Shown here in pieces: positions 1-34,262 of a stretch of 34,262 bases of DNA (positions within the stretch are counted from its first letter, which is position 1; the number at the start of each line of letters is the position of its first letter). Both the position numbers and the translations under genes were made by a program. The stretch comes from a virus. Under the pieces are notes generated by a model. It did no database searches. It was not told where the DNA came from and saw nothing but the letters and a program-made list of their open reading frames with translations. Location of the stretch: IMG/VR virus record IMGVR_UViG_3300032315_001496, positions 1-34,262 of that record, one strand, 5' to 3'.

Positions 1-168
1 ATAGGAGCGCTACTCATTAACGAGAATGGGCACGAGTTCTATTGCACAAAAATTAAATTCAGTCTTGACAGTCACGACATCTGGTTAGATCTTAGCGAAG
101 AACGTGGCGGGCCACATTTTGCCTCTCTTTCTTTCAGCAATTTAGACAATTGGTCCATCCAATTCTAA
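1..168 (+). CDS. 3' end of an unknown protein (partial)
   Basis: Frame 1 is open from the window edge to TAA at 166-168, giving the last 55 residues of a protein whose start lies outside the window. The visible part is mixed polar and aromatic and ends in DNWSIQF. No motif is recognised. It sits just upstream of the gene at 177 on the same strand, so the two may be co-transcribed. Confidence 0.6.
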   Translation: MGALLINENGHEFYCTKIKFSLDSHDIWLDLSEERGGPHFASLSFSNLDNWSIQF

Positions 169-176
169 TTAACACC

Positions 177-680
177 ATGAACACTGAATCCGAACAGCGC
201 CAGCGTTGCACCCAGGAGGAGCTAGAAGAACGCTACGAAAAGGCCGCTGACCTTCTGGCAGAGGGCCACCCTGGCCGCTCTATCGTTCAGCAACTCACCC
301 AAGAGTACAAGGTAACGCCACAACAGGCACGCAAGTACGTACGAGAGGGGCGCCTCCTTCTTACCGAATCAGTAGGCGTGGATAACCGCGCCGGTATGTT
401 CTCCCAGGTATTCTCTGGCCTACAGACGGACCGCCTGGCAGCGCACAGCGAAGGGAACATCACTGCCGCAGTCGCTGCATCCAAGACCATGGTGCAGATG
501 CTAGGTCAGCTAGGTCAGCTCGACCCTATGCGTGACTTTGAACACCAGTTCATGCGGGCTGCATCCCCGTTCATGAACAACAACAAGGGCACCATCCCCC
601 GCGTCAGCGTCGACCTATCTGCCCTGGAGGAGGAGATGCAGAACCTCATGGCAGAACTACCGGAAGAACCACCCTTCTAA
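177..680 (+). CDS. HTH protein, possibly small terminase-like
   Basis: The 167-aa protein starts at ATG 177; a TTG upstream at 150 overlaps the previous gene and is less likely. Residues about 17-60 (YEKAADLLAEG, QEYKVTPQQARKYV) look like a helix-turn-helix that selects DNA. A helical stretch with DRLAAHSEGNITAAVAASKTM follows, similar in style to the oligomerisation part of small terminase subunits. The tail is acidic. The HTH is visible in the sequence; the terminase role is only inference, because no large terminase is present in this window. A general phage regulator is the alternative. Confidence 0.6.
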   Translation: MNTESEQRQRCTQEELEERYEKAADLLAEGHPGRSIVQQLTQEYKVTPQQARKYVREGRLLLTESVGVDNRAGMFSQVFSGLQTDRLAAHSEGNITAAVAASKTMVQMLGQLGQLDPMRDFEHQFMRAASPFMNNNKGTIPRVSVDLSALEEEMQNLMAELPEEPPF

Positions 681-783
681 CCTAAACGAAACTAAGCAAA
701 TCCCTGTCATACCAAGGGATCTCAGCCAAAACCACCGCATTTTACTTTCGCTTTCCACCCACCACCCACCACCATGTCCCCAC

Positions 784-1173
784 ATGAAAACAACCACAAT
801 CAAAGATCTCCACCCTGTGGAGTACATCCTCCTTGCTTTTATCATCACAACTGACGCAATCATCACCCTAGTTCAATGTTTCCAATCCCGTTCCTTTCTC
901 AAACAGAATACGAACAAGTCGAGTACTTTGCCGATGACTACGAACTCTACTCAGCAATGCACGGAGAACCGACTGTCATCAACGTCCACCGCATCTGGAT
1001 ACAGTCACTCCCCAACTCTTGTGGAGGTGAATACGACACAATCAACTTCTCCCCAGTTGAAAACATCTGCATCTTCTCCAAAACGCAGGCAGTCCAGGAA
1101 CTCATCAGGCTTCACACCAAGTACGAGACAGACAGTAACGAACACAAGGAAGAAGAATACGACATCTGTTTAG
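784..1173 (+). CDS. possible small membrane protein overlapping the next gene
   Basis: ATG 784 opens a 129-aa frame. Its first 35 residues look real: a short polar start (KTTTIKDLHP) and one hydrophobic helix, about residues 13-33. From about residue 35 it runs in another frame over the gene at 876 and becomes S/T/N-rich low complexity, typical of a shadow frame. Either a membrane protein with a long overlapping tail is encoded or the similarity is accidental. It fills the otherwise empty stretch between 681 and 875, which also holds a weak ATCCCT/AGGGAT hairpin. Confidence 0.3.
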   Translation: MKTTTIKDLHPVEYILLAFIITTDAIITLVQCFQSRSFLKQNTNKSSTLPMTTNSTQQCTENRLSSTSTASGYSHSPTLVEVNTTQSTSPQLKTSASSPKRRQSRNSSGFTPSTRQTVTNTRKKNTTSV

Positions 1174-1226
1174 CCCGCAAATACGGAACACATCACTCCT
1201 GCCCAATCATTGAATCAAAACCATGA
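876..1226 (+). CDS. hypothetical protein
   Basis: A 116-aa acidic protein with no recognised domain. TGA at its end overlaps the ATG of the next gene (ATGA at 1223), which supports this frame and suggests translational coupling. No signal peptide or membrane helix is seen. It begins a three-gene plus-strand run to 1618. Confidence 0.6.
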   Translation: MFPIPFLSQTEYEQVEYFADDYELYSAMHGEPTVINVHRIWIQSLPNSCGGEYDTINFSPVENICIFSKTQAVQELIRLHTKYETDSNEHKEEEYDICLARKYGTHHSCPIIESKP

Positions 1227-1426
1227 GCTACTTAGCAGAGAACGTCCACCTAATCGACCTAAAGAATCCTCCAGGGCACAAGCAATGCGATCCCCGTGGT
1301 GAGCTGCTCCTCTTCAGTCCTAAATCAGGATGGATCATTGGTCACTACACAGACATCGAAGAGATAGTGCATGAAAACGTATGCACACACTGGACTTACC
1401 TGCCCGAAGCCCCATTCATGAGTTGA
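1223..1426 (+). CDS. DUF551-like small protein
   Basis: A 67-aa protein ending in THWTYLPEAPFMS. The pattern of a short beta-rich domain closed by THWxxLPExP is typical of the phage/prophage DUF551 family as I remember it. The function of that family is unknown to me. Its start overlaps the stop of the upstream gene, and the next gene starts 4 nt after it, so it is probably the middle gene of an operon. Confidence 0.65.
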   Translation: MSYLAENVHLIDLKNPPGHKQCDPRGELLLFSPKSGWIIGHYTDIEEIVHENVCTHWTYLPEAPFMS

Positions 1427-1429
1427 CCA

Positions 1430-1618
1430 ATGCCCAGCTACCCATTCTACATAGCAGGCTGTGACTTGCTAACCGGCTTAAGTCCAAGGGACTGGGCGCT
1501 CCTCTGTGAACTAGCAGAAGAGAACAACACCAGCCCATCACGCTTCGCCTCTCAGGTAATTGCTTCCGAACTCGCCCGTTACCGCGACGAACTAGCCCAC
1601 GCAGAGGAGGCAGCCTAA
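1430..1618 (+). CDS. small helical protein, RHH-like
   Basis: A 62-aa protein. The segment WALLCELAEENNTSPSRFAS followed by an amphipathic helix resembles the helix pair of ribbon-helix-helix proteins (long helix, short turn with SPS, second helix), but the N-terminal strand is not clear. It is the last gene of the run that starts at 876. Function unknown. Confidence 0.6.
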   Translation: MPSYPFYIAGCDLLTGLSPRDWALLCELAEENNTSPSRFASQVIASELARYRDELAHAEEAA

Positions 1619-1622
1619 CGAA

Positions 1623-1763
1623 TTAGTTCACTTGTACTAGTCCCGCTTTGTTTTGAATACACCCTTCTTCAACAGTCTGCCGAACTGCAACGACCCCTTG
1701 CTTTTCCGCCCGTTTCTGCTTACGCTTCAGTTGCTCCAGGTAAACGATGAATCCCTTTTCCAT
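1623..1763 (-). CDS. small hypothetical protein on the minus strand
   Basis: An open frame of 46 codons (start ATG at 1763, stop TAA at 1625-1623) almost exactly fills the gap between the plus genes at 1618 and 1853. The product starts MEKGFIVYLEQLKRKQKRAE: basic and helical, with no known domain. The upstream Shine-Dalgarno is weak (AGAG). A GTATC-TATT-GATAC dyad lies just upstream (about 1780-1793) and could be a shared operator for this gene and the divergent gene at 1853. Confidence 0.45.
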   Translation of the reverse strand: MEKGFIVYLEQLKRKQKRAEKQGVVAVRQTVEEGCIQNKAGLVQVN

Positions 1764-1852
1764 GACTCTATGATTTGGTATCTATTGATACTAATCCTTT
1801 AGATAAATTCCTGTAGTTCACTTCGTTACACTGCACACACTTCCTACAAACC

Positions 1853-2161
1853 ATGCACGACATCGTTTCAATCGAATCAATCAAACTCACAAAGGAAGAA
1901 GACATTCAATTCATCGCAATTCTGGAAAACATGGATGCCGCACACAGAACCAACCAATATTTAACTGTTCCAGATGTTGCACCTGTCAAATGCAGAACTC
2001 TCATCGATCGCTCCAGTCTTCCCCATTGGCTCAACCTTAAAGATCTGGACGAAGAGGGACTACAAGAAATTGTTAATCGCTATGGTTCGCTAGGTGGCCA
2101 GAGCTGGGAGGTACTCATCCCAAAGTTTCGGGATCACACTCACAACAACGCCCCAGGGTAA
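1853..2161 (+). CDS. hypothetical protein
   Basis: A 102-aa protein without recognised domains. There is no Shine-Dalgarno; the start follows a TACACT box (1827-1832) and a GCACACAC leader, a pattern shared with other genes in the window. The next gene starts 7 nt after the stop. Confidence 0.65.
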   Translation: MHDIVSIESIKLTKEEDIQFIAILENMDAAHRTNQYLTVPDVAPVKCRTLIDRSSLPHWLNLKDLDEEGLQEIVNRYGSLGGQSWEVLIPKFRDHTHNNAPG

Positions 2162-2168
2162 TCAAACT

Positions 2169-2345
2169 ATGCAAGCCAACACCAGGATGGAAGGAACGTT
2201 CGATCAAGATTTGGATTCTACTGAGATTCTTATGGGATCTTGCTTGGCTTCAAGCGTGGCTTTTGATAGCAAGCCGACGCCAATGGAATACTTCCACTCG
2301 GGAGCATGGCTCTTCGACTCCAATCCCTTACCGCCCAACCCTTAA
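2169..2345 (+). CDS. hypothetical protein
   Basis: A 58-aa protein from ATG 2169. A longer frame upstream would overlap the previous gene, so the internal ATG just after that gene's stop is preferred. Acidic, with aromatic residues near the end and a proline-rich tail (NPLPPNP). No domain recognised. Confidence 0.5.
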   Translation: MQANTRMEGTFDQDLDSTEILMGSCLASSVAFDSKPTPMEYFHSGAWLFDSNPLPPNP

Positions 2346-2378
2346 ATGAACACTCTCTGCACACCTGTCCTAACCACA

Positions 2379-2522
2379 ATGGAATTCAAAACAGTCACAC
2401 TGTCCTACCGTTTTGCTGATAAATGGTTTGAGAAAGAATTCAAAACAAACGATCCTGAGTGGCGTGAAGCACTGAAAGTTGCTGTTGAGAACGGATCGCA
2501 AGTAAAGCTCAGTTATGAATAA
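2379..2522 (+). CDS. small hypothetical protein
   Basis: A 47-aa frame, MEFKTVTLSYRFADKWFEKE and on, with a beta-strand then a helix and strand, ending in VKLSYE. An earlier in-frame ATG at 2346, directly after the preceding stop, would give 58 aa, but its extra residues look less protein-like. It is short but well composed and fills the space between neighbours. Confidence 0.5.
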   Translation: MEFKTVTLSYRFADKWFEKEFKTNDPEWREALKVAVENGSQVKLSYE

Positions 2523-2549
2523 ACACAGGCTCATAAGTTAAACAGCATC

Positions 2550-2555
2550 TATAAT
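2550..2555 (+). promoter_or_regulatory. -10 box TATAAT
   Basis: A consensus TATAAT lies 21 nt upstream of the ATG at 2577. No convincing -35 hexamer is seen at the normal distance, so this is only a likely promoter for the gene at 2577. Confidence 0.35.
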
Positions 2556-2576
2556 CCTGGTAACTTCCCAAACCCC

Positions 2577-2792
2577 ATGGATTACCACCAAGCTCTAGCC
2601 CTGGTCATCGATCAGATCGACCAATTGATTGAGGATCCGCAGTTCCTTTCTGAACTGGCAGGAGAAGACGAAAGCTTCATTGATACAGTACGTGACTTTT
2701 TCGGTCGCCTTGAGGATCAGTTCACTCCAGTGACCTATGTTGAGGATGATCCGATCATGTGGCGCCACCAGCAAGACGAACAGATCGACTAA
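2577..2792 (+). CDS. acidic hypothetical protein
   Basis: A 71-aa, strongly acidic, mostly helical protein (DQIDQLIEDPQFLSELAGED) with no recognised domain. The acid content could suit a DNA-mimic or a protein-protein adaptor, but that is speculation. A TATAAT box precedes it and no Shine-Dalgarno is evident. Confidence 0.6.
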   Translation: MDYHQALALVIDQIDQLIEDPQFLSELAGEDESFIDTVRDFFGRLEDQFTPVTYVEDDPIMWRHQQDEQID

Positions 2793-2856
2793 TAAGTAAA
2801 ACTTATGCGGCATCCCACAAAGTATAAGTCCGCGCCGTCCAACTGCACTACACACC

Positions 2857-3066
2857 ATGACCTTCCCACTAATTCCTCGCCAGCAATTCGAGCGCATGGC
2901 CGCCAACCAAGTGCTTCAGTCCCTCAAGCAAGGACCAAATCGCAACCCCCAATCAAACCTAGATCTGATGCCCTACTCAGTAGGTCTCCAGTTGAATCAA
3001 CAGCGCCAGAACCCTACAACTCTGGACAACTGCGACCTTTTTGCTGACTGGGACGATCTGTTCTGA
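2857..3066 (+). CDS. hypothetical protein
   Basis: A 69-aa Q/N-rich protein ending in the acidic, aromatic tail DLFADWDDLF, which might act as a short interaction motif. The leader is CTACACACC before the ATG, with no Shine-Dalgarno. TATAAG at about 2823 may be the -10. A strong terminator follows 12 nt after the stop. Confidence 0.6.
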   Translation: MTFPLIPRQQFERMAANQVLQSLKQGPNRNPQSNLDLMPYSVGLQLNQQRQNPTTLDNCDLFADWDDLF

Positions 3067-3077
3067 CTCCAGGTGTC

Positions 3078-3104
3078 TCCCCCTCTCAGTAGGGGGATTT
3101 TTTT
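3078..3104 (+). terminator. intrinsic terminator
   Basis: TCCCCCT, loop CTCAGT, AGGGGGA, then seven T. A 7-bp perfect stem with a T tract, placed just after the stop at 3066. Confidence 0.9.
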
Positions 3105-3139
3105 GTCCTCTTATACCAAGCTTAAGGTCCTGTTCTACT

Positions 3140-3158
3140 CCAGGGGTAAGAAACGTAG
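3140..3158 (+). repeat. 19-nt element also present at 16779-16797
   Basis: This stretch and 16779-16797 share CCAGGGG, TAAGAA and ACGTAG at the same overall length, differing only by the place of one A. At the second copy it is the spacer between a TTGACA and a TAGACT box; here the matching positions are TTCTAC and TAGTAG. It may be a promoter of the same type for the gene at 3272. Confidence 0.45.
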
Positions 3159-3214
3159 TAGGCTGGTCATCCCCCAAACCCCAGTCATGGCAACGGTTCT
3201 CAGTGCTACAATCT

Positions 3215-3230
3215 CCTGCACATGTACAGG
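3215..3230. promoter_or_regulatory. near-perfect 16-nt palindrome, possible operator
   Basis: CCTG-C-ACATGT-A-CAGG is palindromic except for one position pair. A TATACCT and a CATAAT box lie 5-17 nt downstream, so a repressor bound here would cover the -35 region of the gene at 3272. Confidence 0.35.
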
Positions 3231-3271
3231 TTTATACCTCGCATAATGAAGTACGGCGAAGAGGAAATCCG

Positions 3272-3442
3272 ATGGAAACCACAATGCAAACCAACACCAC
3301 AAAACTGGTCTGGGCTGTCCTAACTCAAGGAGCAAACGGACGCAGCGAAGTGATCAAAGTCACCACAGCTGACGAAGCAGATCGTGCTGTTAGTGAGCAC
3401 CCAGGTGTGTGGTACAAGTCCGGCCCTATCGTGTTGGCGTGA
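3272..3442 (+). CDS. small hypothetical protein
   Basis: A 56-aa protein. ATG 3272 is chosen because GAGG lies 7 nt upstream; an in-frame ATG at 3284 is the alternative. The content (WAVLTQGANGRSEVIKVTTA, then DEADRAV) is a beta-strand pair and a helix, typical of small phage proteins that follow an ask-then-DEA pattern, but it has no name known to me. Confidence 0.6.
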   Translation: METTMQTNTTKLVWAVLTQGANGRSEVIKVTTADEADRAVSEHPGVWYKSGPIVLA

Positions 3443-3510
3443 GGCAACACAACGGATCATTGCGTAGTGTCAAGGCAACCTGCTAACCTGTCAAAGCTTA
3501 CAAAGCAAAC

Positions 3511-3711
3511 ATGAAGCTACCCGTCACAGCCTGGATCGTAATGATGCATCACCAGGAGGCAGGAACATTTGCTCCAGCCTTCCCGACCATTGACGAAGCA
3601 GAGGAGTTCTCCAATGCGATGAGGGCAACAACTGACGGCTTTGCCATAGCTGAACCAGTCCCAATGGTGCACATAACTCCTGTCCACGCCAGGTCTTTCG
3701 TCGATCACTGA
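3511..3711 (+). CDS. small hypothetical protein
   Basis: A 66-aa protein with hydrophobic strands at the start (VTAWIVMMHH) and the helix TIDEAEEFSNAM. The fold order resembles the gene at 3272 (strand, strand, DEA helix, strand), so the two may be distant relatives. Followed by a strong terminator. Confidence 0.6.
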   Translation: MKLPVTAWIVMMHHQEAGTFAPAFPTIDEAEEFSNAMRATTDGFAIAEPVPMVHITPVHARSFVDH

Positions 3712-3734
3712 CACTTAATAACAATTCAAGGAGA

Positions 3735-3764
3735 AGGTGCTATCCTTTGGGTAGCATCTTTTTT
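3735..3764 (+). terminator. intrinsic terminator
   Basis: AGGTGCTATCC, loop TTT, GGGTAGCATCT, six T. An 11-bp stem including two G-U pairs. It ends only 4 nt before the start at 3769, so read-through from 3511 into the next gene should be low. Confidence 0.9.
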
Positions 3765-3768
3765 ATGA

Positions 3769-4020
3769 ATGGCAATCGTTGTTTCCGTTTCTGTACCTGA
3801 TAACCTCCACATGAGGTGGAAGGAGTCAGGATTGGATCTCAGCCCATCCACTCTCTTCCAGACGGCACTAGAGACAGAGCTCAATAAAACGAACAGGCAC
3901 CTCACCTATTGGAGTGAGCGTGCACTGAACGCAGAAAAGAAACTTAAGACCATCGAAAATCTAATCAAAGCTTCAGATAAAGACATCAAGAAATTCCTTA
4001 TCCTTGATAGTCTGCAGTAA
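3769..4020 (+). CDS. ribbon-helix-helix-like DNA-binding protein
   Basis: An 83-aa protein. Residues 1-40 (VVSVSVPDNLHMRWKESGLD, then LSPSTLFQTALETEL) match a CopG/MetJ type ribbon-helix-helix: short basic strand, helix, SPS turn, helix. A long charged coiled-coil-like helix follows, with WSERALNAEKKLK. RHH dimers bind DNA through the N-terminal ribbon, so a transcription regulator or antitoxin-like role is likely. There is no toxin next to it. The ATG sits directly after the terminator T tract, leaving no room for a promoter between them. Confidence 0.65.
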   Translation: MAIVVSVSVPDNLHMRWKESGLDLSPSTLFQTALETELNKTNRHLTYWSERALNAEKKLKTIENLIKASDKDIKKFLILDSLQ

Positions 4021-4094
4021 TTTTTTAGCATATCCTAACAATTGTTTTGTAAAGAATGCTTACAATTTAGAATAATGAGGTTAGACACAACACT

Positions 4095-4286
4095 ATGTCC
4101 GACCAGGAAAAGCAAACTTACGGATTAGAACTTACAAGCCCACAACGTTTGGAAGTTTCTGAACTAATGTATCATCTAAAAGAAGCTGGTCTTCTTATGG
4201 ATAAGGAAAACATTGGCATGTTTATGACCACATGTTTCTATCGTGGCTTCATGGAATATAAGAAAGATCTGAAGTACGATGACTAA
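4095..4286 (+). CDS. hypothetical protein
   Basis: A 63-aa helical protein (RLEVSELMYHLKEAGLL). First gene of a tightly overlapping trio ending at 4604. The AT-rich upstream region carries TTGT and TACAAT/TAGAAT boxes but spacing is poor. No function recognised. Confidence 0.65.
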   Translation: MSDQEKQTYGLELTSPQRLEVSELMYHLKEAGLLMDKENIGMFMTTCFYRGFMEYKKDLKYDD

Positions 4287-4455
4287 CCCCATCAAGATCT
4301 TCAAAGATCACGCTGATACCTATGTAGCAAGTCACGAAGGCCGCACCATTTGCGCCACGTGGAACAGAAGGTATGCGGAGAGTGCTTTGGAACGGTACAT
4401 CCTAAAGTTAGACAAAGATTCAAACAAAGAAGTTACTGGGAGCTGGGACAAATGA
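4279..4455 (+). CDS. small hypothetical protein
   Basis: A 58-aa protein starting at ATG 4279, overlapping the previous stop by 8 nt, and ending in TGA overlapping the next ATG (ATGA at 4452). The composition (IKIFKDHADTYVASHEGRTI, later RYAESALERYI) looks like a small beta-alpha fold. Both overlaps support it as a real operon member. Confidence 0.6.
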   Translation: MTNPIKIFKDHADTYVASHEGRTICATWNRRYAESALERYILKLDKDSNKEVTGSWDK

Positions 4456-4604
4456 AAAAGATTTATGATGTGTCAACAATTTATAAAGGTAAAACCTTTA
4501 AAGAAGTTGTTCATGCGGACAGTGCTGATGAAGCCTTTGAAATTATTTCAAAGAAATATAACAGAGAGAGGATCATCTCTGTAAGAGAAAGAAGCAATCA
4601 TTAA
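4452..4604 (+). CDS. small hypothetical protein
   Basis: A 50-aa protein, MKKIYDVSTIYKGKTFKEVV then ADSADEAFEIISKKY: strand, strand, a DEAF-type helix, strand. This is the common phage pattern of small proteins with a SADEAxxxI helix. The ATG overlaps the upstream stop. A frame extension upstream is only a shadow of the previous gene. Confidence 0.6.
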   Translation: MKKIYDVSTIYKGKTFKEVVHADSADEAFEIISKKYNRERIISVRERSNH

Positions 4605-4644
4605 GACAATATAAACATCAAGAAAAACAATAGATTCTAAATGT

Positions 4645-4666
4645 AATTAGGTACAGTTGCCTAATT
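4645..4666. promoter_or_regulatory. 7-bp inverted repeat
   Basis: AATTAGG, spacer TACAGTTG, CCTAATT in the non-coding stretch 4605-4860. It may be an operator or a weak hairpin. The only open frame nearby (ATG at about 4685) is 21 codons and was not called. Confidence 0.3.
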
Positions 4667-4780
4667 GTTACACAAACAGAATCAATGAAAAATTGTGAAT
4701 CACTCGCCTTCACGATAAGACCACCGCCAGGTAAGAATATATACATATAAACAATATATAAAGATACCTGAACTAATAGT

Positions 4781-4812
4781 AAAAAGCGCCGAGGCTTCTT
4801 GCCCGGCTTTTT
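4781..4812. terminator. possible bidirectional terminator
   Basis: AAAAAGC pairs with GCTTTTT around an imperfect inner stem with GGC-TTCTT-GCC. A-tract and T-tract on opposite sides allow use on both strands. It separates the 4095-4604 operon from the promoter at 4891. Confidence 0.65.
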
Positions 4813-4890
4813 AATGCGCAAAAGAAATGGGCCGAGCTACCACACCCGACCCAATTTGCTTTGCACACACGAGGTCATGTCCAACCTCTC

Positions 4891-4918
4891 TTGCAATCTA
4901 CCAGCATTCTGCTAAGAT
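4891..4918 (+). promoter_or_regulatory. sigma70-type promoter
   Basis: TTGCAA, 16 nt, TAAGAT, with TG two bases before the -10. It points at the gene at 4966, whose leader then carries GCACACACTG. Confidence 0.5.
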
Positions 4919-4965
4919 CTGCAAGCAATCGGGCCAAACCCAGTTGCACACACTGCTTCCTACCC

Positions 4966-5388
4966 ATGTCACCATTTAATTTTCAATCCATCCAGTCCCT
5001 GGAGATCTCTAAAGATGACCACCCTGAAATCGACGTTCGGGATGGCCGCCTTGTTCTGACTGCTCAGCGTGGTACAGAGCGAATCATGATCACAGCTCCT
5101 ATTGCTGGCATGGTTCCTATTGTTGCTAACCGCACTGTTAAAACTGTTAACAGTAAGGTCACAACATTGCCTTCAACTGATAAGCGTGTTGGAGAAAATC
5201 ACGCCTTGGCAAAACTAACTGAGTCCGAGGTTCGTGAAATTAAAAACATTCTTAAAGATAAGAAACTGTCTAGTTCTTTTAAGAACAAAACTAAGTTCTA
5301 CCAGGAACTTGGTAAAGCTTATAAAGTACATTTCACCACGATTGCAAACATTGCTTGTGGTGCTAGCTGGAAACACGTTGAAGCTTGA
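4966..5388 (+). CDS. protein with C-terminal HTH
   Basis: A 140-aa protein. ATG 4966 is preferred to an ATG at 4861, which would run over the promoter. The N-terminal half is beta-rich with no match. Residues about 88-140 (LTESEVREIKNIL, YQELGKAYKVHFTTIANIAC, WKHV) form the HTH found at the end of many phage HNH and NUMOD proteins: the pattern LTExxVxxIR, LAKxYxVxxxTIxNI, W.HV. No nuclease motif is present, so a DNA-binding regulator is likely. The same HTH type ends the proteins at 6147 and 28514. Confidence 0.65.
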   Translation: MSPFNFQSIQSLEISKDDHPEIDVRDGRLVLTAQRGTERIMITAPIAGMVPIVANRTVKTVNSKVTTLPSTDKRVGENHALAKLTESEVREIKNILKDKKLSSSFKNKTKFYQELGKAYKVHFTTIANIACGASWKHVEA

Positions 5389-5390
5389 TC

Positions 5391-5591
5391 ATGAAAACCT
5401 ACAAAGCAATTGTTTCCTTTGGTGATGGTAAGCCTTTCGAGTCAGCCATCGAAGCTAAGACTGGTGCCACTGCTCATGACATGGGCTTTAGTCTTCATCC
5501 TGGCGCCAGGTCAATCCAGATTGTTGGTGTGTTAAAGGAGGAGAAGCTTGCTCCTCGCCGGGTAAAGCATCCTTTGTTTACAGATATTTAA
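5391..5591 (+). CDS. small hypothetical protein
   Basis: A 66-aa protein from ATG 5391; a TTG at 5385 overlaps the previous stop. It begins with strands (TYKAIVSFGDGKPFESAIEA) and has a charged C-terminus. It follows the gene at 4966 by 2 nt and is probably co-transcribed with it. Confidence 0.65.
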   Translation: MKTYKAIVSFGDGKPFESAIEAKTGATAHDMGFSLHPGARSIQIVGVLKEEKLAPRRVKHPLFTDI

Positions 5592-5596
5592 CGCTA

Positions 5597-5613
5597 AAAT
5601 TCCTTGAGAATTT
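5597..5613. promoter_or_regulatory. AAATTC/GAATTT dyad
   Basis: A 6-bp inverted repeat with the 5-nt spacer CTTGA, 12 nt upstream of the start at 5625. Possible operator or weak hairpin. Confidence 0.3.
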
Positions 5614-5624
5614 AAAGCTGTCTA

Positions 5625-5861
5625 ATGTCTGATACCGACACCCTGTACTTCACAGATGAAGCCGGTGGGGAAAACGGTCTCATTGTCACTATTGATAATG
5701 AGACCAACATCCTCACGTTTACATGGGATCCTGACACACATCCTCAATGGAACTACCTCCAGGAGTTAGGAGAGGAAGGTGTTAAGGAATTGTTAATGGA
5801 TTACGTTCAACGAACCCTTGAGGAAACTTTGTATGAAACCACAGATTACCCCGCCTCTTGA
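5625..5861 (+). CDS. conserved cyanophage hypothetical protein
   Basis: A 78-aa acidic protein. DTLYFTDEAGGENGLIVTID and the following TFTWDPDTHPQWNYL look like a small protein I associate with cyanophages; function unknown. Its end overlaps the start of the next gene by 29 nt. Confidence 0.65.
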   Translation: MSDTDTLYFTDEAGGENGLIVTIDNETNILTFTWDPDTHPQWNYLQELGEEGVKELLMDYVQRTLEETLYETTDYPAS

Positions 5862-6150
5862 ACTAATACAAGAATGGGCATGCATGCTTGAACACCGCTC
5901 AGATGCTGATGTTTTTACAAAAGCCGCTCAATGGGGTGCTGACCAAGAGCTGGAGGCGTGTTGTATGTGGATCACGCGGGAAAAATCAGTTATTACAGCC
6001 GAAGAACTTGGCATTGCCCGCCGCCCTAAGCCGCCGACGCTGAAGGAGCAGGCGCTTACTGCGCTACACGCTATTGCAACAGGGGCCAATGACATCCGCG
6101 AGCAGCACCAAGACCTTGACACTATCCGCCGCGCACTGGAGGGCCAATGA
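5833..6150 (+). CDS. RPKPPxLKEQAL family protein, copy 1
   Basis: A 105-aa protein from ATG 5833; an upstream TTG lies deep in the previous gene. Blocks: ITPPLELIQEW at the start, AAQWGADQELEAC in the middle, RRPKPPTLKEQALTAL and DTIRRALE at the end. The same blocks occur in the gene at 6789. I associate this arrangement with marine cyanobacteria and their phages, but know no function. TGA overlaps the next ATG (ATGA at 6147). Confidence 0.75.
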   Translation: MKPQITPPLELIQEWACMLEHRSDADVFTKAAQWGADQELEACCMWITREKSVITAEELGIARRPKPPTLKEQALTALHAIATGANDIREQHQDLDTIRRALEGQ

Positions 6151-6494
6151 AGTGCCGATCTTGCAACAGTTTAAATACAAAAGTTACTGTTACAGAGCGC
6201 AAGTTAACTGAAACTTGGCGTTACTGTCGCTGTTTAGATTGTGATTCTCGTTATAAAACAATTGAAAAGTATGCTGTATTAAAACGAGGTTCTATTCCAG
6301 GGGTTCCTCAACATACTAACTGCAGGGTTAGAGGAGAACAAATCAGTACTTCTGTATTAACAGAAGTAAATGTTCTTGAGATCAGAAGGCTTGCTTCTGA
6401 CAATCAAACATACTATCAGATTGCTAAAAGATTTGGTATACATAAAGATACTGTTTACAAAATTGTCAACCGCAAATCCTGGGCTCATGTCTAA
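6147..6494 (+). CDS. NrdR-like zinc ribbon fused to a phage HTH
   Basis: A 115-aa protein. Residues 1-45 have C3-x2-C6 and C29-x2-C32 spaced like the zinc ribbon of NrdR (KCRSCNSLNTKV, then YCRCLDCDSRYKTIE), which binds DNA in repressors of ribonucleotide reductase genes. The ATP-cone of NrdR is absent. Instead residues 70-115 form an HTH (LTEVNVLEIRRLA, IAKRFGIHKDTVYKIV, WAHV) like that at 4966. It is probably a sequence-specific DNA binder; the target is unknown. Confidence 0.7.
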   Translation: MKCRSCNSLNTKVTVTERKLTETWRYCRCLDCDSRYKTIEKYAVLKRGSIPGVPQHTNCRVRGEQISTSVLTEVNVLEIRRLASDNQTYYQIAKRFGIHKDTVYKIVNRKSWAHV

Positions 6495-6792
6495 ACCAGC
6501 TTCTATCGTTAAGTTTCAAGAAGGTGATCGGGTTGCCGAGAAACCAAAGGCAACCTACATCCAGGTCAACAACAAAGCAACCAGTGACCGGATTGCCCAG
6601 TATCGGACGCAACGTCTAGGAACTGTTCTTGGCTACAAGTATCAAACCACACGTACGGGAAGAAAAACCCCTTACGTTCAGGTACAATGGGACCACCTAA
6701 CCTCACCCAGTCTCCACGCTCAAATGCGACTTTGTTTAGAGTCTGATCTTGACGGCGTTAAGGCTGACTACTGCAACTCTATTGCGCCATGA
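6487..6792 (+). CDS. hypothetical protein, SH3-like beta domain
   Basis: A 101-aa protein from ATG 6487, overlapping the previous gene by 8 nt. VKFQEGDRVAEKPKATYIQV then LGTVLGYKYQTTRTGRKTPY and VQVQWDHL have the look of a small SH3-like barrel (GDRV..G.V..V.V.WD). Such domains often bind DNA or protein. TGA overlaps the next ATG. Confidence 0.65.
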   Translation: MSKPASIVKFQEGDRVAEKPKATYIQVNNKATSDRIAQYRTQRLGTVLGYKYQTTRTGRKTPYVQVQWDHLTSPSLHAQMRLCLESDLDGVKADYCNSIAP

Positions 6793-7139
6793 ACAACCAA
6801 CATCCCATTACCCCACCGTTTGAGCTGGTGCAACAGTGGATCAACGAGGGAGATGGCTTCACTGAAGGGTACTTCGCCACCCAAGCCGCAAACTGGGGTG
6901 CTGACCAACAACTTGCAAAAGATGCAGAGTGGCTGGATCAACATGCTCTTGATGCGCCACACTTAAAAATTACTCCAGTGGGTGAATCTTTAAAAGAAGC
7001 CATGCGCCCCAAGCCGCCGAGCTTGAAGGAGCAGGCGCTTGCTGTGATCGAAAATTCTTTATGGGTTTGTGACCACTTAAGTTCACAGGATGAAACAATC
7101 CTCCGCCACGCACTGGAGGCATTGCCCAATGACTGTTGA
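6789..7139 (+). CDS. RPKPPxLKEQAL family protein, copy 2
   Basis: A 116-aa paralogue of the protein at 5833, with ITPPFELVQQW, AANWGADQQLAKD, MRPKPPSLKEQALAVIE and ETILRHALEALP in the same order. Middle parts diverge. It overlaps the genes before and after, so the run 5625-7764 is one operon that ends in thyX. Confidence 0.75.
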   Translation: MNNQHPITPPFELVQQWINEGDGFTEGYFATQAANWGADQQLAKDAEWLDQHALDAPHLKITPVGESLKEAMRPKPPSLKEQALAVIENSLWVCDHLSSQDETILRHALEALPNDC

Positions 7140-7764
7140 TTTAGTCCACGTCACTCCTAATGCTGAAGAATTGATTACGAAGATGGCGCGGGTCTCTGCG
7201 CCAGAAAATCAATCAAACATGGAGACTGCTCCTCGGTTGCTTCGTTACCTGATCAAGCACCAGCATTGGAGCCCATTTGAGATGGCAAACATGTGCGTCG
7301 AAATTCAAACGACACGCGGCATCTCTGCTCAAATCCTGCGTCACAGAAGCTTTTCATTCCAAGAATTCTCCCAGCGATATGCAGACGTTTCGGCGATGGG
7401 TTCCGCTGAAATGCCTCAGCTCAGACGCCAGGACTACAAAAACAGGCAGAATTCTATTGATAACCTAACTCCAGAAGAAGTTGGTGTGTACTACAGGCGC
7501 ATCAGCCAACTCTTTGAGGATGCTGAGCACCTCTACCGTGAAATGGTCAGCAACGGCGTAGCTAAAGAGTGTGCTCGTAACGTGCTTCCCCTGTCATCCC
7601 GGACGCGTCTATTCATGAATGGGACGCTGAGGTCGTGGTTGCACTATATCTCTCTCCGTGAGGCACACGGGACTCAGTTAGAACACCAGGTGATCGCCAA
7701 GGAAATCAAAGCGATCTTCACGGAACAGTTCCCAATCATTGCCGAAGCTGCCTTTAGCAGCTAA
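7129..7764 (+). CDS. thyX: flavin-dependent thymidylate synthase ThyX
   Basis: The 211-aa protein makes dTMP from dUMP with methylene-tetrahydrofolate, FAD and NADPH. The family signature RHRx7S is present as R71-H72-R73 to S81 (RHRSFSFQEFS), followed by QRY. Later, RSWLHYISLREAHGTQLEHQ matches the dUMP-binding region of ThyX. Length is close to the usual 210-250. ATG 7129 is used because it overlaps the preceding stop; an earlier start would lie deep in the upstream gene. With the dCMP deaminase at 14100 it forms a dCMP to dUMP to dTMP route for phage DNA synthesis. Confidence 0.95.
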   Translation: MTVDLVHVTPNAEELITKMARVSAPENQSNMETAPRLLRYLIKHQHWSPFEMANMCVEIQTTRGISAQILRHRSFSFQEFSQRYADVSAMGSAEMPQLRRQDYKNRQNSIDNLTPEEVGVYYRRISQLFEDAEHLYREMVSNGVAKECARNVLPLSSRTRLFMNGTLRSWLHYISLREAHGTQLEHQVIAKEIKAIFTEQFPIIAEAAFSS

Positions 7765-7835
7765 GATCGGACCACTCGGCAGCTGCACCAGCCCCCACCT
7801 GGCAGGCGTAAGACCGAGAAAATATGTTAGTGTTT

Positions 7836-8000
7836 CACTGGTTCTGATCAGACCCCAGTGGCCACTGGTTAACCGCAGTCATCCTCGTCAATGACTGCAC
7901 CCTACCCTCCGGCTTGAAGGACCGAGGGGTTTCATCAAGGCAAGTGAGTCTAGGCCGCACCTAGTTAATGCTCTAATGCTGAGCACTCGCTTTCCTTTTT
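7836..8000 (+). ncRNA. structured non-coding stretch after thyX, candidate RNA
   Basis: The 270 nt between thyX and the convergent gene at 8035 hold no convincing gene but several perfect stems. CACTGG/CCAGTG: 7836-7841 with 7855-7860. The palindrome CCAGTGGCCACTGG: 7855-7868. GCAGTCAT/ATGACTGC: 7875-7898. A three-way junction: AAGTGAGT 7942-7949 with ACTCGCTT 7985-7992 (one G-U), enclosing CTAGG/CCTAG 7950-7964 and TGCTC/GAGCA hairpins, then CCTTTTT. The last could be a branched terminator for the thyX operon; the whole could be a 3'-derived RNA. No known RNA family is recognised. Confidence 0.35.
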
Positions 8001-8034
8001 AAAAATTTAAAACAGGTTTGCACGAAATTAGTAA

Positions 8035-8643
8035 TTATTTTTTGTTTAAATTTAAATAGTATTCATATCTTTTGGACTCTTCTGGCGACCACTCACGTTC
8101 TATAAACTGTCCTGTGCCAAGATTTTTTTCACCGGCAATACCTTTGTATTTGGCAAGTACAGTTTGAACTTTTTCTTCTTGAGACTGTTGCGGCAACGCA
8201 TTAGTGGACACGGCTGGTAAAGAACCTAGAGAAGAAAAAAGACTTAACCCTTCATTGTTATAGGAAGAGTAGGTTTTGGGGTGCACCAAGTCTGCCCCAG
8301 GTTCAAATCCACCTAGAAAATTAAAACCATACTTTTGAGAAAGTTCTTGTAACTGTTGATTTTGAGGATCGTATCGGCCTCGTGCTGCTCCTAAAACATT
8401 TACATTTGCTCCAGATGTAGATAAAAGTTTTAATTGCTTTTCAATTGAAGTAAAATCAGACGGATTATTACTCACACCTGTTGACAAATTGACTAACGCT
8501 CCTTGGAAAGGATTTGTATTGTTTTTAGTTTGTTGCTGAAGAAAAGAATAAACTTCAGCCGGACCAGCACCAACACGCCTTTGTCCTGGGGATTTACCTC
8601 CATACCCAACAGCAATGCTGTCACCAAAAAAAAACGGTTGCAT
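8035..8643 (-). CDS. SGNH/GDSL-type hydrolase
   Basis: A 202-aa protein. Block I is FFFGDSIAVGYG with the nucleophile Ser9 in GDS; block III-like N60 lies in STGVSNNP; the C-terminal catalytic pair is D118 and H121 in ADLVHPKTY. SGNH enzymes cleave esters or acetyl groups on sugars. In a phage this suggests a virion or lysis-associated enzyme acting on host envelope polysaccharide, but that is inference. The last 70 residues are a polar extension outside the hydrolase core. It lies alone on the minus strand with a strong dyad at 8660-8680 upstream. Confidence 0.8.
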   Translation of the reverse strand: MQPFFFGDSIAVGYGGKSPGQRRVGAGPAEVYSFLQQQTKNNTNPFQGALVNLSTGVSNNPSDFTSIEKQLKLLSTSGANVNVLGAARGRYDPQNQQLQELSQKYGFNFLGGFEPGADLVHPKTYSSYNNEGLSLFSSLGSLPAVSTNALPQQSQEEKVQTVLAKYKGIAGEKNLGTGQFIEREWSPEESKRYEYYLNLNKK

Positions 8644-8659
8644 AAAAAGTCAATACCTA

Positions 8660-8680
8660 CTTATACTAGACAAGTATAAG
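8660..8680. promoter_or_regulatory. 21-nt palindromic operator/promoter
   Basis: CTTATACT, spacer AGACA, AGTATAAG: an 8-bp perfect dyad, 17 nt upstream of the SGNH gene. Each arm contains a TATAAG box, so the element could hold back-to-back -10 boxes or bind a dimeric regulator. The gap 8681-8836 has a further AGAC(A)AGGG/CCCTGTCT hairpin (8736-8764) and a weak minus frame (8731-8949) that I did not call. Confidence 0.5.
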
Positions 8681-8836
8681 ACAGGTCTATGGGGTGGGAC
8701 CGCACCGGGATCAGCGGCACAGTCCATCAGTTACCAGACAAGGGAAGCGATAAAAACCCTGTCTCCCCGGCATACGGCCCTGACATCGCTCTTCTTTGGG
8801 CCAGCAATATGATAAAGCCGCTCACCCCGAATTGCA

Positions 8837-9124
8837 ATGAAGTACGCCAGCCCAAATGAAGATCCCACCAGCTGGTTGATCGCGGTAATGCTGGACCTAC
8901 TGAAACAGGATACTAACGAGTCCAAGGCTGCCTTAACTTCAGCAATCAAAACGGTTGTCAGCTATTTAGAACCTGGCCTAATAGACCAAGCGTTTGGTCC
9001 ATGGATAGATCAGTACATGGAACTTTTAAATCGACACGAAAGCAGTCATAGTAACGACTCTCTGATGTATTCGCCAGTGGATCAGCCGGAGTTACTGGTC
9101 GAATCCGAAACTGCTGACGGATAG
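8837..9124 (+). CDS. hypothetical helical protein
   Basis: A 95-aa protein with regular amphipathic helices (WLIAVMLDLLKQDTNESKAA, SAIKTVVSYLEPGLIDQAF). Its last 167 nt overlap the 3' end of the convergent gene at 8958-9563. The helical part lies outside most of that overlap, so this frame may be real with a shared tail. No domain recognised. Confidence 0.45.
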   Translation: MKYASPNEDPTSWLIAVMLDLLKQDTNESKAALTSAIKTVVSYLEPGLIDQAFGPWIDQYMELLNRHESSHSNDSLMYSPVDQPELLVESETADG

Positions 9125-9563
9125 CATCATCAGGATAGGGAGGTCGGTGCCAGAAAAATTTCTTCTCTTGGAAATCTACCGTCCACTCAGGATGTTTCTT
9201 TGAGGGTGCCCAGCGCATCCAGGTTCTGAATTGTTTCTCTGGATCCTTTGAGGTGCAATCCAAACAAATAACATCGCCAGGTTCTACGTTCCAACGGAGC
9301 TTTAAGACTTCTTTGAAGCCTCTAGAAATAGTTCTTATCCCTGAAGTACCTACAAACTGTTGATGTAACGACCGCCAGCGTTTATTTTTACGCTTCCAGT
9401 ACCAGTCATTAAGTTGCCGACGTGACTTGCCCACAGCAAACCCGACATTCCACATCCAAAATCCAGGTCGATACTCAAACTGTGGGTCTAGAAAGACCTT
9501 ACACAGCTGTCCATTGACTGTGAATGTAGATGAAGTAAGGTGTCGGCAAACTCGGTAACTCAT
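8958..9563 (-). CDS. conserved phage hypothetical protein
   Basis: A 201-aa basic, aromatic-rich protein (MWNVGFAVGKSRRQLNDWYW; KKFFWHRPPYPDDAIRQQF). No enzyme motif is seen. The upstream start codon is only 2 nt from the divergent ATG at 9566 (CATGAATG), so promoters of each gene must lie inside the other. It converges with and overlaps 8837-9124. Confidence 0.7.
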   Translation of the reverse strand: MSYRVCRHLTSSTFTVNGQLCKVFLDPQFEYRPGFWMWNVGFAVGKSRRQLNDWYWKRKNKRWRSLHQQFVGTSGIRTISRGFKEVLKLRWNVEPGDVICLDCTSKDPEKQFRTWMRWAPSKKHPEWTVDFQEKKFFWHRPPYPDDAIRQQFRIRPVTPADPLANTSESRYYDCFRVDLKVPCTDLSMDQTLGLLGQVLNS

Positions 9564-9565
9564 GA

Positions 9566-9850
9566 ATGGAAGAACTCATTCAGCTAATACAACAAGACCC
9601 AGAACTCTGGGAAATTGTTGAGCAGTTAAAACACCAGGACGAAGACCTTGATGATTTCATCCTCAGTGTAGCTCAAATGCTCAGCGTTGAGTTTGATATT
9701 CTTCATCAAAGTGATCTCAGCGACAAACTGTCGGCGTTGTTCGGCGGCTTGCCTCCAGCGGCATTCAAGATGGCACCGATCCTGGTCCACATTGGCTTGG
9801 ATCTGTTCCTGATGCGCAGCATTCCTAACCGGGAATCATTGGGAGACTAA
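9566..9850 (+). CDS. acidic hypothetical protein
   Basis: A 94-aa, acidic helical protein (ELIQLIQQDPELWEIVEQLK). The hydrophobic C-terminal part AAFKMAPILVHIGLDLFLM could be a buried helix rather than a membrane span. First of three genes leading into polA; the next starts 4 nt after its stop. Confidence 0.65.
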   Translation: MEELIQLIQQDPELWEIVEQLKHQDEDLDDFILSVAQMLSVEFDILHQSDLSDKLSALFGGLPPAAFKMAPILVHIGLDLFLMRSIPNRESLGD

Positions 9851-9853
9851 GCC

Positions 9854-10096
9854 ATGCACCGTGGGTACTCCCTCTGCTCTGCTGACTTGACTCAAGTGGT
9901 ATGCTTGTCTAGCGATAAGCAAACCCTGTACATGGTACAGATTGATAGTACAAAAGTACTTAGCAATGCACTGTGTTTACATGATTTGACGGAAGCAAAA
10001 AATGTTTTGAAGCGATTAAACGCTTCAGATCATAAAGATGTTGTTAAGACTGCAGAGGTCTGTAACATCGCCAGGTTGTATAACAAATTCTTCTGA
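9854..10096 (+). CDS. hypothetical protein upstream of polA
   Basis: An 80-aa beta-alpha protein (YSLCSADLTQVVCLSSDKQT, helix LTEAKNVLKRL). GGGAG lies upstream of the ATG as a Shine-Dalgarno. Its TGA shares bases with the polymerase ATG (TGATG at 10094), so translation is probably coupled to the polymerase. Confidence 0.65.
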   Translation: MHRGYSLCSADLTQVVCLSSDKQTLYMVQIDSTKVLSNALCLHDLTEAKNVLKRLNASDHKDVVKTAEVCNIARLYNKFF

Positions 10097-11943
10097 TGTC
10101 GAAATACATTTTGGACCTTGAATCTGATGGATTGATTCCACAGATGACGAGGGTCCATTGTATTGTCCTTAAAAATGTTGAGGACGGTACGTTAATTAGT
10201 TGTGCCGATCAACCAGGTTACCATTCGCTTGAAACTGCACTTGATTACATAAGCGAAGCTGATCTATTGATAGGTCACAATATAATAAAATTTGATATAC
10301 CAGCCTTAAAAAAGATATATAGTGGCCTCGCACTAAAGCCGACCTGTCAATTTTATGACACCCTTATCTCCAGTCGTCTCTTTTGGCCTGAGCTTGAGCC
10401 TATTGACCGCGCCAGATGGAGCCACATCGAACCAAAGTACATGGGGAGACACTCCCTTGCCGCTTGGGGTGAACGTCTTGGTGTTGCCAAGATCAAATTC
10501 ACAGAAAATGCCAAAAAGGATCCCGCAGTAGTAAATGTTTGGGCTGAGTGGTCAGCGAGCATGCAAACCTACTGCGAAGGGGACGTTGAAGTATCCGACG
10601 CCCTTTACAAATACATGCTTTCCCAGAACCCTGACCCTCGGTCCCTGGAATTGGAACATGAATTCGCTATTGTCATGTCCAAGCAAGAGCAGTTTGGATT
10701 TCCTTTCAATGAAAAAGCGGCTTTTGCACTAGTTAACACCCTCAAAGCTGAGCGTTCTGAAATTGACGAACAGCTCCAAGATGTATTCCCACCTGTTGTG
10801 GAGAGCAGGATCTCCCCTAAGACAGGACGACCGCTTAAGGACAAAGTTACAGTCTTTAATCCAGCTTCTCGCCAGCAGACAGCCGAAAGACTTAGGGCGC
10901 TGTACCCGGAGATCACGTTTGCTTCCACGGATAAAGGTAATCCTCAGGTGGATGACGATGTCCTGGAGGCGTTAGGAAACAGATATCCTGAAGCTAAACT
11001 TCTAGCTAGGTATCAACTTCTTAACAAACGAATTGGCCAGATCGCAGACGGAAAAGAAGCATGGCTTAAGCATTGCCAGGTCTACGGCGATGGACGGATT
11101 CATGGAGAAGTGGTTACTAATGCTTGCGTATCCGGACGTTGTTCCCACAAACGACCGAATATGGCACAGGTTCCTAGCGTTGGTCATGAATATGGTGCTG
11201 AATGCCGTAGCCTTTTCTATGCTCCAGAGGGTTGGCAGTTAGTTGGCGCGGACGCATCTGGACTGGAACTCCGAGCGCTTGGAGCTTGGCTTGCCTACTT
11301 TGATGGAGGTGAGTACGCACGACTTGTTAGTACAGATGGTTTCGACATTCATACTCATAATGCTCGTCTCTTCGGTATTTATAGTACTGATTCTCCTATA
11401 GAAAAAGCAACCCGTGATCTATCGAAGCGGCTTATTTATTGCATATTGTATGGTGGTGGTGCTAGGAAAACTGGATCCATTGTTGACCCTAGTGGAACAG
11501 AAGACCAGCAATATCGTATCGGCAAAAAAACAATTGACACTTTCTATAAGAACCTACCAGCTATTAAAAAGCTCAAAGATCTTATCGATGAGAGGGTTGA
11601 TAAACGCGGCTACCTTTCTGGTATTGATGGGCGCCGGTTACAAATTCGCTCTAAACACTCAGCCCTTAACCAGTTGCTCCAATCCACGGGTGCAGTCACA
11701 GTAAAGAAAGCTACAACAATTCTTTATAATGATCTCATTACCAGGGGATTGAAGTTTGGTAAGGACTGGGCATTTGTTGCACACGTACATGACGAATTTC
11801 AGACCTTAGTTAAACCTGAATACGTTGAACTTTATAAGGAGTTAGCTATTGATTCGTTCCGCAAGTCTGGTGAGTACTTTGACTTGAAGTGCCCAATGAC
11901 TGGTGAGTCCAGGGTTGGGCAGAACTGGATGGAGACACACTAA
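10096..11943 (+). CDS. polA: family A DNA polymerase with 3'-5' exonuclease
   Basis: A 615-aa replicative polymerase of T7 gp5 type. Exonuclease motifs: D7-x-E9 (ILDLES), N62/D67 (HNIIKFD) and Y159-x3-D163 (YCEGD). Polymerase motif A is GADASGLELRALGAWL with D386; motif B is RDLSKRLIYCILYGGG with R440, K444, Y448, Y452; motif C is H565-D566-E567. No 5'-3' exonuclease domain. Tyr448 sits where T7 has Tyr526 and E. coli has Phe762, a type usual in lytic phages. Motif A has DASGLELR rather than the usual DYSQIELR. It copies the phage genome together with the primase-helicase at 23634 and SSB at 14568. Confidence 0.95.
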   Translation: MSKYILDLESDGLIPQMTRVHCIVLKNVEDGTLISCADQPGYHSLETALDYISEADLLIGHNIIKFDIPALKKIYSGLALKPTCQFYDTLISSRLFWPELEPIDRARWSHIEPKYMGRHSLAAWGERLGVAKIKFTENAKKDPAVVNVWAEWSASMQTYCEGDVEVSDALYKYMLSQNPDPRSLELEHEFAIVMSKQEQFGFPFNEKAAFALVNTLKAERSEIDEQLQDVFPPVVESRISPKTGRPLKDKVTVFNPASRQQTAERLRALYPEITFASTDKGNPQVDDDVLEALGNRYPEAKLLARYQLLNKRIGQIADGKEAWLKHCQVYGDGRIHGEVVTNACVSGRCSHKRPNMAQVPSVGHEYGAECRSLFYAPEGWQLVGADASGLELRALGAWLAYFDGGEYARLVSTDGFDIHTHNARLFGIYSTDSPIEKATRDLSKRLIYCILYGGGARKTGSIVDPSGTEDQQYRIGKKTIDTFYKNLPAIKKLKDLIDERVDKRGYLSGIDGRRLQIRSKHSALNQLLQSTGAVTVKKATTILYNDLITRGLKFGKDWAFVAHVHDEFQTLVKPEYVELYKELAIDSFRKSGEYFDLKCPMTGESRVGQNWMETH

Positions 11944-12569
11944 TCAGCGGTAGTTGTCTCGTATAAAAAGTGATCGGACGTTTCTATCATGCGGGAATTT
12001 TCAACACTGTACTCAGTAAGATCAATTTCATATCCAGGATTCTTTTCAATCCTGTTCTTAAGCCACGCATCATCGTACCAGATGATTCGGTTGTTTGGGT
12101 ACGCATAAAAATTGCCATCATCCATCCGAAAGAAGTGTGCACACTTGTGTTCAGGTGTTTCACTGAAATTAGTATTGAGAGTTGATTTAGATTCCCAAGA
12201 CCAATCAAGGGTGAACATGTAGATGCCATTATTTTTTTCACCTTTAAAATTAATTAACTGTGCACGCAAATTAGAAAGACGTGCCCTAACTTGTACGTCA
12301 ATATATGGAGAAAAACAATCCCACCAAATGCACTCATTTAGTTCTGGTTTGGGGGCGTCTGGTTTCCAGCAAAGAGCGTGGATTGGGCGCCTTGTCCAGT
12401 TAACACCATTTTCTAAAAACACTTCAAACAAAGGGACGTGTTTCTCCAGGGATGCTACAGAGTGCACGTCACACAGAGTGACATCACCATGACCTTGCTT
12501 GTGATTATATAAAAATTCGTTTCGGATATAGCAAGTAAATGTCGGCAGGTTGTGATTTAAGTAGCTCAT
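11940..12569 (-). CDS. conserved cyanophage protein (MSYLNHN type)
   Basis: A 209-aa protein starting MSYLNHNLPTFTCYIRNEFL, followed by a block with HGDVTLCDVHSVA and PIHALC. I recognise this as a protein widespread in marine cyanophages with no known function. It is beta-rich at the N-terminus and ends in a polar tail. Its stop overlaps the polA stop by 4 nt in the convergent direction. Upstream on its strand is CACTATAG within a short palindrome. Confidence 0.8.
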   Translation of the reverse strand: MSYLNHNLPTFTCYIRNEFLYNHKQGHGDVTLCDVHSVASLEKHVPLFEVFLENGVNWTRRPIHALCWKPDAPKPELNECIWWDCFSPYIDVQVRARLSNLRAQLINFKGEKNNGIYMFTLDWSWESKSTLNTNFSETPEHKCAHFFRMDDGNFYAYPNNRIIWYDDAWLKNRIEKNPGYEIDLTEYSVENSRMIETSDHFLYETTTAD

Positions 12570-12628
12570 TTAAGTTGCTAGTGCCTGCTTACTATAGTGC
12601 ACTGGCGGGCGCTGTGCGCATATACAGA

Positions 12629-12838
12629 TTATTTATTCTTGTAACGTTTGGCGGCGCGGACTGCTTTGCCAGCCTTCTTTGCTGTCTCTGTATTTGGTAC
12701 GAATTGTTTCCCTTCTTTACTGCCTGCACGTTTTTTGCGATCAGTTTCTTCCCTTTCTTCTTTAGATAAAGAAGCCCACGCTTTTTCTGGAAGATACCTT
12801 TTGGTATAGCCAGATTGAATTGCTTTGTCGGCGGTCAT
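12629..12838 (-). CDS. DUF5872-type protein, C-terminal piece
   Basis: A 69-aa basic protein: TKRYLPEKAWASLSKEERE, TDRKKRAGSKEGKQFVPNT and a lysine-rich tail. This matches the C-terminal half of DUF5872-type proteins as I know them from phages and giant viruses. Its ATG overlaps the stop of the upstream piece (CGATGACC). In the family both halves are one chain, so either re-initiation or a -1 slip at A-AAA just before the stop (AAAACGATGA) could link them. Function unknown; the charge suggests nucleic-acid binding or packing. Confidence 0.7.
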   Translation of the reverse strand: MTADKAIQSGYTKRYLPEKAWASLSKEEREETDRKKRAGSKEGKQFVPNTETAKKAGKAVRAAKRYKNK

Positions 12839-13023
12839 CGTTTTGATTCCTTATGGGCTTTAGCTTTGGCTTTTGCTTTAGATCTTTTTTCGTACTCATC
12901 TTTTGTTTGCCACTTTTCTTTGCCCCATTTTTCTAAAGATTTTTGTTCCGCGCCCTTACCTCCTCTATAGCCGCCCCCGGCTTTTTCGTATTCCTGTGCT
13001 ACAAGTTGAGCTTTGCGTGCCGA
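12835..13023 (-). CDS. DUF5872-type protein, middle piece
   Basis: Open frame of 62 codons from the landing TCG at 13023 to TGA: ARKAQLVAQEYEKAGGGYRG, SLEKWGKEKWQTKDEYEK, then an alanine-lysine tail. It continues exactly where the piece at 13145-13041 stops, in another frame. No ATG precedes it. GTG at 13050 opens the same frame but would add nine residues unlike the family and has GGGGAG directly against it rather than at a working distance. Expression therefore needs bypass, re-initiation at a weak codon, or does not occur. Confidence 0.6.
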   Translation of the reverse strand, partial: SARKAQLVAQEYEKAGGGYRGGKGAEQKSLEKWGKEKWQTKDEYEKRSKAKAKAKAHKESKR

Positions 13024-13046
13024 ATTAGTTAGCCTCCCGGCTACGA
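13021..13046 (-). other. candidate translational bypass element
   Basis: Read on the minus strand: TGG, take-off TCG (13046-13044), stop TAG (13043-13041), then CCGGGAGGCTAACTAAT and landing TCG (13023-13021), followed by GCACGCAAAGCT. TAGCC-GGGA-GGCTA forms a 5-bp hairpin with a GNRA loop that includes the stop. GGGAGG lies 9 nt before the landing codon. Skipping the 20 nt joins GEWS to ARKAQ, the family sequence. Matching codons, stop in a hairpin and a Shine-Dalgarno before landing are all features of the T4 gene 60 bypass. Confidence 0.5.
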
Positions 13047-13145
13047 CCACTCCCCTGGTTTACCACCACGGCTTTCACGCATTACACGATTTTTAATGCG
13101 TTCCCGCAATTCAGGTTTCGTGTACTTGGTTTTATCTTCAGCCAT
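13041..13145 (-). CDS. DUF5872-type protein, N-terminal piece (copy 2)
   Basis: A 34-codon frame: MAEDKTKYTKPELRERIKNR, then RESRGGKPGEWS and TAG. YTKPELRERI..R and GGKPGxW are the opening blocks of DUF5872-type proteins. The ATG lies inside the end of the HNH gene (ATGGCTGA at 13145-13138), so its translation is coupled to that gene. Ribosomes stopping at TAG would give only this short peptide; bypass would give a 95-aa product ending at 12835. Confidence 0.7.
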   Translation of the reverse strand: MAEDKTKYTKPELRERIKNRVMRESRGGKPGEWS

Positions 13146-13746
13146 AGCTTCCTCGTTGTTTAAGGTAAAGAACTGCATTTGTCAGTACCTCTATATTATC
13201 ACCGAACAAGCCCAAAGCCCTGTTGCACTCTTTGCAAAGCAATCCACGGAACTCGTTTGTTGAGTGATTGTGATCCATTGCCAGATCGTGGGTGTCTTTA
13301 GGCAGGCTTTTGCAAATAGCGCATTTACCTTCTTGCACTTTAAACACTTGTTCATATTGTTCTTTTGTAATTCCCCTGCGTTCATATTTTCTACAAGAGT
13401 GGTGAAACTTATTTTGGCCTTCTTTTTTAATCTCAATATAATGTTCTTTATTGTTTTCTACCCATTTATCCCATTTAATTTTGTTACAAGATTTGCACGA
13501 AGAATGTAAATATAATTTACCATCTTGTCTTCTTCTTCCAAAACACTCCCAATCTAAATAAAAGGAACATTTAGAACATTGTTTTTTCCCATCAGCTCCA
13601 TATAAAAGTTTGAGGCGGCGATTTACCAAGGACTTGCAATCTTTGCAAACACTGTCTCTTCTTATATTGCCAACTGAAGTGTGCCCTTTTTTATAAAAAT
13701 TTTCGTGCGGTTTTCTGATCCCGCACTCACGGCAAAGTTTTTGCAT
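13138..13746 (-). CDS. endonuclease VII-type HNH nuclease, probable homing enzyme
   Basis: A 202-aa protein with three cysteine clusters: C5/C8/C34/C37, C57/C60/C84/C87 and C142/C145/C171/C174. The last encloses LAMDHNHSTNEFRGLLCKEC with D158-H159 and N160-H161, followed by LGLFGDN, the T4 endonuclease VII (gp49) signature. The two N-terminal ribbons are typical of free-standing phage homing endonucleases, not of the resolvase itself. It sits between two copies of the DUF5872 N-terminus, overlaps the second, and has a hairpin before its start. No Shine-Dalgarno is evident at ATG 13746. Confidence 0.85.
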   Translation of the reverse strand: MQKLCRECGIRKPHENFYKKGHTSVGNIRRDSVCKDCKSLVNRRLKLLYGADGKKQCSKCSFYLDWECFGRRRQDGKLYLHSSCKSCNKIKWDKWVENNKEHYIEIKKEGQNKFHHSCRKYERRGITKEQYEQVFKVQEGKCAICKSLPKDTHDLAMDHNHSTNEFRGLLCKECNRALGLFGDNIEVLTNAVLYLKQRGSYG

Positions 13747-13753
13747 TGGGTTG

Positions 13754-13780
13754 TCTGTGCTTTTCTTACAATAGCACAGA
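13754..13780 (-). promoter_or_regulatory. 8-bp hairpin before the HNH gene
   Basis: TCTGTGCT and AGCACAGA enclose 11 nt. The hairpin lies between the stop of the truncated DUF5872 copy (13782) and the HNH ATG at 13746. Homing endonuclease genes of T4-like phages often carry such hairpins to lower translation of early transcripts; a similar role is inferred here. Confidence 0.5.
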
Positions 13781-13781
13781 A

Positions 13782-13865
13782 TTATTGCCCAGGCTTACCA
13801 CCTTTGGATCCAGCCATGATGCGTTCTTTAATTTTTTCACGCAACTCTGGCTTGGTGTAAGACAC
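13782..13865 (-). pseudogene. truncated DUF5872 N-terminus (copy 1)
   Basis: GTG 13865 opens 27 codons, SYTKPELREKIKERIMAGSK then GGKPGQ and TAA. It aligns with the first block of the DUF5872 piece at 13145 but differs at many bases, so it is an old or foreign copy. An ATG slightly upstream (MAREES) is in another frame. In-frame after the TAA the codons for RKAQ reappear, possibly a remnant of the native continuation. It looks like the upstream stump left by insertion of the HNH gene. Confidence 0.6.
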
Positions 13866-13881
13866 TTAATACTTTCTTCTC

Positions 13882-13909
13882 TTGCCATCCTACCAAGACC
13901 TGATACACT
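13882..13909 (+). promoter_or_regulatory. sigma70-type promoter
   Basis: TTGCCA, 16 nt, TACACT, preceded by TGA. It drives the gene at 13933 through the leader TCACGCACACACC, which abuts the ATG. It overlaps the 5' side of the divergent DUF5872 stump. Confidence 0.5.
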
Positions 13910-13932
13910 GTCCTTGATCTCACGCACACACC

Positions 13933-14103
13933 ATGAGGCCACAGAAAATCGACGCTATCAAGGCGTCACTCGACGACATGACCCTAGAAGAACTCAAAGA
14001 AATGAGCGACGATCTCACTAAGCTCATCGAAGTCTTTATCCAGCGTCAGGAAGCCGTGGAATCCACCATCGTTGATCGCCTTACAGAGACTTTTGAAAAA
14101 TGA
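13933..14103 (+). CDS. small acidic helical protein
   Basis: A 56-aa protein, almost entirely helical (IDAIKASLDDMTLEELKEMS, LTKLIEVFIQRQEAVE). The leader has no Shine-Dalgarno. Its TGA overlaps the dCMP deaminase ATG (ATGA), so the two are coupled. No domain recognised. Confidence 0.7.
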   Translation: MRPQKIDAIKASLDDMTLEELKEMSDDLTKLIEVFIQRQEAVESTIVDRLTETFEK

Positions 14104-14552
14104 ACGCTGATGAACATCGTTGGCATGAACGATTTATTAAACTTGCCCATGAAGTGGCTGAATGGAGTAAAGATCCATCAACAAAAGTTGGTTGCGTTCT
14201 TGTAAAAAACAAACGTGTAATCTCCACTGGATACAACGGCTTCCCCAAAGGCATTAGCGACAGCTTTGATCGCCTAATGGATCGAGAACAGAAGTATGAA
14301 ATGACCGTTCACGCTGAGATCAATGCAATCACAACTGCTGCTCTTCACGGTGTCAGTACTGAAGGAGCTATTGCTTACATCACTTTCAATCCATGCTCTC
14401 GCTGTGCTGCTGTACTTATTAACGCTGGCATTGGCTCAATTTATGTAAGCACTGCTAACGATATCCCCACCAGGTGGTTAGAAAACTTTATCCTGGCCAG
14501 CAAAATGCTTGCCGAGGCTGGGGTAGAGTACCAAACGATTGATGCAAGCTGA
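14100..14552 (+). CDS. deoxycytidylate deaminase
   Basis: A 150-aa zinc enzyme that converts dCMP to dUMP, the substrate of ThyX. Zinc and catalytic residues are H71-A-E73 (VHAEINAI) and C99-x2-C102 (NPCSRC). DPSTKVGCVLV and GYNGFPKGI are typical of phage and bacterial dCMP deaminases. Length is usual. It lies in an operon with the 56-aa gene and SSB (15 nt downstream). Confidence 0.92.
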   Translation: MNADEHRWHERFIKLAHEVAEWSKDPSTKVGCVLVKNKRVISTGYNGFPKGISDSFDRLMDREQKYEMTVHAEINAITTAALHGVSTEGAIAYITFNPCSRCAAVLINAGIGSIYVSTANDIPTRWLENFILASKMLAEAGVEYQTIDAS

Positions 14553-14567
14553 CCTTCACACACGATC

Positions 14568-15305
14568 ATGAACACTTTCTTAGGAATCGGCATCTACACA
14601 GGTGAACGGTTCATGGACAACGGCCTTCGCTTCATGGAGTTCCAAGTCCCTAAAGTCGGCAAGTCCGGCAGTGATGTCCCTGTTCTTGTGGTCCCAAACC
14701 GCGCCGCAGGTGAGACGTTTGATGTCTTTCAACCTGGTGTGCGCCTTCTGGTAAGCGGTCGGCTTTATCCGAATCGGCAGGACTACAAGATGTACGTCGT
14801 ACCAAACCAGCCGTTTGCCCTGGTGAACGACAAAAACCTCCAGATAAACCGGGTAAACATTTCCGGTAGCGTCGGCTACATTCCCGAACAAACGAAGGAG
14901 GACCTGTTCACATTCACCGTGATGTGTTCGGCCCCAGCGCAGATGGTGCTTGGCCACAACTGGGATGACAGCCTCAGCTTCCGCATGGAAAGCTGGAGTG
15001 AAGATGCTCGCCGTCTGGACAAGATGCTTCATGTCGGGCGCCAGGTGAGTGTGGAAGGTGTCCTAAGGTATAACACCTGGACTACCCCAGACGGTAGCCA
15101 GCGTGGCATGTACCAGATCCGGGTCCGCTCTGGCCTGTATGCAGCGTTTGGCAAGAACAAGAAGCTAGTAGACCTGGAGGCAGGGAAAGCTGAAGAGACT
15201 GTTAAGAAAGTTGAAGCATCACCAACCTTGCCCAAGGTACAGATGCAGCAGGAACCCCCTAACACAGCGCCCTGCTCTGTCAACACAGACGACATCCCGT
15301 TTTAA
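14568..15305 (+). CDS. single-stranded DNA-binding protein with two OB folds
   Basis: A 245-aa protein. It ends in NTDDIPF, the acidic SSB tail that recruits replication proteins. The first OB-like half (residues 1-90) has MEFQVPK, LLVSGRLYP, YKMYVV; the second half (about 95-195) has NISGSVGYI, FTFTVMC, VSVEGVLRYNTW, YQIRVRS. A linker of about 35 residues precedes the tail. Two OB domains in one chain would let a dimer work like an SSB tetramer. The leader is TCACACACGATC before ATG, shared with other replication genes. Confidence 0.8.
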   Translation: MNTFLGIGIYTGERFMDNGLRFMEFQVPKVGKSGSDVPVLVVPNRAAGETFDVFQPGVRLLVSGRLYPNRQDYKMYVVPNQPFALVNDKNLQINRVNISGSVGYIPEQTKEDLFTFTVMCSAPAQMVLGHNWDDSLSFRMESWSEDARRLDKMLHVGRQVSVEGVLRYNTWTTPDGSQRGMYQIRVRSGLYAAFGKNKKLVDLEAGKAEETVKKVEASPTLPKVQMQQEPPNTAPCSVNTDDIPF

Positions 15306-15372
15306 ATTACGAAAGCTAATGCCTGGATGACGTGCAGAACCCCTGTGCTCACCTAGGATCTGATCGGTGGAT

Positions 15373-15402
15373 AGCTGCAGCAACTTACTGCAGCTTTTCT
15401 TC
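15373..15402 (+). terminator. intrinsic terminator after SSB
   Basis: AGCTGCAG, loop CAACTTA, CTGCAGCT, then TTTTCTT. An 8-bp perfect stem; the T tract runs into the tRNA-like element that follows. Confidence 0.8.
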
Positions 15403-15468
15403 CTTGGGTCGGCACCAGTAGCGGCTTCATACCTAGCTACTGTCCGGGTTCGACTCCCGTTCCAAGGA
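15402..15468 (+). ncRNA. tRNA-like element
   Basis: CCTTGGG (15402-15408) pairs with TCCAAGG (15461-15467) as a 7-bp acceptor stem, followed by ACA. Its 3' half, CGGG-TTCGACT-CCCG, is a normal T arm. The middle is abnormal: 35 nt with one long arm (CAGTAGC/GCTACTG) whose tip GG-CTTCATA-CC would show UCA in the anticodon place, and no D arm. It may be a decayed tRNA, an atypical tRNA, or a tRNA mimic. It starts directly at the end of the terminator. Confidence 0.45.
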
Positions 15469-15490
15469 CAATCCAACTGACCTGACTGTA

Positions 15491-16408
15491 ATGTCAATCC
15501 TCGACCGTTATTTAAACACTGAAAAGTACCAGGGGGTGATGCGTGACTTCTGTAACGCACAAATCCTCAACGACAAAACCAAGTGCGGCCTCTTCTTGAA
15601 AGAGAATGTCCTGTCTCGCATTGGCTGGAACGCTTCGGTTTCTGACTTTCCAGATGGCGAAGAGTACGAGCACACCTACAACAACGGTGACAGCACCAAG
15701 GGTCTCTTCTTTAAGACTCCCCGTATGGTGATCCTTCACTGTGGTTTCCGTAAAGACACCACCTTTATCGAGAACTCTGAGAAGGCTGGCATCGAAGGGA
15801 TCTATCCCCGCGACTCAGCTCTGTATGACGAATGGGAACTGACCAACCCTGGAAAGCCCTGCCCTTACAAGCGTCGTCGCCTGATCCTTATCTTCCTTGT
15901 GGACAAGAATGGTGTTGCTGTCCACAAAAAACCACTGATCCTGTCCCTCCACGGTGGTGCCTCTAACATGTTCTGCGATGCCTATGGCACTTTCGTAGAG
16001 CAGCTAGAGTCCGCTTTTGCAGAGGCGACCGGTCAAAAAGGCAGCGTTGGGTTTGACCCCAAGCAGTCTGCCGCATCGATCTTTACCCCAACATTTGGAG
16101 CTGAGTTGTATGGCACTTCGGCTAAGAGCTGGATTTCCTATCCCAAGCAGTGGGTTGTTCCTACAGCAAAAACCATCACCGACTTCTTTCCAAAGGGTGA
16201 TGAAGACATCGACTTTATCGAAGATGTATGGGAAACCTGCCCTCCGACGGTCTATGCTCGTCCGTTCTTCGAGCAATGCGAGAAAGAAATTGGAATCAAT
16301 GCTATCCGACCGGGCCTGGATTTCACACTCCCGGCGGTCAATGGCGGTGAGGGAACTCGCTCACTGCTAGGCGCCAGGGATGCGAACACCGGAGAGATCA
16401 CCCTCTAG
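15491..16408 (+). CDS. DUF5895-like protein
   Basis: A 305-aa protein. The block with CPYKRRRLILIFLVDKNGV, then HKKPLILSLHGGASNMF, resembles cyanobacterial and phage proteins I remember as DUF5895. No catalytic motif is known. The N-terminal 130 residues are beta-rich. It stands alone between the tRNA-like element and a very strong terminator, so it is probably well expressed from its own promoter. Role unknown. Confidence 0.65.
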   Translation: MSILDRYLNTEKYQGVMRDFCNAQILNDKTKCGLFLKENVLSRIGWNASVSDFPDGEEYEHTYNNGDSTKGLFFKTPRMVILHCGFRKDTTFIENSEKAGIEGIYPRDSALYDEWELTNPGKPCPYKRRRLILIFLVDKNGVAVHKKPLILSLHGGASNMFCDAYGTFVEQLESAFAEATGQKGSVGFDPKQSAASIFTPTFGAELYGTSAKSWISYPKQWVVPTAKTITDFFPKGDEDIDFIEDVWETCPPTVYARPFFEQCEKEIGINAIRPGLDFTLPAVNGGEGTRSLLGARDANTGEITL

Positions 16409-16433
16409 GTGCTAAGCTCCTAACGGAATGTTG

Positions 16434-16461
16434 AGCCAGGCCTTCGGGTCTGGCTTTTTTA
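16434..16461. terminator. strong intrinsic terminator with UUCG loop
   Basis: AGCCAGGCC-TTCG-GGTCTGGCT, 9 bp with one G-U, then six T. It ends the gene at 15491. The convergent minus gene stops at 16459 within the T tract, so that gene reads into the same hairpin. Confidence 0.95.
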
Positions 16462-16704
16462 TTCTTCGTAACGGGTTCGAATTGCATTGCATTCAAATTC
16501 TGCCAACCGCTTAACTAATCCACGAATGTAAGTTTGACGCATCACTGCAAGCTCAAGTAACTTAATTGCACCTTGTTTCATTACTTCAAGACTTGTTACA
16601 TTTTCTAATTCCTGCTTAATCTTTGCTAACAAAAATTTATCTTCTAGTGTCTGTTCAAATTCCCCACCTTCAAAGGGAATCTCAACCACGTCAAACTTGG
16701 ACAT
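16459..16704 (-). CDS. small helical protein
   Basis: An 81-aa protein from ATG 16704 (a TTG 9 nt upstream is the alternative). It begins MSKFDVVEIPFEGGEFEQTL and then is helical (VMKQGAIKLLELAVMRQTYI). It looks like a small phage assembly or chaperone-like protein of cyanophages, but I cannot name it. Confidence 0.65.
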   Translation of the reverse strand: MSKFDVVEIPFEGGEFEQTLEDKFLLAKIKQELENVTSLEVMKQGAIKLLELAVMRQTYIRGLVKRLAEFECNAIRTRYEE

Positions 16705-16772
16705 TTTAACCAAGCATAATCAATTTAGTCTACGCCGCTACACCTGTTTGTCAAGTAACAACAACTACAGGC

Positions 16773-16800
16773 TTGACACCAGGGGATAAGAACGTAGACT
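16773..16800 (+). promoter_or_regulatory. sigma70-type promoter
   Basis: TTGACA, 16 nt, TAGACT, 28 nt upstream of ATG 16829. The spacer is the repeated CCAGGGG element also seen at 3140-3158. Confidence 0.6.
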
Positions 16801-16828
16801 GTCACTGGTTTTTCATCACACACGCACC

Positions 16829-16966
16829 ATGGCCCAAAAAGCATCCGGCGGCATCCAGCACAAAGAAGGAGTACCCAAGCGCACGTCCATCGGTCAAGGC
16901 CGTAGGAAACGTGGTTCTTGGAAGCTCCAACGCAAGAAACCACTTCGCGGACAAGGCAAAGGCTAA
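16829..16966 (+). CDS. small basic protein
   Basis: A 45-aa, very basic protein: ASGGIQHKEGVPKRTSIGQG, then RRKRGSWK and LRGQGKG. I recognise the VPKRTSIGxGR type from cyanophages; function unknown, but the charge fits nucleic-acid binding. The leader TCACACACGCACC abuts the ATG. The 155-nt gap after it holds a TTCAGATC/GGTCTGAA stem (about 16967-16995), a GTGC/GCAC stem and a weak TAAACT -10 (17079) for the next gene. Confidence 0.7.
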   Translation: MAQKASGGIQHKEGVPKRTSIGQGRRKRGSWKLQRKKPLRGQGKG

Positions 16967-17121
16967 ATAGTTCAGATCGGTTGCTATGACTGGTCTGAAT
17001 AGCTAACATAATCTTTATTAAGTTACGGGGTGCGGCCAGGCACGCTGCATTAAACGTGAAGTCCCCAGGGGCATGCTCTAAACTTCCGCCCCACTTTTAA
17101 TCACACACGCACATCACTACC

Positions 17122-17721
17122 ATGGCTGACAAACTTAGCTACGTCCAGATTGCTGAACAGCTCCAGCACATCAGTTTCCTCCAGGAAATGCCAGAGCTGG
17201 ACGATGACGATCGCACCAGGATGCAGAAACACCTGCAGGATCTAGCTTCTCGTCAAGAAAGTAAGTTTGATGGAATCATCAGCATGATCAAGAAGTGTGA
17301 TGCCTACATCACTGCCCTTGAAAATGAGATGGCTGAAATCAAAGGGAACTTAGAAGCTTGGAAGAAGAACAAAGAGATGATGACAAACATCATTAAGTTT
17401 GCTTATCAGCAGGAACTAATCAGCAACAAACCTACTGGTGTCAAGTACCAAGGGGTGTTCCGAAAGGTCAAGCCTCGTCTGGTGGATAACTTCTCCCACT
17501 GGGAAGAGGAGGAAAAGACCGAGTTCGGGTTACGCAAAACCACTACGATCACCCGCCTCAAGGACGACTCTGTTATTGAAGTCAAGCAAGAAGATCTGCC
17601 CGACAAGGATCGAGTCAGAGAAGAGCTTGCCACAGATACTGGTCGTGCGCCACTATCTGCTCAACTGGTTCCTGGTTACAGCTTTACCTACGAAAGGAGG
17701 AAGCGACTAAGTGCTGAGTAA
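17122..17721 (+). CDS. Gp157-like protein
   Basis: A 199-aa protein. Residues about 47-95 (SKFDGIISMIKKCDAYITAL, then a helix with EMAEIKGNLEAWKKNK) match the coiled-coil of the Siphovirus Gp157 family. The second half is beta-rich and charged. Gp157 proteins accompany phage recombination and SSB genes; their role is not settled. The leader TCACACACGCAC with no Shine-Dalgarno is shared with SSB and the gene at 16829. Confidence 0.75.
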   Translation: MADKLSYVQIAEQLQHISFLQEMPELDDDDRTRMQKHLQDLASRQESKFDGIISMIKKCDAYITALENEMAEIKGNLEAWKKNKEMMTNIIKFAYQQELISNKPTGVKYQGVFRKVKPRLVDNFSHWEEEEKTEFGLRKTTTITRLKDDSVIEVKQEDLPDKDRVREELATDTGRAPLSAQLVPGYSFTYERRKRLSAE

Positions 17722-18039
17722 TTACTCCCCACGTTCCCATGGAGAGTGAATAGACATCGGGCCGCCTAAAAGCATGCTTTCTCCAGTCTGAAGTTCCTTA
17801 TCAATAGGTTCTTCAATAATGATTGGAGCTGGCATGATAGGCGGCTGTGATGCTTGAAACTTCTCAACCTCTCGATCAATACGTGGTTTTAAGGTGGCAT
17901 TGAACTTGTAGTCTTGTGCCCACTTATTCAGCTTATGGCGCCAATCTTTGTCGCCAAAACGGAAGAACCACGTAGTGTCGGCGCCGCCTATTTCTTTGGG
18001 AAAAGAACCCGCAGTGCCTTGAGGATCAGCTGGATCCAA
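17722..18039 (-). CDS. hypothetical protein with TTG start
   Basis: A 105-aa protein. No ATG opens this frame; TTG 18039 has AAGGA 6 nt upstream. Residues about 25-60 (TTWFFRFGDKDWRHKLNKWA) are aromatic and basic; the second half is P/E-rich and ends GGPMSIHSPWERGE. It nests 52 nt into the gene at 18125-17988 in another frame. Possibly a small virion protein, by its place on the minus strand. Confidence 0.6.
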   Translation of the reverse strand: MDPADPQGTAGSFPKEIGGADTTWFFRFGDKDWRHKLNKWAQDYKFNATLKPRIDREVEKFQASQPPIMPAPIIIEEPIDKELQTGESMLLGGPMSIHSPWERGE

Positions 18040-18125
18040 GAGTTTTCCTTGATCGGGAGAAGGGCAATGATTTCCGAACCGGCAGCAATGATGATGCCAA
18101 CAGCGGCGATGGTAGTAGGATCCAT
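17988..18125 (-). CDS. small membrane protein
   Basis: A 45-aa protein: MDPTTIAAVGIIIAAGSEII, ALLPIKENSWIQLILKALRV, LFPKK. One hydrophobic helix, a short polar break and an amphipathic helix with a lysine end. I associate this design with a small cyanophage protein of unknown role; a holin-like or virion function is possible. It overlaps the next minus gene. Confidence 0.6.
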   Translation of the reverse strand: MDPTTIAAVGIIIAAGSEIIALLPIKENSWIQLILKALRVLFPKK

Positions 18126-18164
18126 GAGAACCTTTAGCAGTTTACTAAGATTTTACCACTCCCC

Positions 18165-18193
18165 TAGACAACTCCAAGTAAAAGCCCTATCAT
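18165..18193 (+). promoter_or_regulatory. sigma70-type promoter
   Basis: TAGACA, 17 nt, TATCAT, 23 nt upstream of ATG 18217. The leader between them holds GCACACCC. Confidence 0.5.
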
Positions 18194-18216
18194 GTTCCTG
18201 CACACCCTGTGTAACT

Positions 18217-18543
18217 ATGTCTAAGTATTACCAAGAGAACTTTGAGTCTTATTTTGAGTCCTATAAAGAGGAGGTCAAGGCACAGGTCGAACTTATGAAA
18301 ATTCTTGATGATGAAATTGTTTGTGGAGAGCTACCTCCAGTAAGCAAAACCAAGGAACTATTTGAAATCATGGAAACTATTAAGTACGATGCAGACTCTC
18401 GTTACAAGAAAAAGAATAATATTCCAGACACTCATTATGGTTTCCTAGCTGAGCTTGAGAAGGACGAAATTTTGGTTGAGATGCGCAACATCTTAAGGGA
18501 AGAAGTTGCTTTGTTCTTTAACCAAAGCAAAGCCAATGACTGA
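18217..18543 (+). CDS. hypothetical helical protein
   Basis: A 108-aa acidic, helical protein (ENFESYFESYKEEVKAQVEL). No recognised domain. First gene of a coupled run of four (18217-19092); its stop overlaps the next start by 8 nt. Confidence 0.65.
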   Translation: MSKYYQENFESYFESYKEEVKAQVELMKILDDEIVCGELPPVSKTKELFEIMETIKYDADSRYKKKNNIPDTHYGFLAELEKDEILVEMRNILREEVALFFNQSKAND

Positions 18544-18742
18544 ACGTAGAACCTGGCTTTGCGAAATTGATGACGACGGTGTTCTTACATTCCCTGACGA
18601 ACTTTTAGATCTCCAGGGGTGGAAAGAAGGTGACGACATCAACTTTGACATCCTTCCTGACGGCACACTTATCCTCACCAAGGTAGAACCCAATGAATCT
18701 GAAATCAATCAAGGAGAACCTAGTCCGGAGGTTGGCAACTAA
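18536..18742 (+). CDS. AbrB/MazE-like DNA-binding protein
   Basis: A 68-aa protein. TWLCEIDDDGVLTFPDELLD, then GWKEGDDINFDILPDGTLIL, is the AbrB/SpoVT swapped-hairpin fold (strand, LPxELL helix, WKEGD, strand pair). Such dimers bind DNA in transition-state regulators and antitoxins. No toxin is adjacent. The acidic tail is free. Similar small proteins occur in cyanophages as I recall. Confidence 0.7.
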   Translation: MTERRTWLCEIDDDGVLTFPDELLDLQGWKEGDDINFDILPDGTLILTKVEPNESEINQGEPSPEVGN

Positions 18743-18872
18743 CTACGTTGCCTACATGGGGCAGAAAGATATAGATCCTGAATGGCTGGAGGGATACTTC
18801 CAAGCCAAGAAGGATGCCGATGCTTTCCTTTCTCAGTTGCAAATCTATGAACCCTATTCCGATGACGAGTAA
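18693..18872 (+). CDS. small hypothetical protein
   Basis: A 59-aa protein, helical and charged (NLVRRLATNYVAYMGQKDID; GYFQAKKDADAFLSQL), ending EPYSDDE. It starts 50 nt inside the previous gene and ends 11 nt inside the next (ATGACGAGTAA), so the overlaps on both sides support coupling. Confidence 0.6.
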   Translation: MNLKSIKENLVRRLATNYVAYMGQKDIDPEWLEGYFQAKKDADAFLSQLQIYEPYSDDE

Positions 18873-19092
18873 AAAGAAACAAGATCAGCCCGATGTTGTC
18901 TGCATTAGCTGCGGACGCCTCTACGGAAACTGGTGGCAGAACAATGAGTACTCTGGTCCTGCACACCACGCAGCAACCTTCTACGTTGAAGATTGTGACG
19001 TGTGTGGTGCCCGTGCCAACTGTACCGAGGCCAGGGATTTTGGTTACTTGGTCCCAGCTTGGGCGGAGCATGCTGCCCTGACTCTGAAATAA
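18862..19092 (+). CDS. phage zinc-ribbon protein
   Basis: A 76-aa protein with C14-x2-C17 and C45-x2-C48. The pattern is VCxSCGxxxGxWW, GPxxH, CDVCGxxxxCTEARDFGYL. It is a short phage/bacterial zinc ribbon with a CTE(A/P)RDFGYL tail. The same domain ends the next protein, 19157-19723. It is probably an adaptor or nucleic-acid binder; function unknown. Confidence 0.7.
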   Translation: MTSKKKQDQPDVVCISCGRLYGNWWQNNEYSGPAHHAATFYVEDCDVCGARANCTEARDFGYLVPAWAEHAALTLK

Positions 19093-19112
19093 TCGCTATT
19101 CGCGAATAGCGA
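19093..19112. promoter_or_regulatory. 20-nt perfect palindrome
   Basis: TCGCTATTCG joined to CGAATAGCGA with no spacer, 1 nt after a stop codon. An operator for a dimeric repressor or a hairpin. It precedes the terminator at 19119. Confidence 0.6.
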
Positions 19113-19118
19113 ACAGAT

Positions 19119-19153
19119 CCGCCCCTACTACAATAGAAGTAAGGGCGGTTTTT
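19119..19153 (+). terminator. terminator or attenuator
   Basis: CCGCCCCTACT and AGTAAGGGCGG pair as 11 bp with one mismatch around ACAATAGA, then TTTTT. It ends only 3 nt before ATG 19157, so it can also act as an attenuator for that gene. Confidence 0.8.
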
Positions 19154-19156
19154 ATC

Positions 19157-19723
19157 ATGACGTTAGGTCACAAATTATCTGATTTTGTTTCCAACCAGAT
19201 AGGGACGTGGCGTTTCGTCGGTATGCTGTCCGCAGTATCAGCTTTCTGGATTCTTTGGAATGTTAACGCGCCTAAGTCCAAAAAATTTGATCCTTATCCA
19301 TTTGTTGCTCTCAACCTCTGTTATAGCTTTTTGGCTGGCTACACTGGCCCGATTCTTTTGATGTCAGCTAGCCGAGCAGCAGAAGCAGATCGGAAAAGAT
19401 CAATTGAAAATTTAAACATTGATCGTGCGGATCACGCACGTATTGACTCCATGCTGGATAAGATCCGTGCCATGGAAGAATCTTTAGTTGAGGCTGTACT
19501 CCACAAGGAAGATGCCAGTGGTCGCCAACCTAAGGCCGTTTGTTCGGATTGCGGGGCTAAATTTGGCCTATGGTACGACGTTAATGGCGAATACGTTGGT
19601 CCAGAGACGCACTTCTCGACATATAAGACGACAAAATGTGAGGTGTGTGGCAAGGTAAAACCCTGCACCGAGGCGCAGGATTATGGCAACTTACGGTTGG
19701 GATGGAAAAGGGAGGTTAATTAG
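19157..19723 (+). CDS. DUF1003 membrane protein fused to a zinc ribbon
   Basis: A 188-aa protein. Residues 1-90 match DUF1003: a first membrane helix (about 17-38, GTWRFVGMLSAVSAFWILW), DPYPFVALNL, a second helix (about 50-70) and PILLMSASRAAEADRKR. A coiled helix (90-120) leads to a zinc ribbon with C129/C132 and C161/C164 and CTEAQDYGNL, the same domain as the neighbour at 18862. It should sit in the host inner membrane with the ribbon probably in the cytoplasm. The fusion is unusual; I know DUF1003 as a stand-alone domain with a short tail. Confidence 0.8.
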   Translation: MTLGHKLSDFVSNQIGTWRFVGMLSAVSAFWILWNVNAPKSKKFDPYPFVALNLCYSFLAGYTGPILLMSASRAAEADRKRSIENLNIDRADHARIDSMLDKIRAMEESLVEAVLHKEDASGRQPKAVCSDCGAKFGLWYDVNGEYVGPETHFSTYKTTKCEVCGKVKPCTEAQDYGNLRLGWKREVN

Positions 19724-19727
19724 CGGC

Positions 19728-21065
19728 TTACTTTGAAATTTCCTCCCAATCTAGAGAAGCAAAGATACTACCGCCGCCGTCACTTGTAACAGCTAAAGTA
19801 AGTTCAAATGCTGTAGAAGTAAATGTGTCTCTTTCTAATTGAAACTTGAACAAAGCTTCTTTAAGAATATCAACAGATTGTGATCCTTGATTAGACGAGT
19901 TGAGATAACCTGAGGCTAAGGTCCGCCCTCCCGTAAAACTGGTCCCCGTAATGTTATACTCCACAGCGGAATTAGCGCCAGCACTAACCCAGGTTCCCCC
20001 AGTTGTCGTCCCACTTGCTATTACTTTCCAGTTATAATTAACTCCGTTACCTGTTCCAAGCACAGACAGGGCTGTAAGAATAATAACTGCATCAAGAAAA
20101 TTAGGTGAAGACTTTAAACGAAGAGATAAAATTGGGTAATATGTTCCTGCTACTGATGTAGATCTTGGTGCCGTAATTGGAATATTTACGGCTTGTTGAA
20201 GACCATTAAGTTGGTAGCCTCCTTCTGAAATAACAGTAGAGCAGATTTGTTTTAACGTGCTGTTGCTTGCTGTAGCTCCTGTATTTTCAATCTCATAACG
20301 CATCGGTAATGATGCCGTAGTGATATAAGTTGATGTAATTAAGTTGGCGTGATGAAATTGATGGCAGAGAATAAACTTACCATCAATAACGAAACCTAGT
20401 CGGACCGTACCGACACCTAACCACTCAAAATCCATCCACAGAATCTGAGCTTTGGTGATGTCTAAGGTCATCCCAGATGGGCCAGTACCGTTTAACTTGT
20501 CGTAATTCCAGGCACTCTGAGCAACTTTTGTTTCTACTAAGGCGCCACTGACTGAACTACGCTGAACAAAAGAAAGTGAATCCCCGCCAGTGCCATCCAG
20601 CTCCAAGTACATGCCGTTAGCTGCACCGTAGTAACCAGCACGTTGCCGAAGGTTTGCCTTTGCTGGATTAAATACAAAGGTGGTCATCACCAAGAGACTT
20701 TTGCCTGGTTGATAACTAAATACTTTTGTTGTTTCTCGATAAACTTTAGATCCGGAAGTTGTTGTTACATTTAAATCAACTAGTCCCGCATCAGTATTGA
20801 AAACTGCAGCACCGCTAGAAGCTGTTGACGTGTTCCACAGGTTGTTGTCCTTATAGCGGTGACTAGAATCAAACAGCGTCATGGGGTTGGAAACTCTCAA
20901 TCTTCCAAAAGCATCCAATGCTGCTGACTTGGTTCCAGTGCCAGGGTCCGTGGTAACGCTGATCGGCTGCCCAGTGATGGCAACATTTGTTGCCTCAGTG
21001 TTCATCGGGCGAGTCTTGATGATTTCGTAACGATTTAAATCAATTGAATCGATTTCGGTTGCCAT
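19728..21065 (-). CDS. virion structural protein, probable fibre or decoration
   Basis: A 445-aa, Ser/Thr/Gly-rich protein low in cysteine, as usual for fibre or capsid-decoration proteins. RQRAGYYGAANGMYLELDGT and DGKFILCHQFHHANL resemble structural proteins I know from cyanophages. The C-terminal 150 residues are beta-rich (TSVAGTYYPILSLRLKSSPN). ATG 21065 is preceded by TTTATACTAAACAG. It lies as a single late-type gene between two early-type plus genes. Confidence 0.75.
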   Translation of the reverse strand: MATEIDSIDLNRYEIIKTRPMNTEATNVAITGQPISVTTDPGTGTKSAALDAFGRLRVSNPMTLFDSSHRYKDNNLWNTSTASSGAAVFNTDAGLVDLNVTTTSGSKVYRETTKVFSYQPGKSLLVMTTFVFNPAKANLRQRAGYYGAANGMYLELDGTGGDSLSFVQRSSVSGALVETKVAQSAWNYDKLNGTGPSGMTLDITKAQILWMDFEWLGVGTVRLGFVIDGKFILCHQFHHANLITSTYITTASLPMRYEIENTGATASNSTLKQICSTVISEGGYQLNGLQQAVNIPITAPRSTSVAGTYYPILSLRLKSSPNFLDAVIILTALSVLGTGNGVNYNWKVIASGTTTGGTWVSAGANSAVEYNITGTSFTGGRTLASGYLNSSNQGSQSVDILKEALFKFQLERDTFTSTAFELTLAVTSDGGGSIFASLDWEEISK

Positions 21066-21151
21066 CTGGGCTGCTGCTTAAGTCTGTTTAGTATAAATGG
21101 TTGTGCTCCAGGTGAATGGCCTTAAGCTGAACCCGTTGTTACTATCCTCCC

Positions 21152-21421
21152 ATGAAAACTCGGGACAACAAGAAAGTTCAGTACCGTGGTGGACCCTCTG
21201 AAATCATGGAGTCAATCCTGTTCGAGGGCTACGAAATCAAGGTTCTGCTCCACGGGAACACCAAGCATGTTCTGTACCGTGCTCCCCGCACGGAAGACTT
21301 CGAGCCATGCTGGACCATGGACCTTGAAACCGCTAAGAAGGGCGTTCTTAAATGGAAGAATGCCGGTTGCCCCGATCCCGTGGCTACAGGGTTGAGCACC
21401 GTAGAATCAGTTACGCATTGA
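21152..21421 (+). CDS. hypothetical protein
   Basis: An 89-aa protein with strand-rich centre (EGYEIKVLLHGNTKHVLYRA, then CWTMDLETAKKGVLKWKNAG). Resembles small phage proteins of the pattern strands, WxxDxxTAxxxI helix. The upstream gap holds GCTTAAG/CTTAAGC arms about 40 nt apart. Function unknown. Confidence 0.65.
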   Translation: MKTRDNKKVQYRGGPSEIMESILFEGYEIKVLLHGNTKHVLYRAPRTEDFEPCWTMDLETAKKGVLKWKNAGCPDPVATGLSTVESVTH

Positions 21422-21454
21422 ATAAAGGAATAGGGCCAGGTGGTACGACCGGTA

Positions 21455-21712
21455 ATGACAGATAGTGATTTGCTCGATGATCTGGCCTTCCAGATCCATG
21501 AGTACCTTCTGGAAGAAGCTACACCTTTTAAGGGTGGCTATCTGGTCCTTATTCCCATCACAGATATTGTTAAGAAATTTCAAAAAAACCACCGCACTAT
21601 CAACCGTCGCATCTCTGCGCTCAAGAAAGAAGGTTTGCTGGAGCCCCTAATTAAAAAAACTTACAGCACTCTGTACTGGGTCAAGGAGGAAGAGGAGGAA
21701 ACCAATGGCTGA
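21455..21712 (+). CDS. winged-helix DNA-binding protein
   Basis: An 85-aa protein. ITDIVKKFQKNHRTINRRIS and ALKKEGLLEP followed by STLYWV form a helix-turn-helix with a wing. The start is ATG 21455; GTG 21440 is an alternative with AAGGA 10 nt upstream. It ends in a run of glutamates and overlaps the next gene by 8 nt. Probably a transcription regulator. Confidence 0.65.
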   Translation: MTDSDLLDDLAFQIHEYLLEEATPFKGGYLVLIPITDIVKKFQKNHRTINRRISALKKEGLLEPLIKKTYSTLYWVKEEEEETNG

Positions 21713-22019
21713 ACAACACAACTACGCTGCGGACATCGTAGACCTGCTCGCTTCCTTCACCGATAACGGACGATCGCTCCGCTCCTTCGTCAATCATCCG
21801 CAAGAACTCTCCATCTGCGTGCTAACAGCAGGCTTAATGGCGAATAATAAGTTGATGATGAACCCTGAGGATGCAGTCAAAGCCTCGTTTGACATCTACG
21901 CCAGGATACAAAAGCACGTCGGCAACTACCAAAACATCACGTTTGCTGCCACGGTAGAGGAGGCGTTTCGTTCGCACCCCGAAATGGGTGAGCGGCCTCC
22001 GGAGATAGACGGCGACTAA
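21705..22019 (+). CDS. hypothetical protein
   Basis: A 104-aa helical, acidic protein (AADIVDLLASFTDNGRSLRS; AVKASFDIYARIQKHVGNYQ). No domain recognised. Coupled to the wHTH gene. It ends 26 nt before the 3' end of the convergent tRNA. Confidence 0.65.
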   Translation: MAEQHNYAADIVDLLASFTDNGRSLRSFVNHPQELSICVLTAGLMANNKLMMNPEDAVKASFDIYARIQKHVGNYQNITFAATVEEAFRSHPEMGERPPEIDGD

Positions 22020-22045
22020 CCCTCACTCATCCGGCAGCGTGGCAA

Positions 22046-22116
22046 TCGGGATGGAAGGTACTGCCCCCTCTCCCCTGCGTCCCAAACGCAGCGCTCTACC
22101 GCTGAGCTACATCCCG
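22046..22116 (-). tRNA. tRNA-Pro (UGG)
   Basis: Acceptor CGGGATG/CATCCCG (7 bp), D arm GCTC-AGCGGTA-GAGC, anticodon arm CTGCG-TTTGGGA-CGCAG with UGG, T stem GAGGG/CCTTC, discriminator A, no encoded CCA. The T loop reads GGCAGTA and lacks the usual TTCRA, so folding or modification may be abnormal. It would decode CCA/CCG proline codons. Confidence 0.85.
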
Positions 22117-22127
22117 GAACTCACGAA

Positions 22128-22520
22128 TTATACAGCTGCTGCGGCCGGTAACTCCCGGTTGAACATCTTCAGCAGAAACCGATCGCACTTAAATGCTTTC
22201 TTTAGGTGGTTGCACGCCAGCTCAGGGTTGGTGTGCTTCCCGCAAGTAAATGCATCAACAGCTGCATAACCCAGTTCAGGCCAGGTGTGGATGGAGATGT
22301 GGCTCTCAGATAGCAGGGCTAAAGCAGTTACGCCTTGTGGTTCAAACTTATGGGAGGTCAGGCTGAGTAGGGTCGCGCCAGAACGTTCGGCTGCTTCCTT
22401 GAGTGCGTCATTGATAAACTCCTCAGAGTCCAAGAGGTTCGGGTTGCCGCCATAAAGTTCGACAATGCAATGCCGCCCTACAGTCTCATCCAATTGCCCG
22501 TACACATAGTTTGTATTCAT
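22128..22520 (-). CDS. speD: S-adenosylmethionine decarboxylase
   Basis: A 130-aa pro-enzyme of the bacterial class. LLSESHISIHTWPELGYAAV holds the self-cleavage site between E72 and S73, where Ser73 becomes the pyruvoyl group; H78 and C94 match the conserved catalytic residues. It makes decarboxylated AdoMet for spermidine. ATG 22520 has AAGGA 7 nt upstream; a TTG at 22544 is less likely. Cyanophages are known to carry speD; a polyamine role in DNA packing or host physiology is inferred. It lies next to the tRNA on the same strand. Confidence 0.93.
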   Translation of the reverse strand: MNTNYVYGQLDETVGRHCIVELYGGNPNLLDSEEFINDALKEAAERSGATLLSLTSHKFEPQGVTALALLSESHISIHTWPELGYAAVDAFTCGKHTNPELACNHLKKAFKCDRFLLKMFNRELPAAAAV

Positions 22521-22581
22521 TCTAAAGTCCTTTACCTTGCTCAATTCCTAGGCAGACACAGGAATCTCTGTTATCTTCTAA

Positions 22582-22594
22582 GGAACTGAGTTCC
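22582..22594 (+). promoter_or_regulatory. hairpin covering the Shine-Dalgarno
   Basis: GGAAC-TGA-GTTCC, 4 nt before ATG 22599. The AAGGA that would bind the ribosome lies in the left arm, so folding would mask it. As DNA it is also a small operator-like palindrome. Confidence 0.45.
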
Positions 22595-22598
22595 CCCT

Positions 22599-23513
22599 AT
22601 GTCCCCTGCAGTGCTTGAAATTCCTGCAGTAGTTCTGGCAAAAGAGGAACTGGAGCGCAAAATTCATACAACTTACTCTCGGACTGCATCGTATAAGCAG
22701 TTCTTGGATTACCGTTCCGAGGGGGATACCCGGTTAACGATTAACGGGAATCGCCACTACAAGACGCCTTACGGTGCTCTCCCTTCAGTTACCACAATCC
22801 TTTCGGCGACTCAAGGGAATAAGGCGGCCCTAGAAAGATGGGCTGCTAAAAATCCAGGAGGTCGTGAAGCTGCTGCTGCCAGGGGGACAAAGGTGCACAG
22901 CCTCATGGAGGAGTACCTCCTAGGCATTAACAAAGAGCCGGTCATCGATAACGAGGAGATCGCTCAGTTTTGGGAAGGTCTTCCGCAAAACCTGGACAAA
23001 TTAGAGCGTGTTGTTTGGGCTGAAAACCCTGCCAACCCTGATGATTTTGCTTGGACTATGGGTGGTGACGGTATCTCCCGTGTTTGGCACCCAGGGGTCC
23101 ATGAAACTGAGAATTGGGGGTGGGCTGGAGCACCTGACATCGTTGCTGAGTACAAAGGCAAGGTCGTACTAGGTGACCTTAAAACCAGTAATGGTCTCTA
23201 CTTCAGCAGGTGGCCCGGCCCTGAAACACTGAAGTCGGAATACGGTATGAAGCGTGCTGGCTTCATGAAATATCAGAAGTGTCAAATGCAAATGGGTGCC
23301 TACGCACTCGCGCTGGAACACACCGTCAACATCGTGCCTGAAATCATCATGACCTTTGTTGCCACTAAGGAAAGGGCACAAGTCTTTGCTATCCAAGGCT
23401 CTACCATCCAGAAATACAAGGACAAGTGGCTGGAAGCAGTAGCTAAGTACTACTCTGAAATCCTCCCTGCTCAAAATAAAATCGACCTCGAATTGATCGA
23501 CGGCGACGCCTAA
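22599..23513 (+). CDS. PD-(D/E)XK exonuclease (RecB/Cas4-like)
   Basis: A 304-aa protein. LPSVTTILSAT opens the family fold; RGTKVHSLMEEYL has H100; GAPDIVAEYKGKVVLGDLKT gives D180 and D193-x-K195; QMQMGAYALALE is the QxxxY motif. These are the catalytic parts of phage lambda-exonuclease/RecB-like nucleases, which degrade or resect DNA for recombination or host DNA breakdown. It precedes the primase-helicase by 120 nt. SD-covering hairpin upstream. Confidence 0.85.
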   Translation: MSPAVLEIPAVVLAKEELERKIHTTYSRTASYKQFLDYRSEGDTRLTINGNRHYKTPYGALPSVTTILSATQGNKAALERWAAKNPGGREAAAARGTKVHSLMEEYLLGINKEPVIDNEEIAQFWEGLPQNLDKLERVVWAENPANPDDFAWTMGGDGISRVWHPGVHETENWGWAGAPDIVAEYKGKVVLGDLKTSNGLYFSRWPGPETLKSEYGMKRAGFMKYQKCQMQMGAYALALEHTVNIVPEIIMTFVATKERAQVFAIQGSTIQKYKDKWLEAVAKYYSEILPAQNKIDLELIDGDA

Positions 23514-23547
23514 TACAAGCTTGTGCACCGTAAGGTGAAGGAATACA

Positions 23548-23604
23548 ACACCAGGGCACTACCCTTCCCAGATCAGCGAATCCGGGCTATGGTGATCCTG
23601 GTGT
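23548..23604. repeat. 8-bp inverted repeat between exonuclease and primase
   Basis: ACACCAGG and CCTGGTGT, 41 nt apart, in the 120-nt gap before the GTG at 23634. It could form a long-loop hairpin or an operator pair. A GTG frame of 31 codons here was not called. Confidence 0.35.
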
Positions 23605-23633
23605 CTTCTACCTAACGAGCGACATAAAGAAAC

Positions 23634-26246
23634 GTGACAACCGCAGCGCCAGAGCCTACACCGCCCCAGAAACACCTTACTCCAGGGCAGATCAACCTGG
23701 ACCTGCTGCCGGTTGACTTTCCCCTAACGCCCCTGCGCGGCAAAAAAGCATACCTCCCTGGCTGGACTTCAGATCCTAAGACAGTCGGGGAAATCCGTAA
23801 AGAATTGGAAGAAGGCCGTGCCTCAGGTGTCGGTCTCCTTTGTGGTCAGTGGAGCAACGAGCTTGCTCTCATCATGGTTGACGTGGATGGCGAAGAGGCT
23901 ATCCCAGCTATCGAAGCAGCCGGTGGTGGTCCCATCAGCTCCATCTTCCCGCCAACCCTCACCATCAGTAGCGGTAAACCTGGTCGGTTCCGCATGGTGT
24001 TCCGGGTTCCAGCAAGCAAGGTTCCCTCCCTACCCGACAAGGCAACCCTCAAGGTTGACAAGGCTCCATGGGAAATCCTCTGGCGCAGTCGCCAAGGGGC
24101 GATCATGGGTGCTCACCCTGAGACAGACGGTTACCGCACCACATCTCATGGCGGTTTTGAATGGTGTAAAAACCTGCCCGAAATGCCGGACTGGTTGTAC
24201 GAACTGATATTTAAGGCGTATCCCTCCAGTCGGTACCGGAAACGCAATACAGGACCCGGTCAGCTCCTCACCCAGAGCATCAACCTCACCTACGAAGAGG
24301 ACAGCGACTTCCAAAAGGAATCCATCCTCGAGGAGGCTCGTGAATATCTCAGTATTCTGGCCCCAGAACGGGCTGATGAGTATGAAGAGTGGGTTGCCGT
24401 TGGGATGGCTCTCCACCAAATTGATGACCTGCTCCTCAATGATTGGATTGAGTGGTCTGCCCAGTCTTCTCACTTTGAAGACGGCTGCTGCGAAGAGAAA
24501 TGGGGCAGCTTTGAACGACTGCCAGGTGGTCACTCCCCAGAGGGCGCAAGGGGTCTGAAGACATTACGGGCCAAAGCACGCGAAGACGGTTACGTCAGTA
24601 TCGCTGGTTTTGAAGTGCCCAATGTCGAGTACATGAACAAGCGCATCGCCGCTGAAGCAGAACGGCAGGGCATCCACTTGCAACAAGATTCGGCTGCTGC
24701 TGCATTGGGGATGCTTTTTGGTTTTGGTGAAGACGATTCAGATGACGAAAGTGAAGGTGGTGGTGACGGCGGGTTCTTTATGGGTCGCAAGCAAGGAGCA
24801 CGCAACCCACCCGCCTCTGTCATTGCTAATCAAGTCTTCCCTCAATTCCTAGCATTGGGTTGGCGGTATGACGCCAAGTTTGATGTCTTCATGAACTACG
24901 ACAAACACCGTGGTGTCTGGAGTCGTCAAGCCCACAGCAAGGATTTCAAGCACATCGTTCAATTCCAGCTGGAGAACCTGAACCTCCCCAACGGTTACAG
25001 CGCCAATCTCGTCAATGATGTCTGCACCCTGCTGGAAGGACACCTCGAACAAGGTGGCTGGAGTGATGATCCCACCAGGTTGGCACTGTTGAACGGTGTT
25101 TTGGAACTTGACACCCACGAATTCGTCGAACACAGTCCTGATAACTACATCACCTGGGGCCTTGACTTTAATTACGATCCCACTTCTGATCCTGGTCCCA
25201 TTACTGAGTGGTTGTTCAGGACTCAATACGGCGATGAAGCCCGAGTTCAGGTCCTACGCGCCTGGCTTCGTGCCTGTCTCGTCGGAAAAGGCAACGAAAT
25301 CCAGCGATTCCTTGAGGTTATCGGTCCTGGTGGACGCGGTAAATCCACCTTTGCCAACCTCTGCTGTGCTCTCGTCGGGTGTGGAAACTTTGCTAGTACC
25401 ACTCTCAACCAGCTGGAGCAAAGCCGGTTTGAACTTTCCTCGATTAAGGACAAGCGCCTTACGTTGATCAATGACTCGGAGCGTTACGGCGGTTCCGCCC
25501 AGACCTTCAAGGCACTGACGGGTGGTGACTCCCTGCGTTATGAAGAGAAGCTGAAGAGTATCGGTGAACCCTTTGTCTACACCGGCATGGTCATGGTGGC
25601 AGCTAACGAGCCCATCCAAACCACCGACAACACCTCTGGTCTAAGCCGTCGCCGCTTAACAATTGAGTTCAATAGGCCCTTATATAACAAGAGTAGTGAA
25701 GCCAAGGACATGATCAAGATCGACAAGGGTCGTATCTCTGGTGTCTGGAAGGATTATTTACCTGGCTTGGTGAACTGGGTTCTGGCCATGTCGGAACACG
25801 ATATGCGTCGCTACCTCCTGGATACCCAGGAATTGGTTCCATCCCTACGCAAGGTTCGGAATAACATTCTGCTCAACAGCAACAACCTGATTGAGTGGCT
25901 TCAATCGGAATGCGTCTATGACGAAGCTCACGTTTCGGCTGTGGGCAAAAAAATTCCAGCGCCACGGGATCAGAATGGTGGTCCGTCTGAACGGTACTGC
26001 AATAGCTCCAGTCACCTGTACCCCAGCTACTGCTCCTACTGCGAAGACACTGGGTCCAAGGCCGTCGGTCAGAAGCGTTTCCTCAACCTACTGGTGGATT
26101 GCTGCCGCAACCAGCTGAACATGGACAACGTTTCTACCTTTAGCAAATACGGCAGGCCCTTCTTTAAAGGGATCGCAATCCGTGGTTCGGATCAGAAGTT
26201 TAAGAATTATCCGACAATCCTGACAGAAGGCAAGGAACAAGAGTAA
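23634..26246 (+). CDS. primase-polymerase/SF3 helicase
   Basis: An 870-aa replication protein starting at GTG 23634 (no ATG upstream). The N-terminal prim-pol domain has MVDVDG with D83 and D85. Residues about 230-320 fit PriCT_2 (YEEWVAVGMALHQID, WIEWSAQSSHFEDG, KWGSF). The C-terminal D5/SF3 helicase has Walker A GPGGRGKST (564-572), Walker B LTLINDSE (D614, E616), the sensor MVMVAANEP and Arg finger SRRRLTIEF. A cysteine cluster CNSS..YCSYC lies near residue 800. It unwinds DNA and makes primers for PolA. Confidence 0.93.
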   Translation: MTTAAPEPTPPQKHLTPGQINLDLLPVDFPLTPLRGKKAYLPGWTSDPKTVGEIRKELEEGRASGVGLLCGQWSNELALIMVDVDGEEAIPAIEAAGGGPISSIFPPTLTISSGKPGRFRMVFRVPASKVPSLPDKATLKVDKAPWEILWRSRQGAIMGAHPETDGYRTTSHGGFEWCKNLPEMPDWLYELIFKAYPSSRYRKRNTGPGQLLTQSINLTYEEDSDFQKESILEEAREYLSILAPERADEYEEWVAVGMALHQIDDLLLNDWIEWSAQSSHFEDGCCEEKWGSFERLPGGHSPEGARGLKTLRAKAREDGYVSIAGFEVPNVEYMNKRIAAEAERQGIHLQQDSAAAALGMLFGFGEDDSDDESEGGGDGGFFMGRKQGARNPPASVIANQVFPQFLALGWRYDAKFDVFMNYDKHRGVWSRQAHSKDFKHIVQFQLENLNLPNGYSANLVNDVCTLLEGHLEQGGWSDDPTRLALLNGVLELDTHEFVEHSPDNYITWGLDFNYDPTSDPGPITEWLFRTQYGDEARVQVLRAWLRACLVGKGNEIQRFLEVIGPGGRGKSTFANLCCALVGCGNFASTTLNQLEQSRFELSSIKDKRLTLINDSERYGGSAQTFKALTGGDSLRYEEKLKSIGEPFVYTGMVMVAANEPIQTTDNTSGLSRRRLTIEFNRPLYNKSSEAKDMIKIDKGRISGVWKDYLPGLVNWVLAMSEHDMRRYLLDTQELVPSLRKVRNNILLNSNNLIEWLQSECVYDEAHVSAVGKKIPAPRDQNGGPSERYCNSSSHLYPSYCSYCEDTGSKAVGQKRFLNLLVDCCRNQLNMDNVSTFSKYGRPFFKGIAIRGSDQKFKNYPTILTEGKEQE

Positions 26247-26288
26247 AGTAAAGGTTCCACTGTGTTTCTCACGGCTGGTATGGATGGG

Positions 26289-26333
26289 AAACCCTCTAGC
26301 TTCCTTCGGCTAGGGGGTTTCTTCTTGTTTTTT
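26289..26333. terminator. strong intrinsic terminator
   Basis: AAACCCTCTAGC, TTCCTTCG, GCTAGGGGGTTT: 12 bp with one G-U, then CTTCTTGTTTTTT. It closes the primase-helicase transcript and lies over the end of the convergent small gene at 26310. Confidence 0.93.
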
Positions 26334-26411
26334 AATAGGACGTATTACCTGCAGTACGCGTCCCATCCCATACAAAACAAGCAGTAAAAAAGCAGCTCTC
26401 TTGCCTCCCAT
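26310..26411 (-). CDS. very small membrane protein
   Basis: A 33-aa frame: MGGKRAAFLLLVLYGMGRVL, QVIRPIKKQEETP. One short hydrophobic helix with basic flanks. GGGAGG-type purines are only at the start itself. Stop lies inside the terminator stem. Possible but short. Confidence 0.4.
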   Translation of the reverse strand: MGGKRAAFLLLVLYGMGRVLQVIRPIKKQEETP

Positions 26412-26417
26412 TATTTT

Positions 26418-26570
26418 TTATTTTTTGCAGGAAAGTTTTTTACAGTTATTGCACCAGGTTTTGTCGTTAGGTATTGGTTCTGTGCCATATTCAAAGTCAT
26501 CGTAATCTTGTTGATTACGAATCCAGCGGGCGATTTCTTCAAGGTATCGTTTGATCAGCTGGGTGGGCAC
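26418..26570 (-). CDS. small protein with CxxC...C
   Basis: A 50-aa frame starting at GTG 26570: PTQLIKRYLEEIARWIRNQQ, DYDDFEYGTEPIPNDKTWCN, NCKKLSCKK. The helix and the C-terminal WCNNCKKLSC suggest a half zinc site. Fills the gap between 26411 and 26600. No database family recognised. Confidence 0.5.
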   Translation of the reverse strand: MPTQLIKRYLEEIARWIRNQQDYDDFEYGTEPIPNDKTWCNNCKKLSCKK

Positions 26571-26599
26571 TTAAAGACTCAACTCGACAGTTTATTTTA

Positions 26600-26932
26600 T
26601 CACGCAGGAAAAGCGCCGACACCCCTGTATTTCTGCTGCATTAGCGGTTTATTTCTTAAAAAATCTTGAGGTCCGGTTTGACGGGTGCCTGCACCAGGGT
26701 GTTCCTGCATCCACCTATCGACAGCTGGCGAATCCAAGTCAGGAGGAATTCGAATGTAACGAGGAGCTTCCGAAACCTGCTCATTGAAATAAGGTTCCAT
26801 CCCAGTACCAGCGCCGCCTTCGTAGCTACGGCTAAACTCAAAAGGTGGGATGTCAGTGCCGGACTGGCTGTACTCTTCTCCGCCGCTCAGGTACTCACGA
26901 AGAAAAGTACTTGGATCTTTTGTAAAATGCAT
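26600..26932 (-). CDS. virion-associated hypothetical protein
   Basis: A 110-aa polar protein rich in G, P, S (LREYLSGGEEYSQSGTDIPP; PPDLDSPAVDRWMQEHPGAG). It follows the 347-aa gene by 8 nt on the same strand, so both belong to one late-type transcript. Low-complexity polar content suits an internal or tail virion protein; inference only. Confidence 0.65.
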   Translation of the reverse strand: MHFTKDPSTFLREYLSGGEEYSQSGTDIPPFEFSRSYEGGAGTGMEPYFNEQVSEAPRYIRIPPDLDSPAVDRWMQEHPGAGTRQTGPQDFLRNKPLMQQKYRGVGAFPA

Positions 26933-26940
26933 CGTTCTAA

Positions 26941-27984
26941 TTAGTACCTAGGACCAAAAATCTGACCGGCGCCTGCAGGGAACACCGCTTTAATAATGGG
27001 AGTCAAGAAATCGCTAACTCTCTCTAAAGTGGTTGGCAAGTTAGGCATTTCTCCGTCAGGAGTAGTTTTAGCTGCCTGTTGCGGTACAAGCTTCTCTTTG
27101 TTTGCATCCATGGCAGCACCCTGACCCAACGCTGTGGCAGGAGCAACTGGATTGGCAATATTGCCAAAAGAAGTCTGTCCCGCAAGTGATGAAGCATTTG
27201 CAACGGGTGAAGGACTTCCTTCAGACGGGAAGTACGTACCACCACCCATAGCAGCACGAATTGCTTCATCGCTAGGGCCTTGGGTTGGTGCGCCAGTTGG
27301 GAACTTCTTGTTGAACTCCCGCATGGCCAGGTCTGGGTTAGCTATAGCCCACCGCTCAAGTGTTCCTCCCTTTTGGTAGCGAGGATCCGAAGCGGCAAGA
27401 GCGCCTGTAATCTCACCAATGTTCTTGGCACCTACCGCCCGCTGAGCTGCGTAATAATCTTCAAGATTTGCTGCTTGTTTCCCGCCAGTGGGAGTGAAGC
27501 CTGTTGGTAGAGACTGCATACCAGCTAGCTGCTGGACGCCTGAGGTGCCGCCGTACTGGGAAAGAAGTGCTTTGTACTCCTCGTCGGCGTTTTGATAGGT
27601 GGTGTTTGGGCTGGTGATTGGAGTGCGGCTACCGGCAGGAGGAAGAATCGGTGCAGGAGGTGCGCCGCCACCACGCCACGCATTGTAATCACTGGTTTGC
27701 ATGCTCACCGGAGCGTACCGACCTGTCGGGTCTCCTTGAGTCAACAAACTTGTGGAAGGTCCTATCTGCCCTGCGTTTGCAGGACGACCTATACCAAAAC
27801 CACTTTTACGAGCAGCTTCGAACTGATTAATAAGACCTAACGGATTTGAAAGACCTTGATAGACGCTGCTTCCTACTTGTTTCAACGCTCGGTCAACATT
27901 TCCGGCATTAACTGCAGACTGATAATCACGGTACCTCAGACCGTTGTCAGCCTGATAACCACCTCCTGGTAACAGCTTACCCAC
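26941..27984 (-). CDS. virion-associated hypothetical protein
   Basis: A 347-aa protein rich in G, A, P, Q with few cysteines (GGGYQADNGLRYRDYQSAVN; PAPILPPAGSRTPITSPNTT). It starts at GTG 27984; AAAGGA lies unusually far upstream. It ends in a hydrophobic stretch (LTPIIKAVFPAGAGQIFG). Such composition is common in cyanophage structural or scaffold-like proteins. Upstream is TTAGTATAGTAGGAAAGG, a box shared with other minus genes. Confidence 0.65.
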   Translation of the reverse strand: MGKLLPGGGYQADNGLRYRDYQSAVNAGNVDRALKQVGSSVYQGLSNPLGLINQFEAARKSGFGIGRPANAGQIGPSTSLLTQGDPTGRYAPVSMQTSDYNAWRGGGAPPAPILPPAGSRTPITSPNTTYQNADEEYKALLSQYGGTSGVQQLAGMQSLPTGFTPTGGKQAANLEDYYAAQRAVGAKNIGEITGALAASDPRYQKGGTLERWAIANPDLAMREFNKKFPTGAPTQGPSDEAIRAAMGGGTYFPSEGSPSPVANASSLAGQTSFGNIANPVAPATALGQGAAMDANKEKLVPQQAAKTTPDGEMPNLPTTLERVSDFLTPIIKAVFPAGAGQIFGPRY

Positions 27985-28039
27985 TTTTGTACAACAATTC
28001 CTTTCCTACTATACTAATACGAGTCAACAAAAGCCTGAC

Positions 28040-28240
28040 ATGGAAGTGATGCAAACCTTTCCAAACGGAACCACTATTGAATTCGGCGAAGATTTACACG
28101 GTAACCAAGTGCACCGTGTTTGCAATCCGTCGGGTTCGATGTGCCGCTACGTCGAACCTTATCCTGTTGCCGTCACATATGCGGAACAATACGAGGAATA
28201 CTTTAAAAACAATTCAAAAAACAGTTCTTCTAACGGTTAG
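28040..28240 (+). CDS. small hypothetical protein
   Basis: A 66-aa protein: FPNGTTIEFGEDLHGNQVHR with two short strands and a polar N/S tail. It lies just upstream of the 172-nt nested repeat element, divergent from 27984. No domain recognised. Confidence 0.55.
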   Translation: MEVMQTFPNGTTIEFGEDLHGNQVHRVCNPSGSMCRYVEPYPVAVTYAEQYEEYFKNNSKNSSSNG

Positions 28241-28288
28241 GGGGGTGTTTTGCCTTTCCTTGAAATGCCAGTGGTGGACTGGGTTTTC

Positions 28289-28460
28289 GGGTTAACTTAC
28301 AAAGTAGTGTTTCTAGAGGGGGTATTACTCTTAAGGAAGCAGCTTGTGGTTCTACTCTGTAAATACATAGTTTAATAAAAAATGTATTTACGAAGTAGAA
28401 CCACCATTTACTTCTATAAGAATTTATAGGGCTCAAAATGCTTAATTTGTAAGTTAACCC
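28289..28460. repeat. 172-nt nested inverted-repeat element
   Basis: Outer arms GGGTTAACTTACAAA (28289-28303) and TTTGTAAGTTAACCC (28446-28460) are a perfect 15-bp inverted repeat. Inside, 28346-28368 pairs with 28382-28404 as a 23-bp stem (one mismatch, one G-U) around a 13-nt A/T loop. Minor stems: AGTAGT/ATTACT (28303-28308 with 28324-28329) and CTATAA-GAAT-TTATAG (28414-28429). The parts would fold as a closed four-helix junction in RNA or a cruciform in DNA. It lies in a 273-nt gene-free gap before an HNH gene. Options: origin, mobile element end-pair, or structured RNA. Confidence 0.75.
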
Positions 28461-28513
28461 CTGCCTCCCCTCAAACCCTTGACAGGGCAACGGATCTCGG
28501 CTACCGTTTATGG

Positions 28514-29032
28514 GTGGTCAAATTTCCCCCTACCTTGGACCTAACGTTAAAATTCTTTAACGAACACTATCTCAACAACAAAGAGTTACTTCACTTCGTT
28601 GAAATCCTGAACAGATTCCAGACCGTCTATGGCTCAAAAGCCTGTTGGTGCCTCAAATCGGTAACGAAAGCAGAAGTAAAAGGGTTCACCACCAGCCACA
28701 CAAGCAAGCCTCTGTACAAAGGGATCGATGCCAGACCCCTGGCCCTAGCTGTTGTTGATCAGTATCAAGATTGGACTAAACCGGTGGTGGTGAGACGACA
28801 TCAGTGTGGATCCCTGCACTGTATCAACCCGAACCATTACTACTATGGAACCAAGCGTGATGTGTGTTTTGAACGCGGGTGGCGGAAGGGAAGCCCTATA
28901 ACGCCTGAGTTGGTGGCGGAACTAAGGGAGAAGCATGAGTCTCAAAGCCTTTCCTTCGCTACCCTTGCTGAGACCCACAAGCTCCCCTACTATCTGGTAA
29001 GGAACATCTGCAGGTACGTGGCTTATGAATGA
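28514..29032 (+). CDS. HNH-like endonuclease with C-terminal HTH
   Basis: A 172-aa protein from GTG 28514; an ATG 4 nt earlier is out of frame. HQCGSLHCINPNHYYYGT (about 96-113) is the HNH core found in phage homing enzymes (C..CxNPxHL type). Residues about 130-172 (ITPELVAELREKH, TLAETHKLPYYLVRNICR) form the HTH. It probably cuts DNA near its own locus; the upstream nested repeat might be its target or control region. It overlaps the next HNH gene by 8 nt. Confidence 0.7.
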   Translation: MVKFPPTLDLTLKFFNEHYLNNKELLHFVEILNRFQTVYGSKACWCLKSVTKAEVKGFTTSHTSKPLYKGIDARPLALAVVDQYQDWTKPVVVRRHQCGSLHCINPNHYYYGTKRDVCFERGWRKGSPITPELVAELREKHESQSLSFATLAETHKLPYYLVRNICRYVAYE

Positions 29033-29624
29033 CGATTTTTCCAGTATCATCGCCAGCAAAGCGGCGGCCTTACGGGAGCAATTCCCTGTGGAAGTAAAAA
29101 ATCTTAACAAAGAACTGCTTGCTCACAAGGACGTTTGCTGTCTGTGGCACAAGCGGAACGAGCCTCGGCACAAGGGTCGATTTGGCCTGATGAACGAGTG
29201 CCTAGACTGCATGGAGGACATCCAGCAGGGCAGATGCGCGGTTGATGTCAAGAACTTTGACTTCAGCAACCACTGGCCGGTTAAAAAATTCTGGGACAAG
29301 GTGGACATCAAGGGATCGGACGAATGTTGGCCTTGGGTTGGCGCCACGAAGAAAAACAACACGGAGACAGCCGCATACATGCCAAGTCCATTCCACAGTG
29401 GCAAGATCCAGTCGGCAGCACGGGTTGCTTTCTGGACCTCAAGGGGATACACCGGACGGATGCGCGTATTCCACCAACCTGGATGCGATATCCTGTGCTG
29501 TAACCCTCTCCATTTGAGGCTCCGAGAGGTAGAATCAATTCCTCAACCCGACGAAATTTCCGCTGTTAACCTTAACTTCGGAAATATTTTTGACCATGCA
29601 AGAGCGAATCAACTCAAAAGTTAG
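29025..29624 (+). CDS. HNH endonuclease
   Basis: A 199-aa protein. Residues about 90-170 are the HNH core: FWDKVDIKGSDECWPWVGAT opens it, then SAARVAFWTSRG and CDILCCNPLHLRL with the C..C-NPxHL end. A C..H/C..C set lies before it (CCLWHKRN, CLDC). It is a second homing-type nuclease in tandem with 28514, which is unusual. Coupled to the upstream gene by an 8-nt overlap. Confidence 0.8.
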   Translation: MNDDFSSIIASKAAALREQFPVEVKNLNKELLAHKDVCCLWHKRNEPRHKGRFGLMNECLDCMEDIQQGRCAVDVKNFDFSNHWPVKKFWDKVDIKGSDECWPWVGATKKNNTETAAYMPSPFHSGKIQSAARVAFWTSRGYTGRMRVFHQPGCDILCCNPLHLRLREVESIPQPDEISAVNLNFGNIFDHARANQLKS

Positions 29625-29919
29625 TCAGGTCGTGCCTAGCTGCTGGCACGAACCTAGCCCTAAGTATGCAGGGCATATCCGTATTGGTCCTGAAAACCAC
29701 TTTACTACCTGGTTTGACACCAGAAATGAAGCAGAATTGGAGCTTAGGTGCCTTGAAAAGCGTCTTAGCTATGAGTTAATTGAGACTGTAGAAGACGAAG
29801 GTGTTCATCCTGAGCGTGTTAAAGTAATGGAAGAAAAGTATCAAGCTAGTGGTAGAACCAATGGTTTGTATACAGGATTAATTGCGGAAGATGCCGAGGT
29901 TCCTAACAACAATCCCTGA
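29596..29919 (+). CDS. hypothetical protein
   Basis: A 107-aa protein from ATG 29596. HIRIGPENHFTTWFDTRNEA then ELELRCLEKRL is a strand-rich start and an EAE-type helix, similar to other small phage proteins in the window. It overlaps the HNH gene by 29 nt and the next gene by 29 nt. Confidence 0.6.
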   Translation: MQERINSKVSQVVPSCWHEPSPKYAGHIRIGPENHFTTWFDTRNEAELELRCLEKRLSYELIETVEDEGVHPERVKVMEEKYQASGRTNGLYTGLIAEDAEVPNNNP

Positions 29920-30565
29920 TAACTTAGGGTTTTATAACCTTGGTAACGTTCAGGCGTACCCTACTGGCGGCACTGGACCGACTGCCTACGGTCCAACCAG
30001 TTATTTTGGAAGTGATCCTCTGCCAGAGCAGCTAGGGGATAGCATCAACAACCCCGCTGACTTGGGAGATTTTTCTCAAATTTTCCGTTCAATTACAATT
30101 AGCAATACACACGGTGGTTTAACTCGTAAACAATCTTCTTTCTACAAAATTCGCTTAAATCGTCCACGCGCTATTCAATTTACGCAAAACAATAGCCCAA
30201 CAGCTTACACAAGTAACACTAATAGGAACACAGTAATATCCTTCTATAAGGTAGAAGACGGTAATCACAGACGTGAATTACCAATTAATAATTCAGGTTA
30301 TGTCTACACCACGAGTGGAATTGATTATGACGATAACACTAACCTGGTAAGTGATGACTACCCAGTAACCCTTCTGCCCAAGGGAGAATATATATTCTTA
30401 ATTACAAATGATATTCGTTATTTAGAGACTACATACTCGTTCACCTTAACAAGTTTTGACGTTGATTGGCGTTATGTTAATGAGTCAGTAGATGAAGCAA
30501 TTGATTTCCAGCTGATCATAGATGGTGTTGATGCATCCATTGACTTTGGTTTAATTGTCGGCTAG
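29891..30565 (+). CDS. virion-like protein with pre-peptidase-type beta domain
   Basis: A 224-aa protein from ATG 29891 (a TTG 9 nt earlier is the alternative). Residues about 60-190 (SSFYKIRLNRPRAIQFTQNN, VISFYKVEDGNHRRELPINN, VTLLPKGEYIFLITND) have the strand order of bacterial pre-peptidase C-terminal domains, which bind sugars or collagen in secreted proteins. The tail holds two VD-repeats ending FQLIIDGVDASIDFGLIVG. Probably a structural or fibre-related protein, although it is on the plus strand. Confidence 0.65.
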   Translation: MPRFLTTIPDNLGFYNLGNVQAYPTGGTGPTAYGPTSYFGSDPLPEQLGDSINNPADLGDFSQIFRSITISNTHGGLTRKQSSFYKIRLNRPRAIQFTQNNSPTAYTSNTNRNTVISFYKVEDGNHRRELPINNSGYVYTTSGIDYDDNTNLVSDDYPVTLLPKGEYIFLITNDIRYLETTYSFTLTSFDVDWRYVNESVDEAIDFQLIIDGVDASIDFGLIVG

Positions 30566-30606
30566 CTTAAAAGCTGCTACACTATTTTCACTTCCTAACC
30601 AGAAAA

Positions 30607-30867
30607 ATGAAAGTAGTGACCCTCCAGCAACTGGAACAAAACTTTGACGCAATTCTGGAAGATGTAGAAATCAATAAGGAGCACTACAGGATTCAATGCG
30701 AAAAGGGCGATGTAATGCTCATCCCCATTGAATCCTATGATGTGTTAAAAGAAACCTATAAGGAGTGGGTGAAAGAGCCCCAAAACACCTCTGTAGAGGG
30801 CTTTGATCCTGGATTACTGCCAGTGGAATATATTGCTGAAGCAGAACCTAGGGACCTAACTGCTTAG
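30607..30867 (+). CDS. Phd/YefM-type antitoxin-like protein
   Basis: An 86-aa protein. MKVVTLQQLEQNFDAILEDV and the following YRIQCEKGDVMLIPIESYDV match the N-terminal fold of Phd/YefM antitoxins, which bind their own operator and a toxin. The C-terminal 30 residues are unlike known toxin-binding tails. No RelE/YoeB/Doc toxin follows: the next gene is convergent. It may be an orphan antitoxin acting against a host toxin, or a regulator. Confidence 0.75.
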   Translation: MKVVTLQQLEQNFDAILEDVEINKEHYRIQCEKGDVMLIPIESYDVLKETYKEWVKEPQNTSVEGFDPGLLPVEYIAEAEPRDLTA

Positions 30868-31538
30868 GTCGTTTGGGTGGTATCTACGCCAGCTTCTTTA
30901 GCTTTTTTTGCTATGTCTTTGGCCTGGATCATGCGGTTTACACGAGCCTCTTCATCCCGCTGTGTTTGTGCTTTTTGTTGCTCAGGAGTACCTGTGGCCC
31001 AAGACGGTGCGGATTCAGTCTTGGCTGGCCTCTCTAAGGTACCGGTTGCAGTAACACGGTCTGCGCTTAGTCCAAATTTTGCTTGGGGAACAGGCCCAAT
31101 TTTTACATCAGTTCTTTGCTCAAGCCAGTCTTTAATTTCAGAATCAGAGTAACCAGACGACTTGGCAGTATCATAATCTGTATTGTTGAAAACGTTAGGA
31201 TCGATACCATCAACTGTAGAAATTTCAGCGCGACTGGATTTCCGAGCTTGTTCTTGTGCTGTTTGACGTGCAACATCATACCGACTACCTTGAGGTAATG
31301 ATGCAGCATAAGAAGAAGCAGCTTGTGCTTGAATATTTTTCTGACGTGCGCCGATCTCGGTAGGGGTGCCGACTTGCTGATAGCGTTGTTGTTCAGCTGC
31401 TTTCCTATCAGCCTTCATTCGTGCTAGGTACTCACCAGCCGCTGCAAAATCTGACTCTGGAATGACAGATTTGTACATCGTAGGAGCCCCTGGAGTCGGG
31501 ATGTACGTTACAGGAGCTGAAGGTGAGGATCCCCCCAT
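30864..31538 (-). CDS. conserved cyanophage virion-type protein
   Basis: A 224-aa protein starting MGGSSPSAPVTYIPTPGAPT, then MYKSVIPESDF and VGTPTEIGARQ. I recognise this type from several cyanophages; it is Q/A/K-rich and probably an internal virion protein. Ends VDTTQTT. Stop overlaps the Phd gene stop by 4 nt. Upstream on its strand is CACTATAG. Confidence 0.7.
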   Translation of the reverse strand: MGGSSPSAPVTYIPTPGAPTMYKSVIPESDFAAAGEYLARMKADRKAAEQQRYQQVGTPTEIGARQKNIQAQAASSYAASLPQGSRYDVARQTAQEQARKSSRAEISTVDGIDPNVFNNTDYDTAKSSGYSDSEIKDWLEQRTDVKIGPVPQAKFGLSADRVTATGTLERPAKTESAPSWATGTPEQQKAQTQRDEEARVNRMIQAKDIAKKAKEAGVDTTQTT

Positions 31539-31552
31539 GACTATTTCTTCAT

Positions 31553-31948
31553 ATGAACTTCTATAGTGATTCTATCGTTAACAAACCCGTAGAGATGCTG
31601 GAGTCCGACGACGCCAAGAGGTCCCAAGACCAGGACCAAGAACAGCTCAGCCCAAGTGATCGTCCTTTTCATGGAAGTTTTAGTCCTTTTAAAGAAGAGT
31701 TTAGCGAACTACTGTCTAAAGTGTCTACCAAAGTTTTAAGATTTGAATTGATGACATACCAGCAACGAATAATAGCGCGTGCCTTGTGGCAAGCCTGTAA
31801 CTACGGAGGGCGTCCAACACCAGGTGATCTGAAGAACATGGAACCCGAACGTAAATACTGTGAGTGGGTGCTACAAATTGATCACGAACAGCAGTGGAAG
31901 AAAGCACAAAAAAGCGTTAAGCTATCTGCAATTACAGACGATGCTTAA
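31553..31948 (+). CDS. hypothetical protein
   Basis: A 131-aa protein, acidic at the start (ESDDAKRSQDQDQEQLSPSD), helical and aromatic afterwards (FELMTYQQRIIARALWQACN; KNMEPERKYCEWVLQID). No domain recognised. Divergent from 31538 by 14 nt. It begins an operon running to 33522. Confidence 0.65.
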   Translation: MNFYSDSIVNKPVEMLESDDAKRSQDQDQEQLSPSDRPFHGSFSPFKEEFSELLSKVSTKVLRFELMTYQQRIIARALWQACNYGGRPTPGDLKNMEPERKYCEWVLQIDHEQQWKKAQKSVKLSAITDDA

Positions 31949-31953
31949 CGGTA

Positions 31954-32559
31954 ATGGAAACGGATTTCTTAATCGAGGTAGAAGAGGAGGTGCCACAGAA
32001 GCAACTCAACTACCCCGGTAGCTCCAATAAGTACCTGAGCTATCGGTTCAATGCTTTGGACATTGGCTCGGTAACGCTTGACAATTATAAAGAAAAACTG
32101 GTTAATTCCTTGGCTGAACAGGTGAGCATGTTCTTGCCACCATCAGGAAGCTTTGAAACATCCGACCTCCACCGCTACCTAGAGCTGGTAAGAAGCTACG
32201 AAACTAGTACAAACGATCTAATTCTTGGTCTTTCCCTAGCGGATCAAATTAGGATTTGTTTCAGTGACATGAAGCCTGCCACAATCTGTGAGCGGTTTCC
32301 CGATATTGATTTGGCTACAAAACGACGGTATCGTTGTGTCGCTGAATACCTTATCCGCCAGGAAGAACTGACCAAAGTAAAAGACGATCAAGGGAAACTG
32401 GTCAAAAAAACCGGAAACCTTGGTAAGCTTGTGGTCATCTACCAACCTCTACCTAAAATTCGCCAGACGCTCCAGCGTTCTGGGTTTACGCAATTTATTA
32501 AAGATGACCGACCAACGCAAGAAGATGCTAAGCAAGCTGATGTCGTCAGCGCCGAGTGA
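31954..32559 (+). CDS. hypothetical protein with HTH-like region
   Basis: A 201-aa protein. A central part (LSLADQIRICFSDMKPATIC, then DIDLATKRRYRCVAEYLIRQ) may be a helix-turn-helix. The C-terminal part has the strand KTGNLGKLVVIYQPL. No family recognised. The next gene begins 56 nt before its stop. Confidence 0.6.
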   Translation: METDFLIEVEEEVPQKQLNYPGSSNKYLSYRFNALDIGSVTLDNYKEKLVNSLAEQVSMFLPPSGSFETSDLHRYLELVRSYETSTNDLILGLSLADQIRICFSDMKPATICERFPDIDLATKRRYRCVAEYLIRQEELTKVKDDQGKLVKKTGNLGKLVVIYQPLPKIRQTLQRSGFTQFIKDDRPTQEDAKQADVVSAE

Positions 32560-32908
32560 AGCTGAGCAGACAATGGTCAAGCTCACTATTGAGCGGATCT
32601 GCGCAGACATGTGTGACTACTACCGTGGGTTTCACAGCATCGAAGGTCCTGGTGCCATGGTCTATGTACCGATGGCCGAGGAGAAAGACAGCATGTTCTA
32701 CCTGGACCTGGATTGTTTAATGAACGCACTCAACGACTTCAATAGTCGTGACATGTCAGGCCCTGCAGAAATTATGCAGAAAGCAATTGTTCGTTCAGAG
32801 ACAGTGGATCCTAAAAAAGAAGCTCTTTTTATCATCCAAGATGAAGCGCACATGGCTTTAATTCATTACAAACTGGACAACGATACTGGTGAATTCATGG
32901 CAATGTAA
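32504..32908 (+). CDS. conserved cyanophage hypothetical protein
   Basis: A 134-aa protein from ATG 32504: MTDQRKKMLSKLMSSAPSEA. I recall cyanophage proteins beginning with the same pattern (RKK..L..SAPS.AE). Starts at 32525 or 32540 would shorten the overlap with the upstream gene. The centre is acidic (ADMCDYYRGFHSIEGPGAMV). TAA overlaps the next ATG. Confidence 0.65.
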   Translation: MTDQRKKMLSKLMSSAPSEAEQTMVKLTIERICADMCDYYRGFHSIEGPGAMVYVPMAEEKDSMFYLDLDCLMNALNDFNSRDMSGPAEIMQKAIVRSETVDPKKEALFIIQDEAHMALIHYKLDNDTGEFMAM

Positions 32909-33522
32909 TGACTATTTGGTTCAAAAAAATATTAAGACTACGAGAAGTAAAAAATCTCGTTGATGACTGGTTGACCCCAGTTGATTATCTTCCTTATATT
33001 GATGCACTTCTTGGTGACATTGATTTAGATCCGTGTTCTACACACTTGGCAAATAATCAATTCCTTAGGGCTAAACAAATTTATACAATTGAAGATGACG
33101 GAATAAATATTGAAATCCCTTGGAAAGGTACAACTTACCTGTTCCCACCTACCTATGGAAGATGCTCTTTCAGTGAGCAAAGAGGAACATGGAAGTGGTC
33201 ATCACGCGCACAAGGGCGTTCAAAGATACCATCAGTTACGTGGTTCAACCGTTTAGAAAAAGAATGGAAGCTACGCAACGTATCGGAAGCGTTATTTTTT
33301 AGTACAAATCCTGAGATGATGCGGGTATGTCCAAATATGTGGAAGTATCCGGTTTGCATACCAACTAAACGTGCAAATTTAGTTCATGGCAAGGATATAT
33401 TTACAATGAACACTCCGTTTACTTGGGGATTTTTTATCTACCTACCAAGACTTGATTTGGGTTTTAATCAAGCGGATAAGTTTGTAGAAATTTTTTCTAA
33501 TATAGGTAACGTTATCTATTGA
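32908..33522 (+). CDS. Dam-like N6-adenine methyltransferase, variant motif
   Basis: A 204-aa protein. WLTPVDYLPYIDALLGDIDL, then DPCSTHLANNQF and IYTIEDDGINIEIPWKG follow the phage Dam (N-6-adenine methyltransferase) family. The catalytic (D/N)PP(Y/F) is replaced by F79-P80-P81-T82-Y83-G84. After it come blocks (GRCSFSEQRGTWKWS, WFNRLEKEWKLRNVSEALFF) that I remember as conserved in cyanophage versions. It may be inactive, or the motif may work with Tyr83 shifted by one. It overlaps the convergent gene by 11 nt. Confidence 0.75.
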   Translation: MTIWFKKILRLREVKNLVDDWLTPVDYLPYIDALLGDIDLDPCSTHLANNQFLRAKQIYTIEDDGINIEIPWKGTTYLFPPTYGRCSFSEQRGTWKWSSRAQGRSKIPSVTWFNRLEKEWKLRNVSEALFFSTNPEMMRVCPNMWKYPVCIPTKRANLVHGKDIFTMNTPFTWGFFIYLPRLDLGFNQADKFVEIFSNIGNVIY

Positions 33523-33751
33523 AAAGCGATGCTCTGAATGCGTTCTTAAATGAATACGTACTATCTCCAGGGCCAGCCATCACGAATCTGTCGTCCTCTT
33601 CACGCTGTTGCGTTATGCCTGCTTTGTTTTGTTGGCGCTGTGCCTGCACGTATTTGTTTAGGAACGCTTTGCCTGCAGCGTTGTCTACAGCCCCCTTGCC
33701 GCCACGGTACCTGGAGTCAACGGAATAGTCTTGACTTGTCTGTATGCTCAT
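33512..33751 (-). CDS. small virion-type protein
   Basis: A 79-aa polar protein: DYSVDSRYRGGKGAVDNAAG, QAQRQQNKAGITQQ, and FVMAGPGDSTYSF. It is Q/A/G-rich like the other minus-strand genes here. Overlaps the methyltransferase end by 11 nt. Probably a virion or assembly protein, by analogy only. Confidence 0.6.
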   Translation of the reverse strand: MSIQTSQDYSVDSRYRGGKGAVDNAAGKAFLNKYVQAQRQQNKAGITQQREEDDRFVMAGPGDSTYSFKNAFRASLFNR

Positions 33752-33780
33752 TGTAATATTCTGCCAGAGCTACATACAAC

Positions 33781-34104
33781 ATGACTTCTGCAACGCTTTT
33801 TGGTGCTTCAGGCGAAGATTACCTTTCGTTTAAAGCCGTAGGTAACGACGGCATCAGTTTTTCTGGCATTAATTTTTCTCAAGATCTGGTCAACTCTCCA
33901 GCGCATTACAAAACTGGTGACATTGAGTGCATTGACGCAATTGATGCTTCCATGTCAAAAGAAGCCTTCCGTGGCTACTTGAAGGGCAACATTGAAAAGT
34001 ATATTTGGCGTTACGAAACAAAAGGCAACCCAAAGCAAGATCTTAAAAAAGCTCAGTGGTACCTCAATAAACTGATCTCTACCTATGACACAAGCGCATT
34101 CTGA
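33781..34104 (+). CDS. DUF3310 protein (SaV-like nucleotide kinase family)
   Basis: A 107-aa protein. VNSPAHYKTGDIECIDAIDA, then GYLKGNIEKYIWRYETKGNP and QDLKKAQWYLNKLI, is the full DUF3310 pattern (HY..G..E.IDAI...L..F..GN..KY..R...KG....DL.KA.WYL). The fold is MazG-like; the role in phages is unclear. A 35-residue N-terminal extension is unusual. The next gene overlaps by 20 nt. Confidence 0.85.
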   Translation: MTSATLFGASGEDYLSFKAVGNDGISFSGINFSQDLVNSPAHYKTGDIECIDAIDASMSKEAFRGYLKGNIEKYIWRYETKGNPKQDLKKAQWYLNKLISTYDTSAF

Positions 34105-34249
34105 AGATATCCTGTCCAATTACGGAAAGGATTTACAGGTCCTTGACATGTTGAACTGGATTCAAGATTCTAAAGATTCCTGGGGGAGCCCAACCCCCCT
34201 TGCTCTTGATTCCAGTACCGAAAAAAGCGACGAACACCTTCTTGACTAG
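34085..34249 (+). CDS. small acidic hypothetical protein
   Basis: A 54-aa acidic protein: TQAHSEDILSNYGKDLQVLD, MLNWIQDSKDSWGS, and an acidic tail ending HLLD. It overlaps DUF3310 and ends 13 nt before the window edge. No domain recognised. Confidence 0.6.
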   Translation: MTQAHSEDILSNYGKDLQVLDMLNWIQDSKDSWGSPTPLALDSSTEKSDEHLLD

Positions 34250-34262
34250 GGTCCCACTCCAG

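Follow-up and report, generated by a model that had tools for sequence, protein, structure and literature searches.

Whether a small gene on the minus strand of this viral DNA is broken, expressed as two pieces, or read as one protein across an internal stop codon is the question raised here. The window (the whole 34,262 nt stretch analysed, positions 1 to 34,262 of IMG/VR virus record IMGVR_UViG_3300032315_001496) carries a DUF5872-like gene in which a UCG codon is followed at once by UAG, and in which an open frame resumes at a second UCG after a gap of 20 nt (13024–13043, minus strand). A preliminary description of the sequence had proposed programmed translational bypassing, as in gene 60 of bacteriophage T4. 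Comparative evidence supports that interpretation: the best explanation, and a likely one, is a mobile translational-bypass cassette working like T4 gene 60. The hop itself is still inferred from sequence alone; no protein, ribosome-profiling, or reporter evidence for it exists.

Programmed bypassing of a coding gap has been called apparently unique to T4 gene 60 (PMC3014915), and in the open literature searched this is the only phage case established; a prior description of the cassette family reported below is not excluded. In the established case an insertion split gene 39, and the only other phages suspected are Hau3 and, separately, Corndog (PMC3014915, PMC5009743, PMC11194080, PMC4351075). 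The terminase gene of Streptomyces phage Hau3 was proposed to need bypassing (PMC5009743), but in connection with UUA decoding in the host rather than with a mobile insertion. In the tape measure gene of mycobacteriophage Corndog, an HNH insertion is followed by a coding stretch without a start codon, for which bypassing was weighed by the authors (PMC4351075); there, however, the gap is ~600 bp, no matched take-off/landing cassette is described, and initiation at ACG is equally possible. The byp elements of Magnusiomyces capitatus are short inserts, called mobile, over which ribosomes hop so that an intact protein results (PMC5009743 and references therein); they differ from the present cassette in being mitochondrial and many per genome. 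Gene 60 alone has left unclear which signals matter and how bypassing arises.

Table 1. Features of the interrupted gene and the inserted element in the window.
Feature	Position	Strand	Remarks
Stranded native N-terminal fragment of DUF5872-like gene	13782..13865	(-)	GTG start, ...GKPGQ, stop TAA
Left-end hairpin CTGTGCT...AGCACAG	13755..13779	(-)	Just 5' of endonuclease start
Endonuclease VII-family ORF, 202 aa	13138..13746	(-)	Pfam PF02945, E = 5e-21
ORF1 (N'), replacement N-terminus, 34 codons, MAEDKTKYTKPELRERIKNRVMRESRGGKPGEWS	13044..13145 (13145-13044)	(-)	Ends ...GKPGEW-S(UCG)-UAG
Take-off codon UCG (Ser)	13044..13046	(-)	UCG in 40/40 copies; no other variant in a scan with this codon free
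Take-off hairpin UAGCC-GGGA-GGCUA	13030..13043	(-)	First three nt are stop codon UAG (13041-13043)
AU-rich spacer ACUAAU, hairpin to landing codon	13024..13029	(-)	6 nt in window; 6-16 nt across family
Landing codon UCG	13021..13023	(-)	UCG 38, UCU 2 (n = 40 copies)
ORF2, remainder of DUF5872-like domain, 62 codons + stop	12835..13023	(-)	No ATG, GTG, or TTG codons
Next ORF, 69 aa	12629..12838	(-)	Overlaps ORF2 by ATGA

The arrangement at the locus is summarized in Table 1. The ATG of N' overlaps the 3' end of the endonuclease ORF (ATGGCTGA), with an SD-like GAGG immediately 5' of it; the take-off hairpin, folded in isolation, has a minimum free energy of -6.3 kcal/mol; and from the landing UCG the ORF2 frame (SARKAQLVAQEYEKAGGGY...) is open to 12838. 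The break after ORF2 is native, because intact genes of relatives stop there too. The take-off UCG, UAG, hairpin, 20-nt gap, landing UCG, and open frame named in the preliminary description are thus all present. Its claim that omission of the gap rebuilds the family sequence with a single serine also held, by comparison to the uninterrupted gene of a near relative, L091 (...GKPGQWSARKAQ..., continuing GQWSARKAQ). The label “DUF5872-type” held only in part: an intact relative scores 22.2 bits (E = 2e-4) and the window ORF2 14 bits, and since both are below the curated Pfam cut-off of 27.5, “DUF5872-like” is the safer name. The GGGAGG said to lie 9 nt upstream of the landing codon is there (13038–13033, minus strand), but as an internal Shine-Dalgarno it is not conserved. 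Only the window and one other copy (L082) have the strong GGGAGG, with GTAAGG, GTGAGG, or similar in the others; RAGG is found within the hairpin in every copy, at a distance to the landing codon that shifts with gap length. That the gap belongs to a mobile cassette encoding an endonuclease and a replacement N-terminus was missed altogether, as was the identity of the UAGCC/GGCUA stem to that of T4 gene 60.

Pattern scans, together with searches for relatives, yielded 40 distinct copies of the cassette in IMG/VR. The first scan fixed part of the pattern; reruns with the take-off codon free, and with the loop and inner stem free, added no deviating copies. A search based on the endonuclease, and so blind to the hairpin, returned 37 loci with N' and a gap region, all but one of them canonical. 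The hairpin is UAGCC-GNRA-GGCUA in the 40 copies, with GUAA (25), GUGA (11), GGGA (2), GCAA (1), or GAAA (1) as the loop. Gaps are 20 nt (two copies), 21 nt (11), 24 nt (14), 25 nt (seven), 26 nt (five), or 30 nt (one) long, so that modulo 3 there are 26 copies with residue 0, seven with residue 1, and seven with residue 2. All 40 have an open frame after the landing codon, and neither ORF1 nor ORF2 contains a frameshift or stop in any; the frames reported as undamaged in the window are thus undamaged in all 40 copies, and the decayed downstream frames that would have counted against bypassing are absent from them. The arrangement is more than chance: the exact UCG-to-UCG 26-mer occurs in a second IMG/VR phage contig, in the same gene at the same place, and 40 distinct copies show the same design. 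The only copies landing on UCU (L165 and L231, with UCG at take-off) belong to one lineage. Under established wobble rules a tRNA(Ser) that reads UCN should be able to pair with UCU as well, and these two could serve as a natural test case for wobble re-pairing.

A mobile element, with the gap as its right-hand end, has entered the DUF5872-like gene; it is made up of the left hairpin, endonuclease, replacement N', gap, and landing codon. The left-end hairpin (CTGTGCTATTGTAAGAAAAGCACAG in the window, TTTTGTGCTATTGTAAGAAAAGCACAA in relatives) is near-identical at the same place in other copies, and might control endonuclease expression or serve as a recognition end. The Endonuclease VII-type ORF is presumed to be the homing endonuclease of the element; cleavage of the empty site by it is inferred, with the Pfam match as sole basis. 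Where an endonuclease of this family is intact, its stop is always 91 nt from the take-off codon, and in many copies it is preceded by the native N-terminal fragment, cut from the rest of its gene by the insertion. Three copies (L172, L223, and L227) have the same gap and N' beside a second endonuclease subfamily (~51% identical), without a stranded native N-terminus.

Comparison with close phages lacking the gap, proposed in the preliminary description as a check, was carried out and revealed empty sites in L091 and L107. The first of these comes from the contig that also holds L002, with a DNA polymerase at 96% identity; identity between window and contig is 90–92% in adjoining stretches, and 85% from the landing codon onward. 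The second has flanks 99.2% identical to those of L106, with the element in one and absent from the other. Occupied and near-identical empty alleles at the same site satisfy the criterion for a homing element, and mobility is shown. The same gap is found in divergent genes, so the element spreads horizontally.

In the proposed mechanism, an Endonuclease VII-type homing endonuclease would have been inserted between the Gln and Trp-Ser codons of the small phage gene, the element bringing with it N', which replaces the severed 5' part in recoded form, together with a short coding gap and a landing codon. A ribosome starting at the N' ATG would read 34 codons to UCG. With UAG in the A site, folded into the hairpin, the peptidyl-tRNA(Ser) would let go, the ribosome would slide 20–30 nt, and the tRNA would re-pair at the next UCG (rarely UCU). 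Decoding would restart at the Ala codon (...GEWS-ARKAQ...), rebuilding the family protein with one serine at any gap length. The ribosome hop is inferred, as are the roles in it of the hairpin and the nascent peptide.

The sequences fulfil several gene 60-type criteria: there are matching codons round the gap, a stop after take-off inside a tetraloop hairpin, a gap length that is frame-independent, and a downstream frame under selection. Because gap lengths fall into all three residues modulo 3, no frameshift or readthrough could serve all copies, and a frame-independent jump is needed. The landing codon is also constrained: UCG is found there in 38 of 40 copies, as compared to 8 of 68 at the same Ser of intact genes (Fisher p = 8e-19), with varied codons following it (GCA, GCT, GCG, or GCC for Ala; AGA, CGT, CGC, AGG, or CGG for Arg). 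Its fixation could in part reflect descent, as UCG may travel with the element, but the element would then bring a matching landing codon with it. The comparative evidence favors bypassing over loss of function, re-initiation, or frameshifting; translation across the gap is inferred, not shown.

Purifying selection on both halves of the gene is supported by low median dN/dS, with N' at 0.04 (group A) and 0.12 (group B; overall range 0.04–0.14) and ORF2 at 0.07–0.09. ORF2 may in large part have diverged among copies before the separate insertions took place, and selection after insertion is tested only by copies without the endonuclease. In nine copies this has been cut to 0–61 residues, with differing end points, and N', gap, and ORF2 remain intact; persistence without the endonuclease is thus shown. 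Two of the copies without it (L177 and L202) share a single arrangement by descent, with no native 5' exon left. Their 26-nt gaps are identical, and ~30% of synonymous sites differ in N' (7.0 of 23.8) and ORF2 (8.8 of 28.7), as compared to replacement changes at 3.0 of 78.2 and 7.2 of 109.3 sites, respectively.

Several other explanations can be considered. The insertion could simply have broken the gene, with N' and the gap as by-products of homing and the downstream part a pseudogene or unimportant fragment. Horizontal spread, with the same gap in divergent genes, means that an open frame could reflect recent insertion, and one locus (L243, below) has a damaged hairpin. On the other side are the absence of frameshifts and stops from both ORFs in 40 copies, the nine copies still intact after endonuclease loss, and the L177/L202 pair, constrained on both sides of an identical gap after the same loss. 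No second intact copy of the DUF5872-like gene, which might have made this one expendable, was seen in 19 records, several of them 70–86 kb. Breakage is accordingly considered unlikely. Removal of the gap or the whole element at the RNA level, as an intron or small excised segment, is less likely still: no intron is among the Rfam matches up to E = 5 for 12400–14200; to our knowledge there are no self-splicing introns of 23–33 nt; splicing out of the whole element would leave the conserved N' pointless; and L177 and L202 retain neither endonuclease nor native 5' exon.

Termination at UAG followed by re-initiation would make ORF2 a separate protein and the gene one expressed in two pieces, for which the working split subunits of T4 topoisomerase are a precedent. 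The loop and stem of every copy include an SD-like AGG, an in-frame AUU or AUA occurs in some gaps of 21 and 24 nt, and an internal ATG at codon 7 of ORF2 would permit a truncated product in group B. Between the landing codon and the nearest in-frame stop on its 5' side, however, only the window (GTG) and L082 (ATG) have a standard start codon; 11 copies, the window included, have no ATG, GTG, or TTG anywhere in ORF2; in nine, an in-frame stop is immediately 5' of the landing codon; and the fixed pair of UCG codons is left unexplained. Re-initiation thus also seems improbable. A -1 frameshift at UCG-UAG (yielding ...GEWS-VAGRLTNS-ARKAQ...) could operate in the window and L082, where the downstream frame is open through the 20-nt gap, but in just these two of 40 copies; the other 38 have downstream-frame stops inside the gap. 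There is no slippery heptamer, and gap length varies over all frames. Frameshifting can be all but excluded for this locus, and the stops and gap-length variation rule it out as a general mechanism.

Bypassing, the preferred reading, has weak points of its own. The sole non-canonical locus of the 37 found by endonuclease (L243, 1501–2400) has a gap, TAGCTATAATATTAAATAATT, without the inner hairpin, and has kept its downstream frame; unusual substitutions are also found in its N' (KNSVMREGNGG). This natural hairpin mutant might be in the course of decay; alternatively, the hairpin could be dispensable in part, or not essential. The stem is invariant, and so offers no base-pair covariation, and the loop varies only within GNRA. 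Stretches of 70 nt have unremarkable fold energies (z -0.3 to -1.6), and no conserved extra stem was identified across copies. A candidate 5' hairpin preceding the take-off site (CGGUAAACCG) was rejected as it is not kept in group B.

The T4 record, near mobA, reads GGA-UAGCC-UUCG-GGCUA-...-AUUAUU-GGA. As in the cassette, the take-off codon is followed at once by UAG, which is part of a short hairpin capped by a stable tetraloop; the UAGCC/GGCUA stem of 5 bp is identical and in the same position, with the stop at its base; there is a matching landing codon; and the 3' part of the gap is AU-rich, with AUUAUU directly 5' of the landing codon both in gene 60 and in many of the 24-nt copies. The T4 gap likewise has an HNH-type endonuclease insertion near it, a fragmented target gene, and relatives without the insertion (PMC3014915, PMC5009743). 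The differences are that T4 uses GGA rather than UCG, a UUCG rather than GNRA loop, and 47 rather than 20–30 nt between codons, and that the cassette is in a different gene, carries an endonuclease of the Endonuclease VII family as well as an N-terminus that replaces the native one, and is distributed across many phages. Nothing in the cassette clearly corresponds to the 5' and 3' stem-loops or the GAG site of T4. Upstream, T4 has KKYK 29–32 residues ahead of the take-off glycine, and N' has K-x-K-Y-T-K 24–29 residues ahead of the P-site serine in the window and most group A copies; KYTK is common to intact genes, and group B N' varies (KGNYTK, KGRYTK). This likeness could be coincidence or pre-adaptation. 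An alignment of the DNA with T4 was dropped as evidence, T4 being out of register and the L082 row having wrong coordinates. Shared descent and convergence cannot at present be decided between. Coincidence in the stem is possible, because the informative match is two of its five pairs, those beyond the stop codon.

Forty natural copies, with empty alleles and endonuclease-free relics, make up comparative data that were previously missing. The minimal signal they suggest comprises matching codons and a 5-bp tetraloop hairpin that has the stop at its base, and with them the proposal that bypass gaps belong to homing cassettes can be put to a direct test; some phage genes annotated as broken or split may be translated whole. 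A bolder reading, which is fairly probable, is that self-mobile bypass cassettes are widespread in environmental phages and can split a gene without silencing it, each of them combining an endonuclease and a substitute gene start with a minimal hop signal of 20–30 nt that includes a landing codon of its own. T4 gene 60 would then be a relic or a convergent case, and the hop could outlast the endonuclease as a normal part of the gene.

As to distribution, blastn found no match to the window locus in isolated phages, and tblastn of the endonuclease against these found only relatives with <60% identity. No relatives of the cassette pattern or endonuclease were found in 84,980 prokaryote genomes, and the cassette is lacking in three distant relatives of the endonuclease (L268, L270, and L271). 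The cassette was not found in another gene: a scan for the hairpin after any UCG, with TGG not required, added unrelated sequence with no open frame before the hairpin. Synechococcus phage S-EIV1 is an isolated relative with an intact gene, and for this reason freshwater cyanobacteria are possible hosts of the group A copies, although the host is not known. Divergent relatives of the DUF5872-like gene are also found in isolated marine phages, Pelagibacter phage HTVC033P (L339) and two others (L337 and L338). Elsewhere in the window, there are Pfam matches to ThyX (7090–7761, plus strand), a dCMP-type deaminase (14100–14549, plus strand), and S-adenosylmethionine decarboxylase (22131–22544, minus strand).
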